Below are positions 1 through 64,000 of a stretch of DNA of 64,000 bases, piece after piece; positions within the stretch are counted from its first letter, which is position 1; each line of letters begins with the position of its first letter. A model generated the notes under the pieces. That model worked only from the letters and a program-made list of their open reading frames with translations. It was not told where the DNA came from and ran no database searches. Position numbers and translations under genes: made by a program. The DNA lies in assembly GCA_003856375.1 (NCBI GenBank), contig CP034120.1, positions 124,001 to 188,000 of the forward strand, in the 5' to 3' direction. The DNA comes from Glaciecola amylolytica. GTDB taxonomy: Bacteria; Bacteroidota; Bacteroidia; Flavobacteriales_D; Crocinitomicaceae.

Positions 1-1896
1 AAAATCTCGACTATCAAACAAACTACTTTGACTCAAATTAATAACTTGATCAATAAGTTCAATTGCAAGGTTTGGCGAATAATCTATTAATTCCTTGGCC
101 TTTTGAATTAACTTTTCCGGGTAACCTTCGTAAAAATCTCTGTTGTTATTCAACAAGAGTTTGCTGGTAAGTGAAATAAAGTTCTTAGGGTCATTTATTT
201 TAAGGATCAATTCCTTTATTGTCCAATCATTTCCCATAAGAACATTGTCTTCTTGATTTTTTCTGGGGATAATATTATAAGCGTAATCAAATTCCTTCAG
301 AATAAAGTCAATACTTTCATCAATTCGTTTGGAGTCATTTATTAATCCTAGAATCCGACTATTTATTAACCGATCAGACTCTGATTTAAATATATCAATA
401 ATTCGCGGAATGATTGTAAGATCATTATCATAGTAATTTATTTCCTTAATTGATTCGATAATCTCAGACTTTATGTTTAATGGTTCAGTTTGAGATGTTA
501 GAATAACAAAGAAATGATTTAACAGTTCCACCAAATCTAAATGTTCAAACTCTTGGATTAATTCAAGTGCTGAAATACGAATTCGGAAATGAGCATTTGA
601 ATCTATTATATAATTCAAAAGAAAATTGAAGTTTTCAATACTATCTCCAAATCGTGCAAGATTGGAGATGTTGGCTTCTGAGTTATTAATCCACAACGTT
701 GTATTAACACATTCTGAAATGAAGAAGTCCTGAAAAACTTTGTTGCGAAATTTTGAAACTCTATCAAGATCTGCTTGGAAAAGTACTTCTGTGTTGTTTA
801 TAATTAGCCATTGGATCAATTGATCGTAAACTGGATCCTGTTCTGATAATAAGTTTAGAAGAAATGTAACTGTATTTGTAAGTGAAGGATGAATTTTTTC
901 AACATCATTTAATTTAATGGTCGAAAGGATTTCTTCAAAGTTCCTCTTCGAAAGGAGCTTTGCAACGAAATATTCTTGGTATTGTCTGTGAATGAATCTA
1001 AACCCTTTTGGAATTGTATTTGATTCGGTAATGAATGGATATTCTATAAATTCACTGTAATCGGCTGGTAATATAGAATAGAGATCTTCTTCTGAAGTTT
1101 GGTTTGATTGCATTAACTCATTTACTAATGCAGCTTTACTTACGTTATTTAATAGTTTGGGTTTCTCAATTATATACTCTCGTATTTTTTTTGTTTTGTG
1201 TTTTTCTATAGAATTGTCTATGATTACTTCCCAGATATCAGAATTATTTGGAGGTAGAGACCTTTGTGATAAATAATAGTTAGCTATTAAATCTACAAAA
1301 AATGGAGTTTCCAAGAAGCTTTCAATTTCTTTTAGCTCATCAAGTGTAAGGTTTAACCCATATTTATTTTTTAAAATTGAAACTGATTGAGTATGGGATA
1401 GATTTTTCAAGAATAACTTCTCAAAATTGGGTAGTGAGACTAAGTTTTTAAAATAAATATTTGTTCTACAGCTAATAACATATTTTATGTCTAATAACTC
1501 ATATTTTGCAATAAATATTGAAAATGCAGAGATAAAATCTTGTATTTCAGCGATTTCATCAAGACCATCAAGAAGAAATATTATTTTATTGAAATTCTTC
1601 CAGTCATCAATAAGTATTATATCTTCAAAGAGGTTGTTTTTTCTAAAGTTCTTTAAATTTAATCCAATTGGAATACGCCCCGTAATGGCTTTAGAGTCCC
1701 ATAAAATTTGAAATAGATTGCTTAATTCTTTGGATTTCCCAATACCTGGATTTCCAAGAAGAACAATTCTGTCATGCGAATTTGTGTATTCCTCTAGAGT
1801 TTTTCCTTTCTCAAATTCCATGAAAAATTTCGGATTTGCAGACTCGTTTTCCGAATCATAAAATCTTGGCTCATAATAATCAAGATTACTCATCAT
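1..1896 (-). CDS. NACHT-type STAND NTPase, C-terminus cut by the window edge
   Basis: An uninterrupted reading frame of 632 codons runs from ATG at 1896 off the left edge. Residues 48-55 (GNPGIGKS) are a Walker A, 108-115 (LLDGLDEI) a Walker B of the NACHT form, and SCRT at 142-145 fits the sensor-1 arginine region. FIHRQYQEYF at 301-310 matches the conserved block in the winged-helix part of NACHT proteins. The rest, from about 330 on, is helical and Leu/Ile/Asn-rich, as expected for a HEAT-like sensor. There is no N-terminal effector domain: the ATPase begins almost at once, so the effector is probably the phosphoesterase encoded upstream, whose end overlaps this start by 11 bases (translational coupling). 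NACHT proteins of bacteria are known for anti-phage sensing; that role here is inference. The sequence is visibly AT-richer than the housekeeping genes that follow. Confidence 0.85.
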   Translation of the reverse strand, partial: MMSNLDYYEPRFYDSENESANPKFFMEFEKGKTLEEYTNSHDRIVLLGNPGIGKSKELSNLFQILWDSKAITGRIPIGLNLKNFRKNNLFEDIILIDDWKNFNKIIFLLDGLDEIAEIQDFISAFSIFIAKYELLDIKYVISCRTNIYFKNLVSLPNFEKLFLKNLSHTQSVSILKNKYGLNLTLDELKEIESFLETPFFVDLIANYYLSQRSLPPNNSDIWEVIIDNSIEKHKTKKIREYIIEKPKLLNNVSKAALVNELMQSNQTSEEDLYSILPADYSEFIEYPFITESNTIPKGFRFIHRQYQEYFVAKLLSKRNFEEILSTIKLNDVEKIHPSLTNTVTFLLNLLSEQDPVYDQLIQWLIINNTEVLFQADLDRVSKFRNKVFQDFFISECVNTTLWINNSEANISNLARFGDSIENFNFLLNYIIDSNAHFRIRISALELIQEFEHLDLVELLNHFFVILTSQTEPLNIKSEIIESIKEINYYDNDLTIIPRIIDIFKSESDRLINSRILGLINDSKRIDESIDFILKEFDYAYNIIPRKNQEDNVLMGNDWTIKELILKINDPKNFISLTSKLLLNNNRDFYEGYPEKLIQKAKELIDYSPNLAIELIDQVINLSQSSLFDSRDF

Positions 1897-2968
1897 TCAA
1901 TTTGTTAAATGTGCTAAAATCCAATTCGTTAGAAGAATTGTGTCGTTGTTTTATTTTCATTAATGGAATTGGAGAAAATTTTTGGCCATGACTAGTATCA
2001 GTATCTTCATTAAAACGAATTGAGGGATAATCGTATTTTCTAAAATGTATGTTTGAGATCGAATTTGTTGTCAAGTCAAAATCAAAAATTTGATAACCTG
2101 GTTGAAAATCTGCAATGACTTCATCTGGTTTGTTTAATGCAGCTCTAACCCTAAAACCATCGCAATTGTTTAAAGTGTTTTTATAACTTACCAATTTATT
2201 TTTATGGTAGTGTCCATAAAGGAAAATATCAATTTCTTTATTGATTAAAATACGTGTAATCTCTTCTTCTTCAATAAAATTTTCTAAGGAATGATGGAAA
2301 AGACAAATGTTTAAATATGTGTTTTGTCTTTTCAGTTGGGTTAATCCATTATGTAATTGATTATAACCAAAGTAATGTTTGTCGTTTTCGCCAACAAATT
2401 TTCTTGATTTACATCTCCAAGAGTCATTTACTAATATGAAACCGATTTTTTTACTGTTGTAATCATAAGTGAATGTTGATTCATTTTCCGAAAATAAATA
2501 ATTCGAATTGTCATTATGAAAATCCCTCTCAAAGTCTTTAAAAGCTTTAATTCTTGAAGAATGTTTGAAAGAATTTAGATTATCAGATAAAAATGTATTT
2601 ATATTTTGATCATCAATGTCGCGTGAAAGATTATTTTCATCAAACCAAGAAATACTCTTCTCATCAATATCATGATTCCCAGGAATAAATATGAATTTTT
2701 TTGAATCAATTTGAAGACCTTGAGCAATCGGCAAAATGAATTCTTTTTTGAAAATTTCGTAGGGATTTTCGATGCTTGAAAACTCAGGCATTTCCTTTAA
2801 AGAATGCCCGCCCTTGTCCACTAAATCTCCAGTTATGGCAATGATGTCTATTGGTATATCTTTGTGAAAGTTAAGTAAGTCTAGAATAATTGCATCCTTG
2901 AAATTATTTCTGAACTCATTTAAATTACCTTTTGATAAGTGAATATCGGATAGGTGAACAATTCTCAT
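1886..2968 (-). CDS. Calcineurin-like metallophosphoesterase paired with a NACHT ATPase
   Basis: A 360-residue protein with the full set of two-metal phosphoesterase motifs: D8-x-H10, GDLVDKG at 47-53, GNHD at 97-100, a histidine pair at 225-226 and GHYH at 252-255. No signal peptide or membrane segment is seen, so it should act in the cytoplasm. Substrates of the superfamily include nucleic acid ends, cyclic nucleotides and phosphoproteins; the sequence does not say which. A C-terminal arm of about 80 residues follows the catalytic domain and may contact the partner. It is the first gene of a two-gene operon: its stop overlaps the start of the NACHT ATPase, which argues for a common job, possibly as effector nuclease or nucleotide phosphodiesterase (inference). 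The next gene to the right, acnB, is divergent and unrelated. Confidence 0.9.
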   Translation of the reverse strand: MRIVHLSDIHLSKGNLNEFRNNFKDAIILDLLNFHKDIPIDIIAITGDLVDKGGHSLKEMPEFSSIENPYEIFKKEFILPIAQGLQIDSKKFIFIPGNHDIDEKSISWFDENNLSRDIDDQNINTFLSDNLNSFKHSSRIKAFKDFERDFHNDNSNYLFSENESTFTYDYNSKKIGFILVNDSWRCKSRKFVGENDKHYFGYNQLHNGLTQLKRQNTYLNICLFHHSLENFIEEEEITRILINKEIDIFLYGHYHKNKLVSYKNTLNNCDGFRVRAALNKPDEVIADFQPGYQIFDFDLTTNSISNIHFRKYDYPSIRFNEDTDTSHGQKFSPIPLMKIKQRHNSSNELDFSTFNKLNDE

Positions 2969-3260
2969 TTGAGCCTAAATAGTAATTGGGTTAATCTCAT
3001 TTAAAACGCTATAAACTACGATAAAAATAATCAAAAAGTATCGAAGAAAACAAGAGTATATTCTTTAATAATCATTGGTTTAATTTAGAACCAATCTGAA
3101 TAATCTGAAACTACACTTTCTTAGCAAACTTTGTGTTTTAAATTCAATTGCTTTTGGCTAAATTCGCGCATCGAATAAATTGTTAAAAAACAACTTTCAA
3201 AACGAATGGTTTCGATTTAAATACGAATCCATTCATTAGTGAAAAGCAAGACTTCCTTTT

Positions 3261-6032
3261 ATGAATACCTATCAAGAATACATCCAAGAGATTGAAGAAA
3301 GAAAAACGCAGGGACTTCACCCAAAACCTATCGATGGTGCTGAGTTGGTGATCGAAATCGTTGAGCAAATTAAAGATTTAGATAACGCAAACAGAGAAGA
3401 TTCTCTTAAGTTCTTTATTTATAACACACTGCCGGGAACGACGAGTGCTGCCGGTGAAAAAGCGAAGTTTCTAAAAGAGATTATTCTCGGAGAATCGGTT
3501 GTAAAAGAAATTACACCAGCTTTTGCTTTTGAGTTATTGTCACACATGAAAGGTGGACCTTCAATTGGTGTTTTGCTTGATTTGGCTTTAGGAAACGATG
3601 TTTCTATTGCAACGGAAGCTGCAAATGTGTTGAAGACACAGGTTTTCCTTTATGATGCGGATACGGATCGCTTGAAGGAGGCGTTTAAAAATGGAAATGT
3701 ATTTGCCAAAGAGATTCTTGAAAGTTATGCGAAAGCTGAGTTTTTCACGAAACTTCCGGATGTGGCTGAAGAAATTAAGGTTGTTACATTTATTGCCGGT
3801 GAAGGAGATATTTCAACGGATTTACTTTCTCCGGGGAATCAGGCTCACTCACGTTCAGATCGCGAGCTTCATGGTAAGTGTATGATTACTCCTCAGGCAC
3901 AAGAGGAAATTAAAGCATTGCAGGTACAACATCCGGACAAATCTGTGATGTTGATTGCTGAAAAAGGTACGATGGGTGTAGGTTCATCCAGAATGTCGGG
4001 AGTAAATAACGTGGCACTTTGGACCGGAAAACAAGCTAGTCCGTATGTTCCATTCGTAAACTTTGCTCCGATCGTTGGAGGAACAAACGGAATTTCTCCG
4101 ATTTTCCTGACAACTGTTGATGTGACTGGAGGTATTGGTTTGGACTTGAAAAACTGGGTAAAAAAACTGGATGTAAATGGAGAGCCTGTTCGTAATGAAA
4201 ATGGTGATCCGGTTCTGGAAGAAGCATACTCGGTTGCTACGGGAACGGTGTTGACAATTAATACAAAAACGAAAAAATTATACAACGGCGATAAAGAGTT
4301 GATTGACATTTCTAAGGCGTTTACTCCTCAGAAAATGGAATTCATCAAAGCCGGTGGGTCATATGCGATTGTTTTCGGTAAAAAGATTCAAACATTCGCT
4401 GCAAAAACATTGGGAATCGATACTCCTCTGGTATATGCTCCGTCAAAAGAAATTTCTGTTGAAGGACAAGGTTTGACAGCAGTAGAAAAAATCTTCAACA
4501 GAAATGCTGTTGGAATTACGCAAGGGAAAGTATTGCACGCTGGTTCGGATGTTCGTGTAGAAGTAAACATCGTTGGTTCGCAAGATACAACCGGATTGAT
4601 GACTGCTCAGGAATTGGAATCGATGGCTGCAACAGTTATTTCACCGATCGTTGATGGTGCATACCAATCGGGTTGTCACACGGCTTCGGTTTGGGATAAA
4701 AAAGCGCAGGCAAATATTCCGAAACTAATGAAGTTCATGAACGATTTCGGTTTGATCACTGCCCGTGACCCGAAAGGTGTTTATTTGTCCATGACAGATG
4801 TAATTCACAAAGTTCTGAATGACATTACAATCGATGAGTGGGCAATCATTATTGGTGGTGACTCACACACAAGAATGTCGAAAGGTGTTGCTTTTGGTGC
4901 TGATTCAGGTACAGTTGCTCTTGCTCTTGCTACCGGAGAAGCTTCCATGCCGATTCCGGAATCAGTGAAAGTGACCTTCAAAGGAAGCATGAGCGAATAT
5001 ATGGATTTCCGTGATGTGGTTCACGCTACGCAAGCTCAGATGCTTCATACTTTTGGTGGAGAAAACGTATTCCAGGGTCGAATCATTGAGGTTCATCTGG
5101 GAACGCTTACAGCTGATCAGGCATTTACGTTTACCGACTGGACTGCGGAAATGAAGGCGAAAGCTTCTATTTGTATTTCGGAAGATGATACCTTGATCGA
5201 ATCACTGGAAATTGCGAAAAGCAGAATTCAGATCATGATTGATAAAGGAATGGACAACGAGAAACAAGTTCTTCAAGGATTGATCAATAAAGCAGATAAG
5301 CGAATCACTGAGATTAAATCGGGCGAAAAACCTGCTTTGACTCCGGATGCAAACGCGAAATACTATGCGGAAGTGGTTGTTGATTTGGATTTGATTGCTG
5401 AACCAATGATTGCTGACCCGGATGTAAACAATAAAGACGTTTCTAAACGATACACACACGATACCATCAGACCGCTTTCTTTCTACGGAGGAGAGAAAAA
5501 AGTAGATCTTGGATTTATCGGTTCGTGCATGGTTCACAAGGGCGATATGAAAATCCTTGCTCAGATGTTGAAAAACGTGGAAGCACAAAATGGGAAAGTA
5601 GAATTCAAAGCTCCGTTGGTTGTAGCTCCACCTACGTATAATATTGTAGACGAATTGAAGGCTGAAGGCGACTGGGAAGTATTGCAAAAATACTCCGGAT
5701 TCGAATTCGATGATAATGCTCCGAAAGGAGAAGCACGCACGAAGTACGAAAATATGTTGTATTTAGAGCGTCCGGGATGTAACCTATGCATGGGGAATCA
5801 GGAAAAAGCAGAAAAAGGAGATACGGTAATGGCAACTTCAACACGTTTATTCCAAGGAAGAGTCGTAGAAGATTCCGAAGGTAAAAAAGGAGAATCCTTG
5901 CTTTCATCTACACCGGTTGTTGTTCTGTCAACAATCCTGGGTAGAACTCCGACAATCGAAGAATACAAAGTAGCAGTAGAAGGTATCAATCTGACAAAAT
6001 TTGCTCCTTCTCATAAGCTGTTGGCGAATTAA
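3261..6032 (+). CDS. acnB: Aconitate hydratase B (bifunctional aconitase/2-methylisocitrate dehydratase)
   Basis: AcnB interconverts citrate and isocitrate through cis-aconitate in the TCA cycle; family members also hydrate 2-methyl-cis-aconitate. The 923 residues have the AcnB order, with a HEAT-like N-terminal domain before the swivel domain (roughly 170-400). The three 4Fe-4S ligands can be placed at C756 (GSCMVHKG) and C840 and C843 (GCNLCMGNQ). The protein is about 60 residues longer than the E. coli enzyme. The start is the only ATG near the frame's beginning, about 20 residues ahead of recognisable sequence. It is a single-gene unit ending in a strong hairpin terminator. A second, AcnA-type aconitase lies 2.6 kb downstream. 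Confidence 0.97.
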   Translation: MNTYQEYIQEIEERKTQGLHPKPIDGAELVIEIVEQIKDLDNANREDSLKFFIYNTLPGTTSAAGEKAKFLKEIILGESVVKEITPAFAFELLSHMKGGPSIGVLLDLALGNDVSIATEAANVLKTQVFLYDADTDRLKEAFKNGNVFAKEILESYAKAEFFTKLPDVAEEIKVVTFIAGEGDISTDLLSPGNQAHSRSDRELHGKCMITPQAQEEIKALQVQHPDKSVMLIAEKGTMGVGSSRMSGVNNVALWTGKQASPYVPFVNFAPIVGGTNGISPIFLTTVDVTGGIGLDLKNWVKKLDVNGEPVRNENGDPVLEEAYSVATGTVLTINTKTKKLYNGDKELIDISKAFTPQKMEFIKAGGSYAIVFGKKIQTFAAKTLGIDTPLVYAPSKEISVEGQGLTAVEKIFNRNAVGITQGKVLHAGSDVRVEVNIVGSQDTTGLMTAQELESMAATVISPIVDGAYQSGCHTASVWDKKAQANIPKLMKFMNDFGLITARDPKGVYLSMTDVIHKVLNDITIDEWAIIIGGDSHTRMSKGVAFGADSGTVALALATGEASMPIPESVKVTFKGSMSEYMDFRDVVHATQAQMLHTFGGENVFQGRIIEVHLGTLTADQAFTFTDWTAEMKAKASICISEDDTLIESLEIAKSRIQIMIDKGMDNEKQVLQGLINKADKRITEIKSGEKPALTPDANAKYYAEVVVDLDLIAEPMIADPDVNNKDVSKRYTHDTIRPLSFYGGEKKVDLGFIGSCMVHKGDMKILAQMLKNVEAQNGKVEFKAPLVVAPPTYNIVDELKAEGDWEVLQKYSGFEFDDNAPKGEARTKYENMLYLERPGCNLCMGNQEKAEKGDTVMATSTRLFQGRVVEDSEGKKGESLLSSTPVVVLSTILGRTPTIEEYKVAVEGINLTKFAPSHKLLAN

Positions 6033-6052
6033 TTAGTCGTAATAAAATATGA

Positions 6053-6095
6053 AAGCCCCGGTTCCCGTATGTACGGGATCGGGGTTCTTTTGTTT
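6053..6095 (+). terminator. Intrinsic terminator of acnB
   Basis: A GC-rich inverted repeat (GCCCCGGTTCCCGTA paired with TACGGGATCGGGG, one small bulge) with a two-base loop, followed by a T-rich run (TTCTTTTGTTTT), starting 20 bases after the acnB stop. Confidence 0.88.
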
Positions 6096-6195
6096 TAAGC
6101 TAACCCTATTTAACTCAATAGATACTACATTACGCATTTTCGCAGCAAAAAAATTCATTAAATACATTTCCTTTGAAATACTAACTATTTAATGA

Positions 6196-7443
6196 ATGAT
6201 GAAAAAAATTGTAACCTTCTTAATGATCAACCTGTGTTGTAACTTGTCGTTCTCACAAACAAACTGGACTCTTATACATAACGATACCTTATACTATCGA
6301 TACGATGACGTGTTCTTTTTAGACGATCATGTAGGTTGGGCTGTCAACGGTGGTGGTGGTTCTGTGTTTAAGACAATAGATGGCGGTGAAACCTGGGAAT
6401 TGAAGTTTCAAACTGCTTATTATTTAAGAAATATTGAATTCCTGAATGAAAACATCGGTTTTTTGGGAACGCTGGACAATAAATTTTATCGTTCTACTGA
6501 TGGTGGGGATACGTGGGATTCAATTACCATTTCACCAAATCCACCCGCTGTATGTGGCTTGGATGCTGTGGGTAGTTCAACGATTTACGGATGTGGTGCT
6601 TATTTTTCTGCTTCACCAAATGTTATAAAGTCGATTGATAGTGGAGTTACTTGGGAATATATTGACATGTCAGCTTATGCAACCGGGTTGGTTGAAATTC
6701 TGTTCATTAATGAGCAATTGGGCTATGTCTCGGGTAAAAGCAGTACGGGAGGAATCATTCTAAAAACCGAAGATGGCGGAGTTAGCTGGACGGAGATTTA
6801 CAATTCTCAAACTCCGGGTGATTATGTGTGGAAATTACAATTGCTTGAAAACAATACACATATTTACGGATCTATTCAGTCAGAAGTATCAGGTAGATTG
6901 TTGAAGTCTGCTGATTCTGGGAATACCTGGGAAACAAAACCATTTATTGATAATATGGTACAGGCTGTTGGATTTATTACGCCGGATCACGGTTGGATGG
7001 GTGGGCATACAACTGGGTTTTATGAAACTACAGATGGTGGTGATACCTGGAGTTCGTTACTTGTCGGAAGTAATTTGAACCGGATTTTTGTGATTAATTC
7101 CCATCTGGCATACGCTTCTGGTGGAGGACTGTATAAGTATGGATACAGTACCTTATCAACAGGAATAGCAGAAGATAAGCCGAAAGATGCATTGTCTGTT
7201 ACCATCAATCCAAATCCATTTTCAGAAAAACTGAATTTTTCGATTGAGTTTCAGTATGCAGATCATTTGGTTGCTGAAATCTATGATGCAAGTGGGAAAT
7301 TGTTGAAGGAATTACTCAGTGATAAAGTGGGCAAGGCTCAGAAAAAGAATTATTCAGTCGATTTTCCTTATTCAGCCGGTAAATACCTGTTGAACATTCA
7401 CACAAACAACGGGCGCCGGTCTTTTACTGTCGTTAAGTTGTGA
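6196..7443 (+). CDS. Secreted Asp-box/Ycf48-like beta-propeller protein with T9SS sorting domain
   Basis: 415 residues beginning with a signal peptide (lysines, hydrophobic stretch, SFSQ cleavage region near residue 21). Six Asp-box motifs of the form S/T-x-D-x-G-x-T/S-W are visible (KTIDGGETW, RSTDGGDTW, KSIDSGVTW, KTEDGGVSW, KSADSGNTW, ETTDGGDTW), the hallmark of BNR/sialidase-type and Ycf48-type propellers. The last 80 residues are a type-A T9SS C-terminal domain (starting INPNPFSEKLNF, ending SFTVVKL), so the protein should be exported across the outer membrane. No sialidase catalytic residues were identified; a structural or binding role is more likely than enzymatic activity. A start at the second Met is equally possible. 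Confidence 0.85.
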   Translation: MMKKIVTFLMINLCCNLSFSQTNWTLIHNDTLYYRYDDVFFLDDHVGWAVNGGGGSVFKTIDGGETWELKFQTAYYLRNIEFLNENIGFLGTLDNKFYRSTDGGDTWDSITISPNPPAVCGLDAVGSSTIYGCGAYFSASPNVIKSIDSGVTWEYIDMSAYATGLVEILFINEQLGYVSGKSSTGGIILKTEDGGVSWTEIYNSQTPGDYVWKLQLLENNTHIYGSIQSEVSGRLLKSADSGNTWETKPFIDNMVQAVGFITPDHGWMGGHTTGFYETTDGGDTWSSLLVGSNLNRIFVINSHLAYASGGGLYKYGYSTLSTGIAEDKPKDALSVTINPNPFSEKLNFSIEFQYADHLVAEIYDASGKLLKELLSDKVGKAQKKNYSVDFPYSAGKYLLNIHTNNGRRSFTVVKL

Positions 7444-7462
7444 TTTGGCGGATTTGGATAAT

Positions 7463-8383
7463 TCAAATTGCAGGTATTGAATCAGATTTAATGCTCCACG
7501 AAGTTAAATTACCTCTAGTATCGTGATGGAATTCCCCTATAATATTGCCTTTCTCATCATAGAAAAACCATGTTCCTGATTTGAATCCATCGACAACTTT
7601 TCCTTTCAGTCTGATTTTACCGCTTGGATAACGATCCAGAATTTCCATCGTACCCGAAGATATTTTATAGGATAATCCATTTCTGAAAGAAATAAAAGTC
7701 AATCGATCAGTTTCATATTTTTCTGTGCACCAATCTTCTTTTAAACCTTTGAAGCCACTTCTCCATGTTTCAACTTTAAGTCCATTCTTATAAAAATGTT
7801 GCGCATATAAAGTTCCATCTTCATAAGCCCAATAATATTCTCCATGGTTCAATCCGCTTTTGGATGATGAACGATGTTTTAATTGACCGTTTTCAAAAAA
7901 ATTCATTTGAAGATTGGAACTATCTGTAAAATCATTGAAATAATAGTCAGTCATTCCCTTTTTGGTGTAATGAATAGTTTTTAAAAACTTATTGGAGCCT
8001 TCCTTGGTTCTATATAAAAAACCACTTTCGTCATAGTAGGACGTATGGATATTTGAATCAAAATCATTAAAAAACACATCCTCAATTCTTTTTTGACCAA
8101 GTGAGTCGAAATAGGACCATTTCTTTACTAATCTTGAATTTTTGACTTCTCCCATTAGTCTAATCAGGTTAGAAATAGAATCTACAAAACAATAATTTCC
8201 ATCAGGTAACCCCGAAATAAATCGGTTATAAATGAAATCAACAGATTCCCCAAGTTCCGTTTCATATTGTCTATAATCGTGATCTAAGTGGAATTGGGAA
8301 TGAAATTTTGCTTTGACTGTATCCTGGCTCCAACAAGTCATAGCAGTTGAAAAAAAAAGAATGAAAACGATTTGTTCTTTCAT
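7463..8383 (-). CDS. Exported MORN-variant repeat protein
   Basis: 306 residues with an N-terminal export signal (hydrophobic stretch ending TCWSQD). The body carries several MORN_2-type repeats, short beta units of the pattern G-x-L/I-K...Y-x-N/D-G-x, such as FFENGQLKHRSS, YWAYEDGTLYAQHFYKNG, RYPSGKIRLKG and WFFYDEKGNIIGEF. Such repeats are common in Bacteroidota envelope proteins, including the YwqK family, and usually mediate binding; no enzymatic motif is seen. It converges on the preceding T9SS cargo gene (20 bases between stops) with no clear terminator. Function unknown. Confidence 0.75.
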   Translation of the reverse strand: MKEQIVFILFFSTAMTCWSQDTVKAKFHSQFHLDHDYRQYETELGESVDFIYNRFISGLPDGNYCFVDSISNLIRLMGEVKNSRLVKKWSYFDSLGQKRIEDVFFNDFDSNIHTSYYDESGFLYRTKEGSNKFLKTIHYTKKGMTDYYFNDFTDSSNLQMNFFENGQLKHRSSSKSGLNHGEYYWAYEDGTLYAQHFYKNGLKVETWRSGFKGLKEDWCTEKYETDRLTFISFRNGLSYKISSGTMEILDRYPSGKIRLKGKVVDGFKSGTWFFYDEKGNIIGEFHHDTRGNLTSWSIKSDSIPAI

Positions 8384-8593
8384 TGGTTGAGAATTAGCGT
8401 AACTGATTAAGGTGCGAATTACACCGTCTTCTTATGAGTAAATGTTGGGTGGCTTAAATTGTTACAAAATAGCAAGCTTCGAATAAAAATCAATCTCAAT
8501 CCCTTCATCGAAAAAATCTATGTATTTATAAGAATTATTTAGAACATCTAATTTTTTAAATGCTTAAATTTATACATAACCAAAATTTATGAA

Positions 8594-10861
8594 ATGGCTG
8601 TTTTCGATTTAGATATGATTAAGGCAGTTTATGAGAAATATCCTTCTCGTATCGATGCTGCCCGCAAAGTGTTAAACAAACCACTTACCTTGACGGAAAA
8701 AATTCTGTATGCCCATCTTTGGGATGGTGTTGCTACTCAAACATATGAAAGAGGAAAAGCGTATGTGGATTTTGCTCCGGACCGTGTAACGATGCAGGAT
8801 GCAACGGCACAAATGGCTTTATTGCAATTTATGCAGGCAGGGAAACCGAAAGTTGCTGTTCCTTCAACGGTGCATTGCGACCATTTAATTCAGGCAAAAG
8901 TGGGCGCTGATGCGGATTTGCAGCGTTCATTAAATGAAAATAATGAGGTGTTCAACTTTTTGTCCTCAATCTCTAATAAATACGGGATCGGTTTCTGGAA
9001 ACCGGGAGCGGGAATCATTCACCAGGTGATGCTGGAGAATTATGCTTTTCCGGGAGGAATGATGATCGGAACGGATTCACATACTGTAAATGGAGGTGGA
9101 TTGGGAATGATCGCTATTGGTGTTGGTGGTGCCGACGCAGTGGATGTTATGGCAGGAATGGCCTGGGAGTTGAAATTCCCGAAACTGATCGGAGTTAAAC
9201 TAACAGGAAAATTGAACGGATGGACTTCTTCCAAAGATGTGATCCTGAAAGTTGCGGATATCCTTACGGTAAAAGGTGGAACAGGGGCAGTTGTTGAATA
9301 CTTCGGAGACGGGGCAATTTCGCTTTCTGCAACAGGAAAAGGAACAATCTGTAACATGGGTGCTGAAATCGGAGCTACGACTTCAACGTTCGGTTATGAC
9401 GATTCCATGCGCCGCTACTTAACGGCAACGGGCCGGGCAGAAGTAGTTGCTTTGGCTGATACGATTGCAGAGCATTTAACAGGTGATGCAGAAGTATATG
9501 CAAATCCGGAAAAGTATTTTGACGAGTTGATCGAAATCGATTTAAATACTTTGGAACCACATATCAACGGACCATTTACTCCGGATCGCGGAACACCGGT
9601 TTCAAAAATGAAAGCGGAAGCAATGAGCAACGGATGGCCGATGAAAATAGAGTGGGGTCTGATCGGATCTTGTACAAACTCCTCTTATGAAGATATGTCG
9701 CGTGCAGCTTCTATTGTTGAGCAGGCTGTGAAACACGGAATCACTCCAAAAGCAGAATTCGGAATCAATCCGGGATCTGAGCAGGTTCGCTACACGATTG
9801 AACGTGACGGAATCATTGCAACTTTCGAGAAAATGGGAACGAAAGTGTTCACCAATGCTTGCGGGCCTTGTATTGGACAATGGGATCGTGAAGGAGCTGA
9901 CAAGCAGGAAAAAAATACGATCATCCATTCATTCAACCGGAATTTCTCCAAACGAGCAGATGGTAATCCCAATACACATGCATTCGTAACTTCTCCCGAA
10001 ATGGTTGCTGCTTTGGCAATCTCCGGAGATTTAGGATTCAATCCGTTAACAGATACGCTGACGAATGATAAAGGAGAACAAGTGAAATTGTTACCTCCTC
10101 ATGGTGATGAGCTTCCTACAAAAGGATTTGATGTGGAAGATCCGGGATATCAGGCTCCGGCTGAAGACGGTTCAGGTGTTCAGGTAATCGTTAAGCCTGA
10201 TTCTACACGCTTGCAGTTGTTGGAATCTTTCCCTGCATGGGACGGAAACAACATTACAGGTGCGAAATTGTTGATCAAGGCAAAAGGAAAATGTACTACC
10301 GACCACATTTCAATGGCTGGTCCGTGGCTGCGTTACCGTGGTCACTTAGACAACATTTCGAATAATATGTTGATCGGTGCTGAAAATGCCTATAATGGGA
10401 AAGCAAATGAAGTCATGAATCAATTGACAGGTTCAATAGGTGAAGTGCCTGCAGTGCAGCGTGCATACAAAGCAGCCGGAATTCCGTCAATTGTTGTCGG
10501 AGATCAAAACTACGGTGAAGGTTCTTCCCGTGAGCATGCTGCAATGGAGCCGCGTCATTTGGGAGTTCGTGCGGTGATCGTGAAATCATTTGCGCGTATC
10601 CACGAAACAAACCTGAAGAAACAAGGAATGTTGGGATTGACTTTCTCTAACGAAGCAGATTATGATAAGATCAAAGAAGACGATACTTTCAACTTCATTG
10701 ATTTGGTTGATTTCGCTCCGGGAAAACAGTTGACTTTGGAAATCGTTCATGCAGATGGTTCGAAAGAAAACATCAAATTGAATCATACTTATAATGATCA
10801 ACAGATTGAGTGGTTTAAAGCAGGATCTGCATTAAATCTCATCAAGCTGCAAAATAACTAA
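8594..10861 (+). CDS. acnA: Aconitate hydratase A, mitochondrial-like
   Basis: 755 residues of the aconitase/IRP superfamily, closer in length and motifs to the mitochondrial-type enzyme than to the roughly 890-residue bacterial AcnA. The cluster ligands are C360 ([10 protein letters not shown]), C423 and C426 (ACGPCIGQW). The substrate-binding arginine region and the swivel domain ([18 protein letters not shown] split around residues 630-650) are intact. It catalyses the same citrate-isocitrate step as the AcnB encoded upstream, so the organism carries two unrelated-order aconitases close together. It is a single-gene unit with its own terminator. The gene symbol denotes the family; some annotators would simply write acn. 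Confidence 0.96.
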
Positions 10862-10894
10862 GAGAAATTCTTTTGTAAAATAAAGAAGGGAAAA

Positions 10895-10937
10895 ACCAAA
10901 AGGGGACGCGATGTATCGTGTCCCCTTTTTTGGTTTT
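10895..10937 (+). terminator. Intrinsic terminator of acnA
   Basis: CCAAAAGGGGAC pairs with GTCCCCTTTTTTGG around a CGCGATGTATCG loop that can itself pair; the right arm is T-rich. It lies 35 bases after the acnA stop. Confidence 0.85.
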
Positions 10938-11023
10938 AGTGCATTTGAATATGCAAGCATAAGGAATGCAGTCAAAAACTAACTGAAACAAGTATTTTAC
11001 GAATTCAGTTACTCACGTCCGAA

Positions 11024-11051
11024 TTGTAGTTTGACTAATCTTTTAATTTCG
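11024..11051 (+). promoter_or_regulatory. Candidate Bacteroidota promoter for the barrel/coiled-coil gene
   Basis: TTG at 11024-11026, 17 bases, then TAATTTCG at 11044-11051, one mismatch from TAnnTTTG. Predicted transcription start near 11058 gives a leader of about 90 bases that would contain the hairpin at 11080-11112. Confidence 0.35.
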
Positions 11052-11079
11052 TTTCCGTGAAAACTAAAACGCGTAAATC

Positions 11080-11112
11080 AACCTTCTTTTGAAAAAGAGA
11101 AGGTTTTGTTTT
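11080..11112 (+). other. Leader hairpin with T-rich tail, possible attenuator
   Basis: AACCTTCTTTT pairs with AAAGAGAAGGTT, followed by TTGTTTT. No plus-strand gene ends just before it, so if transcription begins near 11058 this terminator-like hairpin sits in the untranslated leader of the next gene. It could attenuate or stabilise that message. Confidence 0.35.
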
Positions 11113-11145
11113 ATGTGGTAATAAAAACCAAAAACGCTACAATTT

Positions 11146-12087
11146 ATGAAGAGAGCTGCTGCACTTGCGGGGAGTATTATGTCCGTTATGCTGGTATTTA
11201 ATGCATCAGGACAAGCGAATACTAAGTGGAACATGGTGAATGATCCATATTATGGAGTTCCGAATTACACGAGTTTATTTCCGGGTTTAAAAAGTTCAAT
11301 CCTTGGAGCTGTGAAGGATGATGACAATATTTCGAATATTGACAGTCGTGGCTCAGGTCCGACAGGTTTGCGGACGGAGTTTTTCCTGAACAATTGGTTT
11401 GGGATCGGGGTAGATGCGATTTACAGTGGAAGCAGTGTAACATATGATCGTCTGGATTCGATTGTTGATGGAATTTCCTATACCAATTCGTATGAGCGAA
11501 AAATGAGCAGAGTGCGTATCCAGGCTCGTTTTAATTTCCATTTTCCGGTCAAAAACAAACGATTGGATATGTATGGAGGGATCGGAATCGGAAGCAATGC
11601 GAAGTATAGAAGCACATTCGTTAACGGAGTGAAAACAGATGACAAAAGTGGTTTCTGGGATGGATTTCCTACCATTCCGATTTCGATGAGAACCTGCTGG
11701 GGATTCCGATACTATTTTTCCAAGTTTGTCGGAATGAATTTTGAAATCGGAATCGGTGGGCCACTTATTTCCACCGGAGTTTCTTCCCGATTTGGATTTA
11801 AACTGCCTAAAATACCCGGAGTAGAAGAATTGAGTCCGGAGGGAGATAATCTGAGAAAAAGAGCAGAAGATGCGAAGCGAAAACAAGAAGATCTGGAAAA
11901 GAAGACGGGTGAACTCAAATCAAAAGAAGAATCCGAAAAGCAAAAGCTCGAAGAGGAACGGTTGAAACTGGAAAAAGAAAAATTAAAACTGGAGCAGGAG
12001 CAGTTGGAGTTGGAAAAACGAAAATTGGAGGAGGAAAAAAAGAAGCTGGAAGAAGAGCGAAAAAAAGTGGAAGAGGAAAAACCTTGA
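11146..12087 (+). CDS. Outer-membrane beta-barrel protein with a long C-terminal coiled coil
   Basis: 313 residues. Residues 1-24 are a signal peptide (ending ASGQA). Residues about 60-220 alternate aromatic/polar strands with glycine-rich turns like small porin or OmpW/OprF-like barrels (for example NKRLDMYGGIGIGSNAKYR). From about 228 to the end the sequence is almost only Lys, Glu, Leu, Gln and Arg in heptads, forming a roughly 85-residue charged helix with near-repeats of the form LEEERLKLEKEKLKLEQE. The coiled coil would lie in the periplasm and could reach toward peptidoglycan or bind a partner (inference). The gene converges on dapD with a shared palindromic terminator. Confidence 0.75.
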   Translation: MKRAAALAGSIMSVMLVFNASGQANTKWNMVNDPYYGVPNYTSLFPGLKSSILGAVKDDDNISNIDSRGSGPTGLRTEFFLNNWFGIGVDAIYSGSSVTYDRLDSIVDGISYTNSYERKMSRVRIQARFNFHFPVKNKRLDMYGGIGIGSNAKYRSTFVNGVKTDDKSGFWDGFPTIPISMRTCWGFRYYFSKFVGMNFEIGIGGPLISTGVSSRFGFKLPKIPGVEELSPEGDNLRKRAEDAKRKQEDLEKKTGELKSKEESEKQKLEEERLKLEKEKLKLEQEQLELEKRKLEEEKKKLEEERKKVEEEKP

Positions 12088-12107
12088 TAAATAATGGAAC
12101 GATAATA

Positions 12108-12144
12108 AACAAAAATGACGAGATGCATCTCGTCATTTTTGTTT
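12108..12144. terminator. Bidirectional terminator between converging genes
   Basis: AACAAAAATGACGAGATG is followed by its exact complement CATCTCGTCATTTTTGTT. The perfect palindrome has A-rich left and T-rich right flanks, so it works on both strands, for the barrel/coiled-coil gene and for dapD. Confidence 0.9.
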
Positions 12145-12166
12145 TATAAGTAATTCGCAATGTCTT

Positions 12167-12976
12167 TTATACTGCAACGTTATGTTCTCTCAACGCGTCG
12201 TTCAAAGATGTTTTTAAATCGGTTGATGCCTTGCGTTTTCCGATAATCAAAGCACAAGGAACCTGGAAATCTCCTGCAGGGAATGATTTGGTATATGATC
12301 CCGGAATAACAACTGAACGTTCCGGAACGTATCCTTTCAATTCGATTGGTTCTGCTCCGGTTACATCAATAATTTTTGTCGACATCGTCAAACAAACATT
12401 CGCTCCCAAAACAGCTTCTTTTCCTACACGAACACCTTCTACTACAATACAGCGTGAACCGATGAACGCATCGTCTTCAATAATGACAGGAGCTGCTTGC
12501 AAAGGTTCCAATACACCACCGATTCCGACACCGCCGCTCAAATGCACATTCTTCCCGATTTGAGCACAGGAACCAACTGTTGCCCAGGTGTCTACCATCG
12601 TTCCTGAATCTACATAAGCACCGATATTTACATAAGAAGGCATCATAATGACACCCGGAGCAACAAAAGCACCATAGCGGGCAATTGCATGAGGAACAAC
12701 GCGAACTCCTAATTCAGCGTAATTTTTCTTCAAAGCCATTTTATCGTGAAACTCAAACGGACCAACTTCAATGGTTTCCATTTTACGAATAGGAAAATAC
12801 ATTACAACAGCTTTCTTCACCCATTCGTTCACTTGCCATGAGCCATCTTCTTTCGGTTCTGCAACACGCAATCTTCCTTTGTCGATATCCTCAATTACAT
12901 GTTCAATTGCCTGGCGGGTTTCTGCCTGATCTAATAATGCCCGATTTTCCCAGGCAGCTTCAATAATGGAACGCAT
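12167..12976 (-). CDS. dapD: 2,3,4,5-tetrahydropyridine-2,6-dicarboxylate N-succinyltransferase
   Basis: DapD transfers succinyl from succinyl-CoA to tetrahydrodipicolinate in the succinylase branch of lysine and meso-diaminopimelate synthesis. The 269 residues match the family length. After a helical N-terminal domain the middle is a left-handed beta helix of hexapeptide repeats (APGVIMMPSYVNIGAYVDSG, then TWATVGSCAQIGKNVHLSG), with the conserved GGVLEPLQAAPVIIEDDAFIG region at the acyl-CoA site. It is transcribed alone. The aspartokinase gene for the first pathway step lies 38 kb away on the same strand. Start ATG at 12976 aligns with the usual N-terminus. Confidence 0.96.
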   Translation of the reverse strand: MRSIIEAAWENRALLDQAETRQAIEHVIEDIDKGRLRVAEPKEDGSWQVNEWVKKAVVMYFPIRKMETIEVGPFEFHDKMALKKNYAELGVRVVPHAIARYGAFVAPGVIMMPSYVNIGAYVDSGTMVDTWATVGSCAQIGKNVHLSGGVGIGGVLEPLQAAPVIIEDDAFIGSRCIVVEGVRVGKEAVLGANVCLTMSTKIIDVTGAEPIELKGYVPERSVVIPGSYTKSFPAGDFQVPCALIIGKRKASTDLKTSLNDALREHNVAV

Positions 12977-13083
12977 ATGTTTTGATTTTTGTCAAAAGTA
13001 GTAGAAAAAGCAATAGCTTTTCAATGTATAAGGAAGGAGGTTCACGCGCGCATCAAGATACAATTTTCATAGAAATGCCCCTT

Positions 13084-13125
13084 CTAGGGTTTATAACCCT
13101 AGACCGTTTTTTTGACTTACTTTTG
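13084..13125 (+). promoter_or_regulatory. Palindrome and -7 element in front of ruvX
   Basis: CTAGGGTT-TAT-AACCCTAG at 13084-13102 is a perfect inverted repeat with 8-base arms. It is followed at 13118-13125 by TACTTTTG, a perfect match to the Bacteroidota -7 element TAnnTTTG. No -33 TTG is present at the usual distance; the palindrome occupies that place, so it is a candidate activator or repressor site. Confidence 0.5.
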
Positions 13126-13150
13126 TGTCTGATTTTTAAAATAGTTTCCC

Positions 13151-13567
13151 TTGTCTAAAATTCTCGCAATCGATTTTGGTTTAAAAAGAACCGGTCTGGC
13201 ACTTTCGGATGAACTTCAGATGTTTGCCTTCGGATTGAAAACGATCGACAGTAAACTCCTGATGGATGAGTTGAAGACACTCGTTGAAAAAGAGAAGGTT
13301 ACGGAAATTGTTATTGGCGAGCCCAAAAGATTGGATGCTTCCGACTCACACATTACCCAAAATGTACGTCTATTGAAAGAAGCGGTTCAAAAAAACTTTC
13401 CCGGATTATTGGTGAGTTTGTTGGATGAGCGGTTCACTTCAAAAATGGCTTCTGCAGCAATTGCTCAAAGCGGCTTGAAGAAAAAGGATCGTGAGCAAAA
13501 AGGTCTTATCGATACGGTTAGTGCAACAATTATCCTGCAAGACTACCTTCAAACCCGCATGAAATAA
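13151..13567 (+). CDS. ruvX: Putative pre-16S rRNA nuclease / Holliday-junction resolvase-like YqgF (RuvX)
   Basis: 138 residues of the YqgF family, an RNase H-like fold implicated in 16S rRNA 5' end maturation and related to RuvC resolvases. Visible family marks: AIDFGLKRTGLALSD at the N-terminus with the first catalytic Asp, IGEPKRLD in the middle, LLDERFTSKMA, and a final Asp region KGLIDTVSATIILQDYL. The start is TTG at 13151, since no ATG precedes the conserved first strand in frame. The next gene, def, begins about 100 bases later in the same direction. A T-rich -7 element lies 26 bases upstream. Confidence 0.93.
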   Translation: MSKILAIDFGLKRTGLALSDELQMFAFGLKTIDSKLLMDELKTLVEKEKVTEIVIGEPKRLDASDSHITQNVRLLKEAVQKNFPGLLVSLLDERFTSKMASAAIAQSGLKKKDREQKGLIDTVSATIILQDYLQTRMK

Positions 13568-13670
13568 GGAAAAGTATTTTGAATGCATCAATTTTCTAAC
13601 TTTGTAAAAATGTTTTAATGAGAATTTAGGTGATTCCTGAATTCTATGAATGATATTAAAAAGAATAAAA

Positions 13671-14267
13671 ATGATATTGCCAATTGTTGCATACGGTGAT
13701 CCGGTACTAAAAAAAGAAGCTGTCGAAATCGATCAGGATTATCCGGAGTTGAATAAACTCATTGAAGATATGTTTGAAACGATGTATGAAGCATCCGGAG
13801 TAGGTTTGGCGGCTCCTCAGATTAATCGCTCCATTCGTTTGTTTGTGGTAGACGGAAGTCCGTTTGCAGAAACAGATGATGATGAAGAGGAAGATCCGAT
13901 GGCGGAAGGAATGGATGGATTTAAACGCGTTTTTATCAATCCGATTATAGAAGAAGAAGCCGGTGAAGCCTGGGGTTTTCACGAAGGCTGTTTGAGTATT
14001 CCGAAGATTCGCGAAGAAGTTTACCGAAAAGAAAAAATCCGAATGACTTATTACGATGAAAACTGGCAATTCCACGATGAGTGGTTTGACGGTTACAAAG
14101 CACGGATTATTCAGCACGAATACGATCATGTTGAAGGAGTTTTATTCACAGATCACCTTTCTGTTTTGAAAAGAAGATTGCTGGCTAAAAGACTTCAGAA
14201 TATTTCTCAGGGCTTGATTTCGGTTGCTTACAAAATGAAATTCCCGTCATTTAAAAAAGGAAAATAA
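13671..14267 (+). CDS. def: Peptide deformylase
   Basis: Removes the formyl group from the N-terminal Met of new proteins. All three metal/active-site motifs are present: GVGLAAPQ, EGCLSIP and QHEYDHVEG. Between motifs 1 and 2 lies an acidic insert (DDDEEEDPMAEGMD), as in other Bacteroidota deformylases. I choose ATG at 13671 (MILPIVAYGDPVLK); an in-frame ATG seven codons earlier at 13650 would add MILKRIK, which family members lack. Its stop overlaps the start of the next lipoprotein gene by one base, so the two are co-translated. Confidence 0.96.
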   Translation: MILPIVAYGDPVLKKEAVEIDQDYPELNKLIEDMFETMYEASGVGLAAPQINRSIRLFVVDGSPFAETDDDEEEDPMAEGMDGFKRVFINPIIEEEAGEAWGFHEGCLSIPKIREEVYRKEKIRMTYYDENWQFHDEWFDGYKARIIQHEYDHVEGVLFTDHLSVLKRRLLAKRLQNISQGLISVAYKMKFPSFKKGK

Positions 14268-14827
14268 TGAAGTTCTTATTTCTAATCGGAGTGGCGCTTT
14301 TTGCGCTGGGATGCTCTTCAAAAGGGGAAGGCGCAAAGGAAGGTCAAAAAAGTGGCGGAAAGCAGACTTTGGAGGAAGCGGTAAAAGAAATTAAAGCTTT
14401 CGAAGATTCTTTGAAATCAGTTTCGGCTTCAGGTAAACTTGAGTTTGATCAGCAGGTTGCAGTGACGTATGCGGAGAAATGTCTGAGTGTTTATCACCGG
14501 TTCCCTAAAACTGATGAAGCGCCGCGTTATTTGGATAAAGCGCACATTATCTTTGCTTCCGTTGGTTTGCATCAGCGTTCGGTGATTTTGGCGGATTCGT
14601 TGATTGCGACGTATCCGACTTATAAAAACAGAGCCATGGTTCTGGAAAGTCTGGCAGGAGCATACGATGTGTTTGTGATCCCACGACAAAAAACGAAAGT
14701 GAAATACTACTACGAAATGCTTCTGAAAGAAAATCCGAAAATGGACGCGGAGCAACGAAAACAGATCGAAAATCGTTTAAAGTACGTGGATTTGACCTTT
14801 GATGAATACGTTTCAAAAGCAAATTAG
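14267..14827 (+). CDS. Lipoprotein with TPR-like helices
   Basis: 186 residues starting with a lipoprotein signal (MKFLFLIGVALFALGCSS; lipid-modified Cys at 16). A Lys/Gly/Glu-rich linker is followed by helical repeats of tetratricopeptide type (AEKCLSVYHRFPKTDEAPRY, ADSLIATYPTYKNRAMVLES, YYEMLLKENPKMDAEQR), similar in style to outer-membrane-assembly lipoproteins such as YbgF/BamD, though much shorter. It is coupled to def by a one-base overlap. A role in envelope biogenesis is inference. Confidence 0.75.
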   Translation: MKFLFLIGVALFALGCSSKGEGAKEGQKSGGKQTLEEAVKEIKAFEDSLKSVSASGKLEFDQQVAVTYAEKCLSVYHRFPKTDEAPRYLDKAHIIFASVGLHQRSVILADSLIATYPTYKNRAMVLESLAGAYDVFVIPRQKTKVKYYYEMLLKENPKMDAEQRKQIENRLKYVDLTFDEYVSKAN

Positions 14828-14917
14828 TATTTTGGTATGATTTTCGTTAACTATGTGTTAAAGAAACCAAAAGGCAAAACTTTATAATCTATATTTACAA
14901 CAACTAAAAGAAACAAA

Positions 14918-15364
14918 ATGAAAAAAGTATTATTTACAATGATGTTGGCTTTCGTAGCTGTGATCGGCGCAAACACTGCGATTGCTCAAGAAGTACAAAA
15001 CGGAGCTAAAATCGAATTCGCGAAAGAAACGCACGATTACGGAAATATCAAATACGGAGCAAACGGTACTTGTACGTTTTCTTTTACAAATACAGGAAAC
15101 GCTCCTTTGATTATTTCGAATGCAAAAGGATCTTGTGGTTGTACAGTTCCTGAATGGCCGAAAGAGCCAATTGCACCGGGAGCAAAAGGTGTTATTACTG
15201 TGAAGTATGATACAAAACGTTCAGGAGCAATCAACAAAAACGTAACGATTACTTCGAATGCGGTAAATGAGCCTACAAAAGTTATCCGTATCAAAGGAAA
15301 CGTAGCTCCTCAACCGGAAGGAACAAGTCCTGTTAACGACGGTGGTGCTCCATCTGCACACTAA
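14918..15364 (+). CDS. DUF1573 periplasmic protein, copy 1
   Basis: 148 residues: signal peptide ending AIAQE, then a single immunoglobulin/MSP-like domain of the DUF1573 family (THDYGNIKYG, FTNTGNAPLIIS, C73-G-C75-T, WPKEPIAPG, VKYDTKRSGAINK, TSNAVNEP). The C-x-C-T pair before the loop is a family signature. DUF1573 proteins are abundant in Bacteroidota and resemble ASPM-SPD-2-Hydin type beta sandwiches; their job is not established. Another copy follows 13 bases later in the same operon, and a third lies 650 bases downstream. Confidence 0.85.
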   Translation: MKKVLFTMMLAFVAVIGANTAIAQEVQNGAKIEFAKETHDYGNIKYGANGTCTFSFTNTGNAPLIISNAKGSCGCTVPEWPKEPIAPGAKGVITVKYDTKRSGAINKNVTITSNAVNEPTKVIRIKGNVAPQPEGTSPVNDGGAPSAH

Positions 15365-15377
15365 AAAATAAACAAAG

Positions 15378-15755
15378 ATGCGCTTTTTAACGATCGCATT
15401 TCTCATATTGAATTCCGCTTTTTGCATTGGTCAGAAAGCGGAATTTTCTGTTGATAAAGGAGTGTTTACCTTTCCTGAAACCAAGGAAGGTCCGGTTATT
15501 TCACATGATTTTGTGATTACCAATACAGGCGATGCTCCACTGATTATCTCCGATTACAAAGTTTCATGCCCGTGCACAAAAGCTGTGCTTCCGAAAGATC
15601 CGATTCCACCCGGACAAACAGCGGTGATTCAGGTTACTTTCGAAACAAAGGGTAAATACTATGAGCAGGATCGGGCTATTTTGCTTTTGACAAACACGAA
15701 AAAAGGAACTGAAAAACTCCGGATCAAAGTCTTTGTAGTCCCGGAGGGTGAGTGA
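15378..15755 (+). CDS. DUF1573 periplasmic protein, copy 2
   Basis: 125 residues with a short signal peptide (cleavage after FCIGQ) and one DUF1573 beta-sandwich: FVITNTGDAPLIISDYK, then C-P-C-T, LPKDPIPPGQTAVIQVTF and a shorter C-terminus than its neighbours. It follows copy 1 by 13 bases, so the two are probably made from one message. It is the most diverged of the three copies: the WPKEP block is LPKDP here. Confidence 0.82.
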   Translation: MRFLTIAFLILNSAFCIGQKAEFSVDKGVFTFPETKEGPVISHDFVITNTGDAPLIISDYKVSCPCTKAVLPKDPIPPGQTAVIQVTFETKGKYYEQDRAILLLTNTKKGTEKLRIKVFVVPEGE

Positions 15756-15847
15756 ATTAATGGAATCTTCTTTCGTAATTGATAATATTCAGGTTAACTG
15801 ATTTGTTACCGCGGACCGGGAAGCTGCTTATAGGTTGCAATTGGGGT

Positions 15848-15873
15848 AAAGGCATTTTTGCCTGCTTTTTTTG
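15848..15873 (+). terminator. Weak terminator after the DUF1573 pair
   Basis: AAAGGCA-TTT-TTGCCT followed by GCTTTTTTT, about 90 bases after the second DUF1573 stop. The stem is short, so efficiency is uncertain. Confidence 0.45.
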
Positions 15874-16020
15874 TCTTGGAAAAAAGTAGGGGTAAGATTG
15901 ATTGGTTGCCTCTTAAAACCACTTTTAACAGCTATTTAAGACTTGAGTTAAGGTCTTGTTAATCCTTGGTTTTACTCGGTTTTGATTGTGTAGATTGCTT
16001 CAATATTTAAATTTCTACAC

Positions 16021-16449
16021 ATGAAAACAATCATTCTTAAAATCACAATGACGTGCTGTTTGATTCTGGGATTCAAACAACAATTACTCGCTCAGGAAGT
16101 AACAGCCGGAGCTCAGATTTCTTTTGAAAAAGACTCGCACAATTTCGGGGAAGTTCCAATTCATGGAAACACCACTTACACATTTGAGTTTAAAAACACA
16201 GGAAATGAACCCTTGTTGATTCAGCAGGTGAAAGCTCCGTGCTCCTGCACGGTTGCAGACTGGCCGAAAGAACCTGTGCTTCCCGGAAAAACGGCTTCGA
16301 TACAAGTGAAGTATGATTCCAACAGAGTCGGGCCGATCAATAAAAGTTTTCTCGTCCTTTCAAATGCGGCAAATGAACCGTCGAAAAATTTGTTCATCAA
16401 AGGGAAGGTTTTACCTGCTGTAGAAACAACATCGACCTTGACAAATTAG
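16021..16449 (+). CDS. DUF1573 periplasmic protein, copy 3
   Basis: 142 residues with a signal peptide (cleavage near LLAQE) and one DUF1573 domain. It is much closer to copy 1 than copy 2 is: EVTAGAQISFEKDSHNFGEV, C-S-C-T, DWPKEPVLPGKTA, KYDSNRVGPINKS and SNAANEPSK all have direct counterparts, so copies 1 and 3 look like a recent local duplication. It is separated from the pair by 265 bases that contain a weak hairpin and probably its own promoter. Confidence 0.83.
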   Translation: MKTIILKITMTCCLILGFKQQLLAQEVTAGAQISFEKDSHNFGEVPIHGNTTYTFEFKNTGNEPLLIQQVKAPCSCTVADWPKEPVLPGKTASIQVKYDSNRVGPINKSFLVLSNAANEPSKNLFIKGKVLPAVETTSTLTN

Positions 16450-16487
16450 ACGTTAAAACGGTCAAAAAAGCGTGAAAAAATGCATGG

Positions 16488-16505
16488 ATTCGTAATATTG
16501 CGAAT
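16488..16505. repeat. Near-palindrome ATTCGTAATATTGCGAAT
   Basis: An 18-base near-palindrome (two mismatched central-flank positions) between the third DUF1573 gene and dnaE. Fifteen bases (TTCGTAATATTGCGA) recur identically at 49362-49376. The form is that of a dimeric regulator site, for example of ArsR-type proteins; that assignment is inference. Confidence 0.5.
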
Positions 16506-16661
16506 TGGCATTTTGACCAATTTCGAAAGAAGGAAAATTGCAATTTTTGCTTTACGGATAAAAACTTTCAAAGAATAGGGATGAGTTATTAACAAGGTGC
16601 TTTCTTGTTTTTATTCATCCCTTTCTTTTCACTATCTTTATTGTCCCCAAAAAGTACTCAC

Positions 16662-19600
16662 ATGTTTTTGATTTTCGATACCGAAACAACAGGTTTACCA
16701 CGTGATTGGAATGCTCCATTGACGGATCTGGATAACTGGCCGAGAGCCATTCAGATTGCCTGGCAATTACATGATGAATTGGGGAATGTGCTCGAGGCAA
16801 AAGATTTCCTCATTCGCCCTGACGGCTTCGATATTCCCTATGATGCGGAACGGATTCACGGAATTTCTACAGAACTTGCTTTGGAGCAGGGAGAAGCTCT
16901 GGAAGACGTTATCGCAGAATTTAACGAAGCCTTGCGGAAAGCAAAGTTTGTGGTGGGGCAGAATATCGGTTTCGACCTCAACATCATGGGGGCCGAATTC
17001 CTGCGTACGAAGATTGAAACAACGATGCACGATCTTCCGGTATTGGATACCTGTACGGAAGTAACAGCCGAATTGTGTAAGATTCCCGGTGGACGTGGAG
17101 GAAAATTCAAGCTGCCGACACTAACGGAATTACACAGCTACTTGTTCAACGTTCCTTTCGGGGAAGCGCATAATGCAACTGCCGATGTGGAGGCAACTAC
17201 GCGTTGTTTCTTCGAATTGGTCCGCAGAGAAGTTTTCACGAAAGAAGAATTAAAGGTTGAATTAGAGTATTTCGATCGCTTTAAAATTGCGAATCCGGAT
17301 TACATTCAACCAATTGGTCTGACGCACCTCAACTTAAAAGAAGAAAGTGCGAAACTCAAAAAGCAGACGAGTGATGATTCCGTTTCGATTGACGTTACGG
17401 AAGCAAGAGAGCGACTGAAAGACCTTCCGTTTGTTCATTTGCACAATCACACACAGTTTACGATTCTTCAGTCCACAATGGATGTGAAAGGATTGATCAA
17501 ACAAGCGGTGAAACACAATATGCCGGCTGTTGCCCTGACGGACATCGGAAACATGATGGCTGCTTTCCATTTTGAGAAAGCAATTGCGGGAATCAACAAG
17601 GAAATAGAAGCAGAAAGACAACAAGCTGAGGAAAACGGTCAGGTTTACAACAGAGAACCCTTATTGCCGATCATCGGTTGTGAGATGTATGTTTGCCGCG
17701 ACCGGAAGGACAAAAGCGTTAAAGACAACGGTTCACTGGTTGTGTTTCTTGCCAAAAATAAAAGAGGATATCACAACCTGATCAAACTGGCGTCAATGGC
17801 GCATACGGAAGGAATGTACTACGTTCCCCGTATTGATAAAACGGCAGTAGAAGAATACCACGAAGATCTGATCGTTCTTACCGGAGGTTTGAGCGGAGAA
17901 GTGCCGAGTTTGCTATTGAATGTCGGTGAAAAACAGGCCGAAGAAGCACTCATTTGGTGGAAAAATATCTTCAAAGATGATTTGTATGTGGAAATCATGC
18001 GGCACGGACAAGAAGATGAAAACCGTGTTAATTCTTCATTGATCAAACTGGCTCAAAAGCACGAAGTAAAAGTTGTAGCTACAAATAATACCTTTTACGG
18101 AACAAGAGAAGATGCAAATACGCATGATATTTTGTTGTGTGTAAGGGACGGAGAGCAGGTGACAACTCCAAAAGGAAAAGGAAGAAATTTCCGTTTCGGA
18201 TTGGAGAACGAAGAATACTACTTCAAATCTGCCGATGAAATGAAAGAGTTGTTTCTGGATTTACCGGAAGCAATTGAAAGCGTAGCCGAAATTTTAGGCA
18301 AAATCGAACCGTATGCGCTGGCACGGGAAGTATTGCTTCCTGCCTTCGAAATTCCGGAAGAATTCAAATTCCCGGAGGATGAGGTTGATGGTGGAAAAAG
18401 AGGTGAAAATGCTTATTTAAGACATTTAACATACGAGGGAGCAGCGAAACGTTATCCTGAAATTACAGAAGAAATTCGCGATCGTTTGGATTTCGAATTG
18501 GCGACGGTTGAGAAGACGGGATATCCGGGATACTTCCTGATCGTACAGGATTTTTGTCAGGCTGCCCGCGACATGGGAGTTTCCGTTGGTCCGGGACGTG
18601 GATCTGCTGCAGGTTCTGCAGTTGCATATTGTACCGGAATTACGAATGTCGATCCGATTGCTTACGATTTGCTATTTGAGCGTTTCCTGAATCCGGATCG
18701 TGTTTCCATGCCCGATATCGATATCGATTTCGACGATGAAGGTCGTGGTCGGGTAATTGATTGGGTAATTGCGAAATACGGGGCCAATCAGGTGGCGCAA
18801 ATCATTACGTATGGTACGATGGCTGCAAAGTCGTCTATCCGTGATGCGGGACGTGTATTGGATCTTCCTTTGATGGAAACAAACGGACTTGCCAAATTGA
18901 TTCCGGATAACTTTTCGTTGGATGCGATTTTCAATTGGGAAGAACCCAAATTGGCAGAAAAACTGGCGAATAGCCCTTTGGACTTGGCAAATGTGCAGGA
19001 ATTGCGTTCGCTTGCTCGTGGAACAGACATGCGTGCCCAGGTTTTGCGTCAGGCACAGCGTATTGAAGGTTCCGTTCGGAATACGGGGATTCACGCCTGT
19101 GGAGTTATCATTACACCGGATGATATCACGAATTTCGTTCCGGTTGCTCTGGCGAAGGATACGGGAATGTGGTGTACACAGTTCGATAACTCGGTTGCGG
19201 AAGAAGCCGGTTTGCTGAAAATGGACTTCCTGGGTCTGAAAACGCTGACCTTGATCAAGGATGCGGTCAAAAACGTAAAAAAGCGCCACGATATCGATCT
19301 GGATCCGGATACTTTCCCGATTGATGACGAAAAGACTTACGAGTTATTCCAGCGCGGTGAAACGGTCGGGATCTTCCAGTACGAAAGTCCCGGAATGCAA
19401 AAATACATGCGTGAATTGCGCCCGTCGGTATTTGCCGATCTGATTGCGATGAATGCCTTGTATCGCCCGGGGCCTCTGGAATACATTCCTGATTTCATTA
19501 AAAGAAAGAACGGGGAACAAGAAATTAAATACGATTTGGATGCTTGTGAAGAGTATCTGAAAGAAACATACGGAATTACAGTTTACCAGGAGCAGGTAAT

Positions 19601-21050
19601 GCTTTTGTCCCAGAAATTGGCGGGCTTTTCCAAAGGTGATGCCGACGTTTTGCGTAAAGCAATGGGTAAAAAGCAGCGTTACATTCTGGATAAAATGAAA
19701 CCTCAGTTCGTTGAACAAGGTCAGCAAAGAGGGCATGATCCGGTGGTTTTGGAAAAAGTGTGGAAAGACTGGGAAGCATTTGCGTCCTATGCCTTCAACA
19801 AATCGCATTCCACTTGTTATGCCTGGATTGCCTACCAAACGGCTTATCTGAAAGCAAATTATCCGGCTGAATTTATGGCTGCGGTACTTTCCAATAACCT
19901 GAACGATATTACACAGGTAAGTTTCTTCATGGAAGAGTGCCGCCGAATGGGAATTGAAGTATTGGGACCGGATGTGAACGAATCTTCCTATGAATTTACA
20001 GTGAATCAGGCGGGAGCAGTCCGTTTTGGTTTGGGAGGAATCAAAGGTTTGGGAAGCGGACCGGTTGAAAATATCATTGAAGAGCGCGTGAATGGATTTT
20101 TCACTTCGATCTTCGACATGACGAAACGCCTGAATCTGCGTTTGGTGAACAAAAAAGCGCTTGAAAGCATGGCATATGCCGGTTGTTTTGATTCTTTCAG
20201 AGGAGCGCACAGAGCACAGTATTTTGCATTGGATGCGGGAGGAAAGACCTTCATTGAAAATGCTTTGAAATACGGAAACAGCCTGCAGGATAACGAAAAT
20301 TCTGCTCAGGTTTCCATGTTCGGAGAATCTGCCGATGTCAAAATGCCTGAACCGACTATTCCGAATTCGGAAGAATGGAGTTTGTTGTACAAATTGAATC
20401 GTGAAAGAGAGGTAGTAGGAATCTTTATTTCCGGACATCCTTTGGATGATTTCAGAGTGGAAATTGAAGCGTTTTGCAATGGAAATGTAGAGTTACTATC
20501 CAATGTGAAACATCACCTCGGGCGCGATTTTACCATTCCGGCAATTATCACCGATGCACAGCATTTGACCACAAAAACCGGAAAACCTTTCGGCTTGATT
20601 CTGATCGAAGATTATACCAATTCGCACAAACAATACATTTTCGGAGATACTTACCTGAAGTTTAAACATTTGCTGACGAAGGATTTGTTTGTTGCCATTC
20701 GGGGAAGAGTTCAGGAAGGACCGTATCCGGATAAGATCACGAAAATGAAACCGATCGAATTCAGCATTAACTCAATCGAGCAATTGCAGGATATGATGGG
20801 GACGAAAACGGCTACGATCAACATCACCGTTCCGATCAAATTGTTGGATCAAATGATGCTGAATAAGCTGGAATCGATGTTCAAGGAAAGCGAAGAAGGA
20901 GGAAACTGCTCCGTGAAATTCACTGTAATCGATCATTTGGACAATCTGACGGTAAGTATGCCTTCAAAACGTTTGAGAATCAATCCGTCTGCACGAATGC
21001 TTTCCGAGATGAAAGAAATGCAGCTGGAAGTTGGGTTTGATACGAATTAA
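16662..21050 (+). CDS. dnaE: DNA polymerase III alpha subunit with fused N-terminal proofreading exonuclease
   Basis: The main replicative polymerase. Residues 1-190 are a DnaQ/epsilon-type 3'-5' exonuclease: DTETTGLP (ExoI), GQNIGFDLNIMGAEF (ExoII) and HNATADVEAT (ExoIII-epsilon, H-x4-D). A PHP domain follows (HLHNHT at 259-264), then the C-family polymerase core with GPGRGSAAGSAVAYC and the catalytic aspartates D685 or D687 and D689 of PDIDIDFDD, plus D855 in MDFLGLKTLT. The C-terminal third carries the HhH and OB-like parts. PHP metal positions are worn: TDIGNM instead of TDHGNM (I295) and ATNNTFY instead of ATNDxHY (475-478). ATG at 16662 places the first exonuclease strand at the N-terminus; a TTG 19 codons earlier would add a hydrophobic run, which is unlikely. 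Length 1462 residues. Confidence 0.96.
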   Translation: MFLIFDTETTGLPRDWNAPLTDLDNWPRAIQIAWQLHDELGNVLEAKDFLIRPDGFDIPYDAERIHGISTELALEQGEALEDVIAEFNEALRKAKFVVGQNIGFDLNIMGAEFLRTKIETTMHDLPVLDTCTEVTAELCKIPGGRGGKFKLPTLTELHSYLFNVPFGEAHNATADVEATTRCFFELVRREVFTKEELKVELEYFDRFKIANPDYIQPIGLTHLNLKEESAKLKKQTSDDSVSIDVTEARERLKDLPFVHLHNHTQFTILQSTMDVKGLIKQAVKHNMPAVALTDIGNMMAAFHFEKAIAGINKEIEAERQQAEENGQVYNREPLLPIIGCEMYVCRDRKDKSVKDNGSLVVFLAKNKRGYHNLIKLASMAHTEGMYYVPRIDKTAVEEYHEDLIVLTGGLSGEVPSLLLNVGEKQAEEALIWWKNIFKDDLYVEIMRHGQEDENRVNSSLIKLAQKHEVKVVATNNTFYGTREDANTHDILLCVRDGEQVTTPKGKGRNFRFGLENEEYYFKSADEMKELFLDLPEAIESVAEILGKIEPYALAREVLLPAFEIPEEFKFPEDEVDGGKRGENAYLRHLTYEGAAKRYPEITEEIRDRLDFELATVEKTGYPGYFLIVQDFCQAARDMGVSVGPGRGSAAGSAVAYCTGITNVDPIAYDLLFERFLNPDRVSMPDIDIDFDDEGRGRVIDWVIAKYGANQVAQIITYGTMAAKSSIRDAGRVLDLPLMETNGLAKLIPDNFSLDAIFNWEEPKLAEKLANSPLDLANVQELRSLARGTDMRAQVLRQAQRIEGSVRNTGIHACGVIITPDDITNFVPVALAKDTGMWCTQFDNSVAEEAGLLKMDFLGLKTLTLIKDAVKNVKKRHDIDLDPDTFPIDDEKTYELFQRGETVGIFQYESPGMQKYMRELRPSVFADLIAMNALYRPGPLEYIPDFIKRKNGEQEIKYDLDACEEYLKETYGITVYQEQVMLLSQKLAGFSKGDADVLRKAMGKKQRYILDKMKPQFVEQGQQRGHDPVVLEKVWKDWEAFASYAFNKSHSTCYAWIAYQTAYLKANYPAEFMAAVLSNNLNDITQVSFFMEECRRMGIEVLGPDVNESSYEFTVNQAGAVRFGLGGIKGLGSGPVENIIEERVNGFFTSIFDMTKRLNLRLVNKKALESMAYAGCFDSFRGAHRAQYFALDAGGKTFIENALKYGNSLQDNENSAQVSMFGESADVKMPEPTIPNSEEWSLLYKLNREREVVGIFISGHPLDDFRVEIEAFCNGNVELLSNVKHHLGRDFTIPAIITDAQHLTTKTGKPFGLILIEDYTNSHKQYIFGDTYLKFKHLLTKDLFVAIRGRVQEGPYPDKITKMKPIEFSINSIEQLQDMMGTKTATINITVPIKLLDQMMLNKLESMFKESEEGGNCSVKFTVIDHLDNLTVSMPSKRLRINPSARMLSEMKEMQLEVGFDTN

Positions 21051-21066
21051 GAGTAATTGAAAAGGT

Positions 21067-21096
21067 AAAATGCAAAATTGAAAAGTTTTGCATTTT
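21067..21096 (+). terminator. Terminator-like hairpin after dnaE
   Basis: AAAATGCAAAA pairs exactly with TTTTGCATTTT around a nine-base loop, 16 bases after the dnaE stop. The stem is AT-rich, so it is weaker than the others in this window. Confidence 0.6.
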
Positions 21097-21101
21097 GGCT
21101 T

Positions 21102-21120
21102 CTCCCCTTGAGGGGTGGCA
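21102..21120. repeat. Dispersed short palindromic repeat, copy A
   Basis: CTCCCCTTGAGGGG followed directly by TGGCA. The same 14-base core and the GGGTGGCA tail recur at 24677-24708 with a ten-base insertion. Elements of this type are scattered between genes in many Bacteroidota genomes (general knowledge). Confidence 0.6.
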
Positions 21121-21167
21121 GAATTATCTTTAACGAATAAATCCATACAGTTTTAGCAATACTTTTC

Positions 21168-22640
21168 TTAATTACTCCGAACAATTACCCGCTTCGTAAT
21201 CAACTCATTTTTGAAACTGATTTTAAGCAGATAAACTCCTGATTCTGCATTCATCGTAATTGTACTGTGATTGCCAAACTCCGTTTTTGTAAAAGGAACT
21301 ACTTGTCCCATGGAATTAAGAATTTCCATAGATTCTGCGGAATAATCAGCAAGATCAATTTGAAAATACCCGTTGGATGGATTCGGATAAATTTTGAGAT
21401 CATTTCCGGAACCGGTAAGATCATCCAAACCTGCAGTCGGGTCATCGAATAAATAAGCAGAACCGGAATTGGTTCCGTTATCTGAATTCTGGTATGCTCC
21501 GACAATGGCTAGATTGGAATTCATGCAAACCGAATATCCGAAACGGTCGTTCGTATCTTTGTCTGAGGCAGTCAATTTATCTGTTTCCGACCAATTCGTT
21601 CCATTGAAACGAAAGATGTATGCTGCTCCGGATTCTGCTCCGGCATCCGAGTTTCCGAATGCTCCGGCAATCAACATGTTTCCGGAAATGGATACGGAAT
21701 ACCCGAATTGATCACCGGCTGCTTCATCAGATGCTGTTAGTTTTTGAGCTTCAGTCCAGGTAGATCCACTCAATGAGAACAGATACACAGCACCGGAAGA
21801 GGCACCATGGGTACTTTCTTCAGAAGCACCAACGACTATTTTACTCCCGGAAATCGCTGTGGAAAAACCGAAATAATCACCTGCAGATGCATCTGAAGCA
21901 CTGATTTTTTGTGTTTCACTCCAGGTTGAACCGTTAGAAGTAAAAACGTATATAGAACCGGATTCGGCACCATGATCGTCATCGGCATAAGCACCCACAA
22001 CAATGTGATCTCCTGAAATCGATACCGAAACTCCGAAATCGTCATTTGCGGCTCCATCTGAAGCAATCAGTTTCTGATCAAGTGCCCAATTCGTACCATT
22101 GTATTTGTAGACATATGCCGAACCCGAAGAATTACCATTGTCATCATCATATCTGGCTCCGACAACAATACGATCACCTGAAATAGAGACCGAATAACCA
22201 TAAAAATCGGCAGCAACGCCATCAAACGGGATCAATTTCTGTTTTTGAACCCATTGTGTCCCATTGTATTCAAAAATGTAAGCGGCACCTTTGTAATTGT
22301 TGTCTCCGAAAGCTCCGATAACCAATCGGGTGCCTTCTATTGCAACGGAATGCCCGAATTTGCCATTAGTAACGGCATCTGAGGCTGTAAGTTTCTGAAC
22401 TTGTGACCAATTGAAACCATTTTGTTTGTAAACATAAGCCGCACCCGAAGATGTTCCGGTTCCATTTTTTTCAGGTGAACCCACAATCGAAAATTGACCG
22501 GAAACGCCAACGCTGTACCCGAAGTTAGCTCCTGTTGCGGCATCTGAGGCAAGCACCTTTCCTGATTCACTGAAGGATTGAGCAACAGCAAAATTGGAGA
22601 GGAAGATGATTGTCGAAAAAAGGAAGAAGGTGTTTTTCAT
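21168..22640 (-). CDS. Secreted FG-GAP (integrin-alpha-like) seven-blade propeller with T9SS sorting domain
   Basis: 490 residues: signal peptide ending AVAQS, then seven repeats of about 50-57 residues, each of the pattern ASD-x4-x3-FGYSV-x-ISG-x4-VGA-x8-SGAAYVF-x-NG-x-W-x3-QKL. Seven blades would close one propeller. D-x-D/N-x-G loops in the middle repeats could bind calcium. The last 75 residues are a type-A T9SS C-terminal domain (KIYPNPSNGYFQIDL to KRVIVRSN). The protein is likely exported to the cell surface or medium; a binding or adhesion role is inference. The repeats are well conserved in protein but differ in DNA, so they are not a recent expansion. Confidence 0.88.
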   Translation of the reverse strand: MKNTFFLFSTIIFLSNFAVAQSFSESGKVLASDAATGANFGYSVGVSGQFSIVGSPEKNGTGTSSGAAYVYKQNGFNWSQVQKLTASDAVTNGKFGHSVAIEGTRLVIGAFGDNNYKGAAYIFEYNGTQWVQKQKLIPFDGVAADFYGYSVSISGDRIVVGARYDDDNGNSSGSAYVYKYNGTNWALDQKLIASDGAANDDFGVSVSISGDHIVVGAYADDDHGAESGSIYVFTSNGSTWSETQKISASDASAGDYFGFSTAISGSKIVVGASEESTHGASSGAVYLFSLSGSTWTEAQKLTASDEAAGDQFGYSVSISGNMLIAGAFGNSDAGAESGAAYIFRFNGTNWSETDKLTASDKDTNDRFGYSVCMNSNLAIVGAYQNSDNGTNSGSAYLFDDPTAGLDDLTGSGNDLKIYPNPSNGYFQIDLADYSAESMEILNSMGQVVPFTKTEFGNHSTITMNAESGVYLLKISFKNELITKRVIVRSN

Positions 22641-22692
22641 GAGGTTTTATGTTGCTGGTTCTGTTTCAAATGTAGCCATTTCTGCATTACAG

Positions 22693-23199
22693 TTAATTTG
22701 ATTTGTATTCATCTCTAATCCATTCATTGTATTTTTCAATAAAATTGCTTGGATTCAGTTTAATTTTCCAAAAATAATGTTCAATATCCGATTTAAATGG
22801 AGGAATACATTGTTGAATTCCTACAACTCTGGCGATAGGTATGGGTTTGATCTTACTTGCGATAATAATGGCTATTTCCCCTATTGTTAAGGTTCGGTCA
22901 TTGATTTTAGAAAAAACCTTGGTTTCGGTTGAATCTGAGAAATGGTTTTGCAAACCGGGAAGTATCTCTATCCCGCTATTGATTAATTTTTCACCGTTTT
23001 CACATGATTCAATATCATCAGAATTTGTAATTTCTTTAGGAATCAGAAACAGCGATTCTCTTATTTCATAGTTAATACGCAGAGCTTTATCGGGTTCCGG
23101 AAGGCCAAATCTCCCTTCAGAAACTTCTATTTTATTTTCATTACAGGCGGTTAAAACTATTACTAATGCGATACCGAATGATTTTAGGATGTTTTTCAT
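22693..23199 (-). CDS. Lipoprotein, intact copy of a duplicated pair
   Basis: 168 residues with lipoprotein signal MKNILKSFGIALVIVLTAC (Cys19). The body has no family I recognise. ATG at 23199 is chosen because the lipoprotein signal starts there; an in-frame ATG 13 codons upstream would spoil it. A near-identical paralogue lies at 25422-25793: the first roughly 110 residues match at almost every position, and the upstream untranslated bases (GGAAATGTTTCA...) match too. This copy has the complete C-terminus (FKSDIEHYFWKIKLNPSNFI). It follows the HExxH-protein gene by 66 bases, suggesting one operon. Confidence 0.7.
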   Translation of the reverse strand: MKNILKSFGIALVIVLTACNENKIEVSEGRFGLPEPDKALRINYEIRESLFLIPKEITNSDDIESCENGEKLINSGIEILPGLQNHFSDSTETKVFSKINDRTLTIGEIAIIIASKIKPIPIARVVGIQQCIPPFKSDIEHYFWKIKLNPSNFIEKYNEWIRDEYKSN

Positions 23200-23265
23200 A
23201 ATTGCAGGAAATGTTTCACAAATAAAGTTCAAACCCAAAAACGGTGTTATTGAGCGATGTGTTTT

Positions 23266-24636
23266 TTATTTTATCGATTTGATAAGCGTTTCAATGGTTG
23301 ATGTTTTTTGATTCAATACAATCAATTGACTTTTATCAGCTAAAAGAAATTTGACTGCAAATTCCTTGTCCGGATTGATTTTCCAATTTTTTAATTCGTT
23401 GAACTTACTTTTCAATAGTTTTAGTTTTTCCGCACTGTTTTTCGAAATGATGACCACCTTCGTTAATGGTGTTTCCTGCATTTTATCAATAGTGCTTTCC
23501 GTAATTTGGTCTTCATATTCTTCTCTGGAACGATAGCGAAATAGCCGTTTTATCACATCCAGATCCGCTTTGTTTTCAGTAAGCACATATCGGTAAGTCA
23601 TGATGTTATCAAGCTCATTGATCCAGTTCGGAAAGTTTGTTTCATACAGTTGGATATAAGTGTCAATGAAATTTTTATCGATGGGTTTCTTTTGATCAAT
23701 ATATGCTGTGATTAAAGGGTAAATCTGCTTCGCCATCAGATTAATGTATTTTTTATTGTACCAATCTCCGACCTCAATTTTCCCGTCCAGTTTTTCATAC
23801 ACATAACCGTTTCCCAGCGCGGTCGCCAAAACTTCATTCATCAATTGATAGGCATAATTGCTACACGTTGATTTGTTTTCTTTGAAATAGGTGTCAATTG
23901 CTTTTTTTATCTCAAGCGATTGTTCATCATAGATGATGTGATAGGTTTCGTGCAGCATGACGCTGAATAAATCTTTGTACGATCCTAAGTCGGTTTGTAC
24001 AGCGCTGATAAAATTGTTGCAAAATGCTTGTGCTGTAAACCCTTGAGAGTTGGGCAAGGGATAAAAAGCGATTTCGAAGGGAATGGAATTGTCCCAGCTT
24101 GAATTGTAGAATAAAAGTCCAATCTCAAAGTAGTTTTCTATATGGTGTTCAGCGGAATATGCTGTAATATCGACCAACTGTTTTTCAAACTTTTCCTTAT
24201 TTGGGTTGTAAATCAATTCATTGTAAATCGGTGTAAAGGCAGAAATACATTCCGTTAAATCATTCAGTGTTTTACCAGGAATAAAGCCGATCGTACGAAG
24301 CTTGAAATCACTCAGGTTTTTCGTTTCAATCAGGTTCTTTTTCAAAAGATCCTGCGTTTGCATACTCTTTTTTGATCCGTAAGGAAATTCTTCAAACCGA
24401 TAATTATAGTCAAGCGTTAATTGATCAAACGTCGAGATGATATTTTTGTATTTCTCTGTGTAATAGCTTGAATGCTGAAATTCCGTTTTGAATTCATTTT
24501 CAGGGTAGTTTCCGGAAAGATGTTCTAAAAAAACAAAAACGGCCAACTGCTCGGAATACTTGATGTTGAAAGTTGGCTTTTGCCCGAATGTCCAGGTAGT
24601 TAAAAGAATAAAAGGGAATAAGAGTAAGTTTTTCAT
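23266..24636 (-). CDS. Exported putative zinc metallopeptidase-like protein (HExxH)
   Basis: 456 residues with a signal peptide (LLTTWTFGQ cleavage region). HETYH at 229-233 in the context SVMLHETYHIIYDEQ is a zincin-type H-E-x-x-H motif. A third zinc ligand may be a Glu in the helix about 30 residues later (LMNEVLATALGNGYVYE), as in gluzincins. The N-terminal half and the C-terminal 120 residues match nothing I know. It may be an envelope peptidase, and no peptidase family is assigned. It precedes the duplicated lipoprotein gene on the same strand; a remnant of a similar signal peptide at 25810-25872 suggests the pair was duplicated together. Confidence 0.6.
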   Translation of the reverse strand: MKNLLLFPFILLTTWTFGQKPTFNIKYSEQLAVFVFLEHLSGNYPENEFKTEFQHSSYYTEKYKNIISTFDQLTLDYNYRFEEFPYGSKKSMQTQDLLKKNLIETKNLSDFKLRTIGFIPGKTLNDLTECISAFTPIYNELIYNPNKEKFEKQLVDITAYSAEHHIENYFEIGLLFYNSSWDNSIPFEIAFYPLPNSQGFTAQAFCNNFISAVQTDLGSYKDLFSVMLHETYHIIYDEQSLEIKKAIDTYFKENKSTCSNYAYQLMNEVLATALGNGYVYEKLDGKIEVGDWYNKKYINLMAKQIYPLITAYIDQKKPIDKNFIDTYIQLYETNFPNWINELDNIMTYRYVLTENKADLDVIKRLFRYRSREEYEDQITESTIDKMQETPLTKVVIISKNSAEKLKLLKSKFNELKNWKINPDKEFAVKFLLADKSQLIVLNQKTSTIETLIKSIK

Positions 24637-24676
24637 GTTTTGTTGTTATAATGTGTGACGATATATCGCCCGCATT

Positions 24677-24708
24677 CTCCCCTTGAGGGGAGACCGAGAA
24701 GGGTGGCA
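24677..24708. repeat. Dispersed short palindromic repeat, copy B
   Basis: CTCCCCTTGAGGGG, ten bases (AGACCGAGAA), then GGGTGGCA. It shares its core and tail with copy A at 21102-21120. It lies in the short gap between the HExxH gene and the next gene. Confidence 0.6.
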
Positions 24709-24766
24709 CAAGAATTCCGATAGATTTTTGATGAAACTCAGGTGATTTTGATTTGAACATTCGTCT

Positions 24767-25378
24767 TTATAAACAACGTCCCACCCAAATGTCTCCAACT
24801 CTTTCGTAATAGGTTTTACCATACTTTTCATCAATTATTTTAGTAGCATTTTCCTTTATTCGTTTGTAGTATCTCAGGTTTGTATAAAACTGTTTTTGAT
24901 CCTTGTATTTTTCTTTGGGCCGGCTATAATCAATATACTCATGAATATCATACAAATTTTTTCTCTCCCATTGAAATCTATCGAATTGATCTTGACTTTT
25001 TCCGTATGCTTCCTTTATAATTGAGGGATTTTTTTCTGAGTTATCGAACCAATTATCTGAATACATTTCAATTCTCTCACCAAGAGCACAAACAACTTCG
25101 GATCTGATAATTTGTGGTTCACATAACCAGATGGCTAAGTAGTAAGGTGTGTTTAATTTTTCGAGTTCTACTTTCCACTTGTCATGTATTTCAAATAACA
25201 ATTGAACAATTCGTTTACGAATTAACCCCTTATTCGGGTGATTCTTAAAACCATAATGATCTTCGAATTGAAAATTGAAAAAGTGTTCTTCTGAAAGTTG
25301 ATCTAAATCAAATTGAGAATCTTCCAAAGTTGATTCAAGGCGTTTTAAAAGTGTTTTATTGTTTCGGATTTTGTTCAT
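24767..25378 (-). CDS. Hypothetical cytoplasmic protein
   Basis: 203 residues from ATG at 25378 (MNKIRNNKTLL). The open frame extends 26 codons further up to 25456 but that part overlaps the preceding lipoprotein gene. No signal peptide or membrane segment. Composition is rich in Lys, Glu, Tyr and Trp, with helical stretches such as KRIVQLLFEIHDKWKVELEKL and CALGERIEMYSDNWF. I recognise no family. It is AT-rich compared with housekeeping neighbours and has no counterpart beside the intact lipoprotein copy, so it may have arrived with the rearrangement that truncated the second lipoprotein. Confidence 0.5.
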   Translation of the reverse strand: MNKIRNNKTLLKRLESTLEDSQFDLDQLSEEHFFNFQFEDHYGFKNHPNKGLIRKRIVQLLFEIHDKWKVELEKLNTPYYLAIWLCEPQIIRSEVVCALGERIEMYSDNWFDNSEKNPSIIKEAYGKSQDQFDRFQWERKNLYDIHEYIDYSRPKEKYKDQKQFYTNLRYYKRIKENATKIIDEKYGKTYYERVGDIWVGRCL

Positions 25379-25421
25379 TGATTGGGTGATACTAATATGT
25401 TTGGTTTGTTTCCTGTTGTTT

Positions 25422-25793
25422 TTATTTGAAATGCTTTTGTTTGATCTTACGTGCAATAATAATGGCTATTTCCCCTATTGTTAATGTTCGGTCATTGATC
25501 TTCGAAAAAACATTGGTTTCAGTTGAATCTGAGAAATTGTTTTTCAAACCGGAAAGTATCCCGACTCCACTATTTATTAATTTTTCACCGTTTTTGCATG
25601 ATTCAATATCATCAGAACTTGTAATCTCTTTAGAAATCAGGAATAGTGATTTCTTTATTTCATAATTAATGCGTAGATCTTTATCCGGTTCCGGAATGCC
25701 AAATCTTCCTTCAGAAACTTCTATTTTGTTTTCATTGCAGGCTGTTAAAATGATTACTAATGCGATACCGAATGATTTTAGGATGTTTTTCAT
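25422..25793 (-). CDS. Lipoprotein, C-terminally truncated paralogue
   Basis: 123 residues beginning MKNILKSFGIALVIILTAC. Identical or conservatively changed to the intact copy at 22693-23199 through ...TLTIGEIAIIIARKIK, then it ends after five unrelated residues (QKHFK), where the intact copy continues for about 55 residues. The identity also breaks at this point in the DNA, marking a deletion or recombination end. The shortened protein keeps its lipoprotein signal and could still be exported, but is probably decaying. Confidence 0.6.
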   Translation of the reverse strand: MKNILKSFGIALVIILTACNENKIEVSEGRFGIPEPDKDLRINYEIKKSLFLISKEITSSDDIESCKNGEKLINSGVGILSGLKNNFSDSTETNVFSKINDRTLTIGEIAIIIARKIKQKHFK

Positions 25794-25809
25794 AATTGCA
25801 GGAAATGTT

Positions 25810-25872
25810 TCATAAACAGAATTCAAACCCCAAAACCCAGGTGGTTAAAAGTAAAAAAAGTGATTTTTTCAT
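25810..25872 (-). pseudogene. Signal-peptide remnant of an HExxH-protein paralogue
   Basis: ATG at 25872 opens a 20-codon frame, MKKSLFLLLTTWVLGFEFCL, that stops at 25810. It resembles the start of the 456-residue HExxH protein (MKNLLLF...LLTTWTFGQ), including shared DNA around CTTTTAACTACCTGG. It then runs straight into the sequence that precedes the lipoprotein in both copies. So the second copy of the peptidase gene seems to have lost everything but its signal peptide. The ATG overlaps the stop of the gene at 25869-26453 by four bases (ATGA). Inference from short similarity. Confidence 0.45.
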
Positions 25873-26453
25873 AGTTTTTCGCAATTAAACTTGCCCGTTA
25901 TCAAATACTCAATTTTTGGATCTGTACTTTTAACTCCATTCCAGTAATTTTCAGCATACTGTTTAACAGTTTCAATATTATCTATAGAACAAGACTCGAA
26001 CCATTTTGAATCTGCTTCATGTTTAGATGTTATTTCAATTGGAGTTAGTTTGTAGACCATTCCTTCTCCCGGGAGTGATTTCTTCCAGTATTCTAAACTT
26101 GCCATACTTTCAACTACAAAAAGGGATTTCATTCTTGATGGTAAATCGCCGAATGTTTTTCTTCTTGTTTCCTCGAATAGAAGTTCAAAAATTACTTTCT
26201 GAACTATTTGATTTCCATTCTCTTTGAATCGTGCAATAAGTTTGTCTAGAAAATCAAGACTTAAGTTATTGTCAAAAGGAAAGTCACTGACTTTTGACAA
26301 AAGTTCATTGCCAAAGTCTGCTTTAGCTTTTGGATCAGTAGCTAAAGCAAAGTAAAAACGAGTTGGTTTGTTATTGTCGTTTCTGAAGATTTTTTGTGAG
26401 TTAATGGTAATGGAGTTTCTTCTGTCAAAATGATAAAAAGTTTGATTTGTCAT
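25869..26453 (-). CDS. DUF2441-like protein of unknown function
   Basis: 194 residues without signal or membrane segment. The N-terminus (FYHFDRRNSITINSQKI) and a central SLFVVESMASLEYWKK block recall DUF2441 family proteins (from memory, unverified). The alternation of a Y-H/R start, a central S/V-x-E block and a late Trp-containing strand would fit ADP-ribosyltransferase-like folds, but catalytic residues cannot be assigned here. The gene is AT-rich and first in a minus-strand run leading into the decayed lipoprotein copy. Confidence 0.45.
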   Translation of the reverse strand: MTNQTFYHFDRRNSITINSQKIFRNDNNKPTRFYFALATDPKAKADFGNELLSKVSDFPFDNNLSLDFLDKLIARFKENGNQIVQKVIFELLFEETRRKTFGDLPSRMKSLFVVESMASLEYWKKSLPGEGMVYKLTPIEITSKHEADSKWFESCSIDNIETVKQYAENYWNGVKSTDPKIEYLITGKFNCEKL

Positions 26454-26505
26454 TTAGATAAGTTTCATTCTTTGGTTAATTTTTTAATTGTTATAGGAAT
26501 GAGGA

Positions 26506-28578
26506 TTACCTCAACTTCATCAACAAATACGAAAACATCATGGCATTGGCTTTTGCGCCTTGCTCATTGGTAGAAGAACCGGCATGTCCGCCTTCTGTAT
26601 TTTCATAATAATAGGTTTTGTAGCCCAAATCATTCATTTTGGCAACCATTTTTCGTGCGTGCCCCGGATGAACACGGTCGTCGCGGGTAGAAGTGGTGAA
26701 GAATACTTCCGGATACTTCATTCCTGTTTTCAGGTTTTGGAAAGGAGAATATTTTTGAATGTATGCCCATTCTTCCGGAATATCCGGATTTCCGTATTCG
26801 CCCATCCAGCTTGCTCCGGCCAATAATTTGTTGAAACGCTGCATATCCAGAAGCGGAACCTGACAAACGATTGCATTGTATAAATCAGGTCTTTGGGTGA
26901 ATGCTACTCCGACCAACAAACCGCCGTTACTTCCGCCCATTACTCCCAAATGCTTTGGCGAAGTTATTTTCTTCGCAATCAGGTCTTCTGAAACTGCAAA
27001 CAAGTCATCAAATACGTTCTGGCGCTTTTCTTTGATTCCATCCTGGTGCCATTTCGGACCGAATTCCCCGCCGCCGCGAATGTTCGCCAACACAAATACT
27101 CCGCCTTTGTCTAGCCACGCATTTCCGTATTTGGACATGTAGAAGGGCTGGTAAGAAACTTCAAATCCGCCGTAAGCCACAATCAGCGTTGGATTGCTTC
27201 CGTCCGTTTTCAGATTTTTTGCAGCTACCATGAAATAAGGAACCATCGTTCCGTCTTTTGATCTCGCTTTGAACTGTTTTACTTCGTATTTGCTTGCGTC
27301 GAAATAGGAAGGAAGCGATTTGCTTGCTGTAAAGGTGTTTTTTCCGGCATCTGCAGCATACAAAGTAGTCGGAGTGATGAAGTTTTCATATTGGAAAAAG
27401 TACTGGTCGGAAAATTGATCGGTGGTGATCAGTGAAATGGTTCCGAAATCAGGAGCTTTTACTTTCTGATTGCTCCATTTTCCATCTGCGAATGAGTAAA
27501 TATACAATTGACTCGTGACATTGGTCAAGAGGTTCACAAGTACCTTGTTTTTTGTCGTCGAAACTTCGGAAATACTGGAGAATTCGTCCGGCTCAACAAT
27601 TAATTGAATGCTTTTGTTTCCTTTTAATAATTGAGTAAAGCTCAGACTTAAAAGTGCTCCGTTTTTATATGTTTTGGAATTGACTGTCCAATCAGATTTC
27701 AATTGAATGAGTAATTGATCGTTCAAAAGTCCGTTCAGGTTGCAATCTTCCGGAATGTCCAAAGTCACGATTTTGTTGTCGATCCAGATAATCTTTTGAG
27801 AAGTAAAGAACGTTGGTGCTCTGGAAATAAAAGTGTAAACCTTTTCTCCGTCTCTCAATGTTCCGCCCCAGGTACCAACATCTGAATGTTGTCCTTCGTA
27901 AATTAATTGCGCATCTTTCAGCAAGGTTCCGCGTTTCCAGATTTTCACCTGACTCGGATAACCGGAACTCGTCATCGTACCTTCGCCAAAATCGGTTGAA
28001 ACGCACAGCGTGTTTTCATCGATGTAAGTAGCTTCACCTTTTGCTTCCTCGATTTGAAATCCGTTTTCAATAAATTGCTTTTTCTCAACATCAAATTCTT
28101 TAATGACTACCGCGTCACCGCCGCCGTTTGAAAGCTGAACCAAAAAGCGATTGTAAGAAGGGTACAAGCCGCTTGCGCCTTTATAAACCCATTTGATATT
28201 GTCTTTTTTCGATAATTCGTCAATGTCAAGTAACACTTCCCAATTCGTTTTTCCACTCGCGTAATCGGATAGAAGACATCTTCTCCAGATTCCTCTTTCG
28301 TGGTCTTTGTCTTTCCAGAAATTATAAACGTATTTTCCCAGAATTCCCGGGTATACAATCCGGTCGGAGGAATTGGAAATTTCTAAACTTTTCTCGTAAA
28401 TGGACTGATAGTCCTTTTCCATGCTCAATTTTTCGACAGTAGCTTTATTCTGAGCAGCTACGAATTCCAACGCTTTTTTGCCGTCAACTTCTTCCAGCCA
28501 TTGGTATTTATCTTCCTGAGCCTGAGTAAATGGAGTTGTTCCGAGAAGTGTCATGAGTAATAAAGTATATTTTGCCAT
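26506..28578 (-). CDS. Prolyl oligopeptidase family serine peptidase (S9A)
   Basis: 690 residues: signal peptide ending TQAQE, an N-terminal seven-blade propeller region (about 60-420) and a C-terminal alpha/beta-hydrolase domain. The catalytic triad can be read as S550 (GGSNGG), D634 (TRDDRVHPGH) and H665 (EGGHAG), with spacing close to that of pig prolyl oligopeptidase (554, 641, 680; from memory). The oxyanion and domain-linking segments (VAYGGFEVSYQPFY, LANIRGGGEFG) are present. It should cleave short proline-containing peptides in the periplasm. It stands alone, with its own upstream gap of 205 bases. Confidence 0.95.
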   Translation of the reverse strand: MAKYTLLLMTLLGTTPFTQAQEDKYQWLEEVDGKKALEFVAAQNKATVEKLSMEKDYQSIYEKSLEISNSSDRIVYPGILGKYVYNFWKDKDHERGIWRRCLLSDYASGKTNWEVLLDIDELSKKDNIKWVYKGASGLYPSYNRFLVQLSNGGGDAVVIKEFDVEKKQFIENGFQIEEAKGEATYIDENTLCVSTDFGEGTMTSSGYPSQVKIWKRGTLLKDAQLIYEGQHSDVGTWGGTLRDGEKVYTFISRAPTFFTSQKIIWIDNKIVTLDIPEDCNLNGLLNDQLLIQLKSDWTVNSKTYKNGALLSLSFTQLLKGNKSIQLIVEPDEFSSISEVSTTKNKVLVNLLTNVTSQLYIYSFADGKWSNQKVKAPDFGTISLITTDQFSDQYFFQYENFITPTTLYAADAGKNTFTASKSLPSYFDASKYEVKQFKARSKDGTMVPYFMVAAKNLKTDGSNPTLIVAYGGFEVSYQPFYMSKYGNAWLDKGGVFVLANIRGGGEFGPKWHQDGIKEKRQNVFDDLFAVSEDLIAKKITSPKHLGVMGGSNGGLLVGVAFTQRPDLYNAIVCQVPLLDMQRFNKLLAGASWMGEYGNPDIPEEWAYIQKYSPFQNLKTGMKYPEVFFTTSTRDDRVHPGHARKMVAKMNDLGYKTYYYENTEGGHAGSSTNEQGAKANAMMFSYLLMKLR

Positions 28579-28783
28579 GTTATCTGTTTTATCAAAAGAT
28601 CCTTGAATTGTGGGTTTGCCGACTTACTTTTCAGCGAATGCAATATACGAAGAAAGAGAATTGGAAAATTAGAAAAGTTAAAAGTGGAAAATGTAGAATT
28701 GAGAAGGATTGAAATAGGGATTGTCGGTTTCATCATTTTATTCCAATAACTATCGGGAGAGAATTGAAAAGTCTTTTAGGTTC

Positions 28784-29272
28784 TCACTCAAAACCTCTGA
28801 AAACTCCTTTTTCGTCGCAATTGTCATAAAATTCGTAGAAGTCCATATTCGCAATAGATAAATTGTTTTCAACGGCCCACAATTCAGATGGTATTACGCG
28901 AAAAGATTTTCCGGGTTCGTCGAATAAGTCAAGGCATAGTACTGTGTTTTCAGGATCTGAAAATGTGATGCTGTCCGCTAAAAAGACAAAACCATGTCTA
29001 TACTTTCCGTGTCCGTTTTTAATCAGATAATCCGGATTGAGACCTTCATACTTTTTGTCGCTGAGGAAATCAACGTATGCTTTGAAACCCATTTCGTAGT
29101 TTGCACTTAGTCGTGCGGATATGGAAACCCAATCTGCATCGTTTTTGAAAAAGGTTCTTATTACAAGCGGGTCTTTGGAATCAGGAATCATGGTTGTTTC
29201 TTTATTGTTCGGAGCTTTCAGATTAAAACTGGTCAATAGTAACAGAAGTGATATAGATATTGCTCCTCTCAT
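28784..29272 (-). CDS. DUF6924-like exported protein
   Basis: 162 residues. A hydrophobic N-terminus (ISISLLLLLTSFNLKA) precedes a domain with IPDSKDPLVIRTFFKNDADW, FVFLADSITF, FRVIPSELWAVENNLSIANM and a final DEKGVFRGF. This pattern is what I recall for DUF6924 proteins, which are mostly cytoplasmic actinobacterial proteins of unknown role. The second Met at residue 28 (MIPDSKDP) would give a version without the hydrophobic leader and matches where the domain begins, so the true start and location are open. Confidence 0.6.
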   Translation of the reverse strand: MRGAISISLLLLLTSFNLKAPNNKETTMIPDSKDPLVIRTFFKNDADWVSISARLSANYEMGFKAYVDFLSDKKYEGLNPDYLIKNGHGKYRHGFVFLADSITFSDPENTVLCLDLFDEPGKSFRVIPSELWAVENNLSIANMDFYEFYDNCDEKGVFRGFE

Positions 29273-29319
29273 AAAATTGAACCAATTCAGTTACTCTCTT
29301 TTTGATTTTCCATTTTACT

Positions 29320-30195
29320 TTAATCCAAAAGGCTTCTCAACTCCGTCAATTCATTCACCTTTTCCAGGTTCCCGACTTGCTGAAAAGAAGCAAGGAGATT
29401 GGTCAGCATTCTGCGGATAATGTCCGAGTTGGAACAAGGCTGAAAATGCGAAGCTTGCGGAGGAACCTGAATGCTCGACAAAAACTGAACGATATCATCC
29501 TTTTGAAGCATGCTTCCTTTGGAAAAAGCATTGATGTAGAAAAGTACGCCGTATTCGTTTCCGTTGGAAATAAATTGATTGACGCCGTTGTTATCCATGT
29601 ATGCCAAAACGAAATGATTGGGCAGATTCACCCCGTAAATCGGGAGTTTCAATTCCTGTGCTACTATGCTGTAGAGAATGCTCAAACTCAAAGGATTTCC
29701 CTTTTTTGTTTCGATCACAGTGTTGATGAAAGAGTTGAGCGGGGAATTGTAATTCTTGGAGTTTCCTGAAAAACCGTATTGACCGAATAATACTTTGTTG
29801 ATAATCCGGATGGACTCAAAAGCCGTCATATTCGGATTCAGTTCCAGCCAGCAATCTCTCCGAACACGTTCAATAAATTCATAGATGTGTTTCTGATCCA
29901 AACCCGGATATTGATACTTGGCAATGATGATCGCACCTCGTAGCAAATCCTTCGAAGAACTGTGATACCAGGAAACAAGCTGACGTTTGCATTCCTCAAA
30001 TTGAATTTCGTGAATCAGTGTTTCAATCCGAGACTGAAAGAGTAATCCATAATCTTTTTCTTCCCAGGAAGATTCAAGCAATTGAACTGCATCGGGGCCG
30101 AATTCCAGCAAACGATCTCTGACATGCGCATAAATCTGCTCATCCGGATCATCCATGAGTGCAATTAGGGCTTGTAAAGATTTGAAATCTTTCAT
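29320..30195 (-). CDS. SirB1-like transglutaminase-fold protein
   Basis: 291 residues from ATG at 30195 (MKDFKSLQALIALMDD); the frame also has ATG at 30213. A helical N-terminal half with HEAT/TPR character is followed by a Transglut_core2 region with KKGNPLSLSILYSIVAQELK and LPIYGVNLPNHFVLAYM, the SirB1 signature. In enzymatic transglutaminase-fold proteins a Cys would stand near the start of the first block; here it is Ser (PLSLS), as in other SirB1 proteins, so peptidase activity is doubtful. TATCTTTG at 30200-30207 on this strand resembles a -7 element and would yield an almost leaderless message. Confidence 0.75.
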   Translation of the reverse strand: MKDFKSLQALIALMDDPDEQIYAHVRDRLLEFGPDAVQLLESSWEEKDYGLLFQSRIETLIHEIQFEECKRQLVSWYHSSSKDLLRGAIIIAKYQYPGLDQKHIYEFIERVRRDCWLELNPNMTAFESIRIINKVLFGQYGFSGNSKNYNSPLNSFINTVIETKKGNPLSLSILYSIVAQELKLPIYGVNLPNHFVLAYMDNNGVNQFISNGNEYGVLFYINAFSKGSMLQKDDIVQFLSSIQVPPQASHFQPCSNSDIIRRMLTNLLASFQQVGNLEKVNELTELRSLLD

Positions 30196-30434
30196 GAAAC
30201 AAAGATATGTCATGCCTGAGAGATTTTTTGAATGACTTACCTAAAGTATTAATACTAAAATGTGAACAACGGAATAAAACCCTTAACGGACTCGGATTTT
30301 TAAAAATATTTTGGACACGATGTGTATCTTTTTACCATCGAATAGCTTATAAGTGATATTTACTCATTTTCGAAAAAAACGTTTGGTATGTTCTTTAGTA
30401 TCAACGATATTCGTGTCTCTAAAACTACAACAAA

Positions 30435-31280
30435 ATGAAACAATTTTTGATTCTTAGCCTTGCTATAGCTACGATAGCGCAGGTTTCTTCCTGTAAGAAA
30501 TGGAAGTATGATGAAAGTAGCGCTCCCAAAACCAATGCGATTGTTGAAAGTACCTTTGCAGAAATGGCAAACATGTCTGATCAGGCGTACAAAGGCGGAA
30601 CTTTTGTGTATGGAATCGGACAACCCATTATCAAGTACGGAAAGTACGAATCAAACAATGCGTATGAAAAAGCGGATTGTAATGTGATCATTACATTGGA
30701 TACGGTTGGTTCGCAGGATACTTTGACGATTGATTGGGGGAACAACAACTGTACGTGTGATGACGGAAAACAACGCCGTGGAAAACTGATTGTTTCTTAC
30801 AACGGATCTTATTATGCGCAGGGAACAATCATCAAGTATACGCCGGTGAATTATTATGTGAACGACAATAAGGTAGAAGGATTTATGACCGTTGAAAACA
30901 TGGGGCCGAATTCTTCCGGACAACCTTATTACGATGTGAATGTAAATGGAGTAGTAACTTTGAGTTCAGGAGAAATTGCAACGTATGTTTCGCATCAGGT
31001 GAGAACGTTTACCAACGGATATACCACTCAATTGTGGATCTGGGATGATGAATACGATATCACGGGAACGGCAACTGCTCAGGTTGTAAACGGAGACGGT
31101 TATGACGCAAACATTACCAATGCGCTGCATGTGAAAGTGGGATGTGCTTACATCACCAAAGGAACACTGGAAATTACTCCGACTGGTAAATCAACGCGTA
31201 AAATCGATTACGGACAAGGAACTTGTGACGGAACCTTTACGATTGAAATCAACGGACATACCTATACGATCAACGTATAA
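30435..31280 (+). CDS. Bacteroidota lipoprotein of unknown function
   Basis: 281 residues with a lipoprotein signal (IATIAQVSSCKK, Cys20). The mature part is beta-rich with Gly, Asn and Thr, and has C-N-C-T-C-D-D-G-K-Q-R-R-G-K in the middle (NNNCTCDDGKQRRGKLIVSY), a conserved-looking loop. The C-terminal part repeats the K/R-RG-K-L/I-x-Y theme (STRKIDYGQGTCDGTFTIE), hinting at two related beta domains of about 120 residues. No family recognised. It ends in a strong bidirectional terminator. Confidence 0.65.
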   Translation: MKQFLILSLAIATIAQVSSCKKWKYDESSAPKTNAIVESTFAEMANMSDQAYKGGTFVYGIGQPIIKYGKYESNNAYEKADCNVIITLDTVGSQDTLTIDWGNNNCTCDDGKQRRGKLIVSYNGSYYAQGTIIKYTPVNYYVNDNKVEGFMTVENMGPNSSGQPYYDVNVNGVVTLSSGEIATYVSHQVRTFTNGYTTQLWIWDDEYDITGTATAQVVNGDGYDANITNALHVKVGCAYITKGTLEITPTGKSTRKIDYGQGTCDGTFTIEINGHTYTINV

Positions 31281-31308
31281 TCAATAATAAAAAACGTATA
31301 ATGATTAC

Positions 31309-31350
31309 AAAAAAGTAGGGGGCGGAAAATTTTCCGCCCCCTACTTTTTT
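31309..31350. terminator. Bidirectional terminator between lipoprotein gene and moxR
   Basis: AAAAAAGTAGGGGGCGGAAAA followed by its exact complement TTTTCCGCCCCCTACTTTTTT: a 42-base perfect palindrome serving both converging genes. Confidence 0.95.
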
Positions 31351-31363
31351 ATCTGCTGATTTT

Positions 31364-32323
31364 TTATTTGTTCATCAATTCTGTAATGATCTTATCATTC
31401 GAATAGCCTTCTGCTTCTGCGCGGTAATTCCGCACGATACGGTGGCGTAAAATCGGCAATGCAACTGCTTTCACGTCATCAATGTCCGGAGAAAAACGAC
31501 CATGCAATGCAGCGTGACATTTCGCACCTACAATCAGGTATTGTGAAGCTCTTGGTCCTGCTCCCCACGAAATAAAGTCTTTCGTAAGCTGTGGAGCCAT
31601 CGGATTGTCCTTACGCGTTTTTGCAACCAGTTTCACTGCAAATTCCAATACATTGTCAGAAACCGGAATGCGTCGGATCAATTCCTGATACTCGGCAATT
31701 TTCTCTCCTGAAACAATTTGATTCAGTTTGATCTTCACATCTGAAGTTGTACTCTTCACGATCGCCATCTCTTCTACAAAAGAAGGATAGTCTACCCAGA
31801 TGTTGAACATAAAACGGTCCAATTGCGCTTCAGGCAAAGGATATGTTCCTTCCTGTTCGATCGGGTTTTGAGTTGCCAATACGAAGAATGGGTGAGGAAG
31901 CGTGTAAGTGGTGCCTGCAGCCGTAACTCTTCGTTCCTGCATCGCTTCCAACAGCGCTGATTGTGTTTTTGGAGGAGTTCTGTTGATCTCATCCGCAAGA
32001 ATAATATTATTGAAAAGCGGCCCTTTGATAAATTTAAACTGACGGCTTTCATCCAAAATTTCAGATCCGATGATATCTGAAGGCATTAAATCGGGTGTAA
32101 ACTGCACACGATTAAAAGAAAGCCCCAAAGTATCGGCAATGGTGTTTACCAGCAATGTTTTCGCTAATCCGGGAACTCCTACAAGAAGACAATGACCTCT
32201 TGAGAAAATGGAAATCAATACTTGATCGACAACCTCTTCCTGGCCAACAATGACCTGATGAATTTCGTTTTTAAGTGCTTTATAGTCTTTTACTAGTTGT
32301 TCAATAGCAGCAACGTCTGACAT
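31364..32323 (-). CDS. MoxR-family AAA+ ATPase
   Basis: 319 residues of the MoxR family: Walker A GVPGLAKT at 49-56, Walker B region [20 protein letters not shown], sensor 1 [20 protein letters not shown] and a C-terminal lid ([18 protein letters not shown]). MoxR ATPases act as chaperones for metal-binding or envelope proteins, usually with VWA or DUF58 partners; none of those follows it in the window. It starts 18 bases after the SurA-like gene, and PpiC-SurA-MoxR order recurs in Bacteroidota, suggesting a link to envelope protein quality control. Confidence 0.95.
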
Positions 32324-32341
32324 GGCTTTATAGTTTTTTCT

Positions 32342-33721
32342 TTAAGGTGCTTTTGGAATCCATTGATTTTCGAACTGACAATCTTTGAAAGAATCATCGA
32401 TGCGGACATAAGCTGTGGATATTTTTGCTTTAGTCCAGGCCTTAATCGCTTTTTGTCTTTTGTTTTCCAGGGCCATCATTCTGAAAAGATTGTAATCATC
32501 AACCAGATTACCAACGTGAGGTTTGGTTCTTTCTGCAACACGAACGATGCGGATTGCTTCTTTACGTTCGTTAAAATCAAAGTATAAAGTAGGAGAAGTA
32601 ACTTGATTTAATTCCAATCCGTCCGTTAATTGGAACATCATCGGGTCAACCTGGTTTACTTCTTCAACGCTCCATTTGATTTCTCCTGTGATCGGATTCG
32701 TGATGTATCCTTTATTTTCTTTGGTGTTGACATCGTTTGAGTAGATACGTACTGCATCTTCCCAAATGATTTTGTTCTGCTTCAGGTCGTCGTAGCATTT
32801 GTCCATTCGTCTGCTTGATGCATCCAAACTGTCCAAACTGAATTTCGGAGCAATCAGAATATGATTTACAATGTAATCATCTCCCTTACGATCGAGCAAC
32901 TGCATGAAGTGAAAGCCATATTCCGTTTCAAACACTTCACTGACTTCTCCCACTTTCAAACTGTATACTGTTGCTTCAAAAGCCTTCACCATCATTCCTC
33001 TGGTTGCTTCATAGCGACCACAGTTTTTAGCACTTCCCGGATCTTCCGAATACATGCTGGCAGCCGAACAGAAACTTGTTTTACCGGATGCAACCTGTTT
33101 TCTTAAATCAGAAATGGTCTTGAAAGCTAGTTCTTTATCTGCTTTGGTAATTTTAGGGAAAATAGCAATTTGCTGGAATGAAAGCTGCGAGTTGATGAAA
33201 GGTAAACTGTCTTTCGGAATGGAATTGAAAAAGTTCTCAACTTCAAGCGGAGAAACATCGATTGCTGATGTAATTCCTCTTTCAACTTCTTGTCCTTGCA
33301 TTCTTTTCTTAATGGTACTTCTGAATTCCTCTTTGATCTGGGCTTTCGTTTTACCGTAGAATGATTCGAGTGTAATCGGGTTTCCTTTTTCATCCTTCAC
33401 ATTCTTCATCTGATTTTCATAAATACGAAGACGGTTTTCCATTTCAGCATCTACCTGTTCGTTACTGATTTGGATCGAATCCAGTTCTGCTTGATTCACC
33501 AACAGGAAATTGTAGAGCATCTGTTCCAAAAGTGCACATTCATCAATAGCATCCGCTGTTGTTCCGTTTTGCTTCATTGATTGTTTCTGGCCTTCTATTT
33601 CAGAGTAAAGAATAATGTTTTCACCCACCTGAGCGATCACTTTGTCAATCATTTTCGGTTGAGCAAAAGATTTTGTTAAAGCCAAAGTGAAAAGTAAACT
33701 AAGGAATATGCTGTATTTCAT
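32342..33721 (-). CDS. SurA-like periplasmic peptidyl-prolyl isomerase
   Basis: 459 residues from ATG at 33721 (MKYSIFLSLLF), preferred over an ATG five codons upstream because the signal peptide begins there. The signal peptide is cleaved near SFAQP. A SurA-type N-terminal chaperone domain follows (KVIAQVGENIILYSEIEGQ), then one clear parvulin domain (SFQQIAIFPK to GYGFHF-like EYGFHFMQLLD, about 175-275) and a second, degenerate one (HILIAPKFSLD). It should assist folding of outer-membrane proteins. It is co-transcribed with moxR; the PpiC gene upstream is separated by a terminator. Confidence 0.88.
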   Translation of the reverse strand: MKYSIFLSLLFTLALTKSFAQPKMIDKVIAQVGENIILYSEIEGQKQSMKQNGTTADAIDECALLEQMLYNFLLVNQAELDSIQISNEQVDAEMENRLRIYENQMKNVKDEKGNPITLESFYGKTKAQIKEEFRSTIKKRMQGQEVERGITSAIDVSPLEVENFFNSIPKDSLPFINSQLSFQQIAIFPKITKADKELAFKTISDLRKQVASGKTSFCSAASMYSEDPGSAKNCGRYEATRGMMVKAFEATVYSLKVGEVSEVFETEYGFHFMQLLDRKGDDYIVNHILIAPKFSLDSLDASSRRMDKCYDDLKQNKIIWEDAVRIYSNDVNTKENKGYITNPITGEIKWSVEEVNQVDPMMFQLTDGLELNQVTSPTLYFDFNERKEAIRIVRVAERTKPHVGNLVDDYNLFRMMALENKRQKAIKAWTKAKISTAYVRIDDSFKDCQFENQWIPKAP

Positions 33722-33833
33722 GTTTATATTTATCAAGCGAATGAACCGCTAATTTCGTGTTCTTTTTTGAGATTCAATCTATAACGTCGGGCAAATTACA
33801 TTATTTTAAGAATTAAAAATTTTCTTAAAAAAG

Positions 33834-33859
33834 AAAAACCGGACTTAACCGGCTTTTCT
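33834..33859 (-). terminator. Terminator after the PpiC-type gene
   Basis: On the minus strand AGAAAAGCCGG, six bases, CCGGTTTTTC: a short GC stem extended by A-T pairs with a T run, just after the stop at 33864. Confidence 0.65.
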
Positions 33860-33863
33860 GTAG

Positions 33864-35819
33864 TTATTTTCCAAGACTATAGAGAACTTGTTCGTGAATG
33901 ACAATCGGATGTTTTTTGGCAATTTCAGCCAGCCACTCTTTCTCCAGGTAATTCTGATAATCGGAAGTTGCTGCTCCTTTTGCCTCTGCAAGTGTTTTTG
34001 CACCTGGCTCCAGAATTTCATCCACTTTCACAATGTAGTATTTCCCGTCAACAACATATACCGGATTCACACCTTTCTTCAAGTCGTGTCCTTTCAAATA
34101 TGGAGTTGATTCCACTTCAAATTTCCCGGTACGAACTCTTAGATTCAATTCAGAATCCTTGTTGATCGTGTTGATTACCGTGCGGGAAGAAATGGTATCG
34201 CTTTTCAGCATTCCAGCTACTTTCTTCGCGATATCGTCATTCAGACATTCGTATACATAAGCATTGTAACGTTTCCCCCACTTATAGTTTGAACCGTGAT
34301 CTGCAAAGAATGTTTTCAAACCTGAAGTATCTTTGATTGCCTTGTTCCAAACTTTGTCGGACATGATTTCATACAACAAAATTCCATCGTGATATTCCTG
34401 CATCAATGCTTTGAAGTCCGGATGTTTAGTATCTAATTTGCTTTCTTCGTAAGCCAGGATTTCACTGTTCTGCCAAGCACTGTATTGCTTTTGAACCAAT
34501 GTTTTGGAATCCATGCTTCTGAAACTTCTGAAATTTTTCTGCAAATAAGCTGCAAAATCTTTTTGAGTGAAAGCTTTCCCATCTAAGGTAAACATTGCGC
34601 TGTTTGATTTTAAACCATCTGCAGTCCATGTTCCTTTGAAATAGTTTGTGTCGATATTTTGAACAAACCACTTGCTTGTTTTGCTGTAGCTGTCTTTAAA
34701 AGAGTAGCTCTTTTTCAATTTCTCGATGAACGATTGCTGTGTAATGATTGAACGCTCATCTTTGTTCACTTTTCCTTGAATTTCTTTTTTCAACTCATCA
34801 AAAGAACGAAGCGGAGTCAAGTCCAGACGTTTGATAATGTGGTATCCGAAAGCCGTTTGAACCGGTTTTGAGATTTCTCCGTTTTCCTTTAATGCGAAAG
34901 CAGCTTCTTCAAATTCAGGAACCATACGCGTCGTTGTTCCCGTTCCGAAAAGTTGCAATTCACCACCTCTTTCTGCTGTTTGAGAATCATCGGAGAATTC
35001 GCTTGCCAATTTTTCAAACGATTCGCCTTGTTGCAATTTACCGTAGATTTCTTCTACTTTTTTATGTGCAGCCTCCAATTCTTCAACACTTGCATCTTTT
35101 CCGGTAGCAACCATGATATGCGCAACTTTGATTGTTCCTCTTGCCGGACGCAAATCCATTACTTTGAGAATGTGGTATCCGAATTTGGTGCGGATAGGAT
35201 TGGAAATTTTTCCAATAGGAGTATTGTAAGCAGCTTCTTCGAATTGATAAACCATCTGGAAAGCCGTGAAATAACCTAAGTCACCGCCGTTTCTTACAGC
35301 AGAAGGATCGTCAGAACCATTTCTTCCTTTGGCAACAGCAGCAAAATCTTCCCCGTTTTCAACGCGTTTTTTCAACGCCATGATTCGGTTGTAAGCTGCA
35401 AGTGTATCTTCCGGAGAAGCATTTTCTGAAACTTTTACAAGGATATGCGCCGCATGAACTTCATTTTTCATCCGCTCGTATGCTTGTTTTACCAAAGCAC
35501 TGTTTTTAGTCGAATCGATCAAATATGGTTGAGACAACTGTTTTCTATAACCCGCAAGTTCTTTTTTTAATTTTGGAATGGTGTCGTATCCAAGGGCTTC
35601 TGCTTCAGCTACTTTTAACTTGAATTTTTTGAACAATTCCATGTATTCATCCAACGATTGTTTGTCGTATTTCGGATCGTTATTGTTCTTTAAGTAGATC
35701 TGTAAAAATTCGGATTTGCTCACTTTTTTACCGTCAATTTCCATTACTGTACCACCCGATTGAGCGATTGAATTGATGGAGAACAAAATCCCGAAGGCTA
35801 ATAAGAGTCGTTTTTTCAT
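33864..35819 (-). CDS. Periplasmic foldase with two parvulin domains (PpiC/PrsA type)
   Basis: 651 residues: signal peptide ending SIAQS, an N-terminal helical chaperone part, parvulin domain 1 (about 118-225, AAHILVKVSENASPEDT to FGYHILKVMD) and parvulin domain 2 (about 228-335, VAHIMVATGKDAS to FGYHIIKRLD), then a roughly 310-residue helical C-terminal region unlike SurA. It catalyses cis-trans isomerisation of prolyl bonds in exported proteins. On the minus strand a TATTTTTG element at 35852-35859 fits a -7 box, without a visible -33 box. Confidence 0.92.
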   Translation of the reverse strand: MKKRLLLAFGILFSINSIAQSGGTVMEIDGKKVSKSEFLQIYLKNNNDPKYDKQSLDEYMELFKKFKLKVAEAEALGYDTIPKLKKELAGYRKQLSQPYLIDSTKNSALVKQAYERMKNEVHAAHILVKVSENASPEDTLAAYNRIMALKKRVENGEDFAAVAKGRNGSDDPSAVRNGGDLGYFTAFQMVYQFEEAAYNTPIGKISNPIRTKFGYHILKVMDLRPARGTIKVAHIMVATGKDASVEELEAAHKKVEEIYGKLQQGESFEKLASEFSDDSQTAERGGELQLFGTGTTTRMVPEFEEAAFALKENGEISKPVQTAFGYHIIKRLDLTPLRSFDELKKEIQGKVNKDERSIITQQSFIEKLKKSYSFKDSYSKTSKWFVQNIDTNYFKGTWTADGLKSNSAMFTLDGKAFTQKDFAAYLQKNFRSFRSMDSKTLVQKQYSAWQNSEILAYEESKLDTKHPDFKALMQEYHDGILLYEIMSDKVWNKAIKDTSGLKTFFADHGSNYKWGKRYNAYVYECLNDDIAKKVAGMLKSDTISSRTVINTINKDSELNLRVRTGKFEVESTPYLKGHDLKKGVNPVYVVDGKYYIVKVDEILEPGAKTLAEAKGAATSDYQNYLEKEWLAEIAKKHPIVIHEQVLYSLGK

Positions 35820-35997
35820 GTATTGTTATACTTTATTCAAACCAAGAACGCCAAAAATAACACATTGTTTCGGGTTTGAAAGTAAAATCGCATGATTTAA
35901 GAAAAATTTAAATTTTGAGGTCAAATGGAAGTCATTGTGAAGCGTATCAGTATATTTATGTGGGGAATGAGATGACTCCGACGATAAAAAGATTTGC

Positions 35998-37107
35998 ATG
36001 AATTCGTTGAAATTAATTTTGTGGATAGTAATTGCTGCTCTGATGTCTTGTAAAAAAGGTTCATTTGAGGAAGATTCTCATTATTCCATTCAATTGTCGA
36101 AAATCAGAAATGCCTACTTGACTTCCAGAAGTGAGATCTTTAAGCGAAATCATGCAAAGGTTGTGGCTTACTACAATGCGGCGAGTAATTTTTACGGAGT
36201 GACAAGCCAAACCAACTTTGTGACAGCCAAATCATCCTATTTCGATTTGAGGTCATCTTACTTGCTGTTGGGGCCATATCTCTACGGAAACGGACAGTTT
36301 ACACTTCCAGGTGAAGCGGTTTATTCAAGAATAGAATCGTATCCGATCAACCCGGAATATGTGGATTACGTCAATGCAAATCCATCTGCCGGGATTATCA
36401 ATGATGCGGTAAACTATCCGTTCATTACCGAATCGACGGTGAAGAGCTGGGACAATGTGACGGGAACGAATAACCGTTCATGCGGAATGCACGTGCTCGA
36501 ATTCTTGTTGTATGGCGAAGATCTGAGCAATGGGGCTCCGGGAAACAGAATGGTGAGTGATTACGACTTTCTGCGCAGAAGACAGTATTTTTTGTTTGCG
36601 TCCATGGCTCTTCGGAATGATTTTCTGGGACTGCTGGATCAGGAAGATTTAAAAAATGAATTCATGAAGGCCGAACCGACTGCTGTCTTTGATTGCATGA
36701 TGACGGGATTACTGAAATACATCAAAACGGATTTGGCGGATAATTGCATTAAAAGACCTTTGGATGCGCAATCGGAGCAATATGAAATGAGTCGTTTTTC
36801 AGATTTCACCTTGAATGAGTTGTTCGTGAAGGTCGAAGCAATCCGTTTGTTTCTGGATCCGAGATCGCTGTATATCTCGCAGACAGAATTTTTCCTGAAT
36901 GATTTTATCAAAGAAGTCGCTCCGGATGCATACGCTCAGATCATGGAAAAACTTGATGAGATCGAAAACGGTTTGCTGAACATTCCAATGGATTTCGATC
37001 AGGCAATTCTGGACCCGCAATACCGGCAGACATTGAGCAAAATTCATACTGATCTGATGACGGTTCACAGCCTTTTGTCCGGGTTCAAATCACAGGTGTT
37101 GGATTAA
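35998..37107 (+). CDS. Imelysin-family lipoprotein
   Basis: 369 residues with a lipoprotein signal (IVIAALMSCKK, Cys18). The domain is all-helical with the imelysin marks: the G-x-H-x-x-E motif as GMHVLE in CGMHVLEFLLYGE, and SRIESYPINPEYVDY. Imelysin proteins bind iron or haem-related ligands at the bacterial surface and often accompany other iron genes; none are seen beside it. Peptidase activity once proposed for the family is doubtful. The frame starts at the ATG directly at the signal peptide. Confidence 0.88.
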   Translation: MNSLKLILWIVIAALMSCKKGSFEEDSHYSIQLSKIRNAYLTSRSEIFKRNHAKVVAYYNAASNFYGVTSQTNFVTAKSSYFDLRSSYLLLGPYLYGNGQFTLPGEAVYSRIESYPINPEYVDYVNANPSAGIINDAVNYPFITESTVKSWDNVTGTNNRSCGMHVLEFLLYGEDLSNGAPGNRMVSDYDFLRRRQYFLFASMALRNDFLGLLDQEDLKNEFMKAEPTAVFDCMMTGLLKYIKTDLADNCIKRPLDAQSEQYEMSRFSDFTLNELFVKVEAIRLFLDPRSLYISQTEFFLNDFIKEVAPDAYAQIMEKLDEIENGLLNIPMDFDQAILDPQYRQTLSKIHTDLMTVHSLLSGFKSQVLD

Positions 37108-37147
37108 GACTTGTTTTATTTCAGTTAGTTCGAGAACGACAGGAAGC

Positions 37148-37951
37148 CTAAAAATGATAACTCAATCCGGCATTTAGGTTCAAAGAAAAAACATTTTCCC
37201 TTCGCAGGTTGTAGAACAAATTATCCAGTCGATACGGATCATTGTCGTTCGTGTTGATTCGTTTTTCCCGGATTGGAAGCGCAATATTGATCAGCGATTT
37301 GATCCCGAAGTTGAGTGAGAACCTGCTTCCGAGCGGATAACGCATTTGAACACCGTATTGGACAACGATCGATTTGATGAGCGGCCATTTCTTTTCGAGG
37401 TAAAACTTATCCGGCGCAGACCAATAGTTTTCATAAATGCTCTGAGTTCCGAATTCGTTCAAACTGTAATAATATGTTTTGTCGATTGCTTTTGAAAGGG
37501 AAAGTCCCAGACCAATCACATGAGCAAGACCGATGGGGCCGTTTCCCAATTTATTGTAGACTTCCAGTCTCGGCATAAACGTATAGCAATTGACATTGAA
37601 GGGGTTTGCACGAAGCCAGGTGGTATCCGTCACAACGACGTTTGTGGCATTGTTTGAAATGCTGAAATTCTTTGGGCCGATGACCTGTAAGTTTTTGATG
37701 TTTGCTTCAATCCCGAAACCGATTTTTTTGCTTAAAACGCGGATGTAATAAATACTTCCACCTCCGTTCAGCCATTCCTTTTTCTCCACCATTTTTCCAT
37801 TCTCAAACCGGTATTGAGGAAGTTTGGTGTTGAGAATCAGCGGAGAGTTTCCGAAAAGTTCGATTGAGATCAGGTTTTTCTGATTCAGATATCCCGATTG
37901 AGAATAACCCAAAAGGGAAACAAAGCACAAACAGATCAAAAAGATTCTCAT
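37148..37951 (-). CDS. Outer-membrane beta-barrel protein of unknown function
   Basis: 267 residues: signal peptide (LLGYSQSG), then alternating hydrophobic and polar strands ending in LNLNAGLSYHF, a C-terminal aromatic residue typical of outer-membrane barrels. Its start overlaps the stop of the preceding 671-residue protein by four bases (ATGA), so both are co-translated and may act together at the envelope. Confidence 0.65.
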   Translation of the reverse strand: MRIFLICLCFVSLLGYSQSGYLNQKNLISIELFGNSPLILNTKLPQYRFENGKMVEKKEWLNGGGSIYYIRVLSKKIGFGIEANIKNLQVIGPKNFSISNNATNVVVTDTTWLRANPFNVNCYTFMPRLEVYNKLGNGPIGLAHVIGLGLSLSKAIDKTYYYSLNEFGTQSIYENYWSAPDKFYLEKKWPLIKSIVVQYGVQMRYPLGSRFSLNFGIKSLINIALPIREKRINTNDNDPYRLDNLFYNLRRENVFSLNLNAGLSYHF

Positions 37952-39960
37952 AAGCCCGAACTTGTTTTAAAGATAGTCTGAAATGAGTTTTGAATCTTGT
38001 TTTTGATAAATGGTCTCGTCAAAGGGTCGCGGTATTTCGAATTTTCGGCAAAGAGCACTTTCCCGGTTCGTGTTTCTATAATGAACGAAATGAACTGGCA
38101 ATGGTTTCCGCCAAGTACGAGGTCGGTCAGCACAAAAGGAAGCGGAACAATGAACAATCCGGTCAGGTGATAACCCTGGATATTCAGATTGTATTGATTT
38201 TCAAAATGAAAGAGCCCCAATAAGCGTTCGTTTCCATTGGTCGAAAGTGCTTTCATTTGACGGAAGTTCAAAGGAAAAACAGTTCGTTGGTAATTGGTTT
38301 GATTTCGAATTTGCCGGTCAAGCGTGTTGAAAGTGTATCGTAAGTTGTAAAGCTGTGTCAACGCTGTTTTATCCGTTGTGTCAAAGATCAGGGAATTGAT
38401 GTTTACTTCATGATAAATACTATTGTTTTCAACGGTATTGGCCAGTAAACGGGTTTTTTCGTCTGTTTTTTTCTCTTTCAGTTTCTTCTTGTGAAACAGA
38501 AAAGCAGTCGATTCGACCGTCAGCATGCTTTGAGGTTCTTCCGTTTCCGGATAAACGGGCGTCGCCCCGGTAATTAAACTAAGGAATTCCGGATCAGAAA
38601 CCAGATCGCTTAATGCATACGCGTAAAAAGGTGAGTCGATCGGTGTTTTGCTGCTGGCAGAATTAGTGATCAAAACCTCAGAATAGCTTTGCTTGTAAAA
38701 AGAGTTCGGATCAAATTCCTTGCTTTTCCGGATCAGATCAATCAGATAATTCCGGATCAAACCAAGTTCCGGATTACTGGTGTCTTTTGCCAGATCGGTA
38801 ATGATTCTCAATCCCAAAGCCATGGAAGCTGCCTTACCGGAATTTAAACGATAGACTCCAAGATAAAAAACAGAACTGGGAGAATCGTAAAGTCGTTTGA
38901 GAATAACCGTTTTTCGATAGACCGGATAAAGTGATTTTTGCACAATGGTAAGCCAGGAATGAGCTTTGAGTTTTGCAATGAGTCTTTTGTCCAGATTCCG
39001 GGTTTCGAGGATGTATAAATGATAAAGCGCTTCTTCGGGTTTGTTTTCAAGAAGCAGATCTTCCACGTATTGAAAGACGCATAAATTGACGGCTTCTTCA
39101 AAATCCGGATGGGCCAGTTGATATTCAATGCGCGCAGTGCCAATAAAAAGTTTGCTCAATTCTTCTTCCCGCTTTAAAATCTGCATGGAATAATTGCTGA
39201 AAAGTTCCTTTTCCAAACGGTAACTGCTTCTGTCAAAAAGAATGGTAGGAACGGTCATCAGTTCCGAATTGAAATAATTATTCGGAACAACAAGCTGCTC
39301 GATAGGATCGTTTTTCGAACGGAGAATGTTCAAGCCTTCAATCAGAAAGTAAGGATCGAGATTCAGTTGTTCATTCAGTTTCAAAGCGAAGGAATCCGCC
39401 TTGCTTGTTGCCGTCGTGTCGTAATTACTTAGCTGAGACAGGCGCGCGTTCAGATTCAGGTATCGATTCAGTTTGATTGGATTGAGCACCGATTTGTTTT
39501 TCAGGTGATAGAGCTGTGTGGCAATCAAAAAATAGAGTTGTTCCACTTTGTTTGCCCTTGCGATCAACGCAGTGGAAACATAAATTTTCGAATGATGATC
39601 ATTGAGAATACTCACCAAACTGGATTTGAAGGGGTAGATTTCAGTATTTTGATTGAGCTCCGGATCTTGTTTGAGCAAATCGCGAAGTAGCCCGGAGCAA
39701 AATGCATGAACTTCTTCTCCGTAAACCAATCGTCCGTTGGATGCCAGGCTTTCAAAAACGGACTGGATTTCATCCGGAGTACTTTTTCCGGTTGTGAGGT
39801 AAGGAGTCTGCGAATTGTCGAACTTCATGAAGGAACAATTCTGTTGAATGAAATCGGGAATTTCACCCTTCGACTGAAGAGGAATCCGGTTTTCGTATGA
39901 AACCTGCGCATATCCGAAAGTTGCATTCAGTATGAGAACAATACAGACGAAAAGTTTCAT
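37948..39960 (-). CDS. Exported M48-like protein lacking the zinc motif
   Basis: 670 residues from ATG at 39960 (MKLFVCIVLIL); the frame extends eight codons further up. Signal peptide ends GYAQV. Residues 120-160 (HHSKIYVSTALIARANKVEQ, then LYFLIATQLYHLKNKS) have the spacing and flavour of M48 peptidases, whose matching block reads strand, LLA/R-x-N/E-x-x-EQLA-x-VLAHEIAH; here the HExxH is replaced by T-Q-L-Y-H, so the catalytic Glu and the first His are gone. The rest is helical. A pseudo-enzyme or scaffold role is inference. It is coupled to the barrel protein downstream. Confidence 0.5.
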   Translation of the reverse strand: MKLFVCIVLILNATFGYAQVSYENRIPLQSKGEIPDFIQQNCSFMKFDNSQTPYLTTGKSTPDEIQSVFESLASNGRLVYGEEVHAFCSGLLRDLLKQDPELNQNTEIYPFKSSLVSILNDHHSKIYVSTALIARANKVEQLYFLIATQLYHLKNKSVLNPIKLNRYLNLNARLSQLSNYDTTATSKADSFALKLNEQLNLDPYFLIEGLNILRSKNDPIEQLVVPNNYFNSELMTVPTILFDRSSYRLEKELFSNYSMQILKREEELSKLFIGTARIEYQLAHPDFEEAVNLCVFQYVEDLLLENKPEEALYHLYILETRNLDKRLIAKLKAHSWLTIVQKSLYPVYRKTVILKRLYDSPSSVFYLGVYRLNSGKAASMALGLRIITDLAKDTSNPELGLIRNYLIDLIRKSKEFDPNSFYKQSYSEVLITNSASSKTPIDSPFYAYALSDLVSDPEFLSLITGATPVYPETEEPQSMLTVESTAFLFHKKKLKEKKTDEKTRLLANTVENNSIYHEVNINSLIFDTTDKTALTQLYNLRYTFNTLDRQIRNQTNYQRTVFPLNFRQMKALSTNGNERLLGLFHFENQYNLNIQGYHLTGLFIVPLPFVLTDLVLGGNHCQFISFIIETRTGKVLFAENSKYRDPLTRPFIKNKIQNSFQTIFKTSSGL

Positions 39961-39984
39961 TCGTTTTGAAAGGTTTATATACAA

Positions 39985-40020
39985 AAATAAGCGGGTTCAT
40001 GTAAATGTAACCCGCTTATC
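39985..40020 (-). terminator. Terminator of guaB
   Basis: On the minus strand GATAAGCGGGTT, an eleven-base loop, AACCCGCTTAT and then TTTTGT. It sits 27 bases after the guaB stop and directly in front of the next gene's start, so that gene needs its own promoter inside or after it. Confidence 0.85.
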
Positions 40021-40046
40021 AGAATAAACTTGAAATCAAGTCGAAA

Positions 40047-41519
40047 TTATTTTAAGCTATAGTTCGGAGCTTCTCTTGTAATCGTAACATCGTGAGGATG
40101 TGATTCCCGCATTCCTGCAGATGTGATTCGAACGAATTCTGCACCTTGCAACTTGTCGATAGAGCCGGCACCACAGTATCCCATTCCTGCTCTCAAACCA
40201 CCAACGATCTGGTAAACCACTTCGTATAAGTTTCCTTTGTATGGAACACGTCCTGAAATTCCTTCCGGAACCAGTTTTTTGATATCATCTTCTGCATCCT
40301 GGAAATAACGGTCTTTCGAACCTTTTTGCATGGCTTCCAAAGATCCCATTCCACGGTAAGATTTGAATTTTCTTCCTTCGTAGATAATCGTCTCACCCGG
40401 AGATTCTTCTACTCCGGCAAACATCGAACCGATCATCACCACATCAGCACCGGCAGCAATTGCTTTTACAATGTCTCCCGTATAACGGATTCCACCATCA
40501 GCAATTACCGGAACACCTGTTCCTTCCAAAGCAAGGGCTACATCATTAATAGCAGTTAATTGCGGAACTCCAACTCCTGCAATGACTCTCGTCGTACAAA
40601 TCGAACCAGGTCCGATTCCTACTTTCACTGCATCTGCACCGGCATCTGCCAGGTATTTAGCAGCTGCAGCTGTTGCGATATTTCCTACAATGACTTCCAG
40701 AGAAGGATATTTTGCTTTTACTTCTTTCAATTTAACGACAACACCTTCCGTGTGTCCGTGAGCCGTATCAATTACGATTGCGTCTACACCGGCTTCAACC
40801 AAAGCCTGAACTCGTTCGATCGTATCGTGGGTTACTCCGACTGCAGCTGCAACACGAAGTCTTCCATATTGATCCTTGCAAGAACTCGGATGAGTTTTTA
40901 CTTTGATAATATCACGGTAAGTGATCAATCCGATCAAAGTATTTTCTCCGTCAACAACCGGTAATTTTTCAATTTTATTTTCCTGAAGGATATCTTCTGC
41001 TGTCGCAAGACTTGTTCCGTCTTTTGTCGTAACCAGATTTTCAGTCGTCATGATTTCACGAACAGGGCGCGAGTGGTTCTTCTCGAAGCGCAAATCACGG
41101 TTGGTGATAATTCCTTTTAGCTTTCTATTTTCGTCAACTACCGGAATTCCACCAATTTTATACTCAGCCATTAAGCTAAGCGCGTCATTTACAAGTGCAT
41201 GTTCGGACAAAGTCACCGGATCTAAAATCATTCCGCTTTCGGAACGCTTTACTTTTTTTACTTCTAAGGCCTGATCGGCAATGGTCATGTTTTTGTGAAT
41301 CACACCAATTCCGCCTTGCTGAGCAAGTGCAATTGCAAGACTGGCTTCCGTAACGGTATCCATTGCTGCAGAAACAATTGGGGTGTTTACCTCAATGTTA
41401 CGGGTGAGTTTGCTTTTTAACTGAACGTCGCGTGGGAGAACCTGTGAAAATGCTGGGACTAAGAGTACATCGTCGTATGTGAGACCTTCTCTAACTGAAT
41501 TAAGATTGGACAGTGCCAT
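40047..41519 (-). CDS. guaB: Inosine-5'-monophosphate dehydrogenase
   Basis: IMPDH oxidises IMP to XMP with NAD, the committing step of GTP synthesis. 490 residues: TIM-barrel halves around a pair of CBS domains (about 95-210), the catalytic loop [17 protein letters not shown] with C308, and the flap ([14 protein letters not shown]). I place the start at ATG 41519 ([12 protein letters not shown]), not at the upstream in-frame ATG 41552. A good promoter (TTTG-N18-TACTTTTG at 41550-41579) would start the message near 41543, below the upstream ATG, and the extra 11 residues are not family-like. Confidence 0.97.
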
Positions 41520-41549
41520 GAGTGAACCTATTTTTGAAATAAATTCTCG

Positions 41550-41579
41550 CAAAAGTAATTATTTTCGCGCAGAAACAAA
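41550..41579 (-). promoter_or_regulatory. Bacteroidota sigma promoter of guaB
   Basis: On the minus strand TTTG (41576-41579), 18 bases, TACTTTTG (41550-41557), a perfect -7 match. Predicted start near 41543, 24 bases before the chosen guaB ATG. Confidence 0.75.
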
Positions 41580-41685
41580 TCGGTTTAGTTAAAGTTTCTG
41601 TTAACTTTTTTGCTTTTTCTTGATAATTATTGTTAAACAAGCGAAAAGCCTTCTGAGATTATTCAAAATTCCGTATTCTTGTAAC

Positions 41686-42318
41686 ATGAATAATTGGTTG
41701 AAATACGGACTTATAGGAATGATTCTGGCGATCTCTTTGAATGCAAATTCTCAAAGCCCGAACAGATTGATTCAATTGTCGGGCGTAGTTGTTTCTTCGG
41801 ATAGTTTACGGGAAATGCCTTACGCAGCGGTTTACAATAAAACAGTAAAAAGAGGAACAATTGCCGATATCTACGGTTTCTTCTCCCTGGTTGTGCAGCC
41901 GGGCGATACTATTATGTTCAAGTATTACGGTCATAAACCATCTTCCTACATTGTTCCTGACAGTTTAAGAGAAGATCGTTATTCGATTATTCACATGATG
42001 ACGATTGATACTATTCAGCTGAAAGAAGTTGTTGTCTATCCATGGCCGTCGAAAGAGGCATTTGCTCAGGCTTTTGTCGAGATGGATCCTTATGAGGACG
42101 CGATGTTGAGAGCTCAAAAACAACTATCCGGAAAATCTCTGGCTACAATTGCTTCGATGGTTTCAAGCGATGCGTCGCTTTCTTTCGGAAATGTTGTGAA
42201 TCAAAACAATACGAAGCTGTATACGATGGGGCAATCTCCTGTAAACAACCTGTTGAATCCGTTTGCATGGGCGACGTTCCTGCAGAAATGGAGATCCGGG
42301 GAGTTGCAGCGGCAGTAG
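41686..42318 (+). CDS. Exported protein with carboxypeptidase-regulatory-like domain
   Basis: 210 residues from ATG at 41686 (MNNWLKYGLIGMIL). Signal peptide ends NANSQS. Residues 25-110 form a CarboxypepD_reg-like beta sandwich (IQLSGVVVSSDSLREMPYAAV, IADIYGFFSLVVQPGD, FKYYGHKPSSYIV), the domain usually found in front of TonB-dependent SusC-type transporters; here it stands without a plug or barrel. The remaining 100 residues have no known domain. The frame extends 22 codons upstream, but the signal peptide fixes this start. Confidence 0.75.
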   Translation: MNNWLKYGLIGMILAISLNANSQSPNRLIQLSGVVVSSDSLREMPYAAVYNKTVKRGTIADIYGFFSLVVQPGDTIMFKYYGHKPSSYIVPDSLREDRYSIIHMMTIDTIQLKEVVVYPWPSKEAFAQAFVEMDPYEDAMLRAQKQLSGKSLATIASMVSSDASLSFGNVVNQNNTKLYTMGQSPVNNLLNPFAWATFLQKWRSGELQRQ

Positions 42319-42466
42319 AACCTGAGAAGGGTTAAAATCGAAGGAGTATCTGTGTGTGTTTCTCTGTTTGGTTGCATCCCAATAGCTATCGAGATATTGC
42401 GAACAACTCATTATTTATAAGGGATTCGGAGCTGTTTTTGAATGAGAAATCTGACTCAAAAACCAA

Positions 42467-43777
42467 TCAATTCTTGACATTTAATGCCTTCTTGTATCGT
42501 TCCAACACACGTTCTCTTGCCCATTTGTGATCTACAATCGGTTTCGGATAAGCTTCCGTATCAAATTCAGGAATCCATTTGCGGATATATTTAAATTCAG
42601 GATCAAATTTCTCCTGCTGACTGGTCGGATTAAAAATGCGAAAATAAGGAGCAGCGTCCACGCCGCATCCTGCAGCCCATTGCCATCCACCCACATTGCT
42701 TGCCAATTCGAAATCCAGTAATTTTTCTGCAAAATACCGTTCTCCCAAACGCCAGTCGTGGAGCAGATGTTTGCATAAGAAACTTGCAACGACCATGCGA
42801 ACGCGATTATGCATGTGTCCGGTTTCGTTGAGTTCCCGCATTCCGGCATCAACCAAAGGATATCCGGTTTTACCTTCACACCAGGCTTTGAACAGTTCTT
42901 CGTCAAATTCCCATTCGATACGATCGTATTCGCTTCTGAAAGCGCTGTGAACCGTTCGCGGATACCAATACAGAATCATCTGATAAAAATCTCTCCAGAT
43001 CAATTCGTTCAGATACTTTTCGTTGGATAACAAAGCGGCCTTTACCAAAGCTCTGATGGAAATCGTTCCGAAACGCAGGTGAAGACTTAATCTGGAAGTT
43101 CCGTTTATAGAAGGAATGTCTCTGGTGTTTTGGTAATCCTGAATAATGTTTGCCGGAATCTGTGAAGCAGGAAAGTCCTGAGTTTGAGTTTCGCTGAAAC
43201 CAAGTTCCTGTAAGCCCGGAATAGAGGAGGTTTTGTTTCCTTTGGAGAATCGTTCGAAATATTTTTCTACCGGATAAGATTTCAGGTAGAAATCGTTCAG
43301 AGTTTCTTTCCAGCGTTTCATGTAAGGCGTGTAAACACTGTACGGATTTCCATCCGGTTTCACCACTTCTTCTTTTTCAAAAATAACCTGATCTTTTGAG
43401 CCGGAAAAAATGCAGTCTAAGTCCTTGAGTTTTTCAAAGACGTATTTATCGCGTGCAATGGCATCCGGCTCGTAATCCCTGTTGCAAAATACTTTTTTGA
43501 TACCATGTTCTTTTACCAGATCGGGAATCAATGTTGTTGGATCTCCATGAAACACCCATAGTGAAACTCCGATTTTGGAATACTCATCCTGAAGTTTTTG
43601 GATGGTCTGATAAATGAATAAAACCCGCTGATCGCTTTGAGGTAAATGGTTTAGAATCGTGGTGTCAAATATGAAAATCGGTTGAATATTTTTACCGTCT
43701 TTCAATGCTTTGAAGAGTCCTGCATTGTCTGAAATCCGCAAATCCCTGCGATGCCAAAATAGTGTCAATTGTTCCAT
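42467..43777 (-). CDS. phrB: Deoxyribodipyrimidine photolyase (class I type)
   Basis: 436 residues. N-terminal Rossmann-like antenna domain (LFWHRRDLRISDNAGL), C-terminal FAD domain with LIWRDFYQMIL, GYPLVDAGMRELNETGHMHNR and GGWQWAAGCGVDAAPYFRIF. The residue facing flavin N5, Asn378 in E. coli PhrB (numbering from memory), appears conserved as the Asn of SNVGGWQW, which favours DNA repair of cyclobutane dimers over a cryptochrome role. It is the distal gene of a minus-strand run that begins with the carotenoid operon, so two light-protection functions are neighbours; gaps of 60-80 bases leave open whether they share a message. Confidence 0.92.
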   Translation of the reverse strand: MEQLTLFWHRRDLRISDNAGLFKALKDGKNIQPIFIFDTTILNHLPQSDQRVLFIYQTIQKLQDEYSKIGVSLWVFHGDPTTLIPDLVKEHGIKKVFCNRDYEPDAIARDKYVFEKLKDLDCIFSGSKDQVIFEKEEVVKPDGNPYSVYTPYMKRWKETLNDFYLKSYPVEKYFERFSKGNKTSSIPGLQELGFSETQTQDFPASQIPANIIQDYQNTRDIPSINGTSRLSLHLRFGTISIRALVKAALLSNEKYLNELIWRDFYQMILYWYPRTVHSAFRSEYDRIEWEFDEELFKAWCEGKTGYPLVDAGMRELNETGHMHNRVRMVVASFLCKHLLHDWRLGERYFAEKLLDFELASNVGGWQWAAGCGVDAAPYFRIFNPTSQQEKFDPEFKYIRKWIPEFDTEAYPKPIVDHKWARERVLERYKKALNVKN

Positions 43778-43853
43778 CAGAGATTTTTATTGAGGGAATA
43801 GTTCAAATGCTTCTTGATTAAGCAACTTCAAACGTTCAATTATTTTGAACCTG

Positions 43854-44174
43854 TTAGTACCAGGAATGAACAATTCCCATGACAGCAACAAGAACACCTA
43901 AAATAGTTCCGATCAATGTCATTCGGGTTCTTTTTTTGAGGTACACCATGGAGCAGAACAAAACGGAAAAAACTCCGACGATAATGCTTAGTGTACTGAT
44001 AAAGAAGAGTTGCGTCTCGTAATTTTGACGAAGCGTAATGGTGAATTCATTCACACGGATTTCGTCGCTGCTGTTCAAATCAGTCAGAAAGGGAATGACT
44101 GCAAATTGGTTGTAGCAAACCAAAAGCAAACCGATAATACTGATTACAAAGCCAATTGCCGAAAGCGCTCTCAT
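43854..44174 (-). CDS. Small inner-membrane protein, three membrane segments
   Basis: 106 residues with hydrophobic spans at about 5-25 (IGFVISIIGLLLVCY), 55-78 (LFFISTLSIIVGVFSVLFCSM) and 84-103 (MTLIGTILGVLVAVMGIV), and a polar loop between the first two. No family recognised. It lies between the pterin synthase-like gene (61-base gap) and the photolyase (76-base gap). Confidence 0.65.
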   Translation of the reverse strand: MRALSAIGFVISIIGLLLVCYNQFAVIPFLTDLNSSDEIRVNEFTITLRQNYETQLFFISTLSIIVGVFSVLFCSMVYLKKRTRMTLIGTILGVLVAVMGIVHSWY

Positions 44175-44235
44175 GATCTATTTGTATTTAACAAAAGTAA
44201 CAAAGATTCAAAATTCCCTGTTATGAATTCAATTT

Positions 44236-44640
44236 TTAGTTCCCGTCGTATTCGACGCCATTTTTGGGAGTTTCCCATAAACGAACTTTTAGTTGCAAGT
44301 GCGACGGCAGGTTTTCACGAAGAATATTCCAGCAAACAAGCGCAATATTTTCTGCAGAAGGAATCAGATCTTTGAATTCCGGACAGTCCAGATTCAGATT
44401 CCGATGATCGAAACGTTCAATAATTTCCAGTTTGATTGTTTCCGAAAGTTTTTTCATGTCCAGTACATAACCGGTTTCAGGATTGATCGGACCGTCTAAT
44501 TCCACTTCCAGTTTGTAGTTGTGTCCGTGGAAATTGGGATTGTTGCATTTCCCGAAAACACGGTTATTCGTTTCATCGTCCCATTTCGGATTGAAAAGGC
44601 GGTGAGCTGCATTGAATTGTTCTACACGAAAGATTTTCAT
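44236..44640 (-). CDS. 6-pyruvoyl-tetrahydropterin synthase / QueD family protein
   Basis: 134 residues with the zinc histidines of the family: FNAAHRL, and HGHNY preceded by the catalytic-site CNNPNF. Acid/base residues are suggested by ERFDHRNLN and by ENIALVCWNIL. In most bacteria such genes act in queuosine synthesis (6-carboxytetrahydropterin synthase, QueD); the CNNPNFHGHNY form also occurs in PTPS of pterin cofactor pathways, so the exact reaction is open. The start overlaps the idi stop by four bases (ATGA). Another queuosine gene, queA, lies 10 kb to the right. Confidence 0.85.
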   Translation of the reverse strand: MKIFRVEQFNAAHRLFNPKWDDETNNRVFGKCNNPNFHGHNYKLEVELDGPINPETGYVLDMKKLSETIKLEIIERFDHRNLNLDCPEFKDLIPSAENIALVCWNILRENLPSHLQLKVRLWETPKNGVEYDGN

Positions 44641-45158
44641 GGGAAAAGGATTTCTTCGATGTTTTGTTTGTAATCGGCAATAAGTATCTGAAGCCAGGCT
44701 GTGTAACGTTCCGGACGAGCCGTAATGTCTGCTGTCAGTTCATTCCAGTCGATCCACTTGTAATCCATTACCTCATCCGGATTGGGATAAACAGCTCCCT
44801 GATAGGAACCAAACAGGACGTGATCCAATTCATGTTCAATCAAACCGGAATCCAGTTGGGTGTGGTAGATGAAGTGGAAAGAAGGTTTTAAAGGACAATC
44901 AATTCCCATTTCTTCCTTCAAGCGACGGCTTCCTGCATCTGTCAATGATTCGTTCAGTCGCGGATGAGAACAGCAGGTGTTCGTCCACAAACCACTTGAA
45001 TGGTATTTGTTTAGACTGCGTTGTTGCAGAAGGATTTTGCCTTCATGATGAATGAAAACGGAAAAAGCCCGGTGCAATACACCTTTCTGATGCGCTTCCA
45101 TTTTTTCCATAGAACCAAGCACCTCATCCTGTTCATTTACCAAAATAACTGTTTCCAA
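44637..45158 (-). CDS. idi: Isopentenyl-diphosphate delta-isomerase, type 1
   Basis: 173-residue Nudix protein that interconverts isopentenyl and dimethylallyl diphosphate. The type 1 signature TNTCCSHP holds the catalytic Cys region; the Nudix-like block is SRRLKEEMGID; EHELDHVLFG gives the catalytic Glu region. It starts three bases after crtB and overlaps the following pterin gene, so its supply of C5 units is co-expressed with carotenoid synthesis. Confidence 0.95.
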   Translation of the reverse strand: METVILVNEQDEVLGSMEKMEAHQKGVLHRAFSVFIHHEGKILLQQRSLNKYHSSGLWTNTCCSHPRLNESLTDAGSRRLKEEMGIDCPLKPSFHFIYHTQLDSGLIEHELDHVLFGSYQGAVYPNPDEVMDYKWIDWNELTADITARPERYTAWLQILIADYKQNIEEILFP

Positions 45159-45161
45159 ATC

Positions 45162-45998
45162 CTATAACAAATTCAAGTTATGGCGAAGATAAGAAGTAAA
45201 AAGCAAACGATACTTTTTATTATCGGGAATCCGGATTCTTTCTCCCAAAATGACCTCGGCATCTGTTTTCCGGATTTTGTGGAAGAGTTTCACGTAATAG
45301 CGGTAAGCCATGTAAACTCCGAAGCGGGCATCTTTTGGCAGGCGTTTGATTCCTTCATAACCGGCTTTGAAATCCAGTTCTATTTCCTGCTCGATTTTTT
45401 GTTTCATGGCACAATCAAACAAATCGAAGTTCATGTCCGGAAAATAAGTTCTGCCCAATTGATGATAATCTGCATTCAAATCACGTAAAAAATTGATTTT
45501 CTGAAAGGCAGAACCCAGTTTCATGGCGGAATCCTTTAAGTTATTGTACGCTTCTTCATTTCCTTTCACAAATACTTTCAAACACATCAATCCGACAACT
45601 TCTGCCGAACCGAGAATGTAACGTTCATAAACGGATTGTTCGTATTGAATTTTTTCCAGATCCATTTCCATCGATTGAAGAAATAGTTCGATCAGCTCCG
45701 GATCTATTTGGTATTTCCGGACAACCCATTGAAAGCTGTTCAAGATCGGATTCAGGGAAATTCCGCGTTCAATGGCTTTGTATGTTTCGGATTTGAACTC
45801 ACTGAGAAGTTCCTTTTTTTCATAGGTGTGAAAACTGTCTACAATCTCATCTGCAAAACGCACGAATCCGTAAATTGCATGAATCGGAGCTTGTAAATCG
45901 TTGCTCAGAAAACGAATTCCGATCGAAAAGGAAGTGCTGTACCTTTTGGTTGTCATGGCACTCATCTCCAAAGAAAGTGTGTCAAATAATTGTTTCAT
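45162..45998 (-). CDS. crtB: Phytoene synthase
   Basis: Joins two geranylgeranyl diphosphates to phytoene. 278 residues with the two Asp-rich magnesium sites, RFADEIVD near 50 and LRDLNADYHQLGRTYFP near 195-210 (second D-x-x-x-D). It starts 12 bases after crtI and ends 3 bases before idi, in a tight operon. Confidence 0.95.
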   Translation of the reverse strand: MKQLFDTLSLEMSAMTTKRYSTSFSIGIRFLSNDLQAPIHAIYGFVRFADEIVDSFHTYEKKELLSEFKSETYKAIERGISLNPILNSFQWVVRKYQIDPELIELFLQSMEMDLEKIQYEQSVYERYILGSAEVVGLMCLKVFVKGNEEAYNNLKDSAMKLGSAFQKINFLRDLNADYHQLGRTYFPDMNFDLFDCAMKQKIEQEIELDFKAGYEGIKRLPKDARFGVYMAYRYYVKLFHKIRKTDAEVILGERIRIPDNKKYRLLFTSYLRHNLNLL

Positions 45999-46010
45999 AG
46001 CGGAGCAGTT

Positions 46011-47489
46011 TTACAGTTTTTCGATTTGTTTGATCACATATTTTGCAACGACTTCTCCTGAGATAATCGATGGAGGAATTCCTGGCCCGGGAACGGTGAG
46101 TTGCCCGGTGTAGAACAGATTGGACAAGTGTTTGTTTTTGATTCTGGGTTTGAGCAAAGCAGTTTGTCTCAGGGTATTTGCCAAGCCATAAGCGTTTCCT
46201 TTAAAAGCGTTGTAGTCGTTCATGAAGTCGGATATGCAGTAACTACGCTTGTAAACAATAGTTGGATTGATGTCAAACCCGATTTTTTCTGTCAAACGTT
46301 TGGTCAGCAGCTGAAAATAATGTTCGCGTTTCTCTTCGCTGTCTTCCAGTCCGGGTGCAATTGGAATCAGCAGAAACAAGTTTTCAGAACCTTGGGGTGC
46401 TGTTGAAGGATCTGTTTTTGAAGGACAGCTGACATAAAAAAGCGGTTTGTTCGGCCATGCCGGATTCTTGTAAATTTCCAAAGCGTGGTTTTCAAAATCT
46501 TCATCAAAAAACAAATTGTGATGTTCCAGATTCGGAACTTTGCAATTCAACCCGATGTAAAAGAGCAGGCAGGATGGCGCCATGATACGTTTTTCCCAAT
46601 ATGAATCGGAATAGTTTGCGTTGTTTTCGAGTAATTGCTCCGTATGCCGGTAATCCGCTCCGGAAATAACAAAATCGAAGTTCAGTTCACCTTGCGTTGT
46701 GCTGAGGGAATGTATTTTTCCTCCGGAGGTATTTATTCCTGTAACGGATGTATTAAGCATGAATTTGGTTCCCTGTTCTTTCGCGATCCGTTCAAAAGCT
46801 TTTACGAACTCAAACATTCCGCCCATCGGATACCAGGTTCCCAGTTGAATGTCTGCATAATTCATCAGCGAATAGAGTGCAGGTGTGTCTTTGGGAGTTG
46901 CTCCCAGAAACAAAATCGGAAATTCAAGCAGGGAAATGATCTTCGGATGTGAAAAATACTTTCTGATAAATGAGCTGTAGGAAGTAAACAACTGCATTTT
47001 GAATAAACCGCTCAGAATCCGGGAGTCGGCAAATTCACTCAACTTCAAACTTGGCTTGTATACCAGATCCTTCATCCCGATTTGATACTTTTTTTCTGCA
47101 TCTGCCAAAAACTGACGCAGTTTGATCTTGCTTCCGGGTTCCAGCTTTTCGAAATAGATTTCCAATTCATTGATGGAAGCCGGAATTTTATCCACGTCAT
47201 CCTCACCCCAGATTACCTGATAGGATGGATCCAGACGGATCAGCTCATAAAAATCGGAAGTAGTGTAGCCGAATTGCTTGTAGAAATTCTCAAAAATATC
47301 GGGCATCCAGTACCAACTTGGACCCATATCAAACGTGAAGCCATTGTCTGTTACAAATTGCCGGGCTCTGCCGCCAATGCTGTCATTTTTTTCTATAATG
47401 GTAACATCATGCCCAGCTTTTGCCAAAAAAGAAGCACAGGAAAGACTTGAAATCCCCGATCCGATAAGAGCTATTTTTTTTACTGGCAT
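46011..47489 (-). CDS. crtI: Phytoene desaturase
   Basis: 492 residues of the CrtI flavoprotein family: N-terminal FAD motif ALIGSGISSLSCASFLAKAG with the downstream GGRARQF, and C-terminal LFYTGQLTVPGPGIPPSIIS. It introduces conjugated double bonds into phytoene, with lycopene or neurosporene as product. It leads the operon crtI-crtB-idi-pterin gene. Later pathway genes (crtY, crtZ) are not in the window, so the final pigment is unknown. No light-sensing regulator gene is adjacent. Confidence 0.95.
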   Translation of the reverse strand: MPVKKIALIGSGISSLSCASFLAKAGHDVTIIEKNDSIGGRARQFVTDNGFTFDMGPSWYWMPDIFENFYKQFGYTTSDFYELIRLDPSYQVIWGEDDVDKIPASINELEIYFEKLEPGSKIKLRQFLADAEKKYQIGMKDLVYKPSLKLSEFADSRILSGLFKMQLFTSYSSFIRKYFSHPKIISLLEFPILFLGATPKDTPALYSLMNYADIQLGTWYPMGGMFEFVKAFERIAKEQGTKFMLNTSVTGINTSGGKIHSLSTTQGELNFDFVISGADYRHTEQLLENNANYSDSYWEKRIMAPSCLLFYIGLNCKVPNLEHHNLFFDEDFENHALEIYKNPAWPNKPLFYVSCPSKTDPSTAPQGSENLFLLIPIAPGLEDSEEKREHYFQLLTKRLTEKIGFDINPTIVYKRSYCISDFMNDYNAFKGNAYGLANTLRQTALLKPRIKNKHLSNLFYTGQLTVPGPGIPPSIISGEVVAKYVIKQIEKL

Positions 47490-47641
47490 TCTGTTGTTTT
47501 TGTTGCGTAGAAAATGAGTTCATACTGGATGCTTTCTTCACCTTTTGTGAAAGGCGTCCTGTTTTAATTGCAAGTGTAGGCAATTACAGGAAAACTCAGA
47601 TGAAAGTAAGGTTATTAAAAAACAGGAAGGAATGTTTGAGT

Positions 47642-48475
47642 TTATGTATCCCAATCGGATACTGAAGCGAATTTATTTCCGCTGCTTGGGTCAACGCGCG
47701 TCCATTCAGGAACTTTCTTGAAAATTTCAGGGCCGTAAGTTCCTTTTGAAGCATCAAGTGCAACTGTTGTGACAGTACCTCCAACATCAAGGCGTCCGGC
47801 AACACCGCTTGGATAGTCTGCGGCATCCGTGCTTTGTGTTTTTGAAGCGTCGGCATCTTTGATCCAGGTTGAAGCACTGGAGCCCGGATATGCGACGTCT
47901 ACATTAAAATCTACTTTCGCGGATGTTGTTCCGCCATTGTCCGGTACGGCTGCTTTTAGCGCAGATTCAAAGGTGTTCCAATCGGAGTGATGGTTGGCCG
48001 TTGCTGTAGTGGATGTTAGATTTTTTGTTACTCCCGGTCCGCCCGAATGTTCGTTGAGTGCATGAAACCGAACCCACTTGCGAGGATTGGAGTTGCCTGA
48101 TGCGGATAGACCTATTTTTCTCAGGTTGTCATAACCAGCCGAATCCTGAGAGGGTTTGGATCCTTTCTTCACATGATCACCGGCATCAAGCTGCAGGTTG
48201 ACGTTTTCAGCCTTGGTACTTCCGGAATATGTGGGCGTCTTTTCCGCACGTTGAACAGTGCCTTTTCCAAAAGATAAGACTGATGTATCGGCCATTCGCT
48301 GAATGCTTTTCAATGATTCGGAGCCCTTGTCGGTACTGGCCGCGAGTTGCTTCAAATCTGCCTGTGCTTTGAAATCTGGTCGTTGATCACTAAATCCTGT
48401 TGCAGGCTGCTCGCTTTTTTTAAGAGAGTTTTCTTTCGTAACCGCATTTTGTGATTTTTGAGCTGAGATAGCCAT
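47642..48475 (-). CDS. Candidate cargo of an extracellular contractile injection system
   Basis: 277 residues, no signal peptide. Residues 30-76 have the pattern D-Q-R-P...QADLKQLA...S...SIQRMADTS...VQR, which matches the N-terminal leader of eCIS-associated and DUF4157-type toxins (typically RPEA-xQ-xLQ-x-MA-x-S...L-Q-x-MADxS...VQRK). Residues 134-170 (WVRFHALNEHSGGPG, NLTSTTATAN, then HHSDWNTFE) resemble a C-terminal domain often attached to such leaders, with H-A-L-N, G-G-P-G, N-L-T and A-N-x-H marks, perhaps a nuclease-like fold. The last 100 residues are Ala/Ser/Thr/Asp-rich. No injection-system genes are in the window, so the machine must lie elsewhere if this is cargo. Function and toxicity are inference. 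Confidence 0.6.
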   Translation of the reverse strand: MAISAQKSQNAVTKENSLKKSEQPATGFSDQRPDFKAQADLKQLAASTDKGSESLKSIQRMADTSVLSFGKGTVQRAEKTPTYSGSTKAENVNLQLDAGDHVKKGSKPSQDSAGYDNLRKIGLSASGNSNPRKWVRFHALNEHSGGPGVTKNLTSTTATANHHSDWNTFESALKAAVPDNGGTTSAKVDFNVDVAYPGSSASTWIKDADASKTQSTDAADYPSGVAGRLDVGGTVTTVALDASKGTYGPEIFKKVPEWTRVDPSSGNKFASVSDWDT

Positions 48476-48497
48476 GTGAAGAATGTTTAGTAGTTCT

Positions 48498-48529
48498 CTA
48501 AAGTAAGATTAATCTGAATTGTGAACAAA
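48498..48529 (-). promoter_or_regulatory. Promoter of the eCIS-cargo-like gene
   Basis: On the minus strand TTTG (48526-48529), 20 bases, TACTTTAG (48498-48505; seven of eight match TAnnTTTG). Predicted start near 48491, 16 bases before the ATG. Confidence 0.55.
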
Positions 48530-48619
48530 ATCTTTTTCAAATCCGGTTGTAATAATCTTGGAATGAATCAGTTTGATGAGAATCCGGGTTTTGTAATCGG
48601 ATTAAATGAAACCGTTAAT

Positions 48620-48652
48620 TTTGGATCAAAATTGATAAAAAAACTATATTTG
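48620..48652 (+). promoter_or_regulatory. Promoter of the lipoprotein gene at 48689
   Basis: TTTG (48620-48623), 21 bases, TATATTTG (48645-48652), a perfect -7 element. Predicted start near 48659, about 30 bases before the ATG. Confidence 0.7.
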
Positions 48653-48688
48653 CCTTAATTACTTCTCCGGATGGAGTTGAAATAAAAA

Positions 48689-49276
48689 ATGAGTATGAAA
48701 AAATTTTCAATCTTTTTGTTGCTTTTAGCAGTGTCTTTTGTAGCAGTGCGTTGTGGTGATTCAGAAGAGAGTAAAGAGTTGACCGATGATGAATTGTATG
48801 AGTTTCAGGGGTTTTCCATGAAGCCGTATGACATTCCGATTATGATCATGTTGCCGGATGAAACGGCAAATATTGGTGCTTCAACTCAACCGGAAGTGAT
48901 ACATGTGGAAGATGATTTCAAATGGGAATTGATGGTTGGACCGAACTTTCACATGGTAATTGACGATTGGGGTTCTGACCGCGAAATGGTTTCTTCTGAA
49001 AAGAAGCGTTTGGCAGGATTGAGCTTTTACAAAGTAAAATACCTGGTGGACGAGCCTGATTTCATCTTGTATGAGCGCGAGTTGAAAGTGGACGGAAAGA
49101 AAGGTGCTTCGAAATCGGTTGGTGTAGAACACACAACATATCACGTTTACGGACAGAAAGTGATTGACGATATTACTTATGTGTTCAGAAGCCGTGACGA
49201 CGGATTTGAAAAGATCATTATCGACTTAATGGCAAAATCGATTAAATCGGTGAAACCGTTAAAAGGAAATTCATAA
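48689..49276 (+). CDS. Lipoprotein of unknown function
   Basis: 195 residues with a lipoprotein-like signal (LLLLAVSFVAVRCGD, Cys22). An in-frame second ATG two codons later (MKKFSIFL) may be the real start. The mature part is mixed alpha/beta with acidic and Lys-rich stretches (FKWELMVGPNFHMVIDDWGSD, RELKVDGKKGASKSVGVEHT). No family recognised. It has a good promoter and its own terminator, so it forms a single-gene unit divergent from the cargo-like gene. Confidence 0.65.
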   Translation: MSMKKFSIFLLLLAVSFVAVRCGDSEESKELTDDELYEFQGFSMKPYDIPIMIMLPDETANIGASTQPEVIHVEDDFKWELMVGPNFHMVIDDWGSDREMVSSEKKRLAGLSFYKVKYLVDEPDFILYERELKVDGKKGASKSVGVEHTTYHVYGQKVIDDITYVFRSRDDGFEKIIIDLMAKSIKSVKPLKGNS

Positions 49277-49281
49277 ATGAG

Positions 49282-49310
49282 AAAGGGGAGTGAAAACTCT
49301 CCTTTTTTAT
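49282..49310 (+). terminator. Terminator of the lipoprotein gene
   Basis: AAAGGGGAGT-GAAA-ACTCTCCTTT with one G-T pair, then TTTATTT, directly after the stop. Confidence 0.85.
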
Positions 49311-49360
49311 TTGATAATCAATTGATTATTGGCGTTGGTGTAATGCTAAGCTTGAGGTCG

Positions 49361-49388
49361 GTTCGTAATATTGCGATATTGCAAATTT
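49361..49388. repeat. TTCGTAATATTGCGA motif, second copy
   Basis: GTTCGTAATATTGCGATATTGC shares 15 consecutive bases with the near-palindrome at 16488-16505. Here ATATTGC repeats in tandem. It lies in the gap between two converging genes (lipoprotein and OmpA-like), where a promoter role is unlikely. Confidence 0.5.
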
Positions 49389-49435
49389 GGGATTGATTCT
49401 TTAAAATCAACTGAATAATAAATTAGATTATAACC

Positions 49436-50206
49436 TTATTTCCTGTAAAAGGTCGCTTCAACTCTCCGGTTCGCTTGCTTGTGTTCTTCTGAATCTTCCA
49501 CAAACAAAGGTTTTTTATTCCCGAATCCAAGAGCTGTAATCCGGCTTCCTGAAATTCCACCTTCCGATACCAGAATTTGCTTGATGCGGTTTGCTCTTTT
49601 TCCCGAAAGATTTCCGCTGTCAGTTCCGCAGCAGACATGTCCCGAAAGAACAACTGACAAAGAATTGTCGCTTTTCAGTGCTTCGATCAGAAATTTGATG
49701 TCATCGTAAGAACTTGGAACCATGACATCCTGTCCCATCAGAAAGATAATTTCCAGTTTAATCGGAACACCGAGTTCGACCGTTCTATTCCCTAGTGTGA
49801 TTTTACTTTTTGCGGCGGCAGAAGAGGAAAGCCCGATAATGTCAACGCGCCGTTTATTGCGATCGGAAAGATTTCTTTGGTCTTCACCTGAGGCAGTTTC
49901 TTCCTGAATGGAAAATCGATCGGGATACTGTTCCTGGATGATCTTTTTTACGGATTCCAAACGCTTTTGAGCGAGGTAAAGATTGTATTCCGGAGAACCG
50001 ATTGTATCGGTATAGGCCCGGATAATGATTTTTTGACTTTTAAACTGATCCAGTTTCAATGTTGTTTTTGCGTTCGTCTTATTTTGAAGTTTCACCTCGT
50101 GTTGGTTCAATTCAAAGTAAAACGAAGCCGAATCCGGTTTTGCTCCGGATTGTGCATAGGTGATAACAGGCAACAAGAAGAAAAGTGAATGCAGGATTGT
50201 CTTCAT
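49436..50206 (-). CDS. Exported protein with two OmpA-like domains
   Basis: 256 residues: signal peptide ending TYAQS, then two OmpA C-terminal-like domains. The first (about 25-125) has FYFELNQHEVKLQN, IIRAYTDTIGSPEYNLYLAQKR and DRNKRRVDI; the second (about 140-255) has VVLSGHVCCGTDSGNLSGKRA and EHKQANRRVEATF. Such domains bind the diaminopimelate of peptidoglycan. Tandem OmpA domains without a barrel or lipoprotein anchor are unusual. In the second domain the usual GHTD is GHVC, so peptidoglycan binding there may be altered. Confidence 0.8.
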   Translation of the reverse strand: MKTILHSLFFLLPVITYAQSGAKPDSASFYFELNQHEVKLQNKTNAKTTLKLDQFKSQKIIIRAYTDTIGSPEYNLYLAQKRLESVKKIIQEQYPDRFSIQEETASGEDQRNLSDRNKRRVDIIGLSSSAAAKSKITLGNRTVELGVPIKLEIIFLMGQDVMVPSSYDDIKFLIEALKSDNSLSVVLSGHVCCGTDSGNLSGKRANRIKQILVSEGGISGSRITALGFGNKKPLFVEDSEEHKQANRRVEATFYRK

Positions 50207-50248
50207 AAGTTTCTGAAAGATATAATATGCAGCGCTTGGTTTGGTTAC

Positions 50249-50280
50249 AAAAAATCCCGTCTTCGGATAAAAACGGGATT
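50249..50280 (-). terminator. Terminator of lysC
   Basis: On the minus strand AATCCCGT, a 16-base spacer, ACGGGATTTTTTG. It follows the lysC stop by six bases. Confidence 0.85.
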
Positions 50281-50286
50281 CTGAGA

Positions 50287-51558
50287 TTATTTATTTTTCA
50301 TCACCATGCGAATGGTTTGTCTGGTTCGCTGTTCCAGTAAGATATCTTTATCAATGGTCACGCGATCAATCGTTGCCTGGTCATAATGACGAATCGTTAC
50401 CAATTCGAGTCCTTCGTTGTAGCGCACGGAATACTGATCCTTGAATTTCTCGACCAATTTCATCGGTTCTGTTTTTGACCGGTCGAAAAGAATGGAAAAA
50501 CTCAAGGCGGAATTCTGCATCAGGTTGATTTTAACCCCGTAGAATGCCAGTTGCTGGAAAATGTCTCCTAAATTTTCTTCTACGATAAAAGAGAAATCTT
50601 TGGGTGTAAAAGACATTAAAACCTGATCCATTTTGAAAATGAACGAAGGAACTAAATGATCGTAATCCATGGATTCCTGAATGACAGTTCCTTCGGCTCC
50701 CGGATCTATAAATGATTTCACATAAAGCGGAATTCCTTTGTTTTGAAGCGGTTTGATTGTCTTCGGGTGAATGACGCTTGCTCCGTAATAGGAAAGTTCA
50801 ATGGCTTCTTTGAAAGAAATCTTCTGAAGTTTGATTGTATCGTCGAACCATTTCGGATCGGCGTTCAACATTCCCGGAACGTCTTTCCAGATAGTTACAC
50901 TGTCCGCATTGGTATTGTAAGCCAGGATTCCCGCTGTGAAATCCGAACCCTCACGCCCCAGAGTGGTCGTGAATCCTTCGGAAGTATGTCCGATAAATCC
51001 TTGTGTAATTGCAATTCGTTTGTCCTTGAAAAGAGGAAGTAATCTTTCATTGACAAGTGCTTCTGTTTTTGCCCAGTCAACTTCGCCTTCACGGTATTCG
51101 TGATTGGTACGGATGATTTTTCTGCAGTCAACCCAAGCTGTCAGATGTCCTTCTTCCTTCATGAATGCTTCCACGATCATGGTTGATAAAACCTCTCCCA
51201 ATGAAACGATCTGATCGTATTCGAAGTTGTAATTATCGGAAATCGGCAAATGAAAACGATTCTTCAATGAATCGAACAATTCTTCCATTTGCTGATAGAT
51301 ATAATAGTGTTTCTCGGGGAAAAGTTCCGCAACGATCAATTGATGGAACTGATAACGGTCTTCCACCAGATCCAGATAACGTTTTTCATCGCGTTTCCAT
51401 AATGCGTCAACAATTTCTTCCATGGCATTGGTTGTTTTCCCCATGGCGGAGATAACAACAATCAATTGGTCTTTAGGGAAAAGAGAGAGAATGTGCGATA
51501 CATTTCGAACGGCATTGGCGTCTTTCACGGAAGCTCCACCAAATTTGAAAACTTTCAT
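50287..51558 (-). CDS. lysC: Aspartate kinase
   Basis: Phosphorylates aspartate, the first step toward lysine, methionine, threonine and diaminopimelate. 423 residues, monofunctional: N-terminal KFGGASVKDANAVRNV, where the family usually has KFGGTSV, then GREGSDFTAGILAYNTNAD in the kinase domain, and C-terminal ACT-like regulatory sequence from about 310. It has a perfect promoter just upstream and its own terminator, so it is expressed alone; dapD of the same pathway is 38 kb away. Confidence 0.95.
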   Translation of the reverse strand: MKVFKFGGASVKDANAVRNVSHILSLFPKDQLIVVISAMGKTTNAMEEIVDALWKRDEKRYLDLVEDRYQFHQLIVAELFPEKHYYIYQQMEELFDSLKNRFHLPISDNYNFEYDQIVSLGEVLSTMIVEAFMKEEGHLTAWVDCRKIIRTNHEYREGEVDWAKTEALVNERLLPLFKDKRIAITQGFIGHTSEGFTTTLGREGSDFTAGILAYNTNADSVTIWKDVPGMLNADPKWFDDTIKLQKISFKEAIELSYYGASVIHPKTIKPLQNKGIPLYVKSFIDPGAEGTVIQESMDYDHLVPSFIFKMDQVLMSFTPKDFSFIVEENLGDIFQQLAFYGVKINLMQNSALSFSILFDRSKTEPMKLVEKFKDQYSVRYNEGLELVTIRHYDQATIDRVTIDKDILLEQRTRQTIRMVMKNK

Positions 51559-51575
51559 CTGAGATTAATTTTTTG

Positions 51576-51605
51576 CAAAAATAAAAGGAAATGGAATGCG
51601 ACAAA
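51576..51605 (-). promoter_or_regulatory. Bacteroidota sigma promoter of lysC
   Basis: On the minus strand TTTG (51602-51605), 18 bases, TATTTTTG (51576-51583), a perfect -7 element. Predicted start near 51569, a leader of about ten bases. Confidence 0.75.
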
Positions 51606-51706
51606 CTTTTGAATGGAATAATTCACATTAATTTATAAATAAAACAAAATGTGTGAAAATGTTTGTTTTTGATTGTGAGTTGTGAAATGGCATTCGTTGT
51701 CATAAA

Positions 51707-51740
51707 CAAAAAAGGCCCGAAATTGATTCGGACCTTTTTG
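51707..51740 (-). terminator. Terminator of the YceI gene
   Basis: On the minus strand AAAAAGGTCCGAAT-CA-ATTTCGGGCCTTTTTT, an imperfect but strong hairpin with A and T flanks. Being symmetric, it may also act on the plus strand. Confidence 0.85.
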
Positions 51741-51761
51741 AGAAATTTAGTTGATATTCTC

Positions 51762-52388
51762 TTATTTTTTTGCTGCTTCAGCTTTCAATACCAGGTTCAA
51801 TTCGAACTCAACACCCGGCTTCACATATTGATTTGGCTTTTCTTTTTCCATTTCAGCATTTGGTTTGAAACCAGCTACGTCCAAAGAAGAGAAGTCAATC
51901 GTGAACTTTCCTTTTGCAGTCAATTCTTTGTCTGTTTTCTTGATCGTAACAGGCATTTTAGCCGGAACTTCTTTTCCTGCAACAATCAAAGTAGCGTCGA
52001 TTTCTTTGTCAGAAACAGCGTTTACTTTTACTTCAACATTCGGGAATTGAGCGATGTTAAAGAAATCAGGAGCACTTAAGTGACCGATTAATTTATCAGA
52101 ACCAGTCTCAGGAGTCAATTCACTTTCGATTGTTTTCATGTCAACAGTGAAACTTCCAGCTTCGAAAGCTTCTCCTTTGTAAGTTACGGATCCTTCAGAA
52201 ACTTTTACAGTTCCGTTATGTGAGTGAGAATCATCTGCGTAATTTCCTTTCCATTTCAATGTAGTCGCTGCTGCGTCCAATTGGTAAGTTACTGCTGTGT
52301 CTTCAGATGCTTCTGTTGAACCTCCACACGCTGTCATTCCGAAAGCGATAAATGCAAGTGATGCTGCGTAAAAAAATGTTTTTTTCAT
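51762..52388 (-). CDS. YceI-family lipoprotein
   Basis: 208 residues: lipoprotein signal FIAFGMTACGGS (Cys21), then a YceI domain, a lipocalin-like barrel that binds isoprenoid chains in known members: YQLDAAATTLKWKGNYADD, then GSFTVDMKTIES, LIGHLSAPDFFNIAQFPNVE and AKGKFTIDFSSLDV. An isoprenoid ligand fits a carotenoid/menaquinone-making cell but is inference. It has its own -7 element with a neighbouring palindrome. Confidence 0.92.
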   Translation of the reverse strand: MKKTFFYAASLAFIAFGMTACGGSTEASEDTAVTYQLDAAATTLKWKGNYADDSHSHNGTVKVSEGSVTYKGEAFEAGSFTVDMKTIESELTPETGSDKLIGHLSAPDFFNIAQFPNVEVKVNAVSDKEIDATLIVAGKEVPAKMPVTIKKTDKELTAKGKFTIDFSSLDVAGFKPNAEMEKEKPNQYVKPGVEFELNLVLKAEAAKK

Positions 52389-52410
52389 GTGATCTTAATT
52401 AATGTTGGTG

Positions 52411-52441
52411 CAAATATACATCTTTTTATTTACCATGGTAA
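52411..52441 (-). promoter_or_regulatory. YceI promoter with palindrome at the -33 position
   Basis: On the minus strand TATATTTG (52411-52418) is a perfect -7 element. The place of the -33 box holds TTACCATGGTAA (52430-52441), a perfect 12-base palindrome, and no TTTG; a regulator could act there. Confidence 0.5.
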
Positions 52442-52538
52442 TAAATTCATGAAAAGATAAAAATTTGTTCATTTCTTGGTTAATAGCTTCTTAAATTAAT
52501 AAAAAAGGTTGTAACCAAAAAATAGTAATTTCGTGTCA

Positions 52539-53429
52539 ATGAGTAAAGGAATCGAAAAGACAGGAAAGAAAGGGCTACGAACTAGTTACATTTCAACCGT
52601 AATTGGAATTTCGTTGGTTCTGTTTATGATCGGGCTGGTTTTGGCAGGCGTTATCGGCCTGGATTCAATGCAAAAGCAGGCAAGAGAGAATCTGCATGGT
52701 GATTTATTCTTTAAATCGGAATACAATGCTGCAGACATTAAACAGGTAGAGCAGGAGCTGAAATCCTGGGATTGTTTTAAGGAGGTAGTGTTTGTTTCAC
52801 CGGAACGTGCTATTGAAGAATTTAAAGGTTCGGACCAGAATTCAGATGACATTTTAGCCATTTTCGAAGGAGAAAATCCGCTTCCGCCAACCATTAATTT
52901 CAGACCGGTTAGTTCCTATGCGACAAAAAAAGGAATGAAAGAAATTGAGACTCGTCTGAATGATAAATACAGCGAGATGCTTGCGGAAGTCAATTACGAC
53001 AAAGCTGCATTGGAGGAAGTGAATTTGGGTTTCAAACAATTTGCCTTTTTAATTTTATTGGTTGCTTCGCTATTGATTGTGGTTGCGGTTGCAATGATTA
53101 ACAATACTATTCGTCTGGCGCTTTACTCGAAAAGATTCACGATTAAAACCATGCAATTGGTTGGGGCTACCAGCGGCTTTATCCGCAGACCGTTTTTGAA
53201 GCAGGCTATTTATCAGGGCTTGGTTTCCGGAATTATCGGAATGGCTTTTTTGATGACAGTATTCTTTGCTTTGAATAATGTATTGGATGTTGTTGAAATT
53301 GATTTGAAATTACTGGACATCCTGCTGCTTTTTGCTTCGCTGTTGATCATTGGCTGTGTTTTAACAATTGTTTCCACCTGGTTTGCGCTAAACAAATATT
53401 TACGTGCGAAATTGGATGATTTATATTAA
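52539..53429 (+). CDS. ftsX: FtsX-type permease of cell division
   Basis: 296 residues from ATG at 52539 (MSKGIEKTGKKGLRTSYIST); a GTG two codons earlier is possible. One membrane span near 20-42, a periplasmic domain (about 43-165), then three spans (about 168-190, 220-245, 265-288): the FtsX layout. FtsX with the ATPase FtsE couples to cell-wall hydrolases at the septum; ftsE is not adjacent, as usual in Bacteroidota. It heads a run with a DUF3098 gene, uppP, truB and queA, with short gaps. Confidence 0.9.
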   Translation: MSKGIEKTGKKGLRTSYISTVIGISLVLFMIGLVLAGVIGLDSMQKQARENLHGDLFFKSEYNAADIKQVEQELKSWDCFKEVVFVSPERAIEEFKGSDQNSDDILAIFEGENPLPPTINFRPVSSYATKKGMKEIETRLNDKYSEMLAEVNYDKAALEEVNLGFKQFAFLILLVASLLIVVAVAMINNTIRLALYSKRFTIKTMQLVGATSGFIRRPFLKQAIYQGLVSGIIGMAFLMTVFFALNNVLDVVEIDLKLLDILLLFASLLIIGCVLTIVSTWFALNKYLRAKLDDLY

Positions 53430-53453
53430 TTTAGCCACACATTCATTTATATC

Positions 53454-53702
53454 ATGGACAATAAATTCGACTTTCCAATTAGAAAAGAAAATCTACGAAT
53501 CATTTTTATTGGTTTAGCTATCAATATCTTGGGTTATATCCTGATGATTGGAGGTGGATCAGATAATCCAAACGAATTTCACGAAGCAGAGTTGTTTTCA
53601 AGTGTGAGAATTACATTATCACCGATCTTAATTGTTGCGGGCTTCATCGTGATGATTTACGGAATCATGAAGAAAGCGAAAAAAGATAATTCTCAAGAAT
53701 AA
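53454..53702 (+). CDS. DUF3098 membrane protein
   Basis: 82 residues with two membrane segments (IIFIGLAINILGYILMIGGG and SPILIVAGFIVMIYGIM) and a charged, Lys-rich C-terminus. The pattern of N-terminal FPIRKENLRI, GGGSDNPNEF and RITLSPILIV is the DUF3098 family, found next to ftsX in Bacteroidota. It ends three bases before uppP. A helper role in division or wall synthesis is suggested by position only. Confidence 0.85.
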   Translation: MDNKFDFPIRKENLRIIFIGLAINILGYILMIGGGSDNPNEFHEAELFSSVRITLSPILIVAGFIVMIYGIMKKAKKDNSQE

Positions 53703-53705
53703 TTC

Positions 53706-54500
53706 ATGAATTGGTTCGAAGCAGTGATTCTGGCTCTTATTGAGGGCCTGACTGAGTTTTTGCCTGTTTCTTCAACAGGACACATGATTTTAGGTTCTGC
53801 TGCAATGGGGGTGGAAAACGATGATTTCACCAAGTTGTTTATGATTGTGATCCAATTGGGTGCAATTTTAGCCGTGTTTGTCCTTTATTTCAAACGATTT
53901 TTTCAAAGTGTACAATTCTATCTGAAACTGATTGTGGCGTTTATTCCTGCGGCAGTTTTAGGGATTCTGCTCTCGGATTATATTGATCAATTACTTGAAA
54001 ATCCGCTGGCTGTTGCCATTTCGTTATTGCTTGGAGGGATTCTTTTGCTTTTCGTAGATCGATGGTTTAATAAACCACGAATTCATGAAATGGAAGAAAT
54101 GACTTATTGGGATGCCTTGAAAGTGGGATTCTTTCAGTGTATTGCAATGATTCCCGGGGTTTCGCGCTCCGGAGCTTCTATTGTTGGAGGAATGAGTCAG
54201 AAAATGAGCCGTAAACTGGCTGCAGAATTTTCTTTCTTTTTGGCTTTACCTACCATGCTTGGTGCGACAGCAAAGAAAACATTGGATTATTTCGAAAAGA
54301 ATGATGCTTTGTCGGGTGATCAGATCAATTTGTTGATTATCGGAAATGTTGTAGCATTTATCGTAGCAATTATTGCAATCAAAGGATTCATCGGATTCCT
54401 TAATAAGCACGGATTCAAATTATTTGGCTGGTACCGCATTGTTTTGGGCGGAGTAATTCTGATTTTACTTTTATCCGGTTACCAACTTACAATCCTCTGA
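53706..54500 (+). CDS. uppP: Undecaprenyl-diphosphatase
   Basis: 264 residues, polytopic (about seven or eight spans). Removes a phosphate from undecaprenyl diphosphate to recycle the peptidoglycan lipid carrier. The two active-site blocks are present: [15 protein letters not shown] near 13-27 and [11 protein letters not shown] near 150. Also known as BacA, it confers bacitracin resistance when overproduced. It sits in the division operon and is followed by truB after four bases. Confidence 0.96.
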
Positions 54501-54504
54501 TTTT

Positions 54505-55200
54505 ATGATTACGGAATTTTCCCAGGGAAGTACCATTTTAGTGGACAAACCTTTTAAGTGGACTTCTTTTGATGCGGTTAATAAACTGCGCTGGCATTTG
54601 CGTAAAAGAATCGGAGTAAAGAAACTGAAAGTGGGGCATGCGGGAACGCTGGACCCACTTGCAACAGGTTTGCTGGTTATTTGTATCGGAAAACACACCA
54701 AATTGATCGAAGGCCTGACTTCTGATGCTAAAACGTATACAGGAACGTTTCTTCTTGGGAAGACAACACCTTCCTATGATTTGGAAACGGCTTATAATTC
54801 TGAAAACCCAACAGATTCGATTTCGCCGGAACAATTGGAAGAAATGAGATTGAGCTTCTTGGGAGTTCAGCAGCAGGTTCCGCCATTGTTTTCTGCCAAG
54901 CAGATTGATGGAAAACGAGCTTATGATTATGCCCGTGCGGGAATTGAAAAAGAATTGAAATCAAACACCGTTGAAATCACAGGCTTCAAAATTGATGCAT
55001 CGCGATTTCCGGAGATTGACTTTGAAATTTCGTGTTCCAAAGGAACATATATCCGCTCAATAGCACATGATTTCGGGCAGAAACTCGGGTGCGGAGCAAC
55101 ATTGATCGCTTTGAGAAGAACAAAATCAGGAGCTTACGATGTTAAAGATTCTAAAACAGTCGATGAATGGATTGCATTCATTGAAGAACAACCTTTGTAA
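54505..55200 (+). CDS. truB: tRNA pseudouridine-55 synthase
   Basis: 231 residues. Makes pseudouridine 55 in the T loop of tRNAs. The catalytic Asp is in KVGHAGTLDPLATGLL; the family blocks GKTTPSYDLET, PPLFSAKQIDGKRAY and CSKGTYIRSIAHDFG are intact. It is short for the family (about 300 in E. coli), lacking the C-terminal PUA domain, as in other Bacteroidota. It is likely co-transcribed with uppP. The queA promoter lies at its very end. Confidence 0.96.
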   Translation: MITEFSQGSTILVDKPFKWTSFDAVNKLRWHLRKRIGVKKLKVGHAGTLDPLATGLLVICIGKHTKLIEGLTSDAKTYTGTFLLGKTTPSYDLETAYNSENPTDSISPEQLEEMRLSFLGVQQQVPPLFSAKQIDGKRAYDYARAGIEKELKSNTVEITGFKIDASRFPEIDFEISCSKGTYIRSIAHDFGQKLGCGATLIALRRTKSGAYDVKDSKTVDEWIAFIEEQPL

Positions 55201-55224
55201 ATAGCCCGATTTTTTGTACTTTTG
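55194..55224 (+). promoter_or_regulatory. Bacteroidota sigma promoter of queA
   Basis: TTTG (55194-55197, inside the last truB codons), 19 bases, TACTTTTG (55217-55224): a textbook match. Predicted start near 55231, about 33 bases before the queA ATG, so queA can be made independently of the division operon. Confidence 0.75.
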
Positions 55225-55263
55225 CGCTCTTTTGATTTAAAGCGTTAAAAAAATACAGCTTGT

Positions 55264-56322
55264 ATGAATAAAATGAAGCTTTCCGAATTCAGTTTCGACC
55301 TTCCGGATGAACTGATCGCAGAATACCCAAGTGAAAACCGTGACGAAGCGCGATTGATGGTTATCCATCGTGATACCGGGAAAATCGAACACCGTTTGTT
55401 TAAAGACATCATAAATTACTTTGGAGAAGGTGATGTGATGATCATGAACAATACACGTGTATTCCCTGCTCGTATGTACGGGAACAAGGAGAAAACGGGT
55501 GCTAAGATCGAGGTGTTCTTGTTGAGAGAGTTGAATCGTGAGAGTCTTTTGTGGGATGTATTGGTTGATCCGGCGCGTAAAATCAGAATTGGAAATAAAT
55601 TGTATTTCGGTGATGATGATTCATTGGTAGCTGAGGTAATTGATAATACTACTTCCAGAGGAAGAACTTTACGATTCTTGTTTGATGGTCCTTACGAAGA
55701 GTTTAAGGCAAAGATCACAGAATTGGGAGAGACACCACTTCCTAAATACATCAAACGCGATGTGGAAGATAACGATGAAGAAAGATATCAAACGATTTAT
55801 GCGAAAGAAGAAGGAGCGGTAGCAGCTCCGACTGCAGGTTTGCATTTCTCCCGTGAATTAATGAAACGTTTGGAATTGAAAGGTGTGAACTTTGCAGAAG
55901 TTACTTTGCATGTTGGATTGGGAACTTTCCGCTCGGTGGAAGTAGAAGATCTGACAAAGCATAAAATGGATTCTGAGCAAGTAATCATTTCTGAAAAAGC
56001 GGCTTCAATTGTTAATGAAGCTAAGAAAAATAAGAAACGAGTATGTGCAATCGGAACCACATCCATGCGTGCGATTGAAACATCTGTTTCTACAGATAAC
56101 ATGTTGAAAGCATTTGATGGTTGGACAAACAAGTTTATTTTCCCTCCATACGACTTCAGTATTGCAGATAGTTTGGTTACAAACTTCCATACACCACTAT
56201 CAACTTTGTTGATGATGATCTCCGCTTTCTGCGGTCACGATTTGATGATGGAAGCTTATCATGAAGCAATTAAGGAAAAATATAAGTTCTATTCGTACGG
56301 TGATGCGATGTTAATATTGTGA
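55264..56322 (+). CDS. queA: S-adenosylmethionine:tRNA ribosyltransferase-isomerase
   Basis: 352 residues. Transfers and isomerises the ribose of S-adenosylmethionine onto preQ1 in tRNA, giving epoxyqueuosine. Family blocks: [20 protein letters not shown] at the N-terminus, [32 protein letters not shown]-like [12 protein letters not shown] and [19 protein letters not shown]. The start may also be the second Met ([11 protein letters not shown]) three codons later, which aligns better with the family. It has its own promoter and terminator. Confidence 0.96.
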
Positions 56323-56357
56323 AAAAATCCCCGAAAGTTGTTCGGGGATTTTTTTTT
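56322..56357 (+). terminator. Terminator of queA
   Basis: AAAAAATCCCCGAA-AGTTG-TTCGGGGATTTTTTTTT, a nearly perfect hairpin with an eight-base or longer T run, right after the stop. Confidence 0.95.
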
Positions 56358-56368
56358 ATCCTGAAATT

Positions 56369-56400
56369 TTGACTAAATTAGTCAATGAAAATTAAGTCAA
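56369..56400 (+). promoter_or_regulatory. Palindromic operator at the Fic gene start
   Basis: TTGACTAA-A-TTAGTCAA (56369-56385) is a perfect inverted repeat with a one-base centre. A third half-site, TTAAGTCAA (56392-56400), ends two bases before the ATG. The Fic protein begins with an XRE-type helix-turn-helix, which suggests it represses its own gene here (inference). Confidence 0.6.
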
Positions 56401-56401
56401 A

Positions 56402-57472
56402 ATGAAATTGGGAAATATCCTTAAGGAAGCACGAGCTCAGTTTAACTATACGTTGAAAGAACTATCGCACGTATCCGGAATTGATACAGCCTTATTGAAT
56501 AAGTATGAAAAAGGAGAAAGACAACCTTCTGAAAAACATCTTCAACTTTTAATAGAACATCTGAAATTAGACGAAGATACCGTTCGTGCCAATTGGATAG
56601 GTGAACGGATTTACGCCTTGTTTAACGACGATGGACACTTGTTTGAAAAAGCAATGCGAGTTGCCGAAGAACGCGTGAAATACGATCAATTAAATAAGAA
56701 GAATTACGAAAAGACTATTTCTTCCGGGTTAAGTGAATTGTTAAAGGAATGTTCGCGATTACTAGATATTTGGTCCTCTAAGAAACCATTGAATCAAACG
56801 CAACTGCGCAAGATGGATGAATACTTCAATTTGAATTACACCTATGAGAGTAATCGGATTGAAGGGAATACATTGACTTTGCAAGAAACTTATCTGGTGG
56901 TTAATGATGGTATTACAGTTGGCGGGAAATCGGTTCGGGAGCATCTTGAGGCGATTAACCATGCCGAAGCAATCGGTTATTTGGGAGAGATTGTCCAGAA
57001 TAAAACTGCTTTTTCTGAGCGTGTGCTTAAAGAAATTCATTACTTAATCCTTAAGGGAATAGATCGTGAAAACGCTGGTGTTTATCGTTCAATCGGAGTG
57101 CGTATTTCCGGGAGCTCACATTTGCCGCCTGAACCATATTTGTTAATTCCACTCATGGAAGAAGTGTTTGTCTATTACAAAGAAAACCGATCTGTGCTTC
57201 ATCCGGTTGTTCTTGCTGCTGAAATGCATGAGCGAATTGTTCGGATTCACCCGTTTATTGACGGGAACGGGAGAACCTGCCGATTGATTATGAACTTGAT
57301 TTTGATGCAAAACGGATATCCTATCGCTAACATCAAAGGGGAACTAGAAAACCGATTGCGCTACTATAACGCATTGGAGACAGCTCCTGAAGACCATAAA
57401 AATGCCTTTTCGTCACTGATTGCAGAAACAGTTATTCAGGCTTTGAAAGAGCACATTGAATTGTGTGCTTAA
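56402..57472 (+). CDS. Fic-family protein with N-terminal XRE helix-turn-helix
   Basis: 356 residues. Residues 1-60 are an XRE helix-turn-helix (LKEARAQFNYTLKELSHVSG, then LLNKYEKGERQPS). Residues about 110-345 are a Fic domain with the full active site HPFIDGNGR at 283-291. The class II inhibitory helix is visible as S150-N-R-I-E154-G ([S/T]xxxE[G/N]), whose Glu blocks ATP orientation. Fic proteins usually transfer AMP to target proteins. The fusion of DNA-binding and Fic domains, with an operator beside the start, suggests an autoregulated protein. It is not next to a recognisable antitoxin; the inhibition is built in. Confidence 0.92.
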   Translation: MKLGNILKEARAQFNYTLKELSHVSGIDTALLNKYEKGERQPSEKHLQLLIEHLKLDEDTVRANWIGERIYALFNDDGHLFEKAMRVAEERVKYDQLNKKNYEKTISSGLSELLKECSRLLDIWSSKKPLNQTQLRKMDEYFNLNYTYESNRIEGNTLTLQETYLVVNDGITVGGKSVREHLEAINHAEAIGYLGEIVQNKTAFSERVLKEIHYLILKGIDRENAGVYRSIGVRISGSSHLPPEPYLLIPLMEEVFVYYKENRSVLHPVVLAAEMHERIVRIHPFIDGNGRTCRLIMNLILMQNGYPIANIKGELENRLRYYNALETAPEDHKNAFSSLIAETVIQALKEHIELCA

Positions 57473-57828
57473 TAATTTCCGATCGAAAGCATGACTAAGG
57501 TACAGGCGATTTCCGGGTGAATATGATTCGTTCGGAGTTCTTGTATGAATTCAGGATGTTCCGTGCCGGGATTAAAAATCACGCGTTTTGGTTTCAAAGC
57601 AATTATTTTATCTCTGAACTCTTCCAAGCGTTGCGGATTAACATATAACGTAACGGTTTCAATATCCCAATCCGGATTCCATTCCGTTTCTATTTCGACA
57701 TCTTCAACTGTTCCGGGCTTCAGCCCATATGCTACTACCGGATGCTTGTGACTTCTTAATGCGCGAATTGCTCTGTTTGCGTAACGATCTTCTTTTGTTG
57801 TTGCCCCGATGACTAATGTTTGTTCCAT
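57469..57828 (-). CDS. CoA-binding domain protein (YccU-like)
   Basis: 119 residues from ATG at 57828 (MEQTLVIGATTKEDRYANRA); the frame extends 20 codons upstream, without family features. A Rossmann-like CoA-binding fold: VIGATTKEDRYANRAIR at the N-terminus, HPVVAYGLKPGTV, then VTLYVNPQRLEEF and RVIFNPGTEHPEF. The function of these stand-alone proteins is not settled. Its stop overlaps the end of the Fic gene by four bases on the opposite strand. Confidence 0.88.
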   Translation of the reverse strand: MEQTLVIGATTKEDRYANRAIRALRSHKHPVVAYGLKPGTVEDVEIETEWNPDWDIETVTLYVNPQRLEEFRDKIIALKPKRVIFNPGTEHPEFIQELRTNHIHPEIACTLVMLSIGNY

Positions 57829-57872
57829 TTTTATAAACGATTGTATGTTTCTTGAAGTTATGAAATTTCCAC

Positions 57873-57903
57873 AAAAAAAGACGCTCAAATCGAGCGCCTT
57901 TCT
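57873..57903 (-). terminator. Terminator of the OmpA lipoprotein gene
   Basis: On the minus strand GAAAGGCGCTC-GATTT-GAGCGTCTTTTTTTG, a strong hairpin with a T run, after the stop at 57921. Confidence 0.88.
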
Positions 57904-57920
57904 TGAAAGTTTAACGTTTA

Positions 57921-58886
57921 TTATTTACCTTCTAATATTTGATACAATTCGTTCAGATTCGGAGAAATAATCACTTCAATACGTCTGTTCTTTGCTTTGT
58001 CTTTTGCATCCACCGGATGGAATTCACTTCTTCCGGATGCCATCAACTGAGCCGGATTCATTTTGCTGTTTGCAATCATGATCTCAACAACAGCCGTTGA
58101 ACGCAGAACACTCAGCTCCCAATTGTTTTTTGGGTGCGAGCTGCTTGCCAGTTTATCCGTATCTGTATGACCTTCTACAATGATTTCTAAATCTTTCTCG
58201 TTTTCAAGAACTTTTGAAAGATCTACAAGTGCTTTTTTTCCTTCCGGTTCAACGACCGTACTTCCGGATGCAAACAGTAGTTTCGCTTCAAGGGAAACAT
58301 AAATTTTACCGTTTTTCTCAACTACAGTCAAGCCTTTGTTCTCAAATCCTTTCAGAGCACTGGAAACGCGGGTTTTTAGCTGTTTCATAGCGTCGTCTTT
58401 ACGTTTGATCATTTCTTCCAGTTCAGTCAAGCGCTCTTCACGCTCGATCAGAAGTTTTTCTTTAGCGATCAATTCGCTTTCAAGAGATTTCAAAGCATCT
58501 TCTTTTCGCTGAAGTTCCTGATTTTTTGCGTCAATATCTGCCTGATAAGTTGCGGATTCTTTTGCTCCTTTCATGCGCATCTGATCCAGCTTTTGCTCGT
58601 ATACTTCGTTTTGCGCAACCATCAAATCGTATTGTGACTGAAGAAAGCGCAGGTTTGAACCCAAATCGAGAGTGTCTTTTTTCAGATTGATCACATCTTT
58701 TCGTAATTGATCTACGGTTACCTGAAGGTCTTTTGCTTTCCCTTCGTTTTCTATGCTGGAAGCTTTGTATTTGCTTAATTCCTCACTACAGATTTTTTCT
58801 CTTTCAAGAAGTTCGTTGTATTTTTTTGCAGGTACACATGCTGCTAAGATGCAGACAAGTGCAAATATTGAAAGTTGTATTTTCAT
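57921..58886 (-). CDS. OmpA-family lipoprotein with long coiled coil
   Basis: 321 residues: lipoprotein signal FALVCILAACVPAKK (Cys17), a coiled coil of about 150 residues (30-180; VDQLRKDVINLKKDTLDLGS, KSLESELIAKEKLLIEREER), and a C-terminal OmpA domain with LLFASGSTVVEPEGKKALVD, VEGHTDTD and KAKNRRIEVII. It should link the outer membrane to peptidoglycan through a long periplasmic helix. Single gene with its own terminator. Confidence 0.9.
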   Translation of the reverse strand: MKIQLSIFALVCILAACVPAKKYNELLEREKICSEELSKYKASSIENEGKAKDLQVTVDQLRKDVINLKKDTLDLGSNLRFLQSQYDLMVAQNEVYEQKLDQMRMKGAKESATYQADIDAKNQELQRKEDALKSLESELIAKEKLLIEREERLTELEEMIKRKDDAMKQLKTRVSSALKGFENKGLTVVEKNGKIYVSLEAKLLFASGSTVVEPEGKKALVDLSKVLENEKDLEIIVEGHTDTDKLASSSHPKNNWELSVLRSTAVVEIMIANSKMNPAQLMASGRSEFHPVDAKDKAKNRRIEVIISPNLNELYQILEGK

Positions 58887-58984
58887 TGAAAAATGCTTTA
58901 TCTCTCAAATTTCGGAAGAAATAAGCCGGATTCAGAAGGTGTTACAGATACTTATAAACAGTCGGAATTGAATAGTGATACGAA

Positions 58985-59911
58985 TTAATCGAAATCGGCA
59001 CAACCGGAAGTACTTTCCGAACGCTGCTTGCAAGGAGAGAACGAAAGCGTCAATTCATGGGAATGGAATGTGTTTGGCCGCATTTTGGAAAGAATGAAAT
59101 CATAAGAGTATCCCAATTTCCATTTTTCCTTGAACCGGAAACCGACCATTGCAATCAGTGCATCCGTATTTCTTATACCCAAACCGAAATTAAATTTTCG
59201 CTGAAACTCAACAATACCGTGAATCTGAAGTTCTACAGGAGTGTTTTTGGTGTAAGCAAAATACATTCCGGGATATAAATCGATTTTTGGATTGATCTGA
59301 TATTTGTATCCTGCAGTTAACATGGCATGCATTTGGGATTGAGCACTTGTTCCGATGACATTCCATTTTTGAGGAATTAACTCATACATACTGAATCCGA
59401 CAAAATAATTCTTTCCATTCCACCATGCCCCAAAAGTGGCTGTAGGAAGAATTTGAGATGCGCTTCCGTTAATTGTCGGGTCGGGAGTTAATGGCTTGGC
59501 TTTATTCAAATCAAAAGAAAGTTGCCTTGCGCCGACAGCCAGTCCCAGTGACAAACGATTGGTCAAGGAGAAGTTGAAATGCCCGGCGTAAGAAAATTGA
59601 ACGCGGATATCCTGGAATGGCCCGATCTGATCCAGATAAACCATTCCACCCAAGCCATGTCGGGCACTTAGGAATTTTGTTCTTTTCGCCTTCAAAGGAG
59701 CATTCACGCTGACCCAGCCGCTATACGGTGCGCCATCTACTTTGATCCATTGACCTCTGATCGTTGATTGAGCTTCCAAACACGTTTTAATTCCTGTATA
59801 CGCCGGATTGATCGCATATTGATGATGCATCCATTGCGACATGTGACTCACTTGTTGTGCTTGCAATGATAAAGTCAGCAGAAGAAATATGACAAACAGA
59901 TTGTTTTTCAT
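58985..59911 (-). CDS. PorP/SprF-family T9SS membrane protein
   Basis: 308 residues with a signal peptide (LLLTLSLQAQQ) and the PorP/SprF pattern: SHMSQWMHHQYAINPAYTGI, GQWIKVDGAPYSGWVSVNAP, RHGLGGMVYLDQIGPFQDI, and a final strand LTLSFSPC. Known members assist export of specific T9SS cargo with type-B sorting domains. Its gene overlaps the end of the preceding type-B cargo by one base, exactly the pairing expected for SprF-type helpers. Confidence 0.92.
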   Translation of the reverse strand: MKNNLFVIFLLLTLSLQAQQVSHMSQWMHHQYAINPAYTGIKTCLEAQSTIRGQWIKVDGAPYSGWVSVNAPLKAKRTKFLSARHGLGGMVYLDQIGPFQDIRVQFSYAGHFNFSLTNRLSLGLAVGARQLSFDLNKAKPLTPDPTINGSASQILPTATFGAWWNGKNYFVGFSMYELIPQKWNVIGTSAQSQMHAMLTAGYKYQINPKIDLYPGMYFAYTKNTPVELQIHGIVEFQRKFNFGLGIRNTDALIAMVGFRFKEKWKLGYSYDFILSKMRPNTFHSHELTLSFSPCKQRSESTSGCADFD

Positions 59912-61200
59912 CAGCGAATCACGGTAATACTACCTTTTAGGGGTTTGGTGTCGTTGTTTTGGCGTAAATCCAGGGAATAAAAATAAACTCCGTCGGAAAC
60001 CGGTTTTCCTTTATTTGTTCCGTCCCATGCTTTTGTGAGACTGTAGCCCGCAATTTCTGCAATTTTCTGTCCCCAGCGATCGTAGATCACAACTTGCGCA
60101 TCCGGATAGAAATCGATTCCTTCAATAACCCATTTGTCGTTAGATCCGTCACCATTCGGAGAAAAGCTTCCCGGAATATTGAGATTATTAGAAACGAATA
60201 CGGTCAGTTCATCCGAAAGTGAGCAGTTTGCATTCATAGCCGTCAGCGTATAAACAGTTGTTTCTTCCGGAGTGGCATATGTTGAAATGGAATATGGTGT
60301 GTTTAATGTTTGCGTCGGATTCCACATAAAATCCGTTCCGTTTGATGTTCCGACCAATTGCACACTTTCTCCCGCCTGAACGGTTTGATCCGGCCCGGCA
60401 TTAACTGTAAGCGGATCAACACTGACAGGAGGATAAGAGAAGGTGAGTGTGTCCGGACAAATATCAAAACAACTGCAAGCTACAGAAACGATGTCTCCGT
60501 TCTGCAATTCACTTGTGAGCCACAAAGAACTTTGTGTAACTGCTTTGAGAACTCCGTTTACAGACCAATAGAAATCACTGGTATCGGTGCAATTTGTAAG
60601 ATATGTTGTGAAAGAAGCCGGTGTTTTGGGACAAATAGTGATTGTAGGCCCTCCGATAGCAATTGCCGGTGGCGGGCGATCAAAACCTGTTCCGGAACCA
60701 AACAAATCAAAAGTAGCTTCTGCGGATAATGTAGCTCCGGCATTTTTTGCTCCGTTTACAACCAAATAATAAGTTGTGTTTGCCGGAAGTCCTGCTGCTG
60801 TTAATGTAAATCCTGTGGCAGAACCGGCTTCGCAATTGCTGACCATGGTGTAAGTTGCAGCATCGCATTGTACGAGAGCCTGAACGATGGTTGCCTGTAA
60901 TTGCGTGCCTCTGTTTGGTTGAACATTGAACAGCAAATTGGTGAAATTGAAATTTACATTTCCACCCGTAACATTGGTCGTGAATTGATACCAAACACTG
61001 TTGGTTCCTGAAAAACAAAAAGTGAAATCGTCTTCACAGCTTGGGCAAACCGTTGCGGTTGCTCCAACATTCGAACCGGGAGTGCTGACATTCGGACACA
61101 AAGGAGTAGCCGTTGCGCATGCGTCATTCGGCAACTGAGAGAAGGCCTCAATTGCACATAAAAATGAGATTAACAATACTTTAACAGCCCGAAAACACAT
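59911..61200 (-). CDS. Secreted protein with gliding-motility-associated type-B T9SS domain
   Basis: 429 residues: signal peptide (ending EAFSQL), a cysteine-containing beta domain of about 130 residues (NDACATATPLCPNVSTPG, SVWYQFTTNVTGGNV), an Ig/PKD-like domain (about 245-335, NAGPDQTVQAGESVQLVGTS), and a C-terminal CHU_C-type region (IPGSFSPNGDGSNDKWVIEG, YDRWGQKIAE, WDGTNKGKPVSDGVYFYSL). The latter is the type-B sorting signal that needs a SprF partner, which is encoded next. Likely displayed or released at the surface; binding target unknown. Confidence 0.92.
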   Translation of the reverse strand: MCFRAVKVLLISFLCAIEAFSQLPNDACATATPLCPNVSTPGSNVGATATVCPSCEDDFTFCFSGTNSVWYQFTTNVTGGNVNFNFTNLLFNVQPNRGTQLQATIVQALVQCDAATYTMVSNCEAGSATGFTLTAAGLPANTTYYLVVNGAKNAGATLSAEATFDLFGSGTGFDRPPPAIAIGGPTITICPKTPASFTTYLTNCTDTSDFYWSVNGVLKAVTQSSLWLTSELQNGDIVSVACSCFDICPDTLTFSYPPVSVDPLTVNAGPDQTVQAGESVQLVGTSNGTDFMWNPTQTLNTPYSISTYATPEETTVYTLTAMNANCSLSDELTVFVSNNLNIPGSFSPNGDGSNDKWVIEGIDFYPDAQVVIYDRWGQKIAEIAGYSLTKAWDGTNKGKPVSDGVYFYSLDLRQNNDTKPLKGSITVIR

Positions 61201-61358
61201 GCTTCAAAATGGTGTATATGATTGTAAAACTAATACATTCAGGGATATTTTAAACGTTTTTTCGTAGTTTCGCCCCGTCAATTTTGTTAAAGAGAACCGA
61301 TTTTGTGTTTTTTTGGCACAAAGATGGTTAAGCCTCAAAATAGATTAAACTTAGGACT

Positions 61359-64000
61359 ATGAGATATTTTTACACACTAATTGTAAGTCTGCTATTAACC
61401 ACTACCTTGTTCGCTCAGAAGGTCGATTACGATAATGATAGTCGTTGGTTTTGGGGACTTAACATCGGGGCAACCTGGACAAAAACAGATATTCCGCATA
61501 AATTGGATCTGGGTTACGGATTGATTCTTGGACATCAATTCAATTACAATTACGGAAGACCTGTGAGCTTCGATTTACGGGCAAGATATCTGACCGGACT
61601 TTGGAAAGGATACAACACAGATTCTACGAACGTTTCCGGAAACCCGATTTATTCCGATTATAACTCACAAAATGATCCTGTGGCTTTGAACTTCGGAACA
61701 CGGACGCATGAATTGAGTCTGGAATTGGCAATTCACCTCAACAAACTGAGAGAACGAACAGGTTGGGATCCTTATATTTTCGGAGGAATCGGATATACCT
61801 GGTATCGTGCAAAAGGAGATTTGTATGGAAGTGACGGATATACTTATTTGTACGATTCTGTCAAACTGGCAACCGGAACATATACGCAACCGGAAGTTCA
61901 TGCATTGACGGATAAAAAATTCGAAACGGATTTGAATTCTCCTGCAAATATGGGACGTTTTATGCCGAGTGTCGGAATTGGTTTGGGATACCAGGCGGGA
62001 AAATGGTTCTCTTTGGGAATTGAACACAAGACAACGTTTACGATGACCGACAATTTTGACGGTCATGTGCAGGCAAAAGGAAAGTATAAAAACGATTGGT
62101 ACCATTATACGAGTTTCTATCTGAGATTCCATATCCGAAGACATTACGATAACACGACTTATCAGGATTCAATCCGTCCGCCGGTTGTAACGAACCCGGA
62201 GGTAACAAATCCTGATTGGACTCAACCGGTAAGAAATCCTCCGATTGTAGATATTACCAATCCGAGTGTTACAGGAACAACGGTGAATTCAAACAGTTAT
62301 GTGATCAAAGGACGCATTCAACGCGTAAGTTCAAACTCGAACGTGATTTTCCGCCAGAATGGAAATTACATCACGAACTTCTCTTTCAATCCTTCTACGC
62401 AGGAGTTCCAAAGTGTGGTAACTCTGGTTCCGGGACAAAATACGTTTGAATTAACCGGAACGAATGATTTCGGATCCGATATGGATCAAACGGTGATCAA
62501 TTATGTGAGAGAAACTCCGACACCTCCGGTTGTGACTTATTCCAATCCGAATTCGAATCCGACAACTGTTCAGAATCCGACGTTCAACCTGACGGGAACT
62601 GTTCTGAACGTAAGCGGGAAAGATAAAATTACGATGACTCTGAACGGAGCAGCTGTGAATTTCAATTACAACGGTTCAACAAGAGGAATTACTTCAACCT
62701 TGAATTTGATTACAGGTTCAAACATTGTAACGACAACCGGAACCAATCAATATGGTTCGGATAGTGAAACGGCTACGATTATTTACCAACCTCAGCAAGT
62801 GATTCAGCCGCCGGTTGTTTACTTTGTGAATCCGAATATCAATCCGTATACTGTTAATCAAAATACATTCACGTTAAATGCTGACGTATTGAATGTACAG
62901 GATGCGCAGCATGTAACGTTCAAACAAAACGGAACGATTAACAACAACTTTGCTTACAACGCACAGACGGATAAGTTTGCAAGTAATGTGATTCTGAATC
63001 CGGGACAAAACGTGTTTGAGGTGATTGGAACGAATGCGGCAGGTTCTGCATCAGCAACCACAATCATTATTTTCAACCGCATTGCTCCGAAACCTCCGAT
63101 TGTAACGATTACGAATCCGGGAACAAACCCGCTGGAAACTTCAAGCAGTGTATTTAATCTGAATGCAACGGTGTTGAACGTGACACAAAAGAGTCAGATT
63201 AAAGTGATTCTGAATGGAACGAATTTGCCGAATTTCAATTACAATGCCGGGACAAATGGTGTAACTGAAACATTGAATCTGGTTACCGGAGCCAATGTTG
63301 TGACAGTAACGGGAACAAACGCGGATGGTTCTGATTCGAAGCAAACAACGATTATTTACAAACCAGCAGCGATTGTTCAGCCTCCGGTTGTTCAGTTTAC
63401 GAATCCGAATGTAGATCCGTATTCGACATCTTCTGCAAGTTACAATGTAGCAGCTTCCGTTTTGAATGTAGCAAATCAAAGCGGGGTGAATGTGAATGTA
63501 AACGGAACAAACATTACGAACTTCACATTTGTAAATAGTTCGGCTTCGTTCCCTGTGAATTTGATCGAAGGAGCAAATATTATTACGGTAACTGGAACAA
63601 ACACTGCAGGAACAGCCAGCGAAACACAAACGATCCTTTATAGAAAACCGGTTGCGGTTCAACCTCCGGTTGTTTCGTTTATCGATCCGAATATGAATCC
63701 GGCAATATCGTTCAGTGCAACTTATCTGGTAAAAGCGCGTGTACGTTTTGTATCAGCTGCAAGTCAGATCGTTTTGAAAATAAACGGACAGGTTTCTACG
63801 AACTTCACGTATGTTGCATCAAGTGAAATGATGGAATTCACAACAGGATTGGTGAACGGTTCGAATGTGATTGAAATCACTGCAACAAATGCGGCAGGTT
63901 CTGATTCGAAAACCACTTTGATCAATTACCGTGCTCCGAATCCGACATTGCCTCCGGTGGTGACAATCACTTATCCTGCGGCTAATCCGCATACGGTGAA
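61359..64000 (+). CDS. Outer-membrane barrel protein with tandem Ig-like repeats, cut by the right edge
   Basis: An open frame of 880 codons runs from ATG at 61359 (MRYFYTLIVSLLLTTTLFAQ, a signal peptide) off the right edge. Residues about 25-280 are barrel-like (WFWGLNIGATWTKTDIPHK, FGGIGYTWYRAKGDLYGSDG, FYLRFHIRRHYDNTTY). From residue 294 follow six complete repeats of 94-96 residues and the start of a seventh. Each begins PPVV/I-T-x-x-NPN-x-NP, and has LNGT/A-x-x-x-NFNY, a central V/L-N-L-V/I-x-G-x-N and V-T-G-TN-x-x-G-S-x-S, typical of bacterial Ig-like or cadherin-like adhesin repeats. A small barrel followed by external repeats suggests a surface protein (inference). The C-terminus, possibly with an OmpA domain, is outside the window. 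Confidence 0.85.
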   Translation, partial: MRYFYTLIVSLLLTTTLFAQKVDYDNDSRWFWGLNIGATWTKTDIPHKLDLGYGLILGHQFNYNYGRPVSFDLRARYLTGLWKGYNTDSTNVSGNPIYSDYNSQNDPVALNFGTRTHELSLELAIHLNKLRERTGWDPYIFGGIGYTWYRAKGDLYGSDGYTYLYDSVKLATGTYTQPEVHALTDKKFETDLNSPANMGRFMPSVGIGLGYQAGKWFSLGIEHKTTFTMTDNFDGHVQAKGKYKNDWYHYTSFYLRFHIRRHYDNTTYQDSIRPPVVTNPEVTNPDWTQPVRNPPIVDITNPSVTGTTVNSNSYVIKGRIQRVSSNSNVIFRQNGNYITNFSFNPSTQEFQSVVTLVPGQNTFELTGTNDFGSDMDQTVINYVRETPTPPVVTYSNPNSNPTTVQNPTFNLTGTVLNVSGKDKITMTLNGAAVNFNYNGSTRGITSTLNLITGSNIVTTTGTNQYGSDSETATIIYQPQQVIQPPVVYFVNPNINPYTVNQNTFTLNADVLNVQDAQHVTFKQNGTINNNFAYNAQTDKFASNVILNPGQNVFEVIGTNAAGSASATTIIIFNRIAPKPPIVTITNPGTNPLETSSSVFNLNATVLNVTQKSQIKVILNGTNLPNFNYNAGTNGVTETLNLVTGANVVTVTGTNADGSDSKQTTIIYKPAAIVQPPVVQFTNPNVDPYSTSSASYNVAASVLNVANQSGVNVNVNGTNITNFTFVNSSASFPVNLIEGANIITVTGTNTAGTASETQTILYRKPVAVQPPVVSFIDPNMNPAISFSATYLVKARVRFVSAASQIVLKINGQVSTNFTYVASSEMMEFTTGLVNGSNVIEITATNAAGSDSKTTLINYRAPNPTLPPVVTITYPAANPHTV
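62238..64000 (+). repeat. Tandem protein repeats of about 285 bases
   Basis: Repeat starts, marked by CCT-CCG-G/A-TT, lie at 62238, 62523, 62808, 63093, 63381, 63663 and 63951, spaced 285, 285, 285, 288, 282 and 288 bases. Units are alike at protein level but diverged in DNA, apart from recurring stretches such as GGAACAAACGC and TCCGGTTGT. The array continues past the edge. Confidence 0.85.

Follow-up and report, generated by a model that had tools for sequence, protein, structure and literature searches.

Introduction

Bacterial NACHT (bNACHT) proteins are usually built as a single, tripartite chain, as laid out in PMC12169576, a plan that makes it difficult to study sensing apart from killing. 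The same source describes the clade 14 bNACHT proteins, which have no recognized effector, yet protect. Fusions of a calcineurin-like metallophosphoesterase (MPE) with a STAND ATPase have already been catalogued as the PADLOC candidate PDC-S60 (PDLC05051) and as DS8 (NCBIfam "anti-phage protein", NF053861), with both parts in one chain. Calcineurin-type enzymes are also effectors of the GAP1-N1/GASH GTPase systems, and Kaur 2020 (PMC7159879) predicts them to be nucleotidyl phosphodiesterases.

Among the papers listed by our literature search, which was thin in subscription journals, none described a NACHT gene whose partner is an MPE encoded on its own. Here we describe such a pair in a 64,000-nucleotide stretch of Glaciecola amylolytica DNA (the window). 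Since MPE-STAND fusions are known, we class the pair as a split version of an established type, and we consider it likely to be a horizontally acquired, two-piece, NLR-like anti-phage system with its effector in trans.

An intact MPE gene overlapping a NACHT gene

The locus comprises the following features, numbered by position in the window:

1..1896, minus strand, continuing left to G000:C1:122264: NACHT-solenoid protein, residues 1-632 of 1210 (open reading frame plus left flank)
937..1896, minus strand: NACHT module, about residues 1-320 (motifs and structural match to NOD2/NLRP3/NLRC4)
1..936, minus strand: first part of the presumed sensor, an ARM/HEAT-like solenoid that is almost entirely helical and spans about residue 320 to the C-terminus (predicted fold)
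1886..1896, minus strand: 11 bases shared by the end of the MPE gene and the start of the NACHT gene (open reading frame coordinates)
1886..2968, minus strand: MPE, the presumed effector, a calcineurin-like metallophosphoesterase of 360 aa (Pfam, fold prediction, alignment)
1889..2005, minus strand: MPE C-terminal tail, residues 322-360, possible docking peptide for the NACHT protein (predicted fold, alignment)
3080..3260, no strand: right flank common to congeners, the acnB upstream region (flank comparison)

Both genes lie where the first-pass annotation had put them: the MPE gene is complete and overlaps the NACHT ATPase gene, which starts at 1896, by 11 bases. The residues that it had singled out, D48 and H99 of the MPE and K54 of the NACHT protein, were also correctly assigned. 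With the left flank, the ATPase was completed to 1210 aa, ending in a helical solenoid at G000:C1:122264, and no further operon gene was seen beside the pair, either in this flank or on the right side in the window. The possibility of a decayed fragment was dropped, since both frames are intact.

The MPE matched Pfam Metallophos with 56.8 bits (cut-off 21.5) and retains the ligands D8, H10, D48, N98, H99, H225, H253 and H255, which places it in the superfamily; the metal-binding roles of these residues are those that we presume from the superfamily in general. In all eight paired or fused MPEs, the window MPE counted, D8, H10, D48, N98, H99, H225, H226 and H255 are invariant, and H253 is replaced by D in one. 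The tail (residues 322-360) was mostly predicted with low confidence, with a short helix at its end, where an L-x-x-x-x-F/Y-like motif, judged by eye, loosely recurs. This tail is a possible docking peptide for the NACHT protein.

In a structure search, the predicted MPE fold was close to YydB of the YydB-YydD complex (PDB 9a6c), SMPDL3A/3B and Rv0805, and a CMP complex was named among the matches. A single-sequence search of the PDB gave one weak match (0.7). SMPDL3A/3B and Rv0805 act on nucleotides. YydD, the partner of YydB, is not known to be a NACHT protein, and no paper listed by the literature search contained either name. The fold cannot tell a nuclease from a nucleotide hydrolase or phosphatase; we rate a nuclease and a nucleotide or cyclic-nucleotide phosphodiesterase as equally plausible, neither quite reaching an even chance, and any other activity as improbable. 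The pair might instead be an immune or abortive system directed mainly against plasmids or other mobile DNA, with the MPE as a DNA-degrading nuclease. This would agree with the best match of the MPE profile among PDB sequences, SbcD (8.5e-7, first 54 positions only), but Mre11/SbcD ranked below YydB, SMPDL3 and Rv0805 in structure, and we regard this alternative as very unlikely.

The NACHT protein carries a Walker A motif (GNPGIGKSK from residue 48), a Walker B motif (LLDGLDE) and an SCRTN motif. No domain lies ahead of the P-loop, which starts at residue 48, bearing out the earlier claim that the ATPase has no effector domain of its own. Pfam NACHT scored 20.4 bits on the window part and 19.5 on the whole protein, both below the cut-off of 26.7, whereas some relatives scored above it (L037, 34.6; L140, 30.1; L006, 26.9) and the predicted fold of residues 1-1200 matched NOD2, NLRP1, NLRP3 and NLRC4. 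Reading the low Pfam score as the absence of a NACHT module was therefore rejected on the basis of the predicted fold. From about residue 320 the model (pLDDT 80, pTM 0.62) is a nearly all-helical solenoid with structural matches to armadillo and karyopherin proteins, a presumed sensor. The 50 structural matches listed for this model belong to eukaryotic NLRs and to solenoid proteins, with no bacterial Avs/bNACHT structure among them, which proves nothing. By sequence, the NACHT profile had no match among solved structures at 0.1.

Comparison with described systems

Like bNACHT proteins, the window protein has a central NACHT module and a C-terminal helical region, here a solenoid, and like clade 14 (PMC12169576) it has no recognized effector. 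It differs in that no N-terminal effector is present in the same chain, the presumed effector of this system being on a second gene. Because the P-loop is at residue 48 with no domain before it, we call the protein a split variant and not a standard bNACHT member.

The window MPE matched PDC-S60 over the first third of its length (2.2e-31, positions 1-320 of the 1027 in the profile), but it is encoded by a separate gene. Neither window protein gave a full-length match of one chain to PDC-S60/DS8 or any match to DS8 at 0.1, and the NACHT protein matched no PADLOC profile at 0.01. A fusion of the PDC-S60/DS8 type is found on Klebsiella grimontii pNY3A (869 aa; PDC-S60, 1.2e-120; DS8, 4.6e-56, below cut-off). 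With DS9_1, an "anti-phage phosphoesterase" (NF053862), the MPE shares the metallophosphoesterase domain (E 4e-12), but it scored 45.7 bits against a cut-off of 420 and the match covered the profile only from position 195 of 486 onward. The literature search yielded no paper on DS8/DS9.

On plasmids of Agrobacterium and Simplicispira, MPE relatives are encoded immediately ahead of a GASH gene, with the difference that the Agrobacterium MPE has an adaptor domain (GAAD). Membership of the window pair in the GASH systems was rejected because its operon has no GASH/GTPase gene and its neighbors are rpsF-rpsR-rplI and acnB. One-chain Bacteroidota NACHT proteins of about 1400 aa (L036-L052, L005, L006) have the same NACHT-plus-solenoid plan, but at least 200 residues precede their P-loop and they lack an MPE partner; no MPE match was found in the genomes that carry L005 and L006. 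The antiphage NACHT protein EruA of NCBIfam (cut-off 1000) is a distant relative of L005 (5.3e-10, far below cut-off), and the window NACHT protein did not match it at 0.1.

Conserved pairing and exchange of N-terminal modules

A search for conserved pairing, as proposed in the first-pass annotation, recovered the split pair in six more Bacteroidota genomes (L031-L035 and L146) and one natural fusion, L145, in which the MPE and the NACHT protein share a single 1564-aa frame (MPE part, 45.5% identity; NACHT part, 28.7% over residues 5-1210). The MPEs of L031-L035 are 44-53% identical to the window MPE, the spacing of the genes ranges from a 4-base overlap to a 2-base gap, and the NACHT frame of L033 is broken. 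These pairs were reached with profile A2; a genome-contig search with the NACHT sequence alone found no close relatives. The pair is uncommon: of 395 genomes of the class, its own, G569 and G619 have it. Its conservation excludes a chance association. The divergences of MPE and NACHT were correlated (r 0.73, Mantel p 0.003), although shared ancestry alone can yield such a correlation.

Among 80 NACHT-matching loci (one unplaced), those adjoining an MPE were exactly the five recognized as lacking an N-terminal extension, and no MPE was found at the other 75 (P0002 search; up to 8 kb on each side). In the tree, the eight MPE-linked NACHT proteins formed one group (91/98, under the star threshold of the tree tool; 92% of 200 bootstrap trees), which adjoins the fused L037 and G402, followed by Mrr-like-fused NACHT proteins. 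Since the MPE-linked proteins form one clade, the count of five out of five does not represent five independent events.

The N-terminal modules are swapped among the NACHT relatives. Peptidase_C14 (caspase) was found in L043, L047 and L050 (1.2e-20 to 8e-18), Mrr_cat in L036 and L044 and DUF4062 in L006, L045 and L049, the latter two weak and below cut-off, and other one-chain relatives have unassigned modules. In addition, other STAND ATPases (L024, L028, L014 and L147) have an MPE relative fused to their N-terminus; while the window ATPase is a NACHT protein with a long solenoid, those of L024, L028 and L147 match nSTAND_NTPase4 instead, L024 and L147 just under cut-off. This swapping and the fusion in L145 strengthen the reading, already put forward in the first-pass annotation, of the phosphoesterase as a separate, predicted effector acting in trans. 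With MPE and NACHT occurring as a single protein in one relative, the pair looks like an immune system with a detachable weapon.

The reverse arrangement has also to be weighed, in which the MPE is an off-switch. Its activity would remove a nucleotide signal, or the phosphate of a target, and thereby keep the NACHT ATPase from being activated, and a phage inhibiting the MPE or raising the signal would trigger the response, as in a guard system. Such a role would suit an MPE that stands alone at all but one of the eight paired loci (the window counted) and whose fold is near SMPDL3A/3B and Rv0805, as well as a NACHT clade that, like the protective clade 14 (PMC12169576), has no recognized effector. 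We nevertheless consider it unlikely: in L145 this NACHT has the MPE fused where an effector would sit, as do other STAND ATPases, an off-switch fails to explain an MPE where homologues have nuclease-like or caspase domains, and one would not expect killing modules to be exchanged singly for an inhibitor.

Insertion site and gene neighborhoods

The two genes form a 4.7 kb cassette of 29.3% GC, compared with 39.7% for the window, and the lowest-GC of 159 stretches of 4.7 kb across 84 kb overlap it. The cassette is flanked by rpsF, rpsR and rplI on the left and acnB on the right, which we take to be these genes from recognizing their sequences; the AT-rich region beside housekeeping genes was thus rightly described at the outset. 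Its boundaries are at about 3080 on the right and about G000:C1 122222, outside the window, on the left. The site is nearly empty in three congeners, and a fourth, G402, appears, from two contig ends, to hold a NACHT protein with another, fused N-terminus, an apparent same-site swap. A search of 13 further genomes of the genus did not find the intact pair in any of them.

The defence-island context raised by the first-pass annotation was seen at three of seven related loci, two beside Gabija or Argonaute and one near a SIR2-like gene, these neighbors being picked by eye as defence-like; it was seen neither at the other four nor at the window's own site, which consists of housekeeping genes. 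In L031 (Flavobacterium), GajA lies 4.3 kb from the pair (GajA, 4e-212; GajB, 3e-215), and in L034 (Chryseobacterium) a class II Argonaute lies 0.2 kb from it (pAgo_II, 1e-266). The SIR2-like gene of L032 (Kordia), at 3.5 kb, is a weaker case than these two. For L033, L035, L145 and L146, the 16 nearest genes (two on each side) gave a single PADLOC match, to the DrmC model, by a protein that reads as an insertion-sequence transposase, and hence no credible defence match. A type I restriction system lies beside an MPE fragment in G404.

STAND proteins also serve as transcription regulators. A housekeeping or regulatory role of the pair, with coincidental defence neighbors, would accord with the position of the window cassette between ribosomal-protein and aconitase genes and with the four loci just described, but not with its sporadic presence in the genus, the near-empty congener site, a GC content far below that of the surroundings, or relatives carrying caspase and nuclease-like modules. 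Nor was a DNA-binding domain among the Pfam matches of the whole NACHT protein at 0.01, and we judge such a role to be quite unlikely. The main interpretation of the first-pass annotation, defence, was supported: of the three findings that it had set against this reading (pairs not conserved together, purely metabolic neighborhoods, an ATPase lacking a NACHT profile match), none occurred outright.

Proposed mechanism

In the anti-phage system that we propose, the helical solenoid of the 1210-aa protein would recognize an infection cue, and the NACHT ATPase would then oligomerize, as NLRs do. The MPE, probably made from the same message, would be retained at, or brought to, the N-terminus of the NACHT protein, the place of the same-chain module in relatives, and the assembly would switch on its two-metal center. 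The activated enzyme would hydrolyze phosphodiester bonds of a nucleic acid or nucleotide, and phage growth would be stopped, perhaps through shutdown of the infected cell.

In animals, inflammasomes and the apoptosome draw in caspases that are proteins of their own. By analogy, the NACHT oligomer may offer a slot that recruits the free MPE via its short C-terminal motif and activates it by assembly, a version that we advance tentatively, at somewhat below even chances. In the sister clade a fused N-terminal module takes this place, and in one lineage the MPE is fused on; slot and motif would then constitute a transferable effector socket.

The split pair, the fusion and the apparent same-site swap make it possible to ask which part recognizes phage, how NACHT assembly activates an enzyme and whether one effector can stand in for another. 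With two genes in 4.7 kb, the system is also compact enough for learning what calcineurin-type conflict effectors cleave; these effectors recur in STAND and GTPase systems, and in the sources consulted their substrate is a predicted one.

Plasmid and viral records

Plasmid records contained distant MPE and NACHT matches but no pair, and phage records contained no MPE match. In viral contigs, the MPE sequence scan gave no match, and the hits of the profile scans were limited to a single distant MPE (27%) and two NACHT proteins that are likewise distant. As a separate observation, PDLC00736 ("Effector, Endonuclease") matched in 7 of 148 genomes, one of them that of the window, and in 1 of 14 controls (Bacillus subtilis).

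A two-gene cassette between rpsF and acnB

The source genome (Glaciecola amylolytica, G000) is one contig (C1) of 4,606,342 bases, of which the window spans G000:C1:124001-188000. The sequence left of the window completed the NACHT protein, presumed sensor of the pair, and the first-pass annotation was correct that its gene overlaps that of the calcineurin-like metallophosphoesterase (MPE), the presumed effector, by 11 bases.

Window 2968-1886, minus strand: MPE, 360 aa
From the 11-base overlap with MPE past window base 1 to G000:C1:122264, minus strand: NACHT protein, 1210 aa
Left flank beyond the NACHT gene, same strand as NACHT: rpsF, rpsR and rplI, named from their sequences
Right of MPE, divergent: acnB, named from its sequence

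No third gene was seen between the rpsF side and acnB in the window and left flank. The cassette (4705 bases) is AT-rich beside these housekeeping genes, as had been claimed, with a GC content of 29.3% versus 39.7% for the window; the lowest-GC stretches among 159 of cassette size (84 kb covered) overlap it.

The insertion site in congeners

An rpsF match was obtained in 13 of 14 genomes of the genus, and the regions of the 12 besides the window's own were retrieved. The rpsF-acnB spacing was 317-353 bases in G406, G400 and G404 (L132, L134 and L135), and the matching flanks lay ~135 bases apart in G406 versus ~4.86 kb in the window genome. The left flank ended at positions 2217-2226 of locus L003 in seven of the eight loci compared. 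Several other congeners carried different small genes at the site, and in some acnB did not adjoin rpsF within the stretch covered. This gap (G000:C1:122222-127080, window 1-3080; sites in L126-L137) is an insertion slot in the genus, its small cargo differing from species to species. At L127 (G407), acnB upstream/5'-end sequence occurs twice (3725-3905 and 10007-10262 in reverse-oriented coordinates). The two copies are separated by ~6.3 kb, a pattern resembling repeated capture of cargo together with a right-boundary copy.

In congener G402, one contig end holds rpsF and the C-terminal 168 residues of a NACHT protein (69% identity to the window's), and a second holds acnB and the N-terminal portion of a NACHT protein that has ~230 residues before the P-loop and 38-39% identity over NACHT. 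With the gap between them unsequenced, we read the two ends as parts of a single gene that occupies this site and bears another N-terminal module. In congener G404, a type I restriction gene is followed after 25 bases by a 263-aa MPE fragment (L112:5720-6511), which shows 42-43% identity across 231 residues; this genome gave no NACHT match, and no NACHT remnant was recognised downstream of the fragment.

Conservation of the pairing

Pairs were sought with a profile from four NACHT relatives against GTDB species genomes, with a tblastn filter. Among the best 80 of at least 128 passing candidates, five loci contained a homologue of the window MPE (44-53% identity), and an MPE-first search at 1e-25, which covered 395 genomes in the class and matched four (own, G569, G619 and G661), added three.

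L031, Flavobacterium: split pair
L032, Kordia: split pair
L033, Flavobacteriaceae MAG: split pair, NACHT frame broken
L034, Chryseobacterium: split pair
L035, Lacinutrix: split pair
L146 (G569): split pair, from the MPE-first search
L145 (G619): MPE and NACHT protein in one frame, 1564 aa; 45.5% (MPE) and 28.7% (NACHT) identity
L147 (G661): MPE fused to another STAND ATPase; Metallophos 69.8 bits, nSTAND_NTPase4 26.5 bits (cut-off 27)

The expectation that the pairing would be conserved across genomes was thus borne out by six split pairs and the one-chain L145. In L031-L035, MPE lies immediately upstream of NACHT in all five, from a 4-base overlap to a 2-base gap. Among the same best 80 of at least 128 loci, these five alone were found to have the P-loop no more than 80 residues past the start codon, with no P-loop found in L089, the 5' end cut off in L056, and a looser pattern needed for L042, L048, L050, L051 and L052. 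At L055, an MPE seen with other MPE queries, not the window's, lies ~2.9 kb off on the opposite strand. Distances among the MPEs are correlated with those among their NACHT partners (r 0.73, Mantel p 0.003, n=8 pairs), which is what co-inheritance would give.

The L033 NACHT gene (L033:7995-11578) occupies three reading frames beside an intact MPE, which could reflect assembly error or decay.

N-terminal modules of the relatives

Of the 80 loci, N-termini were classified in L036-L052. On close inspection, these 17 NACHT proteins proved to be 1377-1456 aa long, and in each the P-loop is preceded by 228 residues or more. Pfam placed Peptidase_C14 (caspase) above cut-off in L043, L047 and L050 (1.2e-20 to 8e-18), and gave sub-cut-off matches to Mrr_cat in L036 (0.0015) and L044 (0.0066) and to DUF4062 in L045 (0.00042), L049 (0.0015) and L006 of a separate search (0.0013). 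At 0.01, L038, L039 and the N-terminal piece of L048 had no Pfam match, and no DUF4062 match was found in L005; these four were labelled by eye, as were L040 and L046 (DUF4062-like) and the remaining ones (helical).

A maximum-likelihood tree was built from 29 NACHT regions, and L034 and several others sit on long branches in it. The eight MPE-linked proteins grouped together with support of 91/98, below the star threshold, and in 92% of 200 bootstrap trees. Sister to this group (99/98) are L037 and G402, whose fused N-termini are unassigned, and Mrr-like NACHTs come next. The five N-terminal label groups required 5 changes on the tree versus 17 after shuffling.

In L037, a type IIG restriction-methyltransferase gene (L037:3689-7381; 3.6e-240) ends one base before the NACHT start, an apparent operon.

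Defence-gene neighbours

PADLOC was applied to ten neighbours picked by eye from L031, L032, L034 and L112, of which two had no match and one a weak match. GajA (4e-212) and GajB (3e-215) start 4.3 kb past the NACHT gene in L031; pAgo_II (1e-266) lies 0.2 kb past it in L034, with an associated gene (3e-126); a SIR2-like gene (1.6e-12; Pfam SIR2_2 1.7e-6) lies 3.5 kb off on the other strand in L032; and L112 has type I specificity and restriction subunits. All seven hand-picked neighbours of the fused L037, L038, L048 and L052 matched restriction or Lamassu (LmuB) models. These positives are chosen examples, not rates. Among the two nearest genes per side, unselected, at L033, L035, L145 and L146, 15 of 16 had no PADLOC match; the other, an 88-aa protein at L033 matching DrmC (1.9e-28), reads as an insertion-sequence transposase. 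Defence genes of the kind proposed were seen near the pairs at L031 and L034, more weakly at L032, and beside the G404 MPE fragment; apart from the DrmC-model match, none was seen among these 16 genes or at the window's own site.

MPE fusions and the role of MPE

At 1e-8, a search of 395 genomes in the phylum with the window MPE gave matches in 13, namely its own and 12 from one genus, whose MPE-homologue frames span 594-1406 aa; L014, the one of these scanned with Pfam, joins MPE and NACHT (53 bits) in a single chain. On plasmids, MPE is fused to STAND ATPases in Klebsiella grimontii (L024) and Sphingomonas (L028), and precedes a GASH gene in L026 and L027. Calcineurin phosphoesterase is the commonest effector of GAP1-N1 systems, with a predicted nucleotidyl phosphodiesterase activity (Kaur 2020, PMC7159879), and calcineurin is among the domains that displace one another ahead of STAND ATPases (Kaur and colleagues, 2021).

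The pair is probably a split NLR-like system, a reading we favour because a single idea then accounts for the missing N-terminus, for the gene overlap, fusion and swap, and for part of the neighbours. The NACHT protein would sense a cue, oligomerise, and contact and activate MPE, which would act on its substrate. That MPE instead inhibits the NACHT ATPase would fit a free-standing enzyme but is at odds with the MPE fusions, and we consider it improbable; the fusions favour the effector role preferred in the first-pass annotation. PADLOC and NCBIfam already include MPE-STAND fusions, so the split NLR-like pair is a variant on a known kind, differing in that the window's MPE is a separate gene. 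In the literature searched, which did not cover the main bNACHT survey, no pairing of NACHT with an MPE encoded by its own gene was found described, and we claim no priority.

Outside the standard metal ligands, NDSWRC (residues 181-186 of MPE, P0002) is invariant in six aligned split MPEs, and N181 in 12 of 12 aligned sequences; the motif is a possible substrate contact. At the position aligned to H253, a metal-ligand position, the L034 MPE has GDQH instead of the usual GHxH.
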